A DNA stretch of 43,081 nucleotides from Phycisphaerae bacterium (GTDB taxonomy: Bacteria; Planctomycetota; Phycisphaerae; UBA1845): the NCBI GenBank assembly GCA_013360585.1, contig JABWBH010000044.1, positions 1-43,081 of the forward strand, written 5' to 3'. Both the position numbers and the translations under genes were made by a program. Under the pieces are notes generated by a model. That model did no database searches, had not been told where the DNA came from, and saw only the letters and a program-made list of their open reading frames with translations. How positions within the stretch are numbered: position 1 is the first letter of the stretch; every line of letters begins with the position of its first letter. Positions 1 to 43,081 of this stretch are shown piece after piece.

Positions 1-128
1 TGACGATGGTGTTCCGCCTGGTGCAGTGCGCCCAGGATCACTGGCGGGCGCTGAACGGATCAGGCCTGCTGGGAGAGGTGATCGGAGGCATTCAGTTCGC
101 CAATGGACTCAGGATGGACGCCGCCTGA
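1..128 (+). CDS. IS256-family transposase, C-terminal fragment (cut by window edge)
   Basis: The reading frame enters at the left edge and ends at a TGA at 126-128. The last 41 residues include MVFRLVQCAQDHWRALNG and a GEVIGGIQF stretch, which match the usual tail of Mutator/IS256-type DDE transposases (MVF.L.Q.A...WR.L followed by L..VI.G..F.DG). The catalytic part lies outside the window, so activity cannot be judged. The family call rests on recognition of a short tail; another IS256-like subgroup is possible. Confidence 0.6.
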   Translation, partial: TMVFRLVQCAQDHWRALNGSGLLGEVIGGIQFANGLRMDAA

Positions 129-161
129 AACAGGACCGTCCACAGGATTTGACAATACCTC
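1..161 (+). mobile_element. right end of an IS256-type insertion sequence
   Basis: The transposase stop at 128 is followed by a short stretch (138-161) holding CCACAGGATTTGACAATACC. This resembles the terminal inverted repeats of many IS256-family elements, which often contain a TTTGACA-like core. The matching left end would lie before the window, so neither the exact boundary nor the target duplication can be confirmed. Immediately outside this end lies a fragment resembling the esterase gene found at 2075-3436. Confidence 0.45.
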
Positions 162-200
162 GCCTCCCTGCACGACCTCGACTCAGGCGGGATCGCACTC

Positions 201-272
201 CGCCGCCGCCTCCCGGCAGCACCAGCAGCCGTCGATAGCCGTCCTTCGGCGGGACGGCCGCCCCACCGCCCC
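201..272 (-). pseudogene. 72-bp scrap of an esterase gene, near copy of 2659-2730
   Basis: This segment matches 2659-2730 inside the alpha/beta hydrolase gene at 68 of 72 positions, in the same orientation. Read on the minus strand it gives GGAAVPPKDGYRRLLVLPGG, against GGAAVPPKDGYRLLLVLPGG in the intact gene. Similarity falls off on both sides, within about 40 bp of the insertion-sequence end. It looks like the remnant of a paralogous hydrolase truncated by the insertion or a nearby rearrangement. There is no start codon or full domain. Confidence 0.55.
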
Positions 273-365
273 ACCAAAACCAAGCCTCCCAAATCCCAGA
301 ACTGTCGCCTTCGGTTGGAGTTCCCGGTAGACGAATAGAATCCTCGTCGTTTCAGGTATTCATCA

Positions 366-1310
366 TCACTTCGATGGCAAACCGGATGTCGTTGCAGCGG
401 AATTCCACGTGAATGATGGGAAACCCGGCGCGGAACTCAAAACACGCTCGCCCGTCGGCACTCCAAGCGAGTCCCACTTGAACACATAATCTGGAACCGA
501 CGCATTCAAACGCAAATTCACGACTTCAAACTCGTCGGCCCAATCCAGCTTCCCGTTTCGGAACTGTTCATGTCGACCCTTTCTGGGGAACCAGACCGTG
601 TCGAATAACTCCAGCACATTGACTCCTTTGACTGTGAAGACAAGGTCAGGCTTCTCAGCCTCTTCAGAACGATGCCGCGTTTCGTAACCGTACTCTACGA
701 CGGCATGATCGCGCGAAGGGTCAATAATGAACCAAACCTTGAAAGACAGTGTATCCGACGAATTCCGCGCCAGGTCGATTCTAATCAGTCCCGATTCCAA
801 CACTTCAAACCTCTGAACGTCGTAGTCGAGAAAAAAGCCATCCTCTGGATTGGTCTGCGGTCCGCCATACTTGGGGAGCCCGAGAGTTTTCACGTTGAAC
901 AGTCTCACATCGGCAGGGGCAGGATGTTCCGATTGTCGAAAAAGATAACGGCTTGAGTTTCTGATTTTATTCAGCACTGCACCGCTTTCATTCCAGATGG
1001 ACACCTCCAGCGGCTCTCCCGACAATCGACTGTCCGGTCCGTACATCATTACCTTGAAAGGGTGGTCAACGACATCGACTCTATATTTGTCGCCACTCCA
1101 AGTCGCTCGCGTCTTTACCTTGCTGAGTTCGGGTTTCCCTGGACGGATAAGCGTCCAGTGAACTTCCGCCTCTCCAGCATGCAGCAAGGACCGCTGTGCG
1201 CCCGAAGCCCGCAGGTAATCTTTCGCGCAATCAGATTCACCCGTTGCGCAACCGGAAATAACAAGCAGCATCGCGAACATCGCCATCTGAATGCCCCCTG
1301 ATCTGGACAT
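366..1310 (-). CDS. predicted lipoprotein, unknown function (LolA-like features)
   Basis: A 314-residue protein with a lipoprotein signal peptide: a short n-region with Arg3, a hydrophobic stretch, and the lipobox LVISGC with Cys21. The body is beta-rich with charged and aromatic strands (TWSGDKYRVDV, DGFFLDYDVQRFEV) and ends with a strand-turn pattern (LRLNASVPDYVF) of the kind seen in planctomycete proteins with a LolA/outer-membrane-lipoprotein-sorting-like fold. That fold call is a guess from pattern. The start at 1310 is kept because it supplies the positive n-region. An ATG eight codons later has a better upstream GGGGG but lacks that charge. No enzyme motif is seen. It is co-directional with the small Cys-rich gene upstream. 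Confidence 0.75.
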   Translation of the reverse strand: MSRSGGIQMAMFAMLLVISGCATGESDCAKDYLRASGAQRSLLHAGEAEVHWTLIRPGKPELSKVKTRATWSGDKYRVDVVDHPFKVMMYGPDSRLSGEPLEVSIWNESGAVLNKIRNSSRYLFRQSEHPAPADVRLFNVKTLGLPKYGGPQTNPEDGFFLDYDVQRFEVLESGLIRIDLARNSSDTLSFKVWFIIDPSRDHAVVEYGYETRHRSEEAEKPDLVFTVKGVNVLELFDTVWFPRKGRHEQFRNGKLDWADEFEVVNLRLNASVPDYVFKWDSLGVPTGERVLSSAPGFPSFTWNSAATTSGLPSK

Positions 1311-1521
1311 GAACCTTTAGTTATCCCAAGCCGCTCAAGACTTAGCCAACGTCAGAACGTGCATCTCGGTCACCTCAGAAGGCGCCGGGACGCCGTCGAT
1401 ACCCTGCGGTTTTTTAAGATGGAGGACAAAGCGCTGTTTCCCTGGTAAACCCGTTTCCGTTGCTTCCGGTTGCGACGTCATTCGCGCAATGCCCACCGTT
1501 AGGCTCCGTTGGTGAGGCCAC

Positions 1522-1803
1522 CTACTTGCATTCATACTCCGTCCAGCACGGGTTCAAGGGCGTCGAAATGCATTTTGTGTTCTGCTCGCTTGACATGCAG
1601 CCGGTCAGGATGACCTGGGCTTCAATCTCCACGGCGGGACCACATAGCCCGGCATTCGTGTATGTGCTGCATGGCGTGTCATACCCACCGCAATAAGATT
1701 CGCTGGCCGGATCCACCTTGCGTTTTTCGCATTCGTCGTCAGCAAACGGATGAGCCAAGTTGGTAGTGGAACTCCACAGCAGCGCCAGCAAGATTGAAAA
1801 CAT
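1522..1803 (-). CDS. small secreted Cys-rich protein (93 aa)
   Basis: The ATG at 1801-1803 is preceded by GGAGG at a 9-base spacing. The product begins MFSILLALLWSSTTNLAHPF, a short secretion signal, then carries eight cysteines in about 75 residues (ECEKR, YCGGYDTPCS, GLCGPAV, TGCMSS, TKCIST, NPCWTEYECK). This suggests a disulfide-stabilised exported peptide. I recognise no family. The frame stays open upstream through the AAGGG tract to an ATG at 1945-1947, which would add an N-terminus of SLPFP repeats. The GGAGG-preceded start is preferred, but both are possible (see findings). A promoter-like sequence lies at 1959-1986. Confidence 0.6.
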   Translation of the reverse strand: MFSILLALLWSSTTNLAHPFADDECEKRKVDPASESYCGGYDTPCSTYTNAGLCGPAVEIEAQVILTGCMSSEQNTKCISTPLNPCWTEYECK

Positions 1804-1817
1804 GAATTCAATCCTCC

Positions 1818-1912
1818 AAGGGAAGGGAAGGGAAGGGAAGGGAAGGGAAGGGAAGGGAAGGGAAGGGAAGGGAAGGGAAGGGAAGGGAAGGGAAGGGAAG
1901 GGAAGGGAAGGG
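1818..1912 (+). repeat. pentanucleotide tandem repeat (AAGGG)x19
   Basis: Nineteen perfect AAGGG units in tandem, 95 bp, with no interruption. On the coding strand of the adjacent small gene this is a CCCTT tract. It lies between a predicted promoter and the ribosome-binding site. The strand asymmetry (all purine against all pyrimidine) also makes triplex or G-quadruplex structure possible. Perfect pentamer tracts of this length are unstable by slippage. Confidence 0.97.
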
Positions 1913-1958
1913 GCCACAAGGCGCCTCCCGCCCTGCCCGAATCTCATCTCTGCCGTAC

Positions 1959-1986
1959 AGTATACAATATGGTATCGGACGGTCAA
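1959..1986 (-). promoter_or_regulatory. predicted sigma-70-type promoter of the small Cys-rich gene
   Basis: On the minus strand TTGACC (1981-1986) and TATACT (1959-1964) are separated by 16 bp, five of six matches to consensus in each box. The expected transcription start near 1952 would put the whole AAGGG/CCCTT tract inside the 5' leader. It would also leave the upstream in-frame ATG at 1947 only about five bases from the transcript start. Confidence 0.6.
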
Positions 1987-2074
1987 GGGACTTTTTTTCT
2001 TTTTTTCAATTCATACGCTTTTCGTCTGTTCCTTGAACCACGCCGCATTCTTCTTCCCAAGGCCCCCGAATTAA

Positions 2075-3436
2075 TCAACCACGGTCATCGGCACTGCCGC
2101 CCTTGACGGTCATCGTGTCCTCCAGCCACCGGATTCCGCTGCGGATGGCGCCAAAGATGTCGCCGTGCCAACCGTGTCCGCCTTCGTACCTGACGAGTTC
2201 GGCCCGGCCGCCGCCGCCTGCCACCGTGCGCACCGCCTCCTCCGCGAAGCGCATCGGGATGAAGTCCGTCGGAGAGTGCATCACGTAAACCGCCCGGTCT
2301 TTCACGTGCAAGTCAGGCATCTGCGCCGGTTTGAAGACGGACATCGCCACGAAGGCCCCGGTCAGCGGCGTCTGCGCGCGCAGCGCCGCGGCGTACACGG
2401 GCGGACCGCCGCTCGACCAGCCCATCGCGAAGACGTGTCGGGCGTCGATCGGCACGCGCTTCTTTACGTCGCGGACGACCGCCTCGATGAAGTCCTCCGT
2501 CGTGAACGTCATGCCCGGCGAAGGCAACCCCTTCGTCGGCCAGACGACCGACTCCTTCTGGGCCGCCGACCCCTGCGGCGCGACGAGCTGCGCGACAAGA
2601 TATCCCTCGGGCAACGCCTGCCGGGCGATGCTGCTCACGAAGGGCGCGAAGTCCGCGCCGCCGTCGCCTCCCGGAAGCACCAGCAGCAGTCGATATCCGT
2701 CCTTCGGCGGGACGGCCGCCCCACCGCCCCGATGCAGCAGGTAACGCTGCTCCGAGCGGCCTTCCGCGCGCAAGTCCTCGAACGCTGCCGCCTTGTCGGA
2801 AGCGGCCGAAGCCTTCCCCGCATCCCCGCCTTTTCCGGCCTGCGCGACGTCAGCCGTCCACGTTGCCTCCACGTCGTCGAACCAGACCGTGCCCGGTCCG
2901 TAAATCTGAAGCGCGACGCGGACGCGGTGCGTGTCTTCCGGGATGTCGACCTCACCCGAGTATTCGCGCCAGTTGTGGGTCACGGGCGGATCCTGCGGCC
3001 CTTCCGCACCGATGTAGGCCGCCCACTGATGCGACCACGCGTCGCCCGGACCGAGGAACTGGACGTCAATCACCGCCTTCGTCAAAGCGTCAGCTTTCAC
3101 CTGCGCCCGGACGCGCAGTCCGCGCGCACCGCCGTCATGTCGCAGCTCCTGATACCACTCCGTCGGCGGGATGTAGCGTTCGACGGTTTTTCGAAGGCGA
3201 AGGCTCGAACCTCCTTTGTGCCCGGTCCCGCGGTCCCAGGCGAACTCGACGCCCGGCACGGTCATGCCGCGCTGCCACGCCTGCGGGTCTGACTTGCCTT
3301 CCTCCGCGCCCGCGTTGGCCAGCAGGTTCCCCCCCGCCGTCACCGGGGCTTGCTGACGCGCAGCCGAAGCGGCAAGGACGGGCACGGTCAGAATGAACAC
3401 AAATCCTGCACATGCATGAAACGTCGCTGTCATCAT
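2075..3436 (-). CDS. secreted alpha/beta hydrolase (esterase-like) with N-terminal CBM-like domain
   Basis: A 453-residue exported protein. Residues 1-25 form a signal peptide ending near LAASA. Residues 35-190 resemble the beta-sandwich carbohydrate-binding-like domains that begin NLLANAGAEEG and end with WFDDVE. The C-terminal half is an alpha/beta hydrolase of the phospholipase/carboxylesterase or PHB-depolymerase-like type: LLLVLPGGDGG for the oxyanion region, nucleophile elbow GWSSGG near residue 340, an Asp in SPTDFIP near 390, and His in GGHGWHG near 420. The triad looks complete. The substrate is unknown; an ester on a polysaccharide or a short-chain ester is plausible. AGGAG precedes the paired start ATGs. 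A 72-bp near copy of part of this gene lies at 201-272. Confidence 0.85.
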   Translation of the reverse strand: MMTATFHACAGFVFILTVPVLAASAARQQAPVTAGGNLLANAGAEEGKSDPQAWQRGMTVPGVEFAWDRGTGHKGGSSLRLRKTVERYIPPTEWYQELRHDGGARGLRVRAQVKADALTKAVIDVQFLGPGDAWSHQWAAYIGAEGPQDPPVTHNWREYSGEVDIPEDTHRVRVALQIYGPGTVWFDDVEATWTADVAQAGKGGDAGKASAASDKAAAFEDLRAEGRSEQRYLLHRGGGAAVPPKDGYRLLLVLPGGDGGADFAPFVSSIARQALPEGYLVAQLVAPQGSAAQKESVVWPTKGLPSPGMTFTTEDFIEAVVRDVKKRVPIDARHVFAMGWSSGGPPVYAAALRAQTPLTGAFVAMSVFKPAQMPDLHVKDRAVYVMHSPTDFIPMRFAEEAVRTVAGGGGRAELVRYEGGHGWHGDIFGAIRSGIRWLEDTMTVKGGSADDRG

Positions 3437-3608
3437 CGCCGGCTCCTGTCATTGCGAAAAAGGACGCTCTTTTTACGCTTCAGAACCGCGCCGCGCCGCA
3501 ATCCTTGACGGTTCGTGCTCTGAATTGTTAGAAATGCGTCGTTGCCGCCGCGTCAAGGCGGAGGGCGACGCGGGCTCGAACGACCGCATGAAAGCACCCG
3601 GGAGGGAT

Positions 3609-3634
3609 TCGCCCGGGCGAGTTGAATATTCAAC
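3609..3634. promoter_or_regulatory. two adjacent perfect palindromes upstream of the FlgI-like gene
   Basis: TCGCCCGGGCGA (3609-3620) is a perfect 12-bp palindrome. It is followed without a gap by GTTGAATATTCAAC (3621-3634), a perfect 14-bp palindrome. They lie about 85 bp before the FlgI-like start. Perfect dyads of this size are typical of operators for dimeric regulators, but no regulator is encoded nearby, so the role is inferred. Confidence 0.4.
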
Positions 3635-3719
3635 CCGCTACCGGGTGCGCCGGCATCGTTCATACATCCCCGGTCAGGGTCGAGATCGAGTCCGGCGGGA
3701 TCACCAGCGGAAAAACAGC

Positions 3720-5573
3720 ATGACGACACGATGCAAGCCGCGCCCCGACCGCGGGCGCCGCGGTCCGGCGCGATGCGCGCAGGGTTCCGAGATCAACCAG
3801 AACCGACGACAAGGTTGCGGACGTGGGCAGCGACGGGGTTTATGCCCGTCGGCCGCAGTCGTCGGGATGATGCTGCTTTCGATGGCCGGATGTGCCTGGG
3901 AGACGCGCGACCCGCGCCGGCGGGATCTGGGGGTTGCGCCGAAGTCCGCGGAGGGCGCAGGCTCGGCAAGCTTCCGCGACACGATCGGCGAACTGGCGAC
4001 CTTTCACGGTCTTGCGCCGATGAAGGTCCAGGGTTACGGACTGGTCATCGGCCTGGGCGACCGGGGATCGACGGAGTGCCCACCGCAGATCCTCAACCGC
4101 CTTGCGCAGCAGATCGAGAAACGTTACCCACTGCGCAGCAACCGGGTGGGGATGGTGAGTCTGACCCCCGAGCGCCTGATCCGCGATCCGGATACCGCCG
4201 TCGTTCTCGTCGAGGGGATGATCCCCGCAGCGATGACGAAGGGGTCCACGTTTGACGTTTACGTGTCCGCTGTCCCCAACACCGGCGTGAAGTCGCTGCG
4301 CGGCGGGCGCCTGTACTCCTGCGAACTGGAGTACGCGGTTCAGATGAGCACGCCGACTGAGCGCGTCAACGTCTTGTCGGGGCGTTCGCTGGCGGAGGCC
4401 GCCGGTCCGCTCTTTCTCAACCCTTTCGTGGAAGAGGGCGAGGGCGGGACGCAGACGGATCCGACCCAGGCTTTTGTGCTGGGGGGCGGGCGCGTGCTCG
4501 AGGACCGCCGCCTTCGCCTCGTGCTGACCGAGCCTTCCGCCAGCACCGCGATGCGCATCGAGAACCGCATTAATGCGAAGTTCGGCGGCGGCGGAAAGAT
4601 CGCCGACGCCCTCTCGCCGACGTTCATTCAGCTTTCGATCCCGGACATTTACCGCGACGAACCCGGACATTTCATGCTCCTCGTGCGGCATCTTTTCCTC
4701 CCGGATCATGACGGATTCGTCGCCCAGCGCTGCCGCGATCTGGCGGCGGAACTCGTTCAACCGGACGCGCCGCACGCCGCGATCTCCGTCGCGTTCGAGG
4801 GCGTGGGTCTGCCGGCGATGCCGGTGCTGACCGAGTTGTATGCGCATAAGAAAGACTACGTGGCGTTCCACGCCGCCGCCGCGGGCCTGCGCCTCGGCGA
4901 CGACGTGGCCGTCACCGCACTCGCCCGAGTCGCGGAAGATCAGACGAGCCTTCTGCGTTTTCAGGCGATCCGCGCCCTGGCGACGAACCCGAAACTGCGA
5001 TCCCCCCTGGCGCCGCTGCGGAAGCTGCTTGACGACGTCGATCCTCGCGTCCGCATCGAGGCCTACGAGGCGCTGGTCAAGCTCGAAGATCCGATGATCG
5101 AGCGGAACATCGTGGGCGACGACAACTTCATTCTCGACTGCGTGCCCGGCGCGCAGTCGCCGATCATTTACGCAAGGCGAACACAGGAGCGGCGGATCGC
5201 TCTGCTCGGAGACAACGTCGAATGTCGCTCGCCGATCTTCTACCGGGCGCCGGACGGCGCGCTGATGATCAACGCCGACGCCGGCGCGGAAAGCCTGACG
5301 CTGCTGCGGACCGTCCCGCATACCGGCAGCACATCCCCGCCCGTGCCCGCCTCACCGGAGGTGGCGCGGCTGGTACGCATGCTCGGCAATGACGTTCAGC
5401 AGGTGCAGGGGCGCGTTACGGGTCTGGGGCTGGATTACACGGCCATCGTTCACGCCCTGCACACCCTCTGCGCAGAGCACGCGATCAATGCCCAGTTTAT
5501 CTTTGAGGAGGAGAACCTCGCCGAACTCTTCGGCCCGCGAGAGCGCTCGGGCAGGCCGGAATCCGAACTGTAA
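3720..5573 (+). CDS. FlgI-like (flagellar P-ring fold) lipoprotein with C-terminal helical repeats
   Basis: From the ATG at 3720 the product has 617 residues. An unusually long basic n-region precedes the lipobox LSMAGC (Cys58), so it should be lipidated. Residues about 80-340 resemble FlgI: VQGYGLVIGLG, the strongly conserved SLRGG near residue 192, and alternating beta strands. FlgI itself forms the periplasmic P-ring. Here residues about 368-460 add HEAT-like helices (LLRFQAIRALATNP, VDPRVRIEAYEALVKLE), followed by a further beta-rich part of about 150 residues. No flagellar gene adjoins it, and true FlgI has a cleaved signal, not a lipid anchor, and no such extension. A non-flagellar ring or scaffold role is inferred. 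The frame is open further upstream, and the weak SD leaves the start uncertain. Confidence 0.75.
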   Translation: MTTRCKPRPDRGRRGPARCAQGSEINQNRRQGCGRGQRRGLCPSAAVVGMMLLSMAGCAWETRDPRRRDLGVAPKSAEGAGSASFRDTIGELATFHGLAPMKVQGYGLVIGLGDRGSTECPPQILNRLAQQIEKRYPLRSNRVGMVSLTPERLIRDPDTAVVLVEGMIPAAMTKGSTFDVYVSAVPNTGVKSLRGGRLYSCELEYAVQMSTPTERVNVLSGRSLAEAAGPLFLNPFVEEGEGGTQTDPTQAFVLGGGRVLEDRRLRLVLTEPSASTAMRIENRINAKFGGGGKIADALSPTFIQLSIPDIYRDEPGHFMLLVRHLFLPDHDGFVAQRCRDLAAELVQPDAPHAAISVAFEGVGLPAMPVLTELYAHKKDYVAFHAAAAGLRLGDDVAVTALARVAEDQTSLLRFQAIRALATNPKLRSPLAPLRKLLDDVDPRVRIEAYEALVKLEDPMIERNIVGDDNFILDCVPGAQSPIIYARRTQERRIALLGDNVECRSPIFYRAPDGALMINADAGAESLTLLRTVPHTGSTSPPVPASPEVARLVRMLGNDVQQVQGRVTGLGLDYTAIVHALHTLCAEHAINAQFIFEEENLAELFGPRERSGRPESEL

Positions 5574-5607
5574 CGTCGTGCCTGCGGAATCGTGCGACGC
5601 CGGCATG

Positions 5608-5632
5608 ACCGAGCTGCGCCCGTCAGGAAGCG
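5608..5632 (+). repeat. GAGCCGCG-family short element, copy 1
   Basis: This 25-bp segment (ACCGAGCTGCGCCCGTCAGG then AAGCG) differs at one base from 14007-14031. It shares the core CCGTSAGGRAGCG with two copies inside the aldehyde dehydrogenase gene. It lies in the gap between the FlgI-like gene and the convergent SGNH gene. Confidence 0.6.
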
Positions 5633-5762
5633 GACCTGAGACCGCCCGGCGCGATCGCTTTCTTACGGGTGGGGCTTGAACCCGGACGAACATCCTGATG
5701 TGCTGCGCCGGCACGCCGGACACCTTGAGACCGCCGCCGCTTCGCCTCCGAACTGCGGCGGA

Positions 5763-7235
5763 TCATCCGCCCTCCGTGGATGTAACAGCGGGTGCGGCCG
5801 GCGGATCGGCGTCCGCATCTCCCGCGCGGATCGTGGAAGCATCGAGAAACGCCGCCACGGCGAGCGCCGCCACCTCATGACCCGCCGGGCTGAAGTGATC
5901 GTCATACGTGAAGTAAACCTGCACGCCGGTCGCCGCGGCGCGCCGCAAAGGCTCGGTCAGGCTCAGGAAAGGAATGCCGCTTTCCGCGCAGAACTCGCGC
6001 GTCAACGTTTCTTTCACATCAAGTCCCGCCAGCAGCCGCTGCACGAATTCCGCGGGCGGCGGCAACTCCTCCTTGGCGCGAAGCATTGCAAAATCACGCA
6101 CCGTCGCGGCGGGCAATTCGCCGGCGATCGGCAGAACGACGTGAGGCTTGCTCGGAGCGTAGATCAGGCAGAACTTCGCCCCCGCCGTGTCACACCGCTC
6201 CTTCATGCGGAGGACAAGCGTCCGGATCGCCTCCCACGGCTCGGAGACCTCGACCGACTCCCGGGGCTGATAAAGATCGAGCATCAGGTTCGGCGCAAAG
6301 GCATAAGACTTCGCCGACGGACCCTCCGGCGCCCGCAGCGGCATCCACGCCAGCGCCTCGCCTCCGCGGATCGGACCGTCGGCGTTGATCCGACCGAGCG
6401 TGCCGACGATCGCCGCGTCGAGGCGCTGCAGGAGCGGCGACTGCTTGAAGAACTTGCTGAATTCCGACTCCGGCTCCTCTCGAAGCTCCGCCGCGCGGAA
6501 GTCATTCTCCTCGTACAACAGGCACACAACGATCTGCGGCTTCAGCGACAGCCCCACCTCTTCCAGCGAGGCCAGATAATTCTGCGGCGCGTACCCCGAC
6601 ATGCCGAGGTTGTACACGGTGCGGCCGGTCACCCCGGCGAGGCGCGCGGGCCACGGATGCTCATCCGAAACCTTCGATCCTTCGGCGTACGAATCCCCGA
6701 GCACAACGATGTCATACTGCGGGAGGTCCGTCGCGTTGCGGAACCCGCGACGATCACAGGTCAGCGTCGCCGCAAAATCCGGGAACCCCGGCGGGACCAC
6801 TTCGTATGAGCGCGTCGCCTCGGGAAGATCGCGCACGATCAACTCGTCCGCGCCGACTTCAGGAGCGCGGAACCCGGGGGGGCGGTGATACGCCAGCGTG
6901 TCCTTGATGTAGTACTCCGGCGCGCCCCGCCGAAGCACGAGATCGACGGCGCACGTAGGAAGGAAGACAACCCCGCACGCCGCCCCCACCCCCAGCAGTC
7001 GCCGACGACGGCCTCGCGGAGTCGCCCCCGTCCCGACGACGAGCACTCCTGCGGAGATCAGCGCCACCCCGATGATCCACGTAAAGTGCTCCCGGGAATA
7101 ACGCCCCAGCAGTACGTGACGGTCACGGGCCACCAGCGTCGCCACGTCGCGGGGAATCAACCACAGCCCAAGATTGACCCCCGCCGCGATCACCGCCAGC
7201 AGGATCCTGCGAACCCTCAACTCGCGTTGCGTCAT
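5763..7235 (-). CDS. membrane-anchored SGNH/GDSL-hydrolase-like protein (AlgX/AlgJ-like)
   Basis: A 490-residue protein from the ATG at 7233-7235, which has AAGGA seven bases upstream. Longer starts lack a good site. The N-terminal 110 residues contain about three membrane segments (ILLAVIAAGVNLGLWLI, FTWIIGVALISAGVLVV, then one near VFLPTCAVDLVL). The rest is SGNH-like: block I VLGDSYAEG near residue 180, NLGMSGYAPQNY with the conserved Gly, EENDF as an Asn/Asp block, and a C-terminal DDHFSPAGH with the Asp-His pair near 445. Such proteins O-acylate or deacylate polysaccharides at the envelope. The acceptor is unknown and no acyl donor protein (MBOAT) gene adjoins. Converges with the FlgI-like gene. 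Confidence 0.75.
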   Translation of the reverse strand: MTQRELRVRRILLAVIAAGVNLGLWLIPRDVATLVARDRHVLLGRYSREHFTWIIGVALISAGVLVVGTGATPRGRRRRLLGVGAACGVVFLPTCAVDLVLRRGAPEYYIKDTLAYHRPPGFRAPEVGADELIVRDLPEATRSYEVVPPGFPDFAATLTCDRRGFRNATDLPQYDIVVLGDSYAEGSKVSDEHPWPARLAGVTGRTVYNLGMSGYAPQNYLASLEEVGLSLKPQIVVCLLYEENDFRAAELREEPESEFSKFFKQSPLLQRLDAAIVGTLGRINADGPIRGGEALAWMPLRAPEGPSAKSYAFAPNLMLDLYQPRESVEVSEPWEAIRTLVLRMKERCDTAGAKFCLIYAPSKPHVVLPIAGELPAATVRDFAMLRAKEELPPPAEFVQRLLAGLDVKETLTREFCAESGIPFLSLTEPLRRAAATGVQVYFTYDDHFSPAGHEVAALAVAAFLDASTIRAGDADADPPAAPAVTSTEGG

Positions 7236-7442
7236 GTTCGATCCTTGTAGCCGCATCCCCCGAAACGACCTCCAACCCGTCACCGACGGTCCGCAGGCGC
7301 TCTCAACCGGTGACGCATGATACGGATGCGAAACTCTTCAGGCGAATCCGACGCCCGTATCCCCCGAAATCGCCCGCCTTCGGCCTGGAACCGACGGCAT
7401 CACCGCATCCAACCCCCGGGCAAGCCCGGGAAACGCCTCTGT

Positions 7443-7471
7443 TTGAGCCGTGCATTCTTCCGACATACAAT
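7443..7471 (+). promoter_or_regulatory. predicted promoter of the tatA pair
   Basis: TTGAGC (7443-7448), a 17-bp spacer and TACAAT (7466-7471) form a sigma-70-like promoter 70 bp before the first tatA start, in the 305-bp gap left by the divergent SGNH gene. Confidence 0.45.
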
Positions 7472-7540
7472 AAGGGAGTCCCGCGGCGGGTCGGTGGGAG
7501 GTCATGACCGGCCGGCCGTCGGATGCGAAGGAGTTCCGTC

Positions 7541-7726
7541 ATGTCCTGGGGCATGTGCATTCAGGCATTCCTGGAGATGCCGGGTGGCGGGGAGTGGCTG
7601 CTGATCGCGTTGATCGGCCTGCTGATCTTCGGCCGCAGACTCCCGGAGACGGCGCGGTCGCTGGGCCGCAGCATCGCCGCGTTCAAGGAAGGCCTGCGCG
7701 ACGCGCGGGACGAGACTGAAAGGTAA
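7541..7726 (+). CDS. tatA: Sec-independent translocase component TatA/TatE-like (first of two)
   Basis: A 61-residue protein with AGGAG at a good distance from the ATG at 7541. It has the TatA layout: a short periplasmic N-terminus, one transmembrane helix (EWLLIALIGLLIF), the hinge FGRRLPE, then a basic amphipathic helix (ARSLGRSIAAFKEGLRDA) and a charged tail. TatA oligomers form the pore that exports folded proteins recruited by TatC. No tatC is present here. The second TatA follows four bases after this stop. Confidence 0.9.
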   Translation: MSWGMCIQAFLEMPGGGEWLLIALIGLLIFGRRLPETARSLGRSIAAFKEGLRDARDETER

Positions 7727-7730
7727 ACCG

Positions 7731-7991
7731 ATGAATGTTCCCGCGATCCTCGGCCTGCCCGCCGGAAGTGAGTGGTTGCTGATCGCTCTCGTCGCGCTCC
7801 TGTTGTTCGGGCGGCGACTGCCGGAGGTGGCTCGCTCCTTCGGCAAGAGCATCGTCGAGTTCAAGAAGGGCATGCGCGACATCAAGGAGGACGTCGAGTC
7901 TGCGTCGACCGACGAACCGAAACGGTCGCTGCCCGGAGCGGATCCTGCGCCGACCTCGAAAGCTCGATCGGATGAAAAGGCGCACGCCTGA
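7731..7991 (+). CDS. tatA: Sec-independent translocase component TatA/TatE-like (second of two)
   Basis: An 86-residue protein and a clear paralogue of its upstream neighbour. It shares the EWLLIAL transmembrane segment, FGRRLPEVARS and a basic amphipathic helix (SIVEFKKGMRDIKED). A longer polar tail (residues 55-86) contains acidic, then Pro/Ala/Ser-rich sequence. AAAGG overlaps the end of the first gene and serves as ribosome-binding site, so the two are cotranscribed. The longer tail may separate the roles (TatA-like against TatB-like), but the glutamate pattern diagnostic for TatB is not evident. Confidence 0.92.
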   Translation: MNVPAILGLPAGSEWLLIALVALLLFGRRLPEVARSFGKSIVEFKKGMRDIKEDVESASTDEPKRSLPGADPAPTSKARSDEKAHA

Positions 7992-8056
7992 CGCCTTGGG
8001 GCAGGTTCCCACCGCGGGATAGGATCCTTCCGGTATCCTTGAGAGGTGTCGCTGTG

Positions 8057-8575
8057 TCAGGTTGAAACGCGAAACGACCGATCGAACGCCTTGTCGAAAT
8101 CGTACACGTCCGCGAAATCCTCCAGCGCGTCGCCGGGTTGCTTCTGCATCTGTCCGCGCTCGATCGCCTCGAAGACGATCCGCCCGAAGTCAAGCGTCGT
8201 CCGCACTCCCCAACGCTGAAGCACCGCCCGCGCCATCAGGCCCCACTTCTGCATCGCCAGATCCCGCAATCCCCAGCAAAGATCGCCTCCGCGGACGTGA
8301 CGGTTGAGCTTCTCCGGTCCGCCGATCATCTGGATCGCCGAGACGACGCGCGGCGGCAGGCCTCCCTCGCCGTGCAACGCCGTCAGATCCTCCCAGTCCA
8401 GCCCGTGATCCTCCACGAATTTTGCGAGGAACTCGAACGCCCGCGGCGTCGGTCCGTGAACCTGCTCGATCGTATGCGCCAGCCCTTCCCGAACGAACTG
8501 CAGCGCCTCCGGCGCGTAGGACGGCACCCCCTCTCGCATGACATCGTCGGGTTGTCGGATCAGCGGCGCTGACAT
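8057..8575 (-). CDS. Minf_1886 family conserved protein, unknown function
   Basis: A 172-residue cytosolic protein that I recognise from the family restricted mainly to Planctomycetes and Verrucomicrobia (Minf_1886, TIGR04138-like). The diagnostic parts are YAPEALQFVREGLAHT near the start, an acidic-aromatic middle, and the C-terminal AMQKWGLMARAVLQRWGVR, DFGRIVFEAIERGQM and EDFADVYDFDKAF. The start at the ATG 8573-8575 is chosen because conservation begins just after it. The frame is open for 63 more codons of basic, low-complexity sequence. No catalytic motif is known. It reads in the same direction as the ricT-like gene, 185 bp downstream of it. Confidence 0.85.
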   Translation of the reverse strand: MSAPLIRQPDDVMREGVPSYAPEALQFVREGLAHTIEQVHGPTPRAFEFLAKFVEDHGLDWEDLTALHGEGGLPPRVVSAIQMIGGPEKLNRHVRGGDLCWGLRDLAMQKWGLMARAVLQRWGVRTTLDFGRIVFEAIERGQMQKQPGDALEDFADVYDFDKAFDRSFRVST

Positions 8576-8760
8576 CGCTTCGTCTCTGAATCCACTCCGG
8601 GCGCTCGTACGAAACCGAAATACCCCCTCCCCTTTTCTTCGGGCCCGAGGCGGGACTGGATTCAACGACGCCAACTCTTTGAACGCTCCCGGCGGACTCC
8701 CCGAAAGCCCCTCATGTTTTCTTCTCGGCATTGCATCATACGAAACCCCAGCGCCGCGTT

Positions 8761-10332
8761 TCAACCGGGGGGCCGTTCCCGAGGCTTGTCCCTGTGGCCG
8801 CCGGGTTCCGCCTCATTCCGATCAGGCAACGAAGGTCCGGACCCGCCTTTCCCTTCCGTGGAACCCCCGTCTTGCGACCGCCGATCTACGCCGCGCCTGA
8901 CTCGTCGGAAACGCCGGCTCCGACCCGTCGCACTTCCCTCACCGGGAGGCGTTCCGCCCGGCGTACCCGTCTCTGAAGAAGTCCCACCAGCGTCGTCAGG
9001 TTTCCTCGGCGGAATCTCCCGGCGGACCGTCCGGCGGCGCATCCGCCCCCGCGACGCGGAACCAGCGTCCCGGGATGCCGGACCCCTCCGCTGCGGCGAG
9101 GGAGCCGGAGGCGGTGACTCCTGAGAGGCGGGTGATTCGTGCGGCGGCGGAACCGCCCTTTCAGACGACGACCGACCTTCCGCCTCCGCCGTCGGCGCAC
9201 CCGCGCCGTCGGAAGCCCCCGCCTTCGGCGGCGTGCCGTCCTGACGCGACTGACGCCCCTCGTACCCGCGACGAGGCGGACGGATCGCGTCCCCGCGCGC
9301 ACCCTCCACGCCCGCACGCGGACCCTCGACGGACGCCGCTCGCTGAGGCTCCCCAGGCAGCACATCCTCGATCGTCACCGTGATCAGCTTGTCCTCGAAC
9401 GTCTGAACCTGCACCAACTGCGTCAGAATCTGCCGGTTGACGACCACGCCGTCGCCGTGCGCCGTGCGGATCCGCGCCCCGACGCGCGGCAGCTTCTTCG
9501 CCAGATCCTCATACGACTCATGCTCATATCGCAGGCAGCACTTCAACCGGCCGCAGCGCCCGGACACCTTCGACGGGTCCACCGTCTGCTTCTGAAGCTT
9601 CGCCATCTTCATCGAGACCGGTTTGAGCGTCTTGAGGAACACCTTGCAGCAGCATTCCCGACCGCACGTCTCGTAATCCGCCAGCAGCCGAGCTTCGTCC
9701 CGCGCGCCGATCTGCACCATCTGAATCCGCGTCTGAAGCTCCGCCAGAAGATCCCGCACCAGGTCGCGGAAGTCGATCCGCCCCTCGGCGCTGAAGTAAA
9801 AAATCGCCCGCTCCCCCCCGAAGAGCAGCTCGCACTCGATCACTTTGATCGGAAGTCCGTGCTTCTTCGCCAGCTCGCGGCACAGCTCCCGGTGTGCGGG
9901 GATCACGCTTTGAAGACGGGCGCATTCCGCCAGGTCGGCCCGGTTCGCCTCGCGCAGGATGCGCCCCGCATCAAAAAGAAACGATTCCTCCCCGCTGTTG
10001 CGGACATACTCCCGCACTTGATCGCGGGTCACCGACTTCGAGCACCCGTTGCACACCAGCGACACTTGCTCGCCGATCTCCAGCCCCCGCGACGTCTGAA
10101 TCACCACCCGCGACCCGCACGTGAACTTCATGTTCGACGGGTACGTAAATTCGCCGATGTGCTTCATGTATCCGTAGCGCACCGCCGTCGTCGGGTAGAT
10201 CTTCTCCAGCCCGTTGCCGCAGCGCGAGTCCTCTTCCCCCGAACCGCACGAGGAACAGCCGGACCGCGTCTTATGCTCCGGCTCGAACACCGGCAACGAT
10301 TGAAGTATTTCGTCTATGTTGATTCGAACCAA
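8761..10332 (-). CDS. ricT: PSP1-domain protein, RicT/YaaT-like, with long disordered tail
   Basis: Begun at the TTG at 10330-10332, the product has 523 residues. The open frame extends upstream to 10446, but that stretch is Arg-rich and includes a -10-like TATAAT, so the TTG is preferred. Residues about 40-300 form the PSP1 region, with the Cys-rich motifs CGRECCCKVFLKTL and VSGRCGRLKCCLRYE that in RicT (YaaT) help bind iron-sulfur clusters. Another cysteine group (CSSCGSGEEDSRCGNG) lies near the start. In Bacillus RicT joins RicA and RicF to steer RNase Y and RNA maturation; neither partner is adjacent here. The last 220 residues or so are Pro/Ser/Arg/Gly-rich and look disordered and possibly nucleic-acid binding. 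Confidence 0.85.
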   Translation of the reverse strand: MVRINIDEILQSLPVFEPEHKTRSGCSSCGSGEEDSRCGNGLEKIYPTTAVRYGYMKHIGEFTYPSNMKFTCGSRVVIQTSRGLEIGEQVSLVCNGCSKSVTRDQVREYVRNSGEESFLFDAGRILREANRADLAECARLQSVIPAHRELCRELAKKHGLPIKVIECELLFGGERAIFYFSAEGRIDFRDLVRDLLAELQTRIQMVQIGARDEARLLADYETCGRECCCKVFLKTLKPVSMKMAKLQKQTVDPSKVSGRCGRLKCCLRYEHESYEDLAKKLPRVGARIRTAHGDGVVVNRQILTQLVQVQTFEDKLITVTIEDVLPGEPQRAASVEGPRAGVEGARGDAIRPPRRGYEGRQSRQDGTPPKAGASDGAGAPTAEAEGRSSSERAVPPPHESPASQESPPPAPSPQRRGPASRDAGSASRGRMRRRTVRREIPPRKPDDAGGTSSETGTPGGTPPGEGSATGRSRRFRRVRRGVDRRSQDGGSTEGKGGSGPSLPDRNEAEPGGHRDKPRERPPG

Positions 10333-10374
10333 GGCAAAGACCCCCGACCGGTCCGGGCACGACCGGCGACGGGG

Positions 10375-10380
10375 ATTATA
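10375..10380 (-). promoter_or_regulatory. -10-like TATAAT upstream of the RicT-like gene
   Basis: A perfect TATAAT on the minus strand lies 42 bp before the chosen TTG start. No convincing -35 is seen 16-18 bp further up. Its main value is to argue that codons upstream of it are not translated. Confidence 0.35.
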
Positions 10381-10639
10381 CGGGCGGCAGGTGCGCCGCG
10401 ATACCGATCCCCGGAATAAAAAGGCACTCCCGCGACCCAACCGCACCCGTCAGGAAATGCCGCGGCCTGAGGCTCCACGTAACTCTGGCTCCCGGACGTT
10501 GGGTTTGTATGAACTTACAAAAGACGGAACCATCGCTGGGGAGTGTCCCGCCTCGCTGGCGTAGCCGACCCTCACGTGTCTCGCAAGATGACCGAAGCGT
10601 CGTTCCCCCGGTGGGATGACCCCAGTGCCGTCGCCCCGA

Positions 10640-10770
10640 AAGATCATCCGGGTTTCATAGCCCCGGAAGGGGCGCCGGAAAACAGCCCAGCCCGCCAGGG
10701 CTGGGAAACCGTCGCTGACGAACCGGGAGTCCCGGAGGGACGACAGAAGTTCAAGGGGAGCGGTGGTCGT
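10640..10770. repeat. intergenic repeat with three short hairpins
   Basis: The gap between the RicT-like and transporter genes (10333-10856) holds no credible gene. It does hold three close hairpins: GCCCC/GGGGC at 10660-10673, the perfect 8-bp stem CCCAGCCC/GGGCTGGG at 10686-10705, and GTCCC/GGGAC at 10739-10751. The layout resembles the GCCCCGGAGGGGC-type intergenic repeats I associate with planctomycete genomes. That association is from memory and unchecked. Confidence 0.5.
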
Positions 10771-10856
10771 CGCGCCGCTGATCTGCCGTTCCATCTGGGC
10801 CTCAGCGCACGTCGCCCCACCACGCAACCGCTGCGACCACCGGCCCGTCCTCATCG

Positions 10857-12659
10857 TCACGACGGCGTCGCGCCGCCGCCCGTCGCTTCCACGTTCCACA
10901 GCAACGGAACCAGCAGCGAGGTCGTCAGCCACATCGCCACGTTCAGCGGAATCCCTACCCGGAAATAATCCGTGAAGCGGTAGCCTCCCGGTCCGTATAC
11001 CATCAGGTTCGTCGCGTACCCGATCGGAGTCGAGAAACTCGCCGACGCCGCCATCATGATCGTCACCGCAAAGGGCGTAAAATCGATCCCCAGCCGCTGA
11101 GATGCCGTGAACGCGATCGGAAACACCAGCGCCGCCGCCGCGTTGTTCGTGATCAGCTCCGTCAGAACCATCGTCACCCCGTAGACGACGAAGATCAGCA
11201 GCCACGGATGACTGCCTGCCATCGCGATGATGTCCGCCGCCACCACCTGCGCCAGACCGCTGTCCTCCACCGCGTACCCCAGCCCCATCGAAGCCGCGAT
11301 GATCGTCAGCACCTGCCAGTCCACCGACCGCCGCGCCACCGTCGTCGTGCAGCACCGCGTGATGATCATCAGTCCCGCCGCCAGCATTGCCGCATGCATC
11401 ATCGGCAGCAGGTTCGTCCCCGCCGCCACGACCATCCCGCCGAGGATCGCCACCGCCACGATCGCCCGGTCGTGACGCGGCGGCGTCGAATCCTCCACCT
11501 GGCTGACCAGATAAAAATCCCGCGAGTTGCGATGCTGCTCCACGAACGAGGGCGGCGCCTCCAGCAGCAGCGTGTCGCCCGCCTCCACGATGATGTCGCC
11601 GATCTTCTTGCGGATCCGCTCCCCGTTCCGCCCCACCGCGATGACCGCTGCGCCGTACGTCGTGCGGAATTTCGCGTCGCGGATCGTCTGTCCCACGATC
11701 TTGCATGTGTTCGAGACCACCGCCTCGATCAGCCCGCGCTTTGACCGCGGCGCATCCAGCTTGAACACCTGGTTCGTCGCCGGAAGCAGCCCCCGGATCT
11801 TTTGAAGATCCACGATCGACTCGACGATCCCCGCAAAGACCAGCCGGTCTCCCCCCGCCAACCGCTCCTGCGGACCCACCGCCGCAAGCACCCGCCCCTC
11901 ACGCTCGATCTCGATCAGGTACATCCCCGGCAGATGTCGCAGACCGGCCTCCTCGATCGACTTCCCCGCAACCGGCCCCCCGGGCTCCACCATCATCTCC
12001 ACCGTATATTCGCGAGGATCGTCCTGCACGCTGATGACCGGCTTGCGTTCCGGCAGCAAGCGGCGGCTGAAGAAAATCAGGTAGATCAGCCCCAGAATCG
12101 CACACGGAACGCCGATCCACGTCACCGTGAACATCCCCAGTCCGCGCTCCCACCCCGGTTGTTTTTGCAACATGCCGTTGACCACGAGGTTGGTGCTCGT
12201 CCCGATCAACGTGCAGGTTCCGCCGAGGATCGTCGCGTAGCTGAGCGGAATCAGCAGCTTCGACACCGAGAACCGACACTTCTTCGCCCACTCACTGACC
12301 ACCGGCAGCATCATCGCCACCAGCGGCGTGTTGTTCATGAACGCGCTCATCACGCACGACGGGACGGTGAGGCGGATCTGCGCCGATTGCAGCGACTTGG
12401 GAAGCCCGAGAATGCGCTGCGCCAGAAACCCGATCCCCCCCGTCTCCCGCAGGCCCGCGACGACGATGTACAACACCCCCACCGTCACCATGCCTTCGTT
12501 GGACAGGCCCGCCAGCGCCCGCTCCGTCGTCAGCACCCCGAAGAGCATCAGGAGCGTCACCCCGCCGATCAGCACAATGTCCGGCGCAATCCGCGTGAAG
12601 ATCAACGTTCCCAGAATCACGCCGATCACGCCCAGCGTAAACCACGCTTCCCAGCCCAT
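10857..12659 (-). CDS. SLC13/DASS-type anion transporter with two RCK_C (TrkA-C) domains
   Basis: A 600-residue inner-membrane protein. The N-terminal half has about six helices, including the clamshell motifs SAFMNNTPLVAMMLP and ILGGTCTLIGTSTNLV that bind Na+ and the anion in the divalent-anion/Na+ symporter family. The middle (residues about 210-380) carries two TrkA-C-like cytosolic domains (EYTVEMMVEPGGPVAGKSI; IVGQTIRDAKFRTTYGAAVI). The C-terminal half has a second set of helices with ELITNNAAAALVFPIA and the pseudo-symmetric STPIGYATNLMV. This YfbS-like layout is often annotated as sulfate or citrate transport, and substrate cannot be read from sequence. GAGGGA lies close to the ATG. 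Divergent from the PEGA lipoprotein gene. Confidence 0.9.
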   Translation of the reverse strand: MGWEAWFTLGVIGVILGTLIFTRIAPDIVLIGGVTLLMLFGVLTTERALAGLSNEGMVTVGVLYIVVAGLRETGGIGFLAQRILGLPKSLQSAQIRLTVPSCVMSAFMNNTPLVAMMLPVVSEWAKKCRFSVSKLLIPLSYATILGGTCTLIGTSTNLVVNGMLQKQPGWERGLGMFTVTWIGVPCAILGLIYLIFFSRRLLPERKPVISVQDDPREYTVEMMVEPGGPVAGKSIEEAGLRHLPGMYLIEIEREGRVLAAVGPQERLAGGDRLVFAGIVESIVDLQKIRGLLPATNQVFKLDAPRSKRGLIEAVVSNTCKIVGQTIRDAKFRTTYGAAVIAVGRNGERIRKKIGDIIVEAGDTLLLEAPPSFVEQHRNSRDFYLVSQVEDSTPPRHDRAIVAVAILGGMVVAAGTNLLPMMHAAMLAAGLMIITRCCTTTVARRSVDWQVLTIIAASMGLGYAVEDSGLAQVVAADIIAMAGSHPWLLIFVVYGVTMVLTELITNNAAAALVFPIAFTASQRLGIDFTPFAVTIMMAASASFSTPIGYATNLMVYGPGGYRFTDYFRVGIPLNVAMWLTTSLLVPLLWNVEATGGGATPS

Positions 12660-12944
12660 CAGTCCCTCAACTCTCCCGCAGCGCGTTCAGGAACTGCCGC
12701 GCGACAGCCCCTGACCTCGCCTCCGCGCCGGTCCCGATCGTAACGCAACTCGGATGATCTATCGACGCCGCAAACGCGGGATCATACTCTCCGGCGAGGA
12801 TTGCGCGTTCCCCGCAGGTTCAGCGCCTTTCGCCCGCCGCCTCCCCGCGGTAGAACTCCCCTCAAACCCCGGCCGACCGACCCGAGGCGCCCGCGGAGAC
12901 AGGACGGAAATCGCGTGGGGTCGCCGCGTGAGGAGGCGTAACGA

Positions 12945-13385
12945 ATGCTGCGGTCAAACCGATGGCGGATCGTTCTTTTAAGTACGAGCTTCGCCGTGCT
13001 TCTAGGCGCGGGCTGCGTCCGGCGAACCCTCACCATCCAGACCGAGCCCAGCGGCGCCATCGTGCGCCTCAACGACCGCGAGATCGGACGCTCCTCCGTC
13101 ACCGTCGACTTCGTCTGGTACGGCGACTACGACGTCCTGATCCGCAAGGAAGGATACAAAACGCTTCAGACCAACTGGGTCATCCCCACGCCCTGGTATC
13201 AGCACCCGCCGTTCGACTTCTTCGCCGAAATCCTCTGGCCCGGACGCATCGTCGACGCGCACTCGCGCACCTTCCAGCTCGAACCCGAAACCCCTCCGAC
13301 GCCGCAGGAATTGCAGGAGCGGGCGATGCAGACCCGAAGTGAAGCCCTCGGTCTCAAACCCGCCGACACGTCCCCTGAACCGTGA
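12945..13385 (+). CDS. PEGA-domain lipoprotein
   Basis: A 146-residue protein with a strong GAGGAGG site before the ATG. The signal peptide ends at the lipobox LLGAGC (Cys24). It is followed directly by a PEGA repeat (LTIQTEPSGAIVRLNDREIG ends near residue 48), with the usual tail DYDVLIRKEGYKTL. PEGA domains are surface beta modules. The remaining part (TPWYQHPPFDFFAEILWPG and a polar tail) matches a compact lipoprotein type common in planctomycetes. Its function is not known. The 285-bp divergent gap with the transporter gene shows no clear promoter. Confidence 0.88.
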   Translation: MLRSNRWRIVLLSTSFAVLLGAGCVRRTLTIQTEPSGAIVRLNDREIGRSSVTVDFVWYGDYDVLIRKEGYKTLQTNWVIPTPWYQHPPFDFFAEILWPGRIVDAHSRTFQLEPETPPTPQELQERAMQTRSEALGLKPADTSPEP

Positions 13386-13564
13386 CGGATTTCGCCGCAG
13401 CCGGCCTCGAGTCCCCTCCGGATTGCGACGACCGTGAAGGGGCGAGTTCGATAGCGGAGGGATGGTACTGGGGCATGAGAGGCCCGGATCCTTCGGAAAC
13501 GCGGGCGCGTTCTGAATCCTCCGGACGAAGTTCGCCCCCCCCCCGACGATTGCCCAGGGCACGG

Positions 13565-13717
13565 TTACTCGCAGTCGTCCGGCGTGGCGCAGGCGGCACA
13601 CAGGGACGCACCGCCGAGTCCGAAGACGGCGCTTTGTCCAGAGTGAGCCAGGATGTACGGCGCGGTGGCGCCGCCGGAATACGCCACCGACTCGCAGTGG
13701 CGGGATAAGGTTGACAC
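13565..13717 (-). CDS. possible small protein or gene remnant
   Basis: A 50-residue frame from a GTG at 13715-13717 to TAA at 13565. The product, with SVAYSGGATAPYILAHSGQ and ending CAACATPDDCE, has three closely spaced cysteines and no low-complexity look, unlike the other frames in the gap. There is no good ribosome-binding site and no recognised family. It may be the 3' end of a decayed gene. Confidence 0.2.
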   Translation of the reverse strand: MSTLSRHCESVAYSGGATAPYILAHSGQSAVFGLGGASLCAACATPDDCE

Positions 13718-13822
13718 GCTGTCTCAGAACCCGGGTGAAAGGCCCTCCCGCGGACCTTCGCTTCGTCTACGATTCTACCGGGCGTCATGTTCGGACCGCC
13801 GGAAAAAAGTGAAAAAACCGAG

Positions 13823-13841
13823 CCGCGGGCTTCAGCCCGCG
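13823..13841 (+). repeat. GAGCCGCG-family palindrome, copy 2
   Basis: CCGCGGGCTTCAGCCCGCG contains a stem GCGGGCT/AGCCCGC with a two-base loop and is preceded by AACCGAG. The reverse complement of the same sequence, including the flanking GAGCCGCG, occurs at 39868-39891 at the truncation point of the ATPase fragment. Confidence 0.7.
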
Positions 13842-14006
13842 CGAATCCTCGACCCGGCGAGCCCTCGACATGCGATCCCCCACCCGTCCCCGCAAACGCA
13901 GCCAACCGGCGACAGGCGACAGCAGCCGGCGCGCAGGAGCCGGAAGCTGAAAACTGCACTCCCGAAGTCGAACGCTGAAAAGCGAAGGCGAAGGCGCGAT
14001 CTGAAA

Positions 14007-14031
14007 ACCGAGCCGCGCCCGTCAGGAAGCG
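14007..14031 (+). repeat. GAGCCGCG-family short element, copy 3
   Basis: ACCGAGCCGCGCCCGTCAGG followed by AAGCG; 24 of 25 bases are identical to 5608-5632. Like copy 2 it is preceded by a short A-run. Confidence 0.65.
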
Positions 14032-14080
14032 AGCGCTTCAAGCCCCCCAGGCGGGTCATGAACCGGCGCGAATGAACTCG

Positions 14081-14110
14081 CATGCTCACGCGGAGTACCG
14101 CGAGAGCATG
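14081..14110. repeat. hairpin CATGCTCACGCGG / CCGCGAGAGCATG
   Basis: A 13-bp stem with one mismatch around a four-base loop. It lies about 100 bp past the stop of the flavoprotein gene and next to another hairpin, which suggests a REP/BIME-like pair. Confidence 0.7.
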
Positions 14111-14122
14111 CCACCCCACCTT

Positions 14123-14168
14123 CTACTCCTCCAGCATGGCCAGGCGAGTGCGCCAGGCCATGTCACCC
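14123..14168 (-). repeat. hairpin element bracketing sdhA, left copy (inverted)
   Basis: The reverse complement matches the copy at 16453-16497 at 43 of 45 positions. The core is a CATGGCCTGGCG-type stem with one mismatch (14135-14162), followed by the tail GGAGGAGTA. Its orientation is opposite to the copy on the other side of the flavoprotein gene. It could also act as a 3' stabilising stem for that gene's transcript. Confidence 0.8.
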
Positions 14169-14208
14169 GTCGGAGTCCTGCGCGTTGGCCGGAGTCTACT
14201 GTGTGGTC

Positions 14209-16209
14209 TTACGCCGCCCCCACCGCCTCCCGCTTCTTTTCATCAAAAGGGCCGCGCTTCCCCCTCGCGATCCGCTCCTTCCAAACCTCCTCGATGATCT
14301 CCGCCCCCTTCAGGCCGTACGTTCGCGGGCGCGGGGGGATTGCGCTGGTGTCCACGGCCTCATACGACAGCGTGAACCCGCCTTTCCCGTCGTGCGTCGC
14401 CACCGTGGTCTTCAGCCACTTGTCGATGTTCTTCTGGAACGCGTCGCACCAGGCTTCCGCTTCTCGGCGGAGGTCGGCCGGGTTTTCCGCCTTCGGACCG
14501 GGGATCTCGAAATCCGGCTTGTAATGCGCCCCGCGGCACTCGTCGCGCTGGAGCGCCCCCTGGGCGATGATCTTCGCCAGAAGCAGCATATCGCTCAGCG
14601 CCCGCGTGAAGCTGAGGTTCTGGTTGGTCCAGTTCGCCTTGTCGGACAGACTGACGCGCTTGTAGCGCTCGGTCAGGTCGTCGATCTTCGAGAGGGTCTC
14701 CGTAATCGCCTTGTTGTAGCGCACGACGGTGACGTTGCGGGTCATCGTGTCGCCGAGTTCCGCATGAATCTTGTACGGGTTCTCCGTGCCCTCATTGCGG
14801 ATGAGCTTGTCGTAGTCGGTCTTGTGCCGCTTGACGGCGCCCTCGAAGAGCGTGCTGGAGGCGTCCGTCGCCGCCTTCGCTCCCTTGCGACCGGCCATGT
14901 AGGACTCGATCGACGGCGCGACGATCAGTCCGGAGAAGATGCACGACAGGAGCGAGTTGGCCCCGAGGCGGTTGGCGCCGTGGTACTGGTAGTCGGCCTC
15001 GCCGATCGCATACAAGCCGGGCACGTTGGTCATCTGGTTCTTCGGCGATCCGAGCTTCAGCCCGCCGGTCGCGGCGTCTTTTTCGTAATCGACCCACATG
15101 CCGCCCATCGTGTAGTGGACCGCCGGGAAAATCTTCATCGGCGTCTTGCGCGGGTCGACGCCCTGGAACGTCTCGTAGATTTCGAGAATGCCGTCGAGCT
15201 TCTTCTGCTGCGCGGGCGGAAGCTCGGTCACGTCGAGGTAGACGCAGAGGCGTTCGGCCTCAACCGACAGACCGCCGTTGACGCACACGTCGAAAATTTC
15301 GCGCGTGGCGATGTCGCGCGGGACGAGGTTGCCGTACTTCGGATAGCGCTCCTCGAGGAAGTAGTAGCGCTCCTCCTTCGGGATGGTGAGGGGATCACGC
15401 GGATCGTGGGGCTTTTTCGGAACCCAGACGCGCCCGCCTTCGCCACGCGCCGACTCGCTCATGAGCCGAAGCTTGTCCGTACCGGGGATCGCCGTCGGAT
15501 GAACCTGGATGAACTCGCCGTTGGCGTACTTCACGCCCGCGCGGAAGGCCCGCCCGGCGGCGCCGCCCGTGCAGATCATCGACATCGTGCTGCGCCCGAA
15601 GACGAGCCCGTTTCCGCCGGTGGCGAGCACGACGGCGTCGCCGGGAAACGCCCGGATCTCCATCGAGAACATGTCCTGCGCGACCACGCCGCGGCACGCG
15701 CCCGAATCATCCAGCACCGGCCCGAGGAACTCCCAGTATTCGTACTTGCTGACCAGCCCCTCGGATTCCCACCTCCGCACCTGCTCGTCGAGGGCGTAGA
15801 TGAGCTGCTGACCGGTGGTCGCGCCGGCGAAGGCGGTGCGCTTGTACAGCGTGCCGCCGAAGCGTCGCTGATCGCGGAAGCCCTCCGGGGTACGGTTGAA
15901 CGGCACGCCGATGCGGTCGAGCAGGTCGATGACCCGCGGACCCCAGTCGCACATCTCCTTGATCGGCGGTTGATGGGCGAGGAAGTCGCCGCCGTAAACC
16001 GTGTCGTCGAAGTGCTTGAACTCGTTGTCGCCCTGCTGACGGGTGACGTCGTTGACCGAGTTGATCCCGCCCTGCGCGCAGACCGAGTGCGAGCGCTTCA
16101 CCGGGACCATGCTGATGAGGTCCACATGTACGCCCATCTCCGCCAGCTTCATCGCCGCCGCCAACCCCGCCAGACCCCCGCCCACGATGACCACGTTCTG
16201 CTTCGCCAT
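14209..16209 (-). CDS. sdhA: succinate dehydrogenase / fumarate reductase flavoprotein subunit
   Basis: A 666-residue FAD protein from the ATG at 16207-16209; an upstream TTG adds two codons. It begins with the dinucleotide-binding motif VVIVGGGLAGLAAAMKLAE. RSHSVCAQGGIN follows, where His41 is the residue that covalently carries FAD in this family. Substrate-site motifs include HPTAIPGTDKLRLMSESARG and HYTMGGMWVD, and the FAD end is ADYQYHGANRLGANSLLSC. The length and the long C-terminal helical domain fit the cytochrome-b-linked (Bacillus/epsilon-type) SdhA/FrdA. It would oxidise succinate to fumarate in the TCA cycle, or the reverse, with SdhB and SdhC. Neither subunit gene is adjacent, and hairpin repeats border it on both sides. 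Confidence 0.95.
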   Translation of the reverse strand: MAKQNVVIVGGGLAGLAAAMKLAEMGVHVDLISMVPVKRSHSVCAQGGINSVNDVTRQQGDNEFKHFDDTVYGGDFLAHQPPIKEMCDWGPRVIDLLDRIGVPFNRTPEGFRDQRRFGGTLYKRTAFAGATTGQQLIYALDEQVRRWESEGLVSKYEYWEFLGPVLDDSGACRGVVAQDMFSMEIRAFPGDAVVLATGGNGLVFGRSTMSMICTGGAAGRAFRAGVKYANGEFIQVHPTAIPGTDKLRLMSESARGEGGRVWVPKKPHDPRDPLTIPKEERYYFLEERYPKYGNLVPRDIATREIFDVCVNGGLSVEAERLCVYLDVTELPPAQQKKLDGILEIYETFQGVDPRKTPMKIFPAVHYTMGGMWVDYEKDAATGGLKLGSPKNQMTNVPGLYAIGEADYQYHGANRLGANSLLSCIFSGLIVAPSIESYMAGRKGAKAATDASSTLFEGAVKRHKTDYDKLIRNEGTENPYKIHAELGDTMTRNVTVVRYNKAITETLSKIDDLTERYKRVSLSDKANWTNQNLSFTRALSDMLLLAKIIAQGALQRDECRGAHYKPDFEIPGPKAENPADLRREAEAWCDAFQKNIDKWLKTTVATHDGKGGFTLSYEAVDTSAIPPRPRTYGLKGAEIIEEVWKERIARGKRGPFDEKKREAVGAA

Positions 16210-16305
16210 GTCCAATATCCACGCGCCAACCCTCTTCCCGTGACCCCGCCAGCTTAGGATTGCCTGCCCTTTTCATCAAGCGGAACGCGGGTGCGGGTGG
16301 GGTCT

Positions 16306-16550
16306 CCGTTTGAAAGTGCCGCTGCGTCACGCTCGACGTTTCGCTTGGCGCCGCGCTCGAGGTTGCGCTCGACGCCGGGTGCATGTTGTCCTCGGCACCG
16401 CGCTCAATGTTGCGCTCGACGCGGCGCTCGATGTTCGCTGGTCGCTGCGGCGGGGTGGCATGGCCTGGCGTACTCGCCTGGCCATGCTGGAGGAGTAAAA
16501 CGCCCGCGCCTCCAGCGGGCGCGACGGGCGCTCTTGTGGATCGGGCGCGC
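16306..16550 (+). repeat. composite repeat: period-12 array plus hairpin, copy 1
   Basis: It starts with GTGCCGCTGCGTCACGCTCG and continues as about nine degenerate 12-bp units based on GCGCTCGATGTT (16327-16440). Next come a GGGTGGCATGGCCTGGCG hairpin (16459-16486), GGAGGAGTAAAACGCCCG, and a GC-rich end. The same order of parts recurs at 39352-39590 in the same orientation. No credible coding frame runs through it. Confidence 0.75.
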
Positions 16551-16644
16551 CCCGAAGACGGCGTGCCCGATCCGCGATCCACGACCCTGACGCGCGACCG
16601 GAAACCCTTTGCCCGCGAGGATCCCGACCGCACCTGCCATCAGA

Positions 16645-16845
16645 TCAACCCCCTTCTTTCTTCACCACCCCCGCGATCTTCTCGAAGAAGACAACCTCAT
16701 CCTCCGTGTCGATCACGTCGTCACCGAGGACCCCGCCGCCGCCGCGGGCCGTTTGACCGGCTTCTCATCGACTTCGACCGTGATCTTCACTTCCATGCCA
16801 GGCTCTCGAACGGCGCCTCCGCCCCCTTCACCACCAGCTCATGAT
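16645..16845 (-). pseudogene. possible decayed small gene
   Basis: Three minus-strand segments in different frames read like pieces of one acidic-basic protein. They are ELVVKGAEAPFESLA (about 16800-16845), MEVKITVEVDEKPVKRP (16745-16796), and DDVIDTEDEVVFFEKIAGVV with a stop at 16645. Two frameshifts, one in a run of GCG triplets, would be needed to join them. I recognise no family. The region may instead be noise in a GC-rich gap between sdhA and the Sua5 fusion gene. Confidence 0.3.
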
Positions 16846-16915
16846 GATGTGAGCGTCGGGTTGCCCCCTGCCGGGGACGCACCTTGGCGTCGTCGTTGAG
16901 GAACGACTATTTTTG

Positions 16916-16944
16916 TTGACACCCCTGGACGGTAGGAACAGAAT
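16916..16944 (+). promoter_or_regulatory. predicted promoter of the Sua5-YwlE / rpiB operon
   Basis: A perfect TTGACA at 16916-16921, a 17-bp spacer and CAGAAT (4 of 6) at 16939-16944. The expected transcript would start about 15 bases before the start codon at 16966 and would include the AGGAG ribosome-binding site. Confidence 0.5.
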
Positions 16945-16965
16945 CCGGCAGCAGGAGTTTCCGGG

Positions 16966-18087
16966 ATGGCGGCGCGCGTAATGAAGGTCCGAAACTCTTC
17001 CGCGGAGCGGGAGGCGATCGTCGCCGCAAGCGAAGTGCTGGACCGGGGCGGGCTGGTGGTCATTCCCACGGAGACCGTTTACGGCGTCGCCGCCCGCGCA
17101 GACCGTCCTGAGGGAATCCGCCGTCTGCGCGAGTTGAAGATCCGGGATGACGGAAAGCCTTTTACGCTGCATCTTGGTTCTCGTGCCCACGTCGAGACCT
17201 ACGTTGGTCCGCTGACAGGTTACGCCCGGCGGATCACGACAAAAGGTTGGCCCGGCCCGCTGACGCTGGTCTTCACGGTTCCCCCTGCCGTCCGGGAGAC
17301 GGTCGCGGCGGATCGGGGTCCGCGAACGTCAGATGAGATTTATTTCGAGGGCACGGTGGGCATTCGCTACCCCGATCACGAACTGGCCTGCGCCGTGCTG
17401 CGCGAGGCGGGAGGACCGGTCGTCGCCAGCAGCGCCAACCGCGCCGGCGATCCGGCGCCCACCACCGCCGCGGAGTCGATCGAGCGGCTGGCCGGGGACG
17501 TTGACCTCGTTCTGGATGCCGGGACGACGCGCTACACCCGCTCATCGACGGTCGCCCGGGTGAACGAAAACGGGTTCGAAATCCTCCGCGAAGGCGTCTA
17601 CGACGCCCGGACGCTGGAGCGGCTGGCGGTGCTGCGCCTCCTTTTCATCTGCTCAGGCAACACGTGCCGCAGTCCGATGGCCGAGGGATTGTGCAAGCGC
17701 CTGCTCGCTGAGCGGATCGGCTGCTCGGTGGAGGATCTGCCAGCAAGACGGATCCTTGTCGAATCCGCCGGAACGTCCGGAGGGGGCGGCGGCGCGTCCG
17801 AGGGCGCCCGGCGGGCGATGGCGGCGCGCGGAATCGACCTTTCCGGTCACGGATCGAGACTGCTGACGGCGGACCTCGCCCGCCAGGCCGACTACCTTTT
17901 CGTCATGACGCCGAGTCATTACCTTGCGGTCCTGGATCTGGCGCCGGAGCTGGAGTCGCGGGTCCGGTTGCTCGATGAACGCCGGGCGATCGAGGATCCT
18001 TTCGGCGGAGATGACGCCGCTTACGAGGCGTGTGCGGCGCAGATTGAGCAGGCGTTGATCCGAAGACTGCAAGAGGTGCAACCATGA
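16966..18087 (+). CDS. fusion: threonylcarbamoyl-AMP synthase (Sua5/YwlC) + YwlE-like phosphatase
   Basis: A 373-residue two-domain protein with AGGAG before the ATG. Residues 8-200 are a YrdC/Sua5 domain: VVIPTETVYGVAARA, GKPFTLHLGS, GWPGPLTLVF, and SSANRAGDPAPT for the nucleotide site. It makes threonylcarbamoyl-AMP for tRNA t6A37. Residues about 222-373 are a low-molecular-weight phosphatase with the P-loop CSGNTCRS (Cys229), the following SPMAEG, and a catalytic Asp in DPFGGD. The Thr in the loop matches the residue that biases Bacillus YwlE toward phospho-arginine. In Bacillus ywlC, ywlE and the rpiB homologue ywlF are neighbours; here the first two are fused and rpiB overlaps by four bases. 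Confidence 0.93.
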   Translation: MAARVMKVRNSSAEREAIVAASEVLDRGGLVVIPTETVYGVAARADRPEGIRRLRELKIRDDGKPFTLHLGSRAHVETYVGPLTGYARRITTKGWPGPLTLVFTVPPAVRETVAADRGPRTSDEIYFEGTVGIRYPDHELACAVLREAGGPVVASSANRAGDPAPTTAAESIERLAGDVDLVLDAGTTRYTRSSTVARVNENGFEILREGVYDARTLERLAVLRLLFICSGNTCRSPMAEGLCKRLLAERIGCSVEDLPARRILVESAGTSGGGGGASEGARRAMAARGIDLSGHGSRLLTADLARQADYLFVMTPSHYLAVLDLAPELESRVRLLDERRAIEDPFGGDDAAYEACAAQIEQALIRRLQEVQP

Positions 18088-18575
18088 GAATCGCGCTGGC
18101 GTCCGATCACCGCGGTTTTTCAGCGAAAGAGAAGATCAAAGCCTACCTTGCATCAAAAGGCCACGAAGTGCTTGATTTCGGCTGCAACAGCAACGCAAGC
18201 TGCGACTACCCCGACAGCGCGCTTCCCGCGGCCGAATGCGTGGCGTCCTCCCGAAGCGACGTGGGAATCCTCATGTGCGGGACGGGGATCGGCATGTCGA
18301 TGACGGCCAACAAGGTCCGCGGCGTGCGCGCCGCTCTGTGCCACGATGAGTTGACCGCTCAGTTGTCGCGGGCTCACAACAACGCCAACGTCCTGTGTCT
18401 TCCCGCGGATCTGATCGGCGAGGAGCTGATGCGGCGGGTCATTGACGTCTGGCTCGGGACGCGCTTCGACGCCGGGCGTCACGAACGCCGGGTGGCGAAG
18501 ATCGTCGAGTACGAGGCCCGCTGCCAGCCCGACGCCCGGTCCGGCGGTTCGACCGGCGCGTGCTCCGCATCGTGA
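18084..18575 (+). CDS. rpiB: ribose-5-phosphate isomerase B
   Basis: A 163-residue cytosolic enzyme whose ATG overlaps the stop of the fusion gene (ATGA). It has the RpiB/LacAB signatures: the N-terminal IALASDHRGF, the catalytic-loop MCGTGIGMSMTANK with the general-base Cys, and the phosphate site HDELTAQLSRAHNNANVLC. It interconverts ribose-5-phosphate and ribulose-5-phosphate in the pentose phosphate pathway. The C-terminal 20 residues or so (PDARSGGSTGACSAS) are an extra polar tail. Translational coupling to the fusion gene is likely. Confidence 0.95.
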   Translation: MRIALASDHRGFSAKEKIKAYLASKGHEVLDFGCNSNASCDYPDSALPAAECVASSRSDVGILMCGTGIGMSMTANKVRGVRAALCHDELTAQLSRAHNNANVLCLPADLIGEELMRRVIDVWLGTRFDAGRHERRVAKIVEYEARCQPDARSGGSTGACSAS

Positions 18576-18616
18576 GGCGGTCTGGTCCGGTCGAGCCTCG
18601 CAGCGCGGTCCGGAAC

Positions 18617-18994
18617 CTATCCCCCCACCGCCCGAGCCCCCGCTCGCGAACGCCCGCCCCCCGACGGCGCATCAAGGGGCAACCCGGTGGCGGGGTCCAC
18701 GCGAGGCTCGGTGTCCGCCAGGCGCTTCTTCATCAGCCGCCCGACCTTGAACTTCACCGTCCGCTTCGGCGGAACCGGAACTTTGTCGAGCGTCTTCGGG
18801 TTCTGCGCCATCCGGGCCTTGCGCCGACGGCACTCGAAGACGCCGAAGTCCCGGAACTCAAGGCGGTTCCCGCGACCCAGCTCGTCAATGATGTCATCGA
18901 GGAATTTCTGGATCACATCCTTGACGAGCGTACGTCGGTGACCCGTGGATTCCGCGATCCGATCGATCAGTTCTTTCTTCGTGACCGTGGACAT
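18617..18994 (-). CDS. HU/IHF-type histone-like DNA-binding protein
   Basis: A 125-residue protein from the ATG at 18992-18994, with GGGAG seven bases upstream. Residues 1-92 are the HU fold: TKKELIDRIAESTGHRR, a dimer-forming helix, and the conserved NRLEFRDFGVFECRRRKAR leading into the DNA-embracing arm, with the arm-tip proline in PKTLDKVPVPPK. It bends and compacts DNA. The C-terminal 33 residues are polar, Gly/Arg-rich and absent from standard HU, as often seen in planctomycetes. A separate promoter lies upstream, and the gene converges with rpiB. Confidence 0.92.
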   Translation of the reverse strand: MSTVTKKELIDRIAESTGHRRTLVKDVIQKFLDDIIDELGRGNRLEFRDFGVFECRRRKARMAQNPKTLDKVPVPPKRTVKFKVGRLMKKRLADTEPRVDPATGLPLDAPSGGGRSRAGARAVGG

Positions 18995-19066
18995 CGGCGC
19001 TCCCGGTAGCATGAGGGGAGAAATCCGGAAACCTGCCTCAGCGTTCGGTGTCGTCAAAACAGGGTC

Positions 19067-19095
19067 AGTCTAGTTCGCAACACCGGACGGTTCAA
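19067..19095 (-). promoter_or_regulatory. predicted promoter of the HU-type gene
   Basis: On the minus strand TTGAAC (19090-19095), a 17-bp spacer and TAGACT (19067-19072) give four of six matches in each box, about 75 bp before the HU start. Confidence 0.4.
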
Positions 19096-19301
19096 GAGGA
19101 ATTTTGACTTGGTCCGTCCTGACCCGGTTGTGCATAAACCGCTCCCGATCGCCGGTCTCTCCCGAATCTCCGGTTTTGCGGTTGTCGGGCAGAATTCCGG
19201 CGGATTTACCGAACTGATGAGCGGGGGACAGGAACCTCTGGCGCGGAAATTGCCTGGCAGTCTGAGCCTCCGCGTGAAATGCATCAACCCCGATCCGCAC
19301 G

Positions 19302-19649
19302 CTACCGCCCGGATCCGCCGCGGTATCCGGAGCGATACTCATCGACGCGGCGGATCGTCGTCTGACCCGTGGAGAACCCGGCACCTTTGCCCTCACGCAC
19401 GATCCCCGCAAGATCGCTGAAGAACACGTGAACCTCGGTCCCGCCGTAAGCCTCCGGCGCCTCAACGATCACCGGCCAGGGTGTACGCACCGCCCCCGCG
19501 TACGTTCCGCCGAGGGCTCCGGGATTGAAGAGCAACCCGGTGTCAGGCCGGACCCTCGGCGCGGACGGACCGCCCCGGCTTGCCGCGCATCCGCCGGCAA
19601 GCGCCCCGATCAACCCGAACATCAGAAGAGTCGTCGCCCGCCGTCGCAC
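19302..19649 (-). CDS. small predicted lipoprotein
   Basis: A 115-residue product from the GTG at 19647-19649, which is closely preceded by GGAGGGG. It begins with the basic n-region VRRRATT, then a hydrophobic stretch and the lipobox ALAGGC (Cys22 or so). The mature part is short, with a central strand-rich piece (VHVFFSDLAGIVREGKG) and a Gly/Arg/Tyr-rich tail. No family is recognised. It is divergent from mfd, so the two share the 19650-19909 region. Confidence 0.65.
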   Translation of the reverse strand: MRRRATTLLMFGLIGALAGGCAASRGGPSAPRVRPDTGLLFNPGALGGTYAGAVRTPWPVIVEAPEAYGGTEVHVFFSDLAGIVREGKGAGFSTGQTTIRRVDEYRSGYRGGSGR

Positions 19650-19909
19650 AATCCCCTCCGAAAAATGCCGCCGTGTCTCATCGCAATCGCAGGCCCGGTT
19701 TCGGGTGTCGCGCCGCATGAGGCCGTTGCTCCAGATTGTTGGGGGATATACCTCGCTTTTTCCACTGCGACGAGTCCGTGTTGCACCAATTCAGCGTGTT
19801 CGGACGTTGCCGCGCGATCGGGGTCACCTTGCCGCACGGGGTCTGTGCAAAGGTCCGAAACATTCGCCAAGGATTGCCGGCGAAGGCGGGTTCGCCTATC
19901 ACAGGCGGC

Positions 19910-22900
19910 GTGAGTCTTGCGATCCCGGGCGTCACGGACGATCCGGTTCATGAGGCCCTTGCAAAGCGGTGGGTGCAGGAATCCCCGGGGGCGGTTTCCA
20001 TCTTCGGGGTCTGGGGATCCTCTGCGCCCCTGTCGCTGGCATGCAGCGCCGCGTACGCCCCGGAAACGCTGGTGCTTTACCTCACGGCGCATCTCGAGGA
20101 GGCGGACGACGCTCTCGACGATCTCGAATCCTTCAGCGACCGCCCCTGCCTGCTCTTTCCGGCGTGGGAAGAAAGACCCGGCGAGGGCGCCGGCAGCTCC
20201 GAAATCGAGGCGGAGCGCATGCGGCTCCTCTCGAGGATCTCACGCCCCGCCGTTGCTGACGCCGCGCGCACTCCGCGCCCGATCCTCGTTGCGCCGGTGC
20301 AGGCGCTGCTTCAGCCGGTTCCGTCACCGGACCTCCTGGCGCGAAGTCTCCTTGCGGTGCATCCAGGGGAAACTCACCCGCCGCGCGACATGCTGAACTG
20401 GCTGATCGAACACGGATACGAGCGCCTCGACCTGGTTGAATCTCCCGGAGACGTCGCGCTGCGTGGAGATATCCTGGATGTCTTCGCACCAGGCGACGAC
20501 GCCCCGGTGCGGATCGAGCTTCTCGACGATCACGTCGAGTCGATCCGCCGGTTTGACGTCGGGACGCAACGATCCGGCGCCGCCGTGGATTCGATCCTGC
20601 TTCCGGCCTTAAAAGCCGGCGACGGTCTCGGAAGCTGGGCGAGCCTGCTCGACTACCTCCCGCCGACATCGGTCATCGCCCTCGACGCACCGACCGAGAT
20701 TCAGGAGCTTGCGGAAGCGTACGTGCAACGTCTGCGCGGTCCCGGACGCGAGGGTCCGGGCGTATTCATGACCGGGGATCTCCTGGCGTCGGCGGCTAAG
20801 TTCCGGCAGGTCTGGTTCTCGCGGTTCGGGAAGGGCGTGGATGGTGACGCGACCGAGGATTACGCGGTGCGGTCGCTGACGCGCTTCGAGGGGCGCGGCG
20901 AAGCGGCGATCGAGGAACTGCACCGCCTGACCGCGACGCACCGGGTTCACGTCCTGTGCGACAACGCCGGCGAGCGCGACCGCCTTCGTGAGATGCTGGA
21001 CGCCGCCGGAACGCCTTCGCCGGACGCGATCCGGCTTCACCTCGGGCGGATGCACCGCGGTTTTGAGTGGACGCGGACCCGCACCGTCGTCGTCCCGCAT
21101 CATGAAGTCTTTCTTCGCTACCAGCATCGCCGCCGCCTTCGTCGCGTGCATACCGGACGGGCGATCGAGTCCTGGACCGACCTGAAGCCCGGTGAGTATG
21201 TCGTCCACGCTCTGCACGGCATCGCCCTCTTCGTCGGGATGGAGACGATGCGCAAAGGCGACGACGGCAAGCTCGAGGAATTCCTCACCCTCGAATTCGC
21301 TGAAGGCGCGCGCGTCTACGTCCCCACGTCGCAGATCGACCTCGTTCAGAAGTACATCGGCGCCGGCGGGCACAAGCCGACGCTTTCCACCCTCGGAGGG
21401 AAGCGCTGGAAGAAAACGAAGGAACGCGTCGCCGCCGCCGTCGAGGAACTCGCCGACTCGTTGCTTCGACTTCAGGCGATGCGTCATCAATCCGAGGGCA
21501 CGGCCTACCCGGCGGACACCGCCTGGCAGCGCGAATTCGAGGCCGCCTTCCCCTACGAGGAGACGGAGGACCAGCTCATTGTCGCCGGGGAGCTGAAGGA
21601 GGATCTGTCCCGCCCGCGCCCGACGGACCGCCTCGTCTGCGGCGACGTCGGCTACGGAAAGACGGAACTGGCGATGCGCGCCGCCTTCAAGGTCGTCGAA
21701 TTCGGGCGGCAGGTCGCCGTCCTCGTGCCCACCACGATCCTCGCCGAGCAACACTACGAGACCTTCCGCGAACGCTTCGCCGACTACCCCTTCGTCATCG
21801 GATGCCTGTCCCGCTTCCGCACCGCCGCCGAGCAGCGCAAGTTGATTCAGGCCGCCCGGAAAGGTCAGGTGGACGTCGTCATCGGAACCCACCGCCTGCT
21901 CAGCAAAGATGTCGGGTTCGCCAACCTCGGTCTCGTCGTCATCGACGAGGAGCAGCGCTTCGGCGTCGAGCACAAGGAGCGCCTCAAGCAGCTCCGCGAA
22001 ACCGTCGACGTCATCACGCTTTCCGCCACGCCCATCCCGCGCACGCTACACATGGCGATGACCGGACTGCGCGACATCAGCACGCTCCAGACCCCTCCGA
22101 TGGACCGCCGCAGCATCGCCACCCAGGTCGTCCCCTTCTCCGCGGAGCTGATCCGCCAAGCCGTCCTGCGCGAGTTGAACCGCGAGGGGCAGACCTTCTT
22201 CGTCCACAACGTCGTCCGCTCGATCCACGCGATGGCCGACCGGCTGCGCCAGATCGTCCCGGAAGCCCGCATCCTCGTCGGGCACGGTCAGATGCACGAA
22301 CATGAGCTGGAAGACGTCATGTTCCGTTTCGCCCACCGCGAGGCCGACCTGCTCGTCTGCACCACGATCATCGAAAGCGGGATCGACATCCCCTCCGCGA
22401 ACACGATCTTCATTCATCAGGCCGAACGCTTCGGTCTCGCGGACCTGCACCAGCTTCGCGGGCGCGTCGGGAGGTCGAAGCATCGCGGGTACTGCTACCT
22501 TCTGCTCCCCGCCGACAAGCCGATCAAGCCCAAGGCTGTCAAGCGCCTCAAGGCGATCGAGGAGTTCAGCGATCTCGGCGCGGGGTTTCGCATCGCGATG
22601 CGCGACCTGGAGATCCGAGGCGCCGGCAACCTGCTCGGCGCGGAGCAGAGCGGACACATCGCCGCCGTCGGTTATGACCTTTACTGCAAGATGCTGGATC
22701 AGACCGTCCGCCGCATGAAAGGCGAAGCCGACCCGAACCCCCCGCCGGTGCATCTCGAACTGGAAGTCGTCGCTCACATCCCCGACGACTACATCGCCTC
22801 GGAGCGCGCCCGCATCGAGGTCTACCGCCGCATCGTCGGGTGTCGGACGCTCCCGGATCTCACTCAACTTGAGAAGGATCTGACGGATGCCTTCGGCCGG

Positions 22901-23179
22901 CCGCCGCGCGAGGTGCTGCAACTGCTCGAGTTGGCAGAGCTGCGCATCCGGGCGGGGCGGCTCGGCATCCGCTCGATCATCCTCCGCCGGCCGGATGTCG
23001 TATTCACGATCGACCGGATGTCATCGGCACAATCCGTCTTCGAGGACGCGCCGGGATCGGTGAGGATGCCCGATGCTCAGACCGTCCACCTCCGGTTGCC
23101 TCCGCGCTATCTCGAATCCGGGACGCTTCCCCCGGTCCTGAAGCGCATGCTGGCAAAGGCCGACGCCGCAATCCCGTGA
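19910..23179 (+). CDS. mfd: transcription-repair coupling factor Mfd
   Basis: About 1089 residues from the GTG at 19910. The frame stays open to 19736 but without homology, so the exact start is uncertain. The order of domains is that of Mfd: UvrB-like D1/D2 (FGVWGSSAPLSL, CLLFPAWEERPGE), the RNA-polymerase-interacting domain (LKPGEYVVHALHGIALFVGM), and a RecG-like translocase with Walker A GDVGYGKTE near residue 580, the DEEQRFGVEHKERLK box, SATPIPRTLHMAM, and the TRCF C-terminal domain. It removes RNA polymerase stalled at lesions and recruits UvrA. All ATPase motifs look intact, and the length is close to the 1148 residues of E. coli. Its 3' end is 12 bp from the convergent oxidoreductase gene. 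Confidence 0.96.
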   Translation: MSLAIPGVTDDPVHEALAKRWVQESPGAVSIFGVWGSSAPLSLACSAAYAPETLVLYLTAHLEEADDALDDLESFSDRPCLLFPAWEERPGEGAGSSEIEAERMRLLSRISRPAVADAARTPRPILVAPVQALLQPVPSPDLLARSLLAVHPGETHPPRDMLNWLIEHGYERLDLVESPGDVALRGDILDVFAPGDDAPVRIELLDDHVESIRRFDVGTQRSGAAVDSILLPALKAGDGLGSWASLLDYLPPTSVIALDAPTEIQELAEAYVQRLRGPGREGPGVFMTGDLLASAAKFRQVWFSRFGKGVDGDATEDYAVRSLTRFEGRGEAAIEELHRLTATHRVHVLCDNAGERDRLREMLDAAGTPSPDAIRLHLGRMHRGFEWTRTRTVVVPHHEVFLRYQHRRRLRRVHTGRAIESWTDLKPGEYVVHALHGIALFVGMETMRKGDDGKLEEFLTLEFAEGARVYVPTSQIDLVQKYIGAGGHKPTLSTLGGKRWKKTKERVAAAVEELADSLLRLQAMRHQSEGTAYPADTAWQREFEAAFPYEETEDQLIVAGELKEDLSRPRPTDRLVCGDVGYGKTELAMRAAFKVVEFGRQVAVLVPTTILAEQHYETFRERFADYPFVIGCLSRFRTAAEQRKLIQAARKGQVDVVIGTHRLLSKDVGFANLGLVVIDEEQRFGVEHKERLKQLRETVDVITLSATPIPRTLHMAMTGLRDISTLQTPPMDRRSIATQVVPFSAELIRQAVLRELNREGQTFFVHNVVRSIHAMADRLRQIVPEARILVGHGQMHEHELEDVMFRFAHREADLLVCTTIIESGIDIPSANTIFIHQAERFGLADLHQLRGRVGRSKHRGYCYLLLPADKPIKPKAVKRLKAIEEFSDLGAGFRIAMRDLEIRGAGNLLGAEQSGHIAAVGYDLYCKMLDQTVRRMKGEADPNPPPVHLELEVVAHIPDDYIASERARIEVYRRIVGCRTLPDLTQLEKDLTDAFGRPPREVLQLLELAELRIRAGRLGIRSIILRRPDVVFTIDRMSSAQSVFEDAPGSVRMPDAQTVHLRLPPRYLESGTLPPVLKRMLAKADAAIP

Positions 23180-23191
23180 CCGACGCCGCGA

Positions 23192-24280
23192 TCACGCGCC
23201 GGCAGCGACCCTCGCAGCGCGAACACGCCCCCCCGAAGGCCCCCTCCCCTTTCCGATCAGCGCCATCGCGCCCCGCCGGCGCAGCGACTCGTCCGTCGCC
23301 GCCAGCGCCCGCACCACGTCTGTCGCCAGCGCCGCGCCGTTGATCGGCGGTCTCCCGTCTCGGATGCACTCGATGAAATGCTCGCACTCCGCCGCGACAG
23401 GCTCCGATCCGCTTACATGCGGGATCACCACGTCACCTTCACGAATCTGCATCTGAAATCCGCCGAGACTGTCCGCATACGCCGCGCTCGATCGCGTCTG
23501 AACGTTCTTGTCGTACACCCGCACCGGCTCGATCACGTCCATGTCGCTCCAGACAATCATCTTCCGCTCGCCGACGATCGTGATCTCACGCACCTTCCGT
23601 GGGTTCAGCCAGCTCGCCTGCACCGACGCCATCTCCCCGCTCGGATATCGGTACGACGCCAGCACGACGTCCTCGATGCCCGTCTTCAGATAGCTCTCCC
23701 CGTGCGCCGTCACCTCGCTCGGCCCCGCCCCCAGCCAATACTGGAAGATGCTCAGGTCGTGCGACGCCAGGTCCCACAACGCGTTCACGTCGTCGCGGAT
23801 CGGACCCAGATTCGTCCGCGTCGCATGAAGGTGATACACGCGCCCCAGCGCTCCAGAATCGAGAATCTCGCGCACTTTGCGGATGCCGGCGTTGAAAAGA
23901 AACACGTGCCCCACCGCCAGCGTCAGCCCGCGCCCCTCCGCAAGTTCCGAAAGCAGTTCGCACTCCTCGACCGTCGGGCAAAGCGGCTTCTCCACGAAGA
24001 CGTGCTTTCCCGCCTGCAGCGCCCGTCGCGCCAGGTCAAAGTGCGTCCGCACCGGTGTGGCGATCACCACTGCGTCCGCAACGTCGTCCGTCACCGTCGC
24101 CGCCACGTCCGTCGTCGTCCGCACGTCCGGGAAGCGCCGGGCGATCAACTCAAGCCGGGCGCCGTCCGGGTCCGCCACCTGATGAACGCGCACCAGCGGA
24201 AGGTTGCGCAGACTCCGCACCAGGTTCGGACCCCAGCGCCCCGCTCCGATCGCATTGACCGTGATCAATCCCTGATTCAT
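23192..24280 (-). CDS. Gfo/Idh/MocA-family NAD-dependent oxidoreductase
   Basis: A 362-residue enzyme starting at the ATG 24278-24280. Residues 5-120 are the Rossmann half (VNAIGAGRWGPNLVRSL) and include the family motif HVFVEKPLCPTVEE. The C-terminal half holds the substrate sheet with DLASHDLSIFQYWLG, whose conserved His is catalytic in this family. It is the third gene of a minus-strand trio after a WbpD-like acetyltransferase and a GT2 enzyme. The gene gap to the glycosyltransferase is only five bases. Given those neighbours it probably oxidises a nucleotide sugar at C3, as WbpB/WlbA do, but the substrate is inferred from context. Confidence 0.9.
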   Translation of the reverse strand: MNQGLITVNAIGAGRWGPNLVRSLRNLPLVRVHQVADPDGARLELIARRFPDVRTTTDVAATVTDDVADAVVIATPVRTHFDLARRALQAGKHVFVEKPLCPTVEECELLSELAEGRGLTLAVGHVFLFNAGIRKVREILDSGALGRVYHLHATRTNLGPIRDDVNALWDLASHDLSIFQYWLGAGPSEVTAHGESYLKTGIEDVVLASYRYPSGEMASVQASWLNPRKVREITIVGERKMIVWSDMDVIEPVRVYDKNVQTRSSAAYADSLGGFQMQIREGDVVIPHVSGSEPVAAECEHFIECIRDGRPPINGAALATDVVRALAATDESLRRRGAMALIGKGRGPSGGRVRAARVAAGA

Positions 24281-24285
24281 CTGCG

Positions 24286-25008
24286 TCACGTCCTCAGCCC
24301 GCTTCCCAGCAGCCACACCGGCTTGAGCATGTCCCACCAGCCGATGATCGGTTTCATCTTCGTCGTCCCCAGGCGCTTCGGCGGGTAAATCTTCGTGCAG
24401 GGAACCTCCGCGTGGCGGTAGCCCAGCTTGATCGCTTTGAACAGCAGGTAGACTTCCAGCCCGTATCCGTCGAGCCACGGCTGATCGAGCCGGATCCGCT
24501 CGTCGTCCAGCAGCGACAACCGGAACGCACGGAACCCGTTGGTGCTCTCGGTCAGCCGCCTGCCCGCCGCCAGACTCATCAATAACGGGTGAACCCGCGT
24601 CGCCAGCTTCCGGTAGAAGGGCATGTCCCCGCCGAACCCGCCGCCCTTCAGATAACGCGACCCGATCACGAAGTCCGCTTCTCCAGACCGGATCGGCGCA
24701 AGCAGAACCGGGATTTCTTTCGGTTCATCCTTGTTGTTGCCCGCCATGATGACGGCGATGTCGAATCCGTCCCGGCGCGCCGCACGCAATCCCTCACGCA
24801 ACGCCGCACCCACCCCGCGAACGCTTCCCAGCGAGAGAACGTCCGCCCCGCGCTTCCGGGCCGCAACAGCGGTTCCGTCCGTCGATCCGTCGTCAATGAC
24901 CAGCACCCGGTCCGCGACGCCCGGCGGCACCCGATCCAGCGCCGCCCCCAGCTTCGCTTCTTCGTTGTACGCCGGGATCAGCAGACAGACCCGTCCGCGG
25001 TCAGGCAT
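24286..25008 (-). CDS. GT2 family glycosyltransferase (DPM1-like)
   Basis: A 240-residue GT-A-fold enzyme from the ATG at 25006-25008, with GAGGAG upstream. It has CLLIPAYNEEAKLG at the start, the UDP/GDP-binding VIDDGSTDGT, MAGNNKDEP at the position where dolichyl-phosphate-mannose-synthase-like enzymes carry D-X-D, and GSRYLKGG. No clear transmembrane helices are present, so it is likely a peripheral enzyme transferring sugar to a lipid carrier. The Asn-Asn in place of the usual Asp-Asp/Gly-Gln is noteworthy but also occurs in some relatives. It overlaps the acetyltransferase stop by eight bases. Confidence 0.9.
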   Translation of the reverse strand: MPDRGRVCLLIPAYNEEAKLGAALDRVPPGVADRVLVIDDGSTDGTAVAARKRGADVLSLGSVRGVGAALREGLRAARRDGFDIAVIMAGNNKDEPKEIPVLLAPIRSGEADFVIGSRYLKGGGFGGDMPFYRKLATRVHPLLMSLAAGRRLTESTNGFRAFRLSLLDDERIRLDQPWLDGYGLEVYLLFKAIKLGYRHAEVPCTKIYPPKRLGTTKMKPIIGWWDMLKPVWLLGSGLRT

Positions 25009-25615
25009 GCGCGATCTCCTCACAGATCAGTCCCGCGGCGCCCGACCGGTGTCGCCGCCCGCACGCTCCGCAGCAAAGACCCGCGTCCAGCTTCCGACCG
25101 CACACACACGCCCAGCCGACGCGCCGCGCCGGCCTCCCGAGCATCCACGCATGCGCCAACACGTCGCGCGTCACCAGCGCTGCGGCCCCGATCATCGCAA
25201 ACGCGCCGATCGTCACGCCGCACAACAGGATCGATCCCGCGCCGATCGACGCACCGCGCCCGACCGTCGTCGGCTCCCGCCAGTTCTCCGCATGCGCATA
25301 ACGAGCCTGCACGGCCTCAAGCCGCGGGCTTCGGGGATAACGATCGTTCGTGAAGATGACGCCCGGTCCGATGAACGCGTCGTCCTCGATCGTCACGCCG
25401 TCCCAGAGACAGACGCCGTTCTTGATCGTCACGCGGTCTCCGACGCGCGCTCCACGCTCGAGGAAGACGTGCTCGCCGATGTTGCACGCCGCGCCCACCT
25501 CCGCGCCGTGCATCACGTGCGCAAAGGCCCAGATGCGCGTCCCCTCCCCGATGTGCTCGCTCTCGCACAGCGCGCGAGGATGAACCTGATGCGAACCGAT
25601 TTCCGTCGTCGACAC
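25001..25615 (-). CDS. left-handed beta-helix N-acetyltransferase, WbpD/WlbB-like
   Basis: A 204-residue hexapeptide-repeat protein from the GTG at 25613-25615, preceded by GGAGGTG. The repeats run from IGEGTRIWAFAHVMHGA through IEDDAFIGPGVIFTND and VGRGASIGAGSILLCG to LGRPARRVGW. The tail has a small zinc-ribbon-like pattern (CVCGRKL...CCGACGRR), which WbpD-type acetyltransferases also show. These enzymes N-acetylate an amino sugar nucleotide on the path to diacetamido-uronic acids of surface polysaccharides. The matching aminotransferase (WbpE) is not in the window. First gene of the trio. Confidence 0.9.
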   Translation of the reverse strand: MSTTEIGSHQVHPRALCESEHIGEGTRIWAFAHVMHGAEVGAACNIGEHVFLERGARVGDRVTIKNGVCLWDGVTIEDDAFIGPGVIFTNDRYPRSPRLEAVQARYAHAENWREPTTVGRGASIGAGSILLCGVTIGAFAMIGAAALVTRDVLAHAWMLGRPARRVGWACVCGRKLDAGLCCGACGRRHRSGAAGLICEEIAHA

Positions 25616-25732
25616 GATGCACCTCCGTCGCCGCCGAGGGACGGCACAGAGGTTATCGGCTCCGAAAAAACGCGAATGAAGCCCGCGACGATGGCGCAGT
25701 CTTTGCGCCACCGCCCTCCGCGGGAGCGGCGT

Positions 25733-26902
25733 TCATCCGCAGATCTGGTTGCGGATGAGGAAATACTCCGGCACGCGGACCGTGTAAGGCACGCGCCGCA
25801 CGACGGTGTTCGGCGACCGGGCTTTCCCTTTACGGTTCGCGTTGCGCTGATCCACGATCTGCCCGTTCAACTCGAACGTCAGCAGCTCGCCGGGAGTGAC
25901 GTTCTTGACCCGCGCGACCAGCACCGTCGCGGAGAGGCATTTCACGCGCAGTTGCGGCGTAATCTGCATCTCGCCGCTCTTCTTGCCTTTGCGCCAGAAC
26001 GACGTCGCCGCGCCCAGCGGCCCGGGGCACACGCCGGTGTCATAATCCCGGCACTCATCAGGAAAAGACAATTCCCCGTCGCGCGGCGCCACGTCGTCGA
26101 AACTCTCCCAGCTCTGCGTCGCGTAGTGCAGCGGCTTGTTCAACCCCCACAGCATCGGCTGCGCGCACGTCGCGTACTCCGTCACCTCGCCGAACGAGCG
26201 GTAGTACGCCCCGGCGTACACGCCTGCCCCGTCCGCAGGCCCGCGCAGCTTGTCCAGCGGCAGGCGGCACAGCGGCAGATCCACGTAGTAGAAGCCCACC
26301 CCCTGGCTGGACTCCAGTTCGCCGAAGTCCAGCACCACGCCTGACACGAATCCGTCGAACCCGTCGCAACCGGAGTAGTTCTCGTAAAACGAGAACTCGA
26401 TGTAACACCGCTCACGCGTCCCCGTCCCCTGAACCTGCCACCACCACGCATGTTGAACCCGCCCGATGTGAACGTCCGAGCAACCGGGCGGCATGTCGAA
26501 GTCGTTCGCCCAGAGCGTGTTGCAGTAGTTCCGCCCCAGGAACCACCGCGATCCCCCGACGCCGCAGTCCTTCCCGTAGTACCCGTCCGCAAGGCGGGAA
26601 TTCAGCGCGTTCTCCCCGTTGGTCTCGACCCCGTCGAAGCACAGCGACGCCCCGCAATCCTCCTGGATCACGACGTCGTCGATCCGCTGCCACCCGCCCA
26701 CCAGTTCATGCCGCCGGTTCACCAGCGCCACGTATTGCGGCACGGCCCGGACATGCTCATGCGCCAGTTGCAGCGCCGGTCGATCGACGGATCCGTCGGC
26801 CTCGCCGTCCTGCCGCCCGAATGCCGCGCTCGCCAACCCCAGAAACCCCGCACCCGCCAGAAAAAGCGCGCCCAGGCGCAGACCCCTCATGCTTCGGTTC
26901 AT
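25733..26902 (-). CDS. secreted Cys-rich protein, paralogue B of a tandem pair
   Basis: A 389-residue exported protein with a signal peptide (GALFLAGAGFLGLASAAFG). It shares a chain of motifs with the next gene upstream (27182-28306): EDCGASLCFDGVETNG, DGYYGKDCG, RWFLGRNYCNT, IGRVQHAWWWQVQGTG, CAQPMLWG and CPGPLGAATSFW. More than ten conserved cysteines and many Trp, Tyr and Gly suggest a disulfide-bonded beta fold that may bind carbohydrate or another surface ligand. I know no function. The C-terminus adds a basic stretch (RKGKARSPN) that the paralogue lacks. Confidence 0.75.
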   Translation of the reverse strand: MNRSMRGLRLGALFLAGAGFLGLASAAFGRQDGEADGSVDRPALQLAHEHVRAVPQYVALVNRRHELVGGWQRIDDVVIQEDCGASLCFDGVETNGENALNSRLADGYYGKDCGVGGSRWFLGRNYCNTLWANDFDMPPGCSDVHIGRVQHAWWWQVQGTGTRERCYIEFSFYENYSGCDGFDGFVSGVVLDFGELESSQGVGFYYVDLPLCRLPLDKLRGPADGAGVYAGAYYRSFGEVTEYATCAQPMLWGLNKPLHYATQSWESFDDVAPRDGELSFPDECRDYDTGVCPGPLGAATSFWRKGKKSGEMQITPQLRVKCLSATVLVARVKNVTPGELLTFELNGQIVDQRNANRKGKARSPNTVVRRVPYTVRVPEYFLIRNQICG

Positions 26903-27106
26903 GCTCCCCCCCTCGTCGAGCGGTATGCCGGATGTCCGACCCTGAACCTCCGGCGGCAGGGACCAACGACTTGCCCGCCCGCCGATCCCTGACCGATTCT
27001 TCGCCCGCCTTGATAGGATGTCAACGTCAGCGATCGCCGGGCCGCCTTCGCCAACCCGGGCGAACTCGGCAATTATCGGCATGTTCGACCCCGGCAGTCT
27101 TGCGCA

Positions 27107-27133
27107 TAAAAAAGCGCGACCCACAGGTCGCGC
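27107..27133 (-). terminator. rho-independent terminator after paralogue A
   Basis: On the minus strand the perfect 8-bp stem GCGCGACC/GGTCGCGC with a four-base loop is followed by TTTTTTA. It lies 49 bp after the stop of the 27182-28306 gene, so the two paralogues are largely separate transcription units. Confidence 0.85.
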
Positions 27134-27181
27134 CCTCCTCGTCCGAATTTCATCCTTGCCGCCTTCGCGCGGCCGAGCGGC

Positions 27182-28306
27182 TTACTCGCACGGCACGTTG
27201 CGCATCAGCTCGTTCTCAAGCTCCCGCGTCGTGTGCGGACCGGCGGGCACGAAGTCAAACCGAACCTTGCACCGCCCGTTCGCCTTGACCGCCTTGGTAC
27301 GCGTCCGGAAACCGTCGAGCTCAAGGGTCATGAGCTGTCCCGGGGCCGCATCCCGGATCCGGGCGATGATCGACCCGTTGTTGCACTTCGCGCGAAGCTT
27401 CGGCGTCACGTTCGGCGAGCCTTTCTGCCACATCGCCGTCGCCGTCCCCAGAACGCCGGGACAAGTCGCAGCGCCGTAGTCGAAACACTCGTTTGCATAA
27501 ATGATCGCCCCGTCGCGCGGATTGATGTCCGCGAATTTCAGTCCCGACTGCGCGCTGTAATTCAGCGGCTTGTCCGTGCTCCACAGCATCGGTTGTGCGC
27601 AGGTCGCAAACGCCCCGCCGTCAGCCGTCAGATACGCGCCCTCATAAGCGCCTCGCCCGTCCGCCGGCGCCGGGATCGTCCCGTATAACCCGCACGTGTG
27701 TATGTCGAAGTAGTAATACCCTCCGGTGTCCTGGCTCGACGGCAGCGGACCGAAATCAAAAAGGAACGCCCCCAGGAATCCCGCCACTCCGGAGCAGTCG
27801 TTGAAATCCTCATAAAGACCGATGTAAAGCATCGCCTGCTCGGACGACCCCGGTCCAGCCACGTCCCACCAGAACGCATGCTGGATCCGCCCGATATCCT
27901 GACCGTCGCACGTCTCGGTCATCGCCGCGTCATCGATCCAGTACGTGTCGCAGAATCCCGGACCGAAGAACCAGCGCCCGCTGCCGAACCCGCAGTCCAG
28001 ACCGTAATACCCGTCGCCCGGTTGACTTTCGTTCACATCCCGTCCGTTGGTTTCAACGTTGTCGAAGCACAGCGCCGCCCCGCAATCCTCGGCGACGCCG
28101 TTCCCGGTCAGATCCACCCACGGTCCGATCGGCTGGCGATTCTCGTCCGCCAGAACCGCACGAAGCGGGCTGACCTTCTGACCCATCGAAATGGCACCCG
28201 GCTCCGGCAGCCGCAACCCGGACTCCGGATTGCCCTTCTGCTGGGCGAACCCCGCACTGATAAGCAAACAAAGAACACCCGTCGCAACCCACATCGTCGC
28301 TTTCAT
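27182..28306 (-). CDS. secreted Cys-rich protein, paralogue A of a tandem pair
   Basis: A 374-residue protein with a signal peptide (MWVATGVLCLLISAGFAQ). It shares with paralogue B the ordered motifs EDCGAALCFDNVETNG, DGYYGLDCG, RWFFGPGFCDT, IGRIQHAFWWDVAGPG, CAQPMLWS and CPGVLGTATAMWQKG. The C-terminus (KCNNGSIIARIRDAAPGQL) aligns with paralogue B's KCLSATVLVARVKNVTPGEL. Conserved Cys spacing argues for disulfides outside the cytoplasm. A hexa-G run lies before the ATG. A promoter-like TTGACA sits about 142 bp upstream. Confidence 0.78.
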   Translation of the reverse strand: MKATMWVATGVLCLLISAGFAQQKGNPESGLRLPEPGAISMGQKVSPLRAVLADENRQPIGPWVDLTGNGVAEDCGAALCFDNVETNGRDVNESQPGDGYYGLDCGFGSGRWFFGPGFCDTYWIDDAAMTETCDGQDIGRIQHAFWWDVAGPGSSEQAMLYIGLYEDFNDCSGVAGFLGAFLFDFGPLPSSQDTGGYYYFDIHTCGLYGTIPAPADGRGAYEGAYLTADGGAFATCAQPMLWSTDKPLNYSAQSGLKFADINPRDGAIIYANECFDYGAATCPGVLGTATAMWQKGSPNVTPKLRAKCNNGSIIARIRDAAPGQLMTLELDGFRTRTKAVKANGRCKVRFDFVPAGPHTTRELENELMRNVPCE

Positions 28307-28424
28307 GCCTGCCCCCCCTGCTTAGACCTCACTGCTCTCCTCACGCGAGCTTGTGCATTGATACTGCACTTGCACAGTGCGGATTCAGGGTGATCCGACA
28401 CCGCCTCGCGGCCCCTGATCTCTA

Positions 28425-28453
28425 AGAATGAAGAGTTTTCCTCATAATGTCAA
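28425..28453 (-). promoter_or_regulatory. possible promoter of paralogue A
   Basis: A perfect TTGACA (28448-28453, minus strand) lies in a locally AT-rich patch (28430-28495). A weak CATTCT follows after 17 bp. The leader of about 110 bases would include the small dyad GCACT/AGTGC near 28367-28381. The 291-bp gap 28307-28597 holds nothing else I can support. Confidence 0.35.
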
Positions 28454-28597
28454 GAAAAAATTAAAAATCATTCACATTCTTCCTAGACAAAGCGAGGTGA
28501 CAAGCCCGGGGCTTCTCTCCACCTTGGCCGGTGCGACCGGGTAATACTGAAATCCCCCTGAGGCGGCTCGCTCCGCCAGCCGGTGGGGCGGCAGGGC

Positions 28598-29437
28598 TCA
28601 TGCCGGATACCCCCGGGCCAGCAGGAACGCATGCGCATTCCCCATCACTCGCGCCGCGTCATGCCCGTGACGCGAGAGTTCCAGATGCACCGGACCGAGG
28701 TACCTGATCGCCTCAAGCGACCGCCGGATGTTGACGAAATCGACTTCGCCGTCCCCCGGCGGCAGGTGTTCGTGCGTCCCCCACCGGGCATCGGAAAGAT
28801 GAACGTTCCAAAGCAGCCCCCTCCATCGCTCGACGTGCTCGCGGACCGACCCATCTCGAAGAGCGTAGACGTGGTTCACATCCAGTGTCAGACCCAGCAG
28901 GGGGTGCTGCATCGTCATGATCAGCCGGTCGTACCGGGCCATCGTGTCCACCAACATGCCCGGTTCCGGTTCAAACGCCAGCCGCCGGCCCGCCTTTTCC
29001 GCGAAGTCCAGAAGTCGGTGAAGTTCGTTCGTCAAACGCATGAACGCCTCGTCTTCACCGGCGCCGTCATCCGCCGCACCCGACCACAGCGAAACCGTCT
29101 CAGCGCCCAGTTCCGCAGCGGCGAGAACGCACGTCTCAAGGAATTCCCGTCGCCGCGCCCGCCCCGCCTCTTGTGCGCTGACCAGCGTCGGCTGATGTTT
29201 ACGCCGCGGATCCAGAATGAACCGCGCGCCGGTCTCAACCGTGACCCGCAGGTCGTGTCGATCCAGCAGGTGACGGATCCGCCTCGCTTCGCGCAGGCAC
29301 GCGCTCCGCTCCGTCGGATCCAGATGCTGATGATCGAGCGTCAGGGCGACGCCTCGAAACCCGGCTTCAGCGATCAGCGTAAGCGCATCCTCAAGCCGGT
29401 GATGCGGTAATCCGTTCGTGTTGTACCCGAGAAACAT
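28598..29437 (-). CDS. sugar phosphate isomerase/epimerase-like TIM barrel
   Basis: A 279-residue protein of the xylose-isomerase-like (AP endonuclease 2) superfamily, begun at the ATG 29435-29437; a GTG four codons earlier is possible. The metal-binding residues expected for the fold can be seen in order: Glu in FEPEPGML, Asp in LTLDVNHV, His in NVHLSDARWG, and Glu in HLELSRHGHD. The start LGYNTNGLPHHRLEDAL matches proteins that act on sugars or on polyol-like intermediates. It follows the OPT transporter gene by about 40 bp and is probably cotranscribed with it. The substrate is unknown. Confidence 0.82.
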   Translation of the reverse strand: MFLGYNTNGLPHHRLEDALTLIAEAGFRGVALTLDHQHLDPTERSACLREARRIRHLLDRHDLRVTVETGARFILDPRRKHQPTLVSAQEAGRARRREFLETCVLAAAELGAETVSLWSGAADDGAGEDEAFMRLTNELHRLLDFAEKAGRRLAFEPEPGMLVDTMARYDRLIMTMQHPLLGLTLDVNHVYALRDGSVREHVERWRGLLWNVHLSDARWGTHEHLPPGDGEVDFVNIRRSLEAIRYLGPVHLELSRHGHDAARVMGNAHAFLLARGYPA

Positions 29438-29476
29438 CTCGCACCACACCGCACCGCAAACCGGTTTTCACGCTGC

Positions 29477-31474
29477 TCAGTCACCCGCGCCGCCCGCCCA
29501 CGCCAGCCCCGCCGCCGACGCCGCGATCGCCAGCAGCGCCGACACCAGCGACTCGCCCGCAATGAACCCGGAAGCCGCGGGCACGGCGTACGCTTCCGCC
29601 GATCGCCGCGCCGCACGCCCCCACGTCCACGCAATCACCGACCCCACCGCCAGCGCCAGCGAACTGTTGAACCCGAACACCCACGAGAACCCCAGCCCCA
29701 TCGGCGACGGCAGATACCGCGCCGCCCGGGGCGACAGCGCGCCGATCGCCGGGATCGCCACGCCCGTCAAGCCGCCGATCACGATCGCCCAGCGCGCGCT
29801 GATCGGCAGACTCTGCAACCCCTGCGTCAAAGCGTCCGCCACCGCCTTCCACATCTGCGCCGAAGGAGCGTTGAACCCGCCCAACGCCGCCGCATCCGGG
29901 ACCATCAGATACCACGCGGGAACCACCGCCGCCGTCCCGAAGAACACACCGGCAAGTTGCGCCGCGAACTGCTTGCGCGGATTCGCCCCAAGGAGATAGC
30001 CCGCCTTCAGGTCGTTCAGCAGATCCGCGGCGCTGCTTCCGGCGCTGGTCGTCGCTCCCGCGGCCGTCAGATTGATCGCCGCGTCGCCCGCCGACCCCGG
30101 CAGCACCGCGTAAACAAGCTGCGTCATTTTGCCCATCGGACCGATCGGCGTCGTGTCCGTCTCCCCCGTCACCCGGCAGCACACCAGCGACACGACGAAC
30201 GACATGCCCACCGCGACGACCCCCAGCGCCGCGCTGATCCCGAACGCAAGAACCTGCACCGCCACCAGCCCCGCCGCCACCGGAACGACGCCGAGCATGA
30301 ACCATCTCAGCGGCACCTCGACGTCCACACCGTCCGCACCGCCGCCGAGCTTCATGAACGATCGTCCAACAACCCGCCACTGAAGCGCCAGGCTCGCAAG
30401 GCTGGCGAACACCAGCAGCGACGACCCACCCCACAATCCCCACCGTACCACCTGGATGACGCCGCCCGCCGTCACCGGCACATGCGCCGCGCCAGGCGAC
30501 GCGCGCACCGCGTCATACACCGGCGCCGACTCCCCTTCCGCGACCGTCGTCCACCCGCTCGCGGGGTTCGCCTGATCCAGCGACACAAGGTAAGGCCCCA
30601 CCCCGAAGTAAAGCGCCGTCGCCCCCGCCAGCATCGACAACCCCGCGCGGGGTCCGATCAGCATCCCCGCGCCGATCATCAGCACCCCCGGGTCGAACCC
30701 GAAGTTCCACAGCTTCCCGCCGCGCACCCCCGTCAGCGCCTGGGTCGGAAACTCGATCTGATGCGGAAGAAACACTCTCGCGTGCAGATCCGAAAGCCAC
30801 GCCGGACACCGGGACAGTCGCTGCAACCGGTCCACCAGCAGTCCGTAATTTCGCAGCAGTCCGATCGCCCCGCCGAGCGCCAGGCACGCGATCAGCGCAT
30901 ACGCCTGCCGCAGGGCGTCTCCACCGCGAGAATAAAGGCTGCGCAGCGTCTGCGCCGCGGCCGTTCCGCTGGGAAACCGTAGCTGCTCGATGTTGATCAT
31001 CTGCCGCTTCAGCGGCACCGCCAGCAGCACCCCCAGCAGCGCCGTGCATAACGTGAAGCTCGCCAGCGCCAACCACGGCACGTGACGACCCGTCGAAAGC
31101 AGCAGCGCCCCGAACGCCGTCCCGATCGTGCTTCCCGTCGAATATCCCGCCGCCGACGCCGTGCTCTGCATCACGTTGCTTTCCAGCAGCGTCATCGGCG
31201 CGATCCGTCCGAAGCTCGCCGCGCGCGCTGCGTTCCACATCAGGTACGATAAGACGCAAGCCGTGATCGCCACGCCGAACGCCCACCCGAGCTGAAGCAC
31301 CGTGTAAAGATTCGAGATCGACAGGAGCATGCCAAGCAGACCGCCCGTCAGCACGGCACGCACCGTCAGTTGGGGCGTTCGATCGTTCGAGCGCACTTCG
31401 GCGGACCACGCAGCGTCGGCTTCCGCGACGGATCGCTCGGCGGGCGGATCAGGCTGCGTGCATGTTTCCGTCAT
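29477..31474 (-). CDS. OPT family oligopeptide transporter
   Basis: A 665-residue inner-membrane protein with roughly 14-16 hydrophobic helices, started at the ATG 31472-31474. Characteristic OPT segments include LTVRAVLTGGLLGMLLSISN, LYTVLQLGWAFG, PMTLLESNVMQSTASAAGYS, a RFPSGTAAAQTLRSL loop, and GPRAGLSMLAGATALYFG. Prokaryotic OPT proteins of this type take up peptides or metal-chelate-like compounds, driven by protons. The substrate cannot be told. The frame is open further upstream through the terminator hairpin of the neighbouring gene, which argues against a longer start. The ribosome-binding site GGAAGG is unusually close to the ATG. Confidence 0.92.
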   Translation of the reverse strand: MTETCTQPDPPAERSVAEADAAWSAEVRSNDRTPQLTVRAVLTGGLLGMLLSISNLYTVLQLGWAFGVAITACVLSYLMWNAARAASFGRIAPMTLLESNVMQSTASAAGYSTGSTIGTAFGALLLSTGRHVPWLALASFTLCTALLGVLLAVPLKRQMINIEQLRFPSGTAAAQTLRSLYSRGGDALRQAYALIACLALGGAIGLLRNYGLLVDRLQRLSRCPAWLSDLHARVFLPHQIEFPTQALTGVRGGKLWNFGFDPGVLMIGAGMLIGPRAGLSMLAGATALYFGVGPYLVSLDQANPASGWTTVAEGESAPVYDAVRASPGAAHVPVTAGGVIQVVRWGLWGGSSLLVFASLASLALQWRVVGRSFMKLGGGADGVDVEVPLRWFMLGVVPVAAGLVAVQVLAFGISAALGVVAVGMSFVVSLVCCRVTGETDTTPIGPMGKMTQLVYAVLPGSAGDAAINLTAAGATTSAGSSAADLLNDLKAGYLLGANPRKQFAAQLAGVFFGTAAVVPAWYLMVPDAAALGGFNAPSAQMWKAVADALTQGLQSLPISARWAIVIGGLTGVAIPAIGALSPRAARYLPSPMGLGFSWVFGFNSSLALAVGSVIAWTWGRAARRSAEAYAVPAASGFIAGESLVSALLAIAASAAGLAWAGGAGD

Positions 31475-31590
31475 GACCTTCCGTGTCGTCGCGCGGCGCT
31501 GAGCGCAGAGGCTCAGACGGCGCCGCCGGCGCAATGTACGTGACGCCTCAGAAGCGGGGAAGTCGCCGTTACGCCGCCGCCCGGACCCCG

Positions 31591-31637
31591 ACAAAAAGAA
31601 AGGCGCTCCGACGACAACTGACGCCGTCGGAGCGCCT
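31591..31637 (-). terminator. rho-independent terminator after the N/D-rich lipoprotein gene
   Basis: A perfect 13-bp stem AGGCGCTCCGACG/CGTCGGAGCGCCT with an 11-base loop is followed on the minus strand by TTCTTTTTGT. It separates the lipoprotein gene from the OPT gene. Confidence 0.92.
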
Positions 31638-31673
31638 CGGATCAACAACCTCTCATGCCGTCAGCCGCGGACG

Positions 31674-32576
31674 CTACTCCCCCACCCACGAGAGCGTGTA
31701 CTCCACCGGTTCCGCGTCGCTCACCGTCACCAGCACCACGCCCGTCGACGGCGACTCCTCGGTGAACGTGATCGTCACCAGCACCGTCAGGTCGCCCACC
31801 CCCGTCGGAAGCTCGAACGACGCCGTCCCCTCCTCCGGGATCAGGTTCCCGTGCTCCTGCGGATCCATCACCAGTTCGTCCACCGACACGACATACGCCG
31901 TGTCGTCGTTGTCCACCAGCGTGAACTGCCCGTCCGTCAGCGTGATCTCTCCGTCGCTTGACGAAATGAACACCGTCACCGTCCCGACGATCAGCCCGTT
32001 GTCCGTTTCAAGGTCCACCGAAGCCTCGATCGCGAAGGGAAGCTGGTCCGACGGCCGGCTCAGCAGTGTCGCGCTGAGCGTCCCGTCCACCGTCGATTCA
32101 TCCACCGAAAACGCCTCAAACGTGATCTCGACGGTCAGCGCTTCCGCGTCCACCACCGCTGTCACCTGCCCGGAAACCGTCGCGTCTCCGTAATACTCAT
32201 TCGTGCAGCCGTCGCCGTAATCCAGTCCGATCGTCCACGTCGTCCCGTCCCGCGACGCCGAAACCACCGGGCATGTCCCAAACGACGCCGAATCCGTCGG
32301 GTAACTCTCCGGGTTCGCCATCTCCTTCAGCCCCGAGAACGCCGCCGCAAGATCGTTCAGCAGCAGCGTCACGGCCTCGACCGCCGCTTCCTGCTCGGCG
32401 GTCAAACCGTCGCCGTCTCCGTCGTCATTGTCGTTGACGTTGCCGTCCGTATTGTCGTTGACGTTGCCCGACGGCGTGTTGTCGTTCCCGTTGCCGCCGC
32501 CCGGCGCGCAACCCGCGCCCCCCAGAACGCCCACCAGCCCGACGCAGCACAAGCTCATCCACCGACTCAGCATCAT
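31674..32576 (-). CDS. lipoprotein with N/D-rich linker
   Basis: A 300-residue lipoprotein. GGAGG precedes the paired ATGs. The signal ends with lipobox LGGAGC (Cys23), then a linker of GNVNDNTDGNVNDNDDGDGD type, which is frequent in planctomycete lipoproteins and probably binds calcium or spaces the domain from the membrane. The remainder is an acidic beta-rich domain of repeated strands (LTVEITFEAFSVDES, GLIVGTVTVFISSSDGEI, DLTVLVTITFTEESP) with two cysteines (GTCPV, DGCTN). No enzymatic motif is visible. A strong terminator follows. The acidic composition stands out from its basic neighbours. Confidence 0.8.
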   Translation of the reverse strand: MMLSRWMSLCCVGLVGVLGGAGCAPGGGNGNDNTPSGNVNDNTDGNVNDNDDGDGDGLTAEQEAAVEAVTLLLNDLAAAFSGLKEMANPESYPTDSASFGTCPVVSASRDGTTWTIGLDYGDGCTNEYYGDATVSGQVTAVVDAEALTVEITFEAFSVDESTVDGTLSATLLSRPSDQLPFAIEASVDLETDNGLIVGTVTVFISSSDGEITLTDGQFTLVDNDDTAYVVSVDELVMDPQEHGNLIPEEGTASFELPTGVGDLTVLVTITFTEESPSTGVVLVTVSDAEPVEYTLSWVGE

Positions 32577-32683
32577 GAACCTCCTTGTTGGCGCGTGCTT
32601 TCCGCGCCGACGCTCTTGTCTACAACCTGCCTGATTCTCGACACCCCGGCGCCGTTGCCTCGACCGGCCGGGCTTGCTGCGAT

Positions 32684-33832
32684 TTAATGCACCTCCAGCA
32701 GTTCAATCTCGAACACCAGCGTCGCTCCCGCGGGAATCTTCGCCTGCGGAACCCCGCGCGGATACCCCAGCGGACCCGGAATGATCAGCCAGCGCTTTCC
32801 GCCGACCTTCATCGTCGCAAGCCCCTCGTTGAACCCCGCGACGAAACCCGTCGACCGGTGCGTCATCGGCTCGCCGTCACGCGACGAGTCGAACTTGTAC
32901 CCGTCCTCCAGCCATCCGGTGTAATGAATCGTCACCTGACCCGAGGGGTTCGGCGAAGCGCCGTCACCGACCTTCTCGTCCCAGAAGACCAGACCGGAAC
33001 CGCTCGTCGTGCCCTTTGCTCGCACCTGTTCGAGCTTCTTTTCAAAGTCCGCAGCCTGCTTTTCCTCCGCCTGCTTGCGATCCCGGGCGGCCTTTTCAAG
33101 CTGAGAGCGGACCTGCGCCGCCTTCGCCTGCATGCGCGATGCCTGACTTTCGATCTCCTTGCGCTGATCCTCCGGAATCGCGCTTTCCCGCGCGGGGTAC
33201 TTCCGGTCGAGCATCTTGTTCCACCGGTCCACGTTCTGTGACTGCTCGCTGAGCAGCTTTTCCGCGTTGCCGAGGATCATCACCCCGATCATCGCGTCGC
33301 CCTTCGCGATCTCGTTCACCACCTCTTGCCCTTCGACCACCTTTCCGAACACGCTGTGCCGATCGTCCAGGTGCGGCGTCGCCCGATGCGTCACGAAGAA
33401 CTGGCTGCCGTTCGTGCCCGGTCCCGCGTTGGCCATCGAAAGAATGCCCGGCGAGTCGTGCCGCAGCAGGGCGTCGAACTCATCCTCGAACTGGTACCCC
33501 GGACCCCCGCGACCCGTGCCCGTCGGGTCGCCCCCCTGGATCACAAAGTTCGGCTCGACCCGGTGAAACGTGACTCCATCGTAATATCCGCGCTGGGCGA
33601 GATTCACGAAGTTCGCCACCGTCACCGGCGCCTGCTCCGGGAACAGCGTGATCCAGAAATTGCCCTTGTTCGTGACGATTACCGCCAGCAGCCCCTCGCC
33701 GGGCGAGGCAGGCTTGACCGGGTCCGTCTTCGGTTCTTCCTGAACTTCTTCCTGCGGCATCGGATCCTCCTGCGGCAACGCCAGGGAGGACGCGCCCGCC
33801 ATCGTGAGCATCAGACTCATCCAAAGCGTCAT
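32684..33832 (-). CDS. secreted cyclophilin-FKBP fusion peptidyl-prolyl isomerase
   Basis: A 382-residue exported protein (signal peptide about 1-19) begun at the ATG 33830-33832. After a Glu/Pro-rich linker, residues about 48-200 form a cyclophilin: [39 protein letters not shown] and [11 protein letters not shown], with the catalytic Arg in FHR. Residues about 215-290 form a charged coiled coil ([20 protein letters not shown]). Residues 295-382 form an FKBP domain ([38 protein letters not shown]). Both isomerase types act on prolyl bonds. The fusion suggests a two-armed periplasmic folding factor with the helix as spacer. AGGAG lies ten bases upstream, a little far. Confidence 0.93.
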
Positions 33833-34110
33833 ATGTGGTTTATCTCCTGCGCCAACGACGCATTTCAACGAGGTCCGGCGTCCTGCACCCCGCAGCCGCC
33901 GTTTCCCTGCATGATGAGAAAAACGTAACACCTCTCCGCAACCCCCGCAAACGCCGACGATCCGCCACCCGCCGCGCCTCTCTTCTCACGCCGAAATGCC
34001 GTGAGGAGTCTCAGCGTGATTGACGATGCAGACCCGGATCGGGGGCGGCGGAGTTGGGCTGGATCACCGCGGACGACGGAGAATGCCCCCGGCCACGAGA
34101 GTCCCAGTTT

Positions 34111-34137
34111 AATACTAATTTGTCCAAAATTAGTATT
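34111..34137. promoter_or_regulatory. inverted repeat 1 upstream of fic (possible operator)
   Basis: AATACTAATTT and its exact reverse complement AAATTAGTATT are separated by five bases, in a conspicuously AT-rich island. The dyad ends seven bases before the -35 box. Confidence 0.7.
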
Positions 34138-34143
34138 TAAGCC

Positions 34144-34171
34144 TTGACCGCCCCGTTACCTATCATATACT
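34144..34171 (+). promoter_or_regulatory. predicted fic promoter
   Basis: TTGACC (34144-34149), a 16-bp spacer and TATACT (34166-34171). Both boxes match consensus at five of six. The -10 overlaps the left arm of inverted repeat 2. No Shine-Dalgarno precedes the ATG at 34225. Confidence 0.65.
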
Positions 34172-34192
34172 AATTCTTGACGGACTAGTATA
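34166..34192. promoter_or_regulatory. inverted repeat 2 overlapping the fic -10 (possible operator)
   Basis: TATACTA and TAGTATA are separated by 13 bases and share the ATACTA half-site with inverted repeat 1. A further degenerate half-site (AAACTGGTATTT, 34194-34205) follows. A protein bound here would cover the -10 and the transcript start. Confidence 0.6.
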
Positions 34193-34224
34193 AAACTGGT
34201 ATTTCGTTCCACCGAACCATCATC

Positions 34225-35562
34225 ATGAGGATTCCTGAAAGCCCGCCGTCTCTTGATTCCTTGCTCAAAGAAGAGTTGACCACGCCTGAGGCGTGGTTGA
34301 CCCTGACTCAGCGTCCGACTCCGTCGTCGTCGCGGAATCCCTACCCGCACTGGGACGAACTCAGGCGGCTTGCCCCCCCCGAAGGCTGGAGCACGCGCCG
34401 GTGGTGGCTGGCCACGAAGCTTCAGCGTAGCGGGGGGGCGAAGGTCGCTCCGCTGCAAGCCTCCGACGGTCGCCCGTTCGTGTACAACCTCGCCGATCCG
34501 ATTCCCGAACGGCTTCACGACATCGACCTGCGCGCCGGCGGCAGCATTGCGATGCCCGCCGCTGTGACAAGCCCGGAGCTGAAAGACCGCTATCTGGTCA
34601 GCTCGCTGATTGAAGAAGCCGCAACGTCAAGCATTCTTGAAGGCGCCGCGACTACAAGGCGGGTTGCGGAAGAGCTGATCCGAGTCGGCCGCAAACCACG
34701 CGATCGCGGCGAACGCATGATCCTCAACAACTTCGAAACGATGAGGCGTCTCGGCGAACTGCGGGACAAGCCGCTGACGCCGGACCTGATCTTCGATATT
34801 CACCGCTGGATCACCCGGGACACGCTTGATGACCCGACGATGGCGGGACAATTTCGAAGGCCCGATCAGAAAATCGATGTGGGCGACGACTACGGGCAGG
34901 TCTTCCACGTCCCGCCCAAGGCGGACGAGCTGCCGTCGCGGCTTGAGCGGATGTGCGCGTTCGCCAACGACCAAACTCCCGCCGAGTTCCTGCACCCGGT
35001 GCTCCGCGCCATCATTTTGCACTTCTGGCTCGCGTACGACCACCCCTTTGTGGATGGGAACGGGCGAACCGCAAGGGCGCTTTTCTACTGGTCCATGCTT
35101 CACCGCAATTACTGGCTGGCCGAGTTTATTTCGATTTCCGAGATCATTTTGAAGGGGCCCGCCAAGTACGCCCGAGCGTTTCTTTACACGGAAACCGACG
35201 GGAACGATCTGACTTACTTCCTGATCTATCATCTCGGTGTGATTCACCGCGCTTTGGATCAGCTTCATGATTTCGTGACACGGAAGACCGAGGAGCTTCG
35301 TGAATTGGATCGGAAGCTGCGCATGATGCGTTTGCTCAATCATCGCCAGCAAGCGCTGATCAGCCACGCGCTGCGGCATCCAGGCGGCGACTACACGATT
35401 GAATCGCATCGGATGAGCCACAACGTGGCGTATGAAACTGCGCGTAGCGATCTTCTGGATCTTGTGAAGCGGCGTTTACTGGCAAAGCACAAGGCCGGGC
35501 GAACCTGGCACTTCCGACCGGCTGACCATCTGGAGCGCAGGTTGCGGGGGGGCAGGCGTTGA
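34225..35562 (+). CDS. fic: Fic-domain protein (predicted AMPylase) with N-terminal inhibitory motif
   Basis: A 445-residue protein. The Fic core carries the full catalytic motif HPFVDGNGRTAR (His273), so transfer of AMP or another nucleotide moiety to a target hydroxyl is expected. Upstream, SSILEG (residues 135-140) fits the autoinhibitory (S/T)xxxE(G/N) motif, whose Glu blocks ATP. That places it among class II (N-terminal inhibited) Fic proteins. Residues 30-70 hold a Trp-rich region (WDELRRLAPPEGWSTRRWW). The C-terminal 80 residues look like a winged helix (HRQQALISHALRHPGGDYTI, RSDLLDLVKRRLLAKHK). That could bind DNA, and the palindromes ahead of the gene are candidate sites. No antitoxin-like partner is encoded. 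Confidence 0.93.
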   Translation: MRIPESPPSLDSLLKEELTTPEAWLTLTQRPTPSSSRNPYPHWDELRRLAPPEGWSTRRWWLATKLQRSGGAKVAPLQASDGRPFVYNLADPIPERLHDIDLRAGGSIAMPAAVTSPELKDRYLVSSLIEEAATSSILEGAATTRRVAEELIRVGRKPRDRGERMILNNFETMRRLGELRDKPLTPDLIFDIHRWITRDTLDDPTMAGQFRRPDQKIDVGDDYGQVFHVPPKADELPSRLERMCAFANDQTPAEFLHPVLRAIILHFWLAYDHPFVDGNGRTARALFYWSMLHRNYWLAEFISISEIILKGPAKYARAFLYTETDGNDLTYFLIYHLGVIHRALDQLHDFVTRKTEELRELDRKLRMMRLLNHRQQALISHALRHPGGDYTIESHRMSHNVAYETARSDLLDLVKRRLLAKHKAGRTWHFRPADHLERRLRGGRR

Positions 35563-35681
35563 GAAGGCGGCGATTCCGCGAGTGACACGGCGCCAGGCTT
35601 CGGATCGAGGTTGACGGGTCGGGGCGGCGTCGGTATTGCTGCGCGGAAGTCCGGGCCGAGGCAGCGGCGGGGCGGCGGGGG

Positions 35682-36338
35682 TTGACCAAGGATGGCGGGA
35701 ACGACCTGGTGACGGCCTGTAAAACGTCAGCACAACGGCGAGAACGCGGTCGGCGGGCCAAAACGGGGCTTCGGTGCGGCGCCGGCGGGCTACGGCGCGG
35801 CGCGGCGTGGAGCTTGCTGATCGCAGCAGTCTTCGTGCCCTCCTGCCGTTCTGGAAGGCGCGAGGCGCCGCCCGCCGCGTCGGAGGACATGCTTGCCCTC
35901 CTGATGCCCACACGCATCGAAATCGTCAAGCCTTCGACCCGGCTGCGCGGCGCCGGCGGCGCGGTCCGGCCGGAATCGCTCGAAGTGCTGGTCCGCGGAT
36001 TCACTGTGCTGGATAACCCGGGCGCGTTGCTCGTCGGGCAGATCCGGTTCGAACTCTTCATGCATCAGCCGGCCAGCGGGCACGTCGAAGGACAACGCAT
36101 CCATCAGTGGGACATCGACCTCGGGGATGAGGAAAACCAGCGCCGGTTCTGGAACCCGGTGATACAGATGTACGAATTCAGCCTCGGCGTCGATCCGGCG
36201 GTGATCCCTCCGGCGAACAAATACGTCCTCGCCGCGACGCTGAATACCCCGCTGGGGCAGCATCTTTCGGATGAGCTGGTCTTCGAACTGCTCGAAGGCC
36301 CGTCGGGGGTCACCGTGCTACCGCCACCGGGGCGGTGA
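35682..36338 (+). CDS. predicted lipoprotein, unknown function
   Basis: Up to 218 residues from a TTG at 35682; a GTG at 35709 is the other candidate and neither has a strong ribosome-binding site. A long Arg-rich n-region precedes the hydrophobic AAWSLLIAAVFVPSC, whose Cys55 would carry lipid. The mature part is a single soluble domain with alternating strands (SLEVLVRGFTVLDNPG, VGQIRFELFMHQPAS, NPVIQMYEFSLGV, NKYVLAATLNTPLGQHLSDE) that looks like an Ig/C2-like beta sandwich. Its family is not recognised. It is followed 150 bp downstream by a BamE-like lipoprotein on the same strand. Confidence 0.7.
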   Translation: MTKDGGNDLVTACKTSAQRRERGRRAKTGLRCGAGGLRRGAAWSLLIAAVFVPSCRSGRREAPPAASEDMLALLMPTRIEIVKPSTRLRGAGGAVRPESLEVLVRGFTVLDNPGALLVGQIRFELFMHQPASGHVEGQRIHQWDIDLGDEENQRRFWNPVIQMYEFSLGVDPAVIPPANKYVLAATLNTPLGQHLSDELVFELLEGPSGVTVLPPPGR

Positions 36339-36488
36339 TGTTAGGATCGACCCACGATCTTCAAGCGCGCCGGGGGAAAAAGGATCGCGGGGGGCGAAAA
36401 CCCCTGCTCGAACACGGGCCTCTGCGGGATCGGGTAGTCCTAACCTGTGTCCCTCTCGCGGGATCATACTCATAAGGAGCGAAAGCAC

Positions 36489-36842
36489 ATGAACGGGTGG
36501 AAGGTGATCGGGAAGAAGTCGGTCTGGGTTCTGGCGGCGGTCGGACTGCTTGCCGGATGCGACAAGCTCACGGTTGAGCGGTTCAACATGATCCGCAACG
36601 GGGACTCGGCGGACATGGTCGAGGCCACGCTCGGCACGCCGAACACGAAGATTCCGGGCACGTGGGAGTGGGTGCGCCATGACCGCGGGCTGGATGTCCT
36701 CGTGCATTTCGACAAGGACGGTCGGGTGGTGTCGAAGTCCTGGACCGAGCCCGGACGGGTCCATGTCGAGGATCTCCCGGGAGCAACCAGCGAAGGCGAC
36801 GCGGCGTCGCGGACGCGCGTAGACACTGTGCATCAGCCGTGA
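36489..36842 (+). CDS. SmpA/OmlA (BamE)-like lipoprotein
   Basis: A 117-residue lipoprotein, ATG preceded by AAGGAG. The lipobox is LLAGC (Cys24). The mature part DKLTVERFNMIRNGDSADMV, EATLGTPNTKIPGTWEW and VLVHFDKDGRVVSKSW is the compact alpha-alpha-beta-beta-beta fold of the SmpA/OmlA family, to which BamE of the outer-membrane assembly machine belongs. Family membership is clear. A role in Bam complexes is not shown, since the same fold serves many lipoproteins. A strong terminator lies 64 bp after the stop. Confidence 0.85.
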   Translation: MNGWKVIGKKSVWVLAAVGLLAGCDKLTVERFNMIRNGDSADMVEATLGTPNTKIPGTWEWVRHDRGLDVLVHFDKDGRVVSKSWTEPGRVHVEDLPGATSEGDAASRTRVDTVHQP

Positions 36843-36906
36843 TCTGGGTCGAACCGATCCGGACGGCTCGCAGGTCAGATAACCAAGTCTTGGCAGCAAC
36901 GGGAAG

Positions 36907-36946
36907 GCCCCGGCGGCGTACGATGCCGCCGGGGCTTGATTTTTTC
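36907..36946 (+). terminator. rho-independent terminator after the BamE-like gene
   Basis: A perfect 11-bp stem GCCCCGGCGGC/GCCGCCGGGGC with a seven-base loop is followed by TTGATTTTTT. The T-rich end also forms the -35 region of the next promoter. Confidence 0.92.
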
Positions 36947-36963
36947 CGATCTCGTGGTATGAT
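36936..36963 (+). promoter_or_regulatory. predicted promoter upstream of the EF-G gene
   Basis: TTGATT (36936-36941), a 16-bp spacer and TATGAT (36958-36963). It starts inside the T-run of the preceding terminator and would give a leader of about 225 bases before the EF-G start at 37197. Confidence 0.5.
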
Positions 36964-37034
36964 TTGTGCGTTCGCGTCACGGCGATGGAATTGCGGCGTA
37001 TGCGAACTTGAATCAAGCCGTCTCTTAACTTCCT

Positions 37035-37060
37035 TTTAGTCAATTGGTTGTATGACTAAA
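37035..37060. promoter_or_regulatory. inverted repeat in the EF-G leader
   Basis: TTTAGTCA and TGACTAAA form a perfect 8-bp dyad around ten bases. It lies in the predicted leader of the EF-G gene and could be an operator or an RNA hairpin. The rest of the 354-bp gap (36843-37196) holds the terminator and promoter already listed. Confidence 0.45.
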
Positions 37061-37196
37061 CGGATCCGGTCCGCAGGTGCGGTCCGGGGCTGAGCGGCGG
37101 ATGTACTGCCGCAGTTTTTGCGATTGCAACAAAGACGGGGATCGACTCGGAGGTCGGACCCCGCATCGGACATCAGATAAGCGGAAACAGACTGTC

Positions 37197-38078
37197 ATGG
37201 ACCAGCTTTCGTTCGTACGCAACATCGGCATTTCAGCGCACATCGACTCGGGCAAGACCACGTTGTCGGAGCGGATTCTGTTTTACGCAGGGCGCATCCA
37301 CAAGATCCGCGAGGTCAAGGGCAAGGACGGCGAAGGCGCGACGATGGATTACATGGAGCTGGAGCGTGAGCGCGGCATCACGATCACGTCCGCCGCGACG
37401 ACCGTCCACTGGAAGGACCACGACATCAACCTGATTGACACGCCCGGGCACGTGGACTTCACGATCGAAGTGGAGCGTTCGCTGCGCGTACTGGACGGGG
37501 CGGTGCTGGTCTTGTGCGCCGTAGGCGGCGTGCAGTCGCAGACCCTGACCGTCGATCGTCAGATGAAGCGCTATCGCGTCCCGCGCCTGGCGTTCATCAA
37601 CAAGATGGACCGCACGGGCGCCGACCCGAGCCGCGTCATCAGCGAGCTGGAGACGAAGCTGGGCATCGTCGCGCTTCCGCTCCAGCTTCCGATCGGCGAC
37701 GGCGATGCCTTCGAGGGCGTCATCGACCTGATCACGATGAAGGCCGTCTACAACGAGGGCAAAAACGGCGAGAACCTCCGCGAGGCGGAGATTCCCGCGG
37801 GGATGCAGGACGAGGCGGCCCGCGCCCGCGCCGGTCTGCTCGACGATGGAAGTCATGCTGGAACACGAGAACGCGACCCCGGAGCAGATCATCCCGGCGA
37901 TCCGGCGGGCGACGATCGCCCGCGAGGTGACGCCCGTGCTTCTCGGGTCAGCGTACAAGAACAAGGGCGTGCAGATGCTCCTCGACGCCGTGACGCGCTA
38001 CCTGCCGTCGCCGCTGGACCGGATGGCGTACGCCTGCGACAACGCCAACGAAGGCGCGGAGGTCGCCGTGACGGCTGA
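37197..38078 (+). pseudogene. fusA: elongation factor G (EF-G1 type), N-terminal fragment, frameshifted
   Basis: The frame from the ATG at 37197 encodes the complete start of the GTPase domain: G1 [11 protein letters not shown]2 [14 protein letters not shown]3 DTPGH, and G4 [10 protein letters not shown]. Conserved sequence continues to [10 protein letters not shown] near 37835. It then runs into nonsense Arg/Asp-rich codons until 38078, because the frame is lost. The text is closer to mitochondrial EF-G1 ([22 protein letters not shown]) than to E. coli FusA. That matches the spdEFG1 group of planctomycetes, spirochaetes and deltaproteobacteria, which drives ribosome translocation. As a separate fragment it would lack domains II-V. 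Confidence 0.85.
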
Positions 38079-39264
38079 CCCGTCGGCGCCGCTCGTGGCG
38101 ATGGCGTTCAAGATCGTGGACGAACCCTTCGGACAGGTGACGTACACGCGCGTCTACCAGGGGGAACTCAAGAAGGGGCAGGCGTACCTGATCCCGCGCA
38201 CGGGCAAGACCCAGCGCGTCGGGCGCATCTTCAGAATGCACGCGGACAAGAAGGAGGACGTGCCTTCCGCCCAGGCGGGCGACATCGTCGCCGTCATGGG
38301 CGTGGATCTCGTCTCCGGCGACACCCTCTGCCACCCCGACATCAACTTCTCGCTGGAAAGCCTGCACATCATGGAGCCGGTGATCTCGATGGCGATCGAG
38401 CCGGAACGCACACAGGACCGCGACGCGATCTCCGCGGCGCTCAACCGCTTCATGAAGGAGGACCCGACGTTCCACGCCCGCTTCGACGAGGACGCGGGGC
38501 AGACGATCATCTCGGGGATGGGCGAGCTTCACCTCGACGTCTACGTCGAGCGCATGCGCCGCGAGTACAAGGCCAACGTCGTCGTCGGCAAGCCGAAGGT
38601 CAGCTACCGCGAACATCCGACGAAGGAAGTGGCGTACGACTACCGGCACAAGCGGCAGACGGGCGGTTCCGGACAGTACGCGCACGTCATCGGGCGGCTG
38701 GTGCCGATCCCGCCGGACGGCGAGAAGGACTACGAGTTTGAAAACGACGTGACCGGCGGGCGCATTCCGACCGAGTACATCCCGTCGGTGGACAAAGGTT
38801 TTCAGATGGCCCGCGCGAAGGGACCGCTGGCCGGGTACGAGGTCGTCGGCGTGAAGATGATTCTCGAAGACGGAACCTATCACGCGGTGGACTCGTCGGA
38901 CCTGGCGTTCCAGGTGTGCGGGCGAGACGCCTTCAAGGACGCCGTCCGCCGCTCGAACCCGGTGATCCTCGAACCGATCATGAAAGTCGAAGTCGAAGTC
39001 CCGACGAGTTTTCAGGGACCGGTCACCGGAAACATTGCGCAGCGCCGGGGCCTGATCACCAACACCGAGGCGAAAGGCGCCAGCACGATCATCCAGGCCG
39101 AGGTTCCCCTGGCGAACATGTTCGGATACTCGACGGACCTGCGCTCGATGACGCAGGGTCAAGGCTCCTTCTCGATGGAGTTCCACGCTTACCGCAAGGT
39201 CCCGGCGACGGTGCAGGAGGAGATCATCGAGGCCGCGCAGAAGGCAAAACAGGCGGCGAAGTAA
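37846..39264 (+). pseudogene. fusA: elongation factor G (EF-G1 type), C-terminal fragment, other frame
   Basis: Conserved EF-G sequence resumes here in another frame at [15 protein letters not shown]. It continues through the end of the G domain ([20 protein letters not shown]), domain II (YQGELKKGQAYLIPRTGK), domain III (ISGMGELHLDVYVERMRREY), domain IV (HKRQTGGSGQYAHVIGRLVP) and domain V (SFQGPVTGNIAQRRGLITNT) to a normal C-terminus. Comparison with EF-G1 length suggests about nine residues are missing at the joint, so roughly 26 bases are absent and not just one. No SD precedes the ATG at 37846, so independent translation is unlikely. Everything after the joint looks intact. Confidence 0.85.
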
Positions 39265-39819
39265 GGCGACCGAACCGTCCTGGCGCCTCCTGCTGGCCCC
39301 GGTGGCGGTTCAGCGGTATCTCAGCGGCGTCTCGGCAGCAGTTCAGCGTCGTCTCATTTTGAGAGCGCCGCTGCGCCACGCTCGATGGTGCGCTCGACGC
39401 CGCGCTCAATATTGCGCTCGAAGATGCCCTCAATCTTGTGCTCGATGACGCGCTCGATGCTCGCTGATCCCTGCGACGGGGGTGGCATGGCCTGGCTGGC
39501 GTACTCGCCTGGCCATGCCGGAGGAGCAGAACGCCCGTTCCTCGCCGGACACGGGTCCGCTGCTGCGGATCCGCGCCACCCGACATGCCGGCAGATCTCA
39601 GAACGCGTTTGCCCCGGGCGAAGGGAAGGGATTGCATGATCACGTCGTGCGCCTTCATCTCAATCCTGAAGGGATAGCGGCCTCCAGCCCAAGGTTGGAC
39701 GCCGCGACCCGGTTAGCGTCGCGCGGCAGGCGTCGTACACGGGGCGAAATACGGGATGGGTAGAGGCGAGCACGAGATACAGCCGGTCATGCGCCGCCGG
39801 CGCCAGCTTTGGAGGATGA
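39265..39819. other. 555-bp repeat field without a supported gene
   Basis: Between the EF-G gene and the ATPase fragment lie the second composite period-12 plus hairpin element (39352-39590) and a further repeat-like tract (about 39636-39760). The latter carries CTCAATCCTGAAGGGATAGC and CCAGCCCAAGGTTGG, which resemble a common planctomycete intergenic repeat as I remember it. No frame in it has a start with a ribosome-binding site and a plausible product. Confidence 0.55.
39352..39590 (+). repeat. composite repeat: period-12 array plus hairpin, copy 2
   Basis: It begins GAGAGCGCCGCTGCGCCACG and holds eight degenerate 12-bp units of GCGCTCGATGNT type (39378-39465). A GGGTGGCATGGCCTGGC hairpin (39486-39517, with four extra bases in the stem) follows, then GGAGGAGCAGAACGCCCG and a GC-rich end. 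It has the same order and orientation as copy 1 at 16306-16550. Confidence 0.75.
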
Positions 39820-40305
39820 CTAAATCGTCATTCTCGGTTCCGCGGCGCGCTGCGAAACGAGCGTTCGCGCGGGCTGAAGCCCGCGGCTCGGAGGGCGCTC
39901 CACATTCGTGAATCTTTCCTTGACGACGAGCCGCTCAACCTTGACGGCGAGAGCGCCTCGCTCTCTTGCAGCGATCTCAAAGTCGTAGTTGGCAACGGCG
40001 TGATCGGGAAGTTCCAGCGTCACCCCCAATGTGAAATTACACGGATGCCCGGTGCTCTTGCGACGCACCTGGTCAATGCCGCCTCGCGTCTTCAGGGCCT
40101 GTCCCAGCGACGTTTGCCGCCCATCCGTGATGAACCGAAGCGCGTTCAGGAAATTGCTTTTCCCCGCGCCATTTCGCCCGACGAGAATCGTCAACCCGCC
40201 GAGCTGAATGTCACAACTTCCAATGCTCTTGTAGTTGCGGATGCGCACCCGCCGGACGCGCGCGGAAGCAACTGAAGGGATCAGACCGGAGCTCAGGTTC
40301 GTCAT
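39820..40305 (-). pseudogene. AAA/RecF-like ATPase, N-terminal fragment truncated at a repeat
   Basis: A 161-residue frame with the N-terminal third of an SMC/RecF/OLD-type ATPase: RVRIRNYKSIGSCDIQLGG, then Walker A LVGRNGAGKSNFLNALRFI and a strand-rich lobe to VVKERFTNVERP. Full members run to 350-450 residues and need a signature motif and Walker B, none of which is present. From about residue 140 the sequence (PSRGLQPARTLVSQ) is simply the translation of the GAGCCGCG palindrome at 39868-39891 and its flank. The gene has therefore been cut at the repeat, and the product cannot hydrolyse ATP in the normal way. Confidence 0.75.
39868..39891 (-). repeat. GAGCCGCG-family palindrome, copy 4 (ATPase truncation point)
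   Basis: CGCGGGCTGAAGCCCGCGG followed by CTCGG, the reverse complement of the 13823-13841 element with its flank. It marks the place where similarity to the ATPase family stops. Confidence 0.7.
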
Positions 40306-40334
40306 CGCCGAAGGTCAATATATCTCGGGCTGTG

Positions 40335-42005
40335 TCAGCCGCCAAACTTAATACCTTGCGCGAGCGGAAGTTGCGTCGTGTAGTTGATCGTGTTGGTCTG
40401 GCGGCGCATGTAGGCTTTCCAGGCGTCGGAGCCGGATTCGCGTCCGCCGCCGGTTTCCTTTTCGCCGCCGAAGGCGCCGCCGATTTCCGCGCCGCTGGTG
40501 CCGATGTTCACGTTGGCGATGCCGCAGTCGCTGCCGAAGGCGGAGAGGAACCTCTCCGCTTCGATGAGGTCGCGGGTGAAGATGGCGCCGGAGAGTCCTT
40601 GAGGCACGCCGTTGTGCAGGCGGATCGCTTCGTCGAGGTCGTCAAAACAACCCGCTCCCTCACGGTCGCGGTTCGGTTCTGCTCCCGTGCCGTCGTGCCC
40701 TTGTGCCCGCATGCCTTCCGAAGAACCCGCTCCCTGACGGTCGCGGCTCTGATCCCCGCGGACGGAAGTCCGCGGCTCGCCGTAGGGGATCACGTAGAGA
40801 ATCGGGGCGAAGGTTTCGTCCTGCACAATCGAGTACTCGTTACGGGCTTCGGCGATGCAGGGCGTGACGTAGCCGCCGCCGGGATAATTCCGCGGATCGG
40901 AGAGGCGTTCGCCGCCGAAGAGGACGCGGCCGCCCTCCTCCTTCAATTTCGCGATCGCCCTCATCATGTCCTCGACGGCCTTCTTGTTGATGAGCGGACC
41001 CATCAGCGTCCCCTTCTCCAGCGGGTTTCCGATCGGAACGGATTGATACGCGGCCACCAGGCGGTCGGTCAGCTCCTGACGGACGGACTCATGCACGATC
41101 AGTCGTCGCGTGCTGGTGCAGCGCTGACCGGCTGTGCCCACCGCGCCGAAAAGGATCGCCCGCGTCGCCAGCTCCAGATCGGCGCTGGGTGTCACGATGA
41201 TGGCATTGTTTCCGCCGAGTTCGAGGATCGTCCGCCCGAAGCGTGAGGCGACGACTTCACCGATGCGCTTGCCCATCCGGCAGGATCCCGTGGCGCTGAT
41301 CTGCGGAATGCGGCGGTCGGCGATCATCTGCTCCCCGACGGTCGATCCGGGTCCGATGACCAGGCTGAAGACGGCCGGGTCCACGCCCGTCTCGCGGCAG
41401 ACGCGCTCGGCGATCTTCGTGCCGGCGACGGCGCAGAGCGGCGTCTGCGAGGAGGGCTTCCAGATCGTCGGGTCGCCGCATACGGCTGCCAGCGCCGCGT
41501 TCCACGCCCAGACCGCCACCGGAAAGTTGAACGCCGAGATGACGCCGACCACGCCCAGCGGATGCCACTGCTCGTACATGCGGTGCCCCGGCCGCTCGGA
41601 GTGCATCGACAATCCGTAAAGCTGCCGCGAAAGCCCGCAGGCGAAGTCGCAGATGTCGATCATCTCCTGCACTTCGCCTTCGCCCTCGGCGGTGATTTTT
41701 CCCATCTCGAGGGTGACGAGCCGGCCGAGATCGGCTTTTGCGTCCCGGAGAGCATTGCCGAGGCGGCGGACGGTCTCACCACGGACAGGCGCGGGGACGG
41801 TCCGCCAGGTCAGAAAGGCTTCCTGCGCCCGCGCCGCGATCCGGTCATACTCCGCGGGCGTCACCTGACGGACGCTCGCCAGCCGCGACCCGTCGATCGG
41901 GGAATATGAGTCCAACGTCTCACCGCCGCCGACCCACTCCCCCGCGAACCCCCCCGGATTGACGCCCTCAATGCCCAGTTTCGTCAAAATGTCCCGCGTG
42001 CTCAT
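40335..42005 (-). CDS. aldehyde dehydrogenase (ALDH7-like) with a repeat-derived 45-residue insertion
   Basis: A 556-residue NAD(P)-dependent dehydrogenase most like antiquitin/alpha-aminoadipic semialdehyde dehydrogenases. It has GVVGVISAFNFPVAVWAWN, WKPSSQTPL, Glu near residue 262 in LELGGNN, and the catalytic Cys near residue 296 in GTAGQRCTSTRR. It would oxidise an aldehyde such as aminoadipate semialdehyde in lysine breakdown, though the substrate is inferred. Between FAPILYVIPYG and DDLDEAIRLHNGVPQGLSG, where relatives have no extra residues, lie about 45 residues with two copies of RDR(Q/E)GAG. The DNA there is a double GAGCCGCG-type repeat plus a palindrome. Catalytic residues are intact, so activity may survive. 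Confidence 0.9.
   Translation of the reverse strand: MSTRDILTKLGIEGVNPGGFAGEWVGGGETLDSYSPIDGSRLASVRQVTPAEYDRIAARAQEAFLTWRTVPAPVRGETVRRLGNALRDAKADLGRLVTLEMGKITAEGEGEVQEMIDICDFACGLSRQLYGLSMHSERPGHRMYEQWHPLGVVGVISAFNFPVAVWAWNAALAAVCGDPTIWKPSSQTPLCAVAGTKIAERVCRETGVDPAVFSLVIGPGSTVGEQMIADRRIPQISATGSCRMGKRIGEVVASRFGRTILELGGNNAIIVTPSADLELATRAILFGAVGTAGQRCTSTRRLIVHESVRQELTDRLVAAYQSVPIGNPLEKGTLMGPLINKKAVEDMMRAIAKLKEEGGRVLFGGERLSDPRNYPGGGYVTPCIAEARNEYSIVQDETFAPILYVIPYGEPRTSVRGDQSRDRQGAGSSEGMRAQGHDGTGAEPNRDREGAGCFDDLDEAIRLHNGVPQGLSGAIFTRDLIEAERFLSAFGSDCGIANVNIGTSGAEIGGAFGGEKETGGGRESGSDAWKAYMRRQTNTINYTTQLPLAQGIKFGG
40643..40778 (-). repeat. repeat insertion inside the aldehyde dehydrogenase gene
   Basis: About 135 bp, a multiple of three. 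It contains ACCCGCTCCCTCACGGTCGC (40649-40668, continuing GGTTC) and ACCCGCTCCCTGACGGTCGC (40725-40744, continuing GGCTC), direct repeats 76 bp apart. It also contains the palindrome CCGCGGACGGAAGTCCGCGG (40757-40776). On the minus strand both direct repeats read GAGCCGCG or GAACCGCG followed by ACCGTSAGGGAGCGGGT, the same family as 5608-5632 and 14007-14031. Confidence 0.8.
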
Positions 42006-42216
42006 GTGTCCCGCCTTCCCCGGGGCAAACCCGCCCCCACCGCATCTTCAGCCGTCGCGCGCTCGTCGGCAAGCGAAGATCCGCCGACCGCGGGTTGAAT
42101 CAGGTCGGTCGGGAATGATCAGGAGCGACTGCCAGTTTTTATCTGGGAGGGCGATTTACGCGGAGCTGGTTACTCAGCCGGTACAAGCCGAAGCTACGAA
42201 GGCGGGCTGAAGGTGT

Positions 42217-42222
42217 TACAAT
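42217..42222 (+). promoter_or_regulatory. -10 box placing the transcript start at the sigma-factor ATG
   Basis: TACAAT ends six bases before the ATG at 42229, so transcription would begin at or next to the start codon (leaderless mRNA). No ribosome-binding site or consensus -35 is visible. The 223-bp gap 42006-42228 holds nothing else I can support. Confidence 0.4.
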
Positions 42223-42228
42223 CCCGGC

Positions 42229-42888
42229 ATGTTGAGAATCAGCCGGAAGGAACGGACGCAGCCTGACGGGCGGCAGGAGCCTGAAGGGCGCGCGCAACAG
42301 TTGGACCGGATCGAACCGGGGGATCGCGCCGGACAGACGGGGCGGTTCGAGGCGCTGGCGTTGCCGCAGATCGACGCGGTGTACCGCCTGGCGCGGCGGC
42401 TCGCCGGAAACGTCGCCGAGGCCGAGGATCTGGTGCAGGAGACCTACGTCCGGGCGTTCAAGGCGTTTAACGCGTTTGAGCTGCGCGATTTCGGCATCAA
42501 GCCGTGGTTGCTGCGGATCCTGTACAACGTGTTCTGCACGACGCGCAGTCGCCGCCGGCGCGAGCCGACGCTGCTGGAGGACGTGGATCTCGTACACGCG
42601 GGCGAGGAGTGGGAACTGGAGGAAACGTCGGGCGGGCTGGCGAGCCTGGACTGGGACCGGTACGACGAGGAATTGAAAGCGGCGGTCGAGGCGCTTCAGC
42701 AGGATTACCGGACGGTTCTGCTGCTGTGGGCGGTGGAAGAGCTTAGCTACAAGGAGATCGCGCACGTCGTGGGGTGTCCGATCGGGACGGTGATGAGCCG
42801 ATTATTCAGGGCGAGGAAGATTCTGATGGACCGGCTGGCGGCGTACGCCGAGCGGAATAACGTGCCGCGGGCCCGGCTTAAGGCATGA
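42229..42888 (+). CDS. ECF-type RNA polymerase sigma factor
   Basis: A 219-residue sigma-70 family protein with only regions 2 and 4. Region 2 (residues about 44-110) has the core-binding AVYRLARRLAGNVAEAEDLV and the DNA-melting part VQETYVRAFKAFNAF. Region 4 (residues about 148-205) has the helix-turn-helix LLLWAVEELSYKEIAHVVGC, PIGTVMSRLFRARKIL. An Asp/Glu-rich linker joins them. The N-terminal 40 residues are polar and family-unspecific. The stop overlaps the ATG of a zinc-finger anti-sigma gene by four bases, the classical arrangement for ECF sigma factors held inactive until a signal is sensed. Confidence 0.95.
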   Translation: MLRISRKERTQPDGRQEPEGRAQQLDRIEPGDRAGQTGRFEALALPQIDAVYRLARRLAGNVAEAEDLVQETYVRAFKAFNAFELRDFGIKPWLLRILYNVFCTTRSRRRREPTLLEDVDLVHAGEEWELEETSGGLASLDWDRYDEELKAAVEALQQDYRTVLLLWAVEELSYKEIAHVVGCPIGTVMSRLFRARKILMDRLAAYAERNNVPRARLKA

Positions 42889-43081
42889 CGTGCAGGGAGT
42901 TCAACAAGTTCGTCGGGGCGTTCGCGGACGGTGAACTGGACACCGTGCGCAACCTCGAAGCCCTCGACCACCTCAAGATGTGCGAGGGATGCACGCGCCG
43001 CGTCGATCAGGTGCAGGCGCTGCGCGGCGCGCTGGGGCGTCAGGGCCGCGCCGTGACGGCGCCCAAGGCGCTGTCGGCGCG
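42885..43081 (+). CDS. zinc-finger anti-sigma factor, N-terminal part (cut by window edge)
   Basis: Starts with ATGA overlapping the sigma-factor stop and runs off the window after 65 codons. MTCREFNKFVGAFADGEL is followed by LDHLKMCEGCTRRVDQV, whose H-x3-C-x2-C together with Cys3 forms the zf-HC2/ZAS anti-sigma signature. The N-terminal domain should bind and hold the ECF factor. Whether a transmembrane and sensor part follows lies beyond the window. Confidence 0.88.
   Translation, partial: MTCREFNKFVGAFADGELDTVRNLEALDHLKMCEGCTRRVDQVQALRGALGRQGRAVTAPKALSA

Follow-up and report, generated by a model that had tools for sequence, protein, structure and literature searches.

The window, meaning the whole stretch of 43,081 nucleotides analysed, contains a perfect pentamer tract upstream of a small gene on the minus strand. 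The original prediction had described 19 uninterrupted AAGGG units, a TTGACC-16-TATACT promoter upstream of them, a GGAGG-ATG just 3′ of them and a small secreted Cys-rich protein as the product. All of these were found. The 19 units are perfect (1818-1912), the promoter is sigma-70-like and lies on the minus strand, GGAGG (1813-1817) is followed by the start codon (1801-1803) with the spacing GGAGG-N9-ATG, and the product, which begins with what looks by eye like a signal sequence, contains 8 Cys among its 93 residues. The features of the locus are as follows, n being the number of pentamer units.

366 to 1310, minus strand: second gene, encoding a 314-aa protein, exported and lipoprotein-like by eye
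1414 to 1521, minus strand: remnant resembling the C-terminal coding part of the ortholog, beyond the in-frame stop
1522 to 1803, minus strand: gene encoding a small Cys-rich exported protein of 93 aa, stop codon counted; the ortholog has 129 aa
1813 to 1817, minus strand: Shine-Dalgarno-like (SD-like) GGAGG, directly 3′ of the tract in mRNA sense
1818 to 1912, minus strand: perfect pentamer tract, (CCCTT)19 in mRNA sense, equal to (AAGGG)19 on the forward strand
1913 to 1952, minus strand: presumed transcribed leader, from the expected start site (placed about 7 nt past the -10) to the tract
1923 to 1939, minus strand: G-rich leader core CGGGCAGGGCGGGAGGC, conserved in type A cassettes
1945 to 1947, minus strand: upstream ATG, in frame with the window gene at n = 19
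1959 to 1964, minus strand: -10 hexamer TATACT, spacer 16
1981 to 1986, minus strand: TTGACC, the -35 hexamer of the cassette promoter; the conserved spacer element GTCCGAT comes next

A 20-base pattern, searched with at most 3 mismatches, gave 16 overlapping matches, all within the tract, against 0.02 expected per shuffled window. The promoter (1986 to 1959, minus strand) was the top of three promoter-like matches in positions 1-3600, shuffles of which gave a mean of 0.9 (sd 0.9). Positions 1400-2200 had no match in Rfam up to E 1. The window copy of the small-protein gene is probably truncated, since an in-frame stop ends the ORF at codon 93, compared with 129 codons in the ortholog from a sister genome. 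The AlphaFold model of the small protein was unusable (mean pLDDT 40.5). The 314-aa protein is 34% identical to the second-gene product behind a paralogous cassette (C74:41229) and belongs to a different family from the 460-560-aa second genes behind other cassettes. Elsewhere in the window, a 682-aa ORF (3525-5573) has a middle part resembling a flagellar P-ring protein (FlgI-like) by eye, and imperfect repeats with a 24-bp period (16330-16439, 32419-32496 and 39374-39459) probably lie in coding DNA.

Searching the genome that contains the window (G000; 4.24 Mb in 84 contigs) by pattern revealed 14 CCCTT tracts of four or more units (n = 6-19), which exactly sum to the 105 overlapping 4-unit matches found. 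These are located on contigs C3, C4, C29 (two), C48, C73, C74 (two), C75 (four), C76 and C82. All 14 are in the CCCTT orientation toward the gene and stand behind one common promoter, TTGACcGtCCGAT-N8-gGTAtatT, with the tract 3′ of the -35 and -10 elements in 14/14 cases (the start site being predicted). A G-rich leader is present in 13 of the 14 cassettes; its usual form is CGGGCAGGGCGGRAGGC-N-CC-CGT-GGT and it abuts the first CCCTT. This multi-copy arrangement with its dedicated promoter is apparent only outside the window and so lay beyond the view of the original prediction. With up to 2 mismatches allowed, the promoter pattern matched G000 at 13 sites, of which 12 are cassettes and the other lies on C54, and a reversed-pattern control gave 0 matches. 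The promoter pattern missed the window and C4 copies, whose spacers are shorter, but a leader model caught both. Perfect simple sequence repeats of 20 nt or more numbered 14 in 161.6 kb of G000 DNA, a sample chosen around the tracts, and all were the CCCTT pentamer. Likewise, G-free runs of at least 30 nt with at least 40% C numbered 14 at tracts and 3 elsewhere, in 416 kb of strands from a sample also chosen around the tracts.

Four cassette copies look decayed. C75:8851 has lost its leader and kept its promoter, (CCCTT)10 and a full ORF. In C75:6299 (6299-6506) about 100 nt are inserted between the -10 and the leader, and the ORF is pseudopilin-like by eye rather than a small Cys-rich protein. 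The other two, G001:C152 and G003:C15, come from sister genomes and have interrupted tracts; at the latter, an exported ORF was not seen within 220 nt. As a separate observation, a run of 22 C at G000:C54:43720-43741 lies upstream of a promoter-like site (by eye), and the exported-protein-family gene there is broken. The ortholog of this locus on G001:C9 (stretch L092, 4726-4740) has 15 C and an intact gene.

Readable genes stand behind 33 cassettes, 14 from G000, 11 from G001, 3 from G002 and 5 from G003. Two G001 tracts at contig ends (C50 and C175:4605) were left out of this set, as were G001:C152, G001:C17, G002:C22 and G003:C15, which have fewer than 3 perfect units or are cut by a contig end. 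Across the 33, n ranges from 4 to 19. A script that looked for ORF starts only behind the tract found an ORF of at least 60 codons starting within 170 nt in 33/33 cases (31 ATG, 2 GTG); the distance from tract to start is 13-86 nt, with an SD-like sequence in most by eye. The genes fall into many sequence clusters and mostly encode small, exported, Cys-rich proteins, while 6/33 cassettes precede longer proteins. Thirty six small proteins were compared (27 from behind cassettes, 8 from related gene pairs without a tract and one from a G002 gene with two full units) and formed 11 BLASTP clusters, 8 of them behind cassettes, so that the small proteins behind cassettes represent at least 8 clusters. 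With these clusters and the longer proteins behind the same element, the common part of the system is the regulatory part. An alignment of 23 small proteins (A3) contains several common Cys columns, and some of the BLASTP clusters may be distantly related. In one pair, like mature domains stand behind different N-termini (G000:C75:694 vs G001:C22). Searches of Pfam and NCBIfam gave no match over cut-off (10 proteins each), and a PDB sequence search gave none.

Several cassettes are followed by a second gene of about 460-560 codons. Moreover, pairs of small-protein and second genes occur without a tract in other genera (e.g. G031, G024, G005 and G033), and members of the same families lacking the tract were found both in the genus and beyond (14 homologues checked, two of those in G000 being cut by a contig end). 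The tract is thus not needed for the genes as such. Judged from the tract-less pairs in other genera, the gene arrangement seems to be the older part, to which one genus later added the tract.

Among the genomes searched, the cassette is confined to one planctomycete genus, represented by G000 and three sister species that also carry it (G001, G002 and G003). Tracts of five units or more were found in 5 of 60 genomes (relatives plus own), which are the four of the genus and G018. Phylum-wide, tracts of six units or more were found in 3 of 392 genomes, namely G000 plus two others that each have one tract in a different context. No cassette was found in the flanks of about 120-160 nt around the G018, G348 and G456 tracts. 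In viral contigs the leader pattern gave 0 matches and a 7-unit tract pattern gave 3. The metagenome-assembled genome Planctomycetota bacterium BroJett003 has a contig identical to a G001 contig.

Leaders were modelled as two types and searched for, with stricter filters, in 51 genomes of the family. The type A model (R1) was built from 20 of 25 leaders from G000, G001 and G002, leaving out one leader with an insertion and four near-duplicates, and the type B model (R2) from 5 of 6 leaders, type B occurring in G003 and G001. Strong type A matches came from genus genomes only (15 in G000, 12 in G001, 4 in G002 and 1 in G003 when weak matches are included). Strong type B matches came from G003 (5) and G001 (2), with weak ones in G003, G000 and G063. 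Most matches in the genus are to the sequences from which the models were built, the exceptions being G003:C15, G002:C25, G002:C22, G001:C17 and G001:C152; the first four were matched by R1 at E < 1e-10, as sequences outside its training set. The 47 family genomes outside the genus gave only marginal matches to the leader models, in 3 genomes (two of type A, E 0.003 and 0.0099, and type B in G063, E 0.0098). Weak R1 matches in G066, G027 and G001:C12 were inspected and dropped as marginal, and weak R2 matches at G003:C6 and G000:C80 were dropped because they appear to be one piece of coding DNA that both genomes have. The site in G066, a genome of another genus, has a cassette-like promoter (TTGACCGCCCGAT...) and no tract (G066:C70:34118-34199, E 0.003), possibly by chance, and the ORF behind it is protein-kinase-like by eye. 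In G003:C56 (L063, 4048-10025) three units lie 2969 bp apart, each with a type B leader and n = 8, and two of the three have identical small-protein and second genes.

Repeat number was compared with the sister genomes, as the original prediction had proposed, and differs at 5/6 orthologous tracts, the equal one being an 8/8 pair. The G000/G001 pairs are 19/12 (window), 15/12, 8/8, 11/8 and 10/6 and the G000/G002 pair is 9/8, all taken from metagenome assemblies, which may misjudge long tracts. Identity over 400 nt downstream is 87-94% in the five G001 pairs and 73% in the G002 pair; across the 77 nt just ahead of the tract it is 82-99% in the G001 pairs and 60% in the G002 pair (C3). Collinearity with G001 is strong at three loci: it covers 4.2 kb at 92% for the window, 1.6 kb at 92% for C29:3808, and 7.5 kb on one side and 1.6 kb on the other for C74. 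It is weaker for C29:1396 (0.73 kb at 84%); the G002 pair is collinear for about 1 kb at 72%, and the C76 pairing depends on two G001 contigs, each of which stops at the tract. The change of n at 5/6 orthologs speaks for slippage, which we infer to be the cause of the differences. Some G001 contigs end inside a CCCTT tract (C50, C53, C87 and C175) or inside a leader (C17), and such ends at tracts fit either true heterogeneity or plain assembly difficulty. A 2.43-kb unit of cassette and operon present in G000:C74 (L014, 7512-9940) is absent at the orthologous G001 site (L051, 4220-4242).

The original prediction had further stated that an ATG at 1947 is in frame with the window gene and that the frame is open through the tract, which is true at n = 19, and had likened the locus to an Opa-type frame switch. 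Of the 33 cassettes, two lack upstream sequence; among the remaining 31, an ATG that is in frame and open lies within 60 nt before the tract in just 4, and in 9/31 there is such a start when GTG and TTG are counted too. Any ATG at all is found within these 60 nt in 24/31 and none in 7/31. The in-frame placing of the window's upstream ATG is not conserved among cassettes. In the ortholog of the window gene, the corresponding ATG lies out of frame and runs into a stop, although a GTG there is in frame and open. By these counts, switching of the reading frame does not characterise the cassette system in general. Of the wider proposal of phase variation, the tract's place in a presumed leader and its evolving length (19 vs 12 in the sister genome) stand; the Opa-like branch is poorly supported, and the other branch, a change of leader length or structure, may hold.

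A dedicated promoter, a common leader and a tract kept before dissimilar genes argue for a regulatory role. The reading that we favour, at slightly short of an even chance, is a multi-locus contingency cassette that would tune expression via the transcribed 5′ leader, with Rho loading as the favoured step. The proposed unit is one dedicated sigma-70-like promoter with a short G-rich leader and a slippery (CCCTT)n, standing before 14 genes or operons that mostly encode exported proteins, and replication slippage would alter n. Promoter and start codons place the tract in presumptive 5′ untranslated RNA; n would then be expected to alter expression stepwise after initiation, and not via the frame. 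Taken together, the cassettes look like a means of tuning the expression of many genes, and not like a switch of one reading frame.

Rho prefers C-rich, G-poor, unpaired RNA. The tract RNA, G-free, about 60% C and 20-95 nt long, could serve as its loading site: long tracts would lead to termination in the leader, and short ones would let RNA polymerase pass. The G-free runs at the tracts measure 25-96 nt with 52-63% C, and G000 has two matches over cut-off to the Rho RNA-binding domain PF07497, one of them partial. Rho is favoured on account of this RNA composition, the Rho gene and a precedent in Clostridioides difficile, where Rho acting in the 5′ leader is reported to decide the phase-variable expression of a flagellar switch (PMC7446863). 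Our confidence in n-dependent loading, as a detail, is low. We infer that the tract is transcribed, that n affects expression and that Rho is the reader. A more specific version, that of a phase-variation regulon on slippable Rho-loading sites, seems doubtful; in it each extra pentamer would lengthen the C-rich RNA and raise the chance of premature termination, giving every cell a random profile of its exported set.

RNA folding was considered as another route by which n might act. In folds of 29 of the 33 cassettes, predicted SD accessibility changes little beyond n = 8, which weakens the case for n-dependent SD masking. Yet 11/33 cassettes have n of 6 or less, and short tracts shift predicted accessibility in some of the folded cassettes (in C29:3808 it falls from 0.64 to 0.28 between n = 4 and n = 8). 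A short-tract structural effect would be a mechanism distinct from Rho. Three folds show pairing between the leader and the first two or three units, and two of these also show the last units paired near the SD, all other units being unpaired; RNAalifold pairs GGRAGG with the first tract units. A special leader-tract hairpin was set aside, as complementarity is no better than for shuffled leaders (25 distinct leaders, z -1.7 to +0.7, 23 negative). Covariation is hardly demonstrable here, since the tract side is nearly invariant.

The alternative that survives best, rather unlikely in our view, is a passive microsatellite that arose once in the leader and was duplicated with the genes, with slippage varying n and expression unaffected. 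Slippage alone does account for perfect cores and varying n, several copies have upstream DNA in common and look like recent duplicates (the G003:C56 units included), and related genes manage without the tract. However, a tract is present at 12/13 promoter-pattern matches in G000, and even copies that have diverged strongly (window, C3, C4 and C48) retain it. Upkeep where a gene is present is also hinted at by a single case, the orphan leader G003:C15 with its interrupted tract.

The dedicated promoter and common leader point to a regulon, and could belong to a fixed leader element in which CCUU units dock an RNA-binding protein (of S1, Csp or CsrA type), length variation being noise. The TAACTGA repeats before start codons in Beggiatoaceae have been interpreted likewise (PMC4679880). 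A range of n from 4 to 19 across 33 cassettes is, however, wide for a fixed site, and we regard this explanation as unlikely.

Decidedly unlikely is a hot spot of DNA structure, in which a G-quadruplex (G4) or triplex formed by the template-strand (GGGAA)n would promote recombination among exported-protein genes, in the manner described for pilin and the pilE G4. The pilE G4 reportedly lies upstream of the promoter, whereas the CCCTT tract lies downstream of its own. AAGGG repeats can reportedly form triplex DNA. They have also been described as forming G4 and stalling replication (PMC10954463). The 2.43-kb unit in G000:C74 that is absent from the orthologous G001 site would suit such recombination, as would like leaders before dissimilar genes and like mature domains after different N-termini, but silent donor copies or an expression site were not recognised, and the leaders of the window and its ortholog retain a character of their own. 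Lastly, an Opa-type translational switch, in which gain or loss of units would shift an upstream start in or out of frame, is most improbable: the ATG at 1947 and the 9/31 cassettes with a usable upstream start are outweighed by the 4/31 with an in-frame open ATG, the 7/31 without any ATG, the out-of-frame equivalent at the window's ortholog and ORF starts behind the tract in 33/33.

In bacteria, the occurrence of long simple repeats has been associated with dependence on eukaryotic hosts (PMC4060949). The system proposed here would be a multi-locus contingency-type repeat system in a planctomycete genus, with one promoter common to dissimilar genes that mostly encode exported proteins. No report of planctomycete phase variation was found in the portion of the literature covered by searches on phase variation with simple sequence, pentanucleotide or CCCTT repeats. 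If n sets expression, the cassettes would act as a natural randomiser of the exported protein set, and would also provide a natural repeat-length series for testing how leader repeats act.

In Neisseria, the opa genes carry (CTCTT)n in the coding region, where it switches the reading frame of exported proteins at multiple loci. The cassette is like opa in its pyrimidine pentamer and its many loci for exported proteins, but the opa repeat is inside the coding frame, whereas the cassette gene's own start lies behind the tract (33/33). In the vlhA genes of Mycoplasma gallisepticum, too, many exported-protein genes each have a variable repeat with conserved flanks, and n varies among orthologs (PMC6258824). 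However, the GAA tract of vlhA precedes the transcription start by about 40 nt, whereas the CCCTT tract lies between promoter and start codon, and vlhA is one gene family, whereas the cassette genes fall into several clusters that BLASTP does not connect, some of them perhaps distantly related. Marine Beggiatoaceae offer the nearest case of one kind of repeat before many start codons: their TAACTGA direct repeats are proposed to act post-transcriptionally (PMC4679880). The Orange Guaymas genome is reported to have 169 such sets of 2-6 copies, without pattern in the downstream functions (PMC4679880). The parts of that paper covered describe no common promoter or leader, whereas the cassette has both, and describe canonical ribosome binding sites as rare in the TAACTGA genome, whereas SD-like sequences lie behind the tract in the cassettes (PMC4679880). 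The C. difficile switch differs in being an inversion with a recombinase (PMC7446863), the variable here being repeat number.

The fourth repeat system compared, uspA2 of Moraxella catarrhalis, is one in which the number of AGAT repeats is reported to shift the mRNA level in a graded way (PMC7302503). As there, a tandem repeat lies upstream of an exported-protein ORF and outside its frame, and the features of this type seen here are a perfect repeat between promoter and start codon and an n that varies among relatives; the effect of the repeat on expression is here presumed. The uspA2 system is one locus with a tetranucleotide, whereas the cassette occupies 14 loci with one promoter and a pentamer, 13 of them with the leader. 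The cassette lacks a defining feature of opa (a repeat in the coding frame) and one of vlhA (a repeat upstream of the promoter). As far as its working can be judged, it appears to resemble uspA2 in that working, and vlhA and opa in multi-locus layout.
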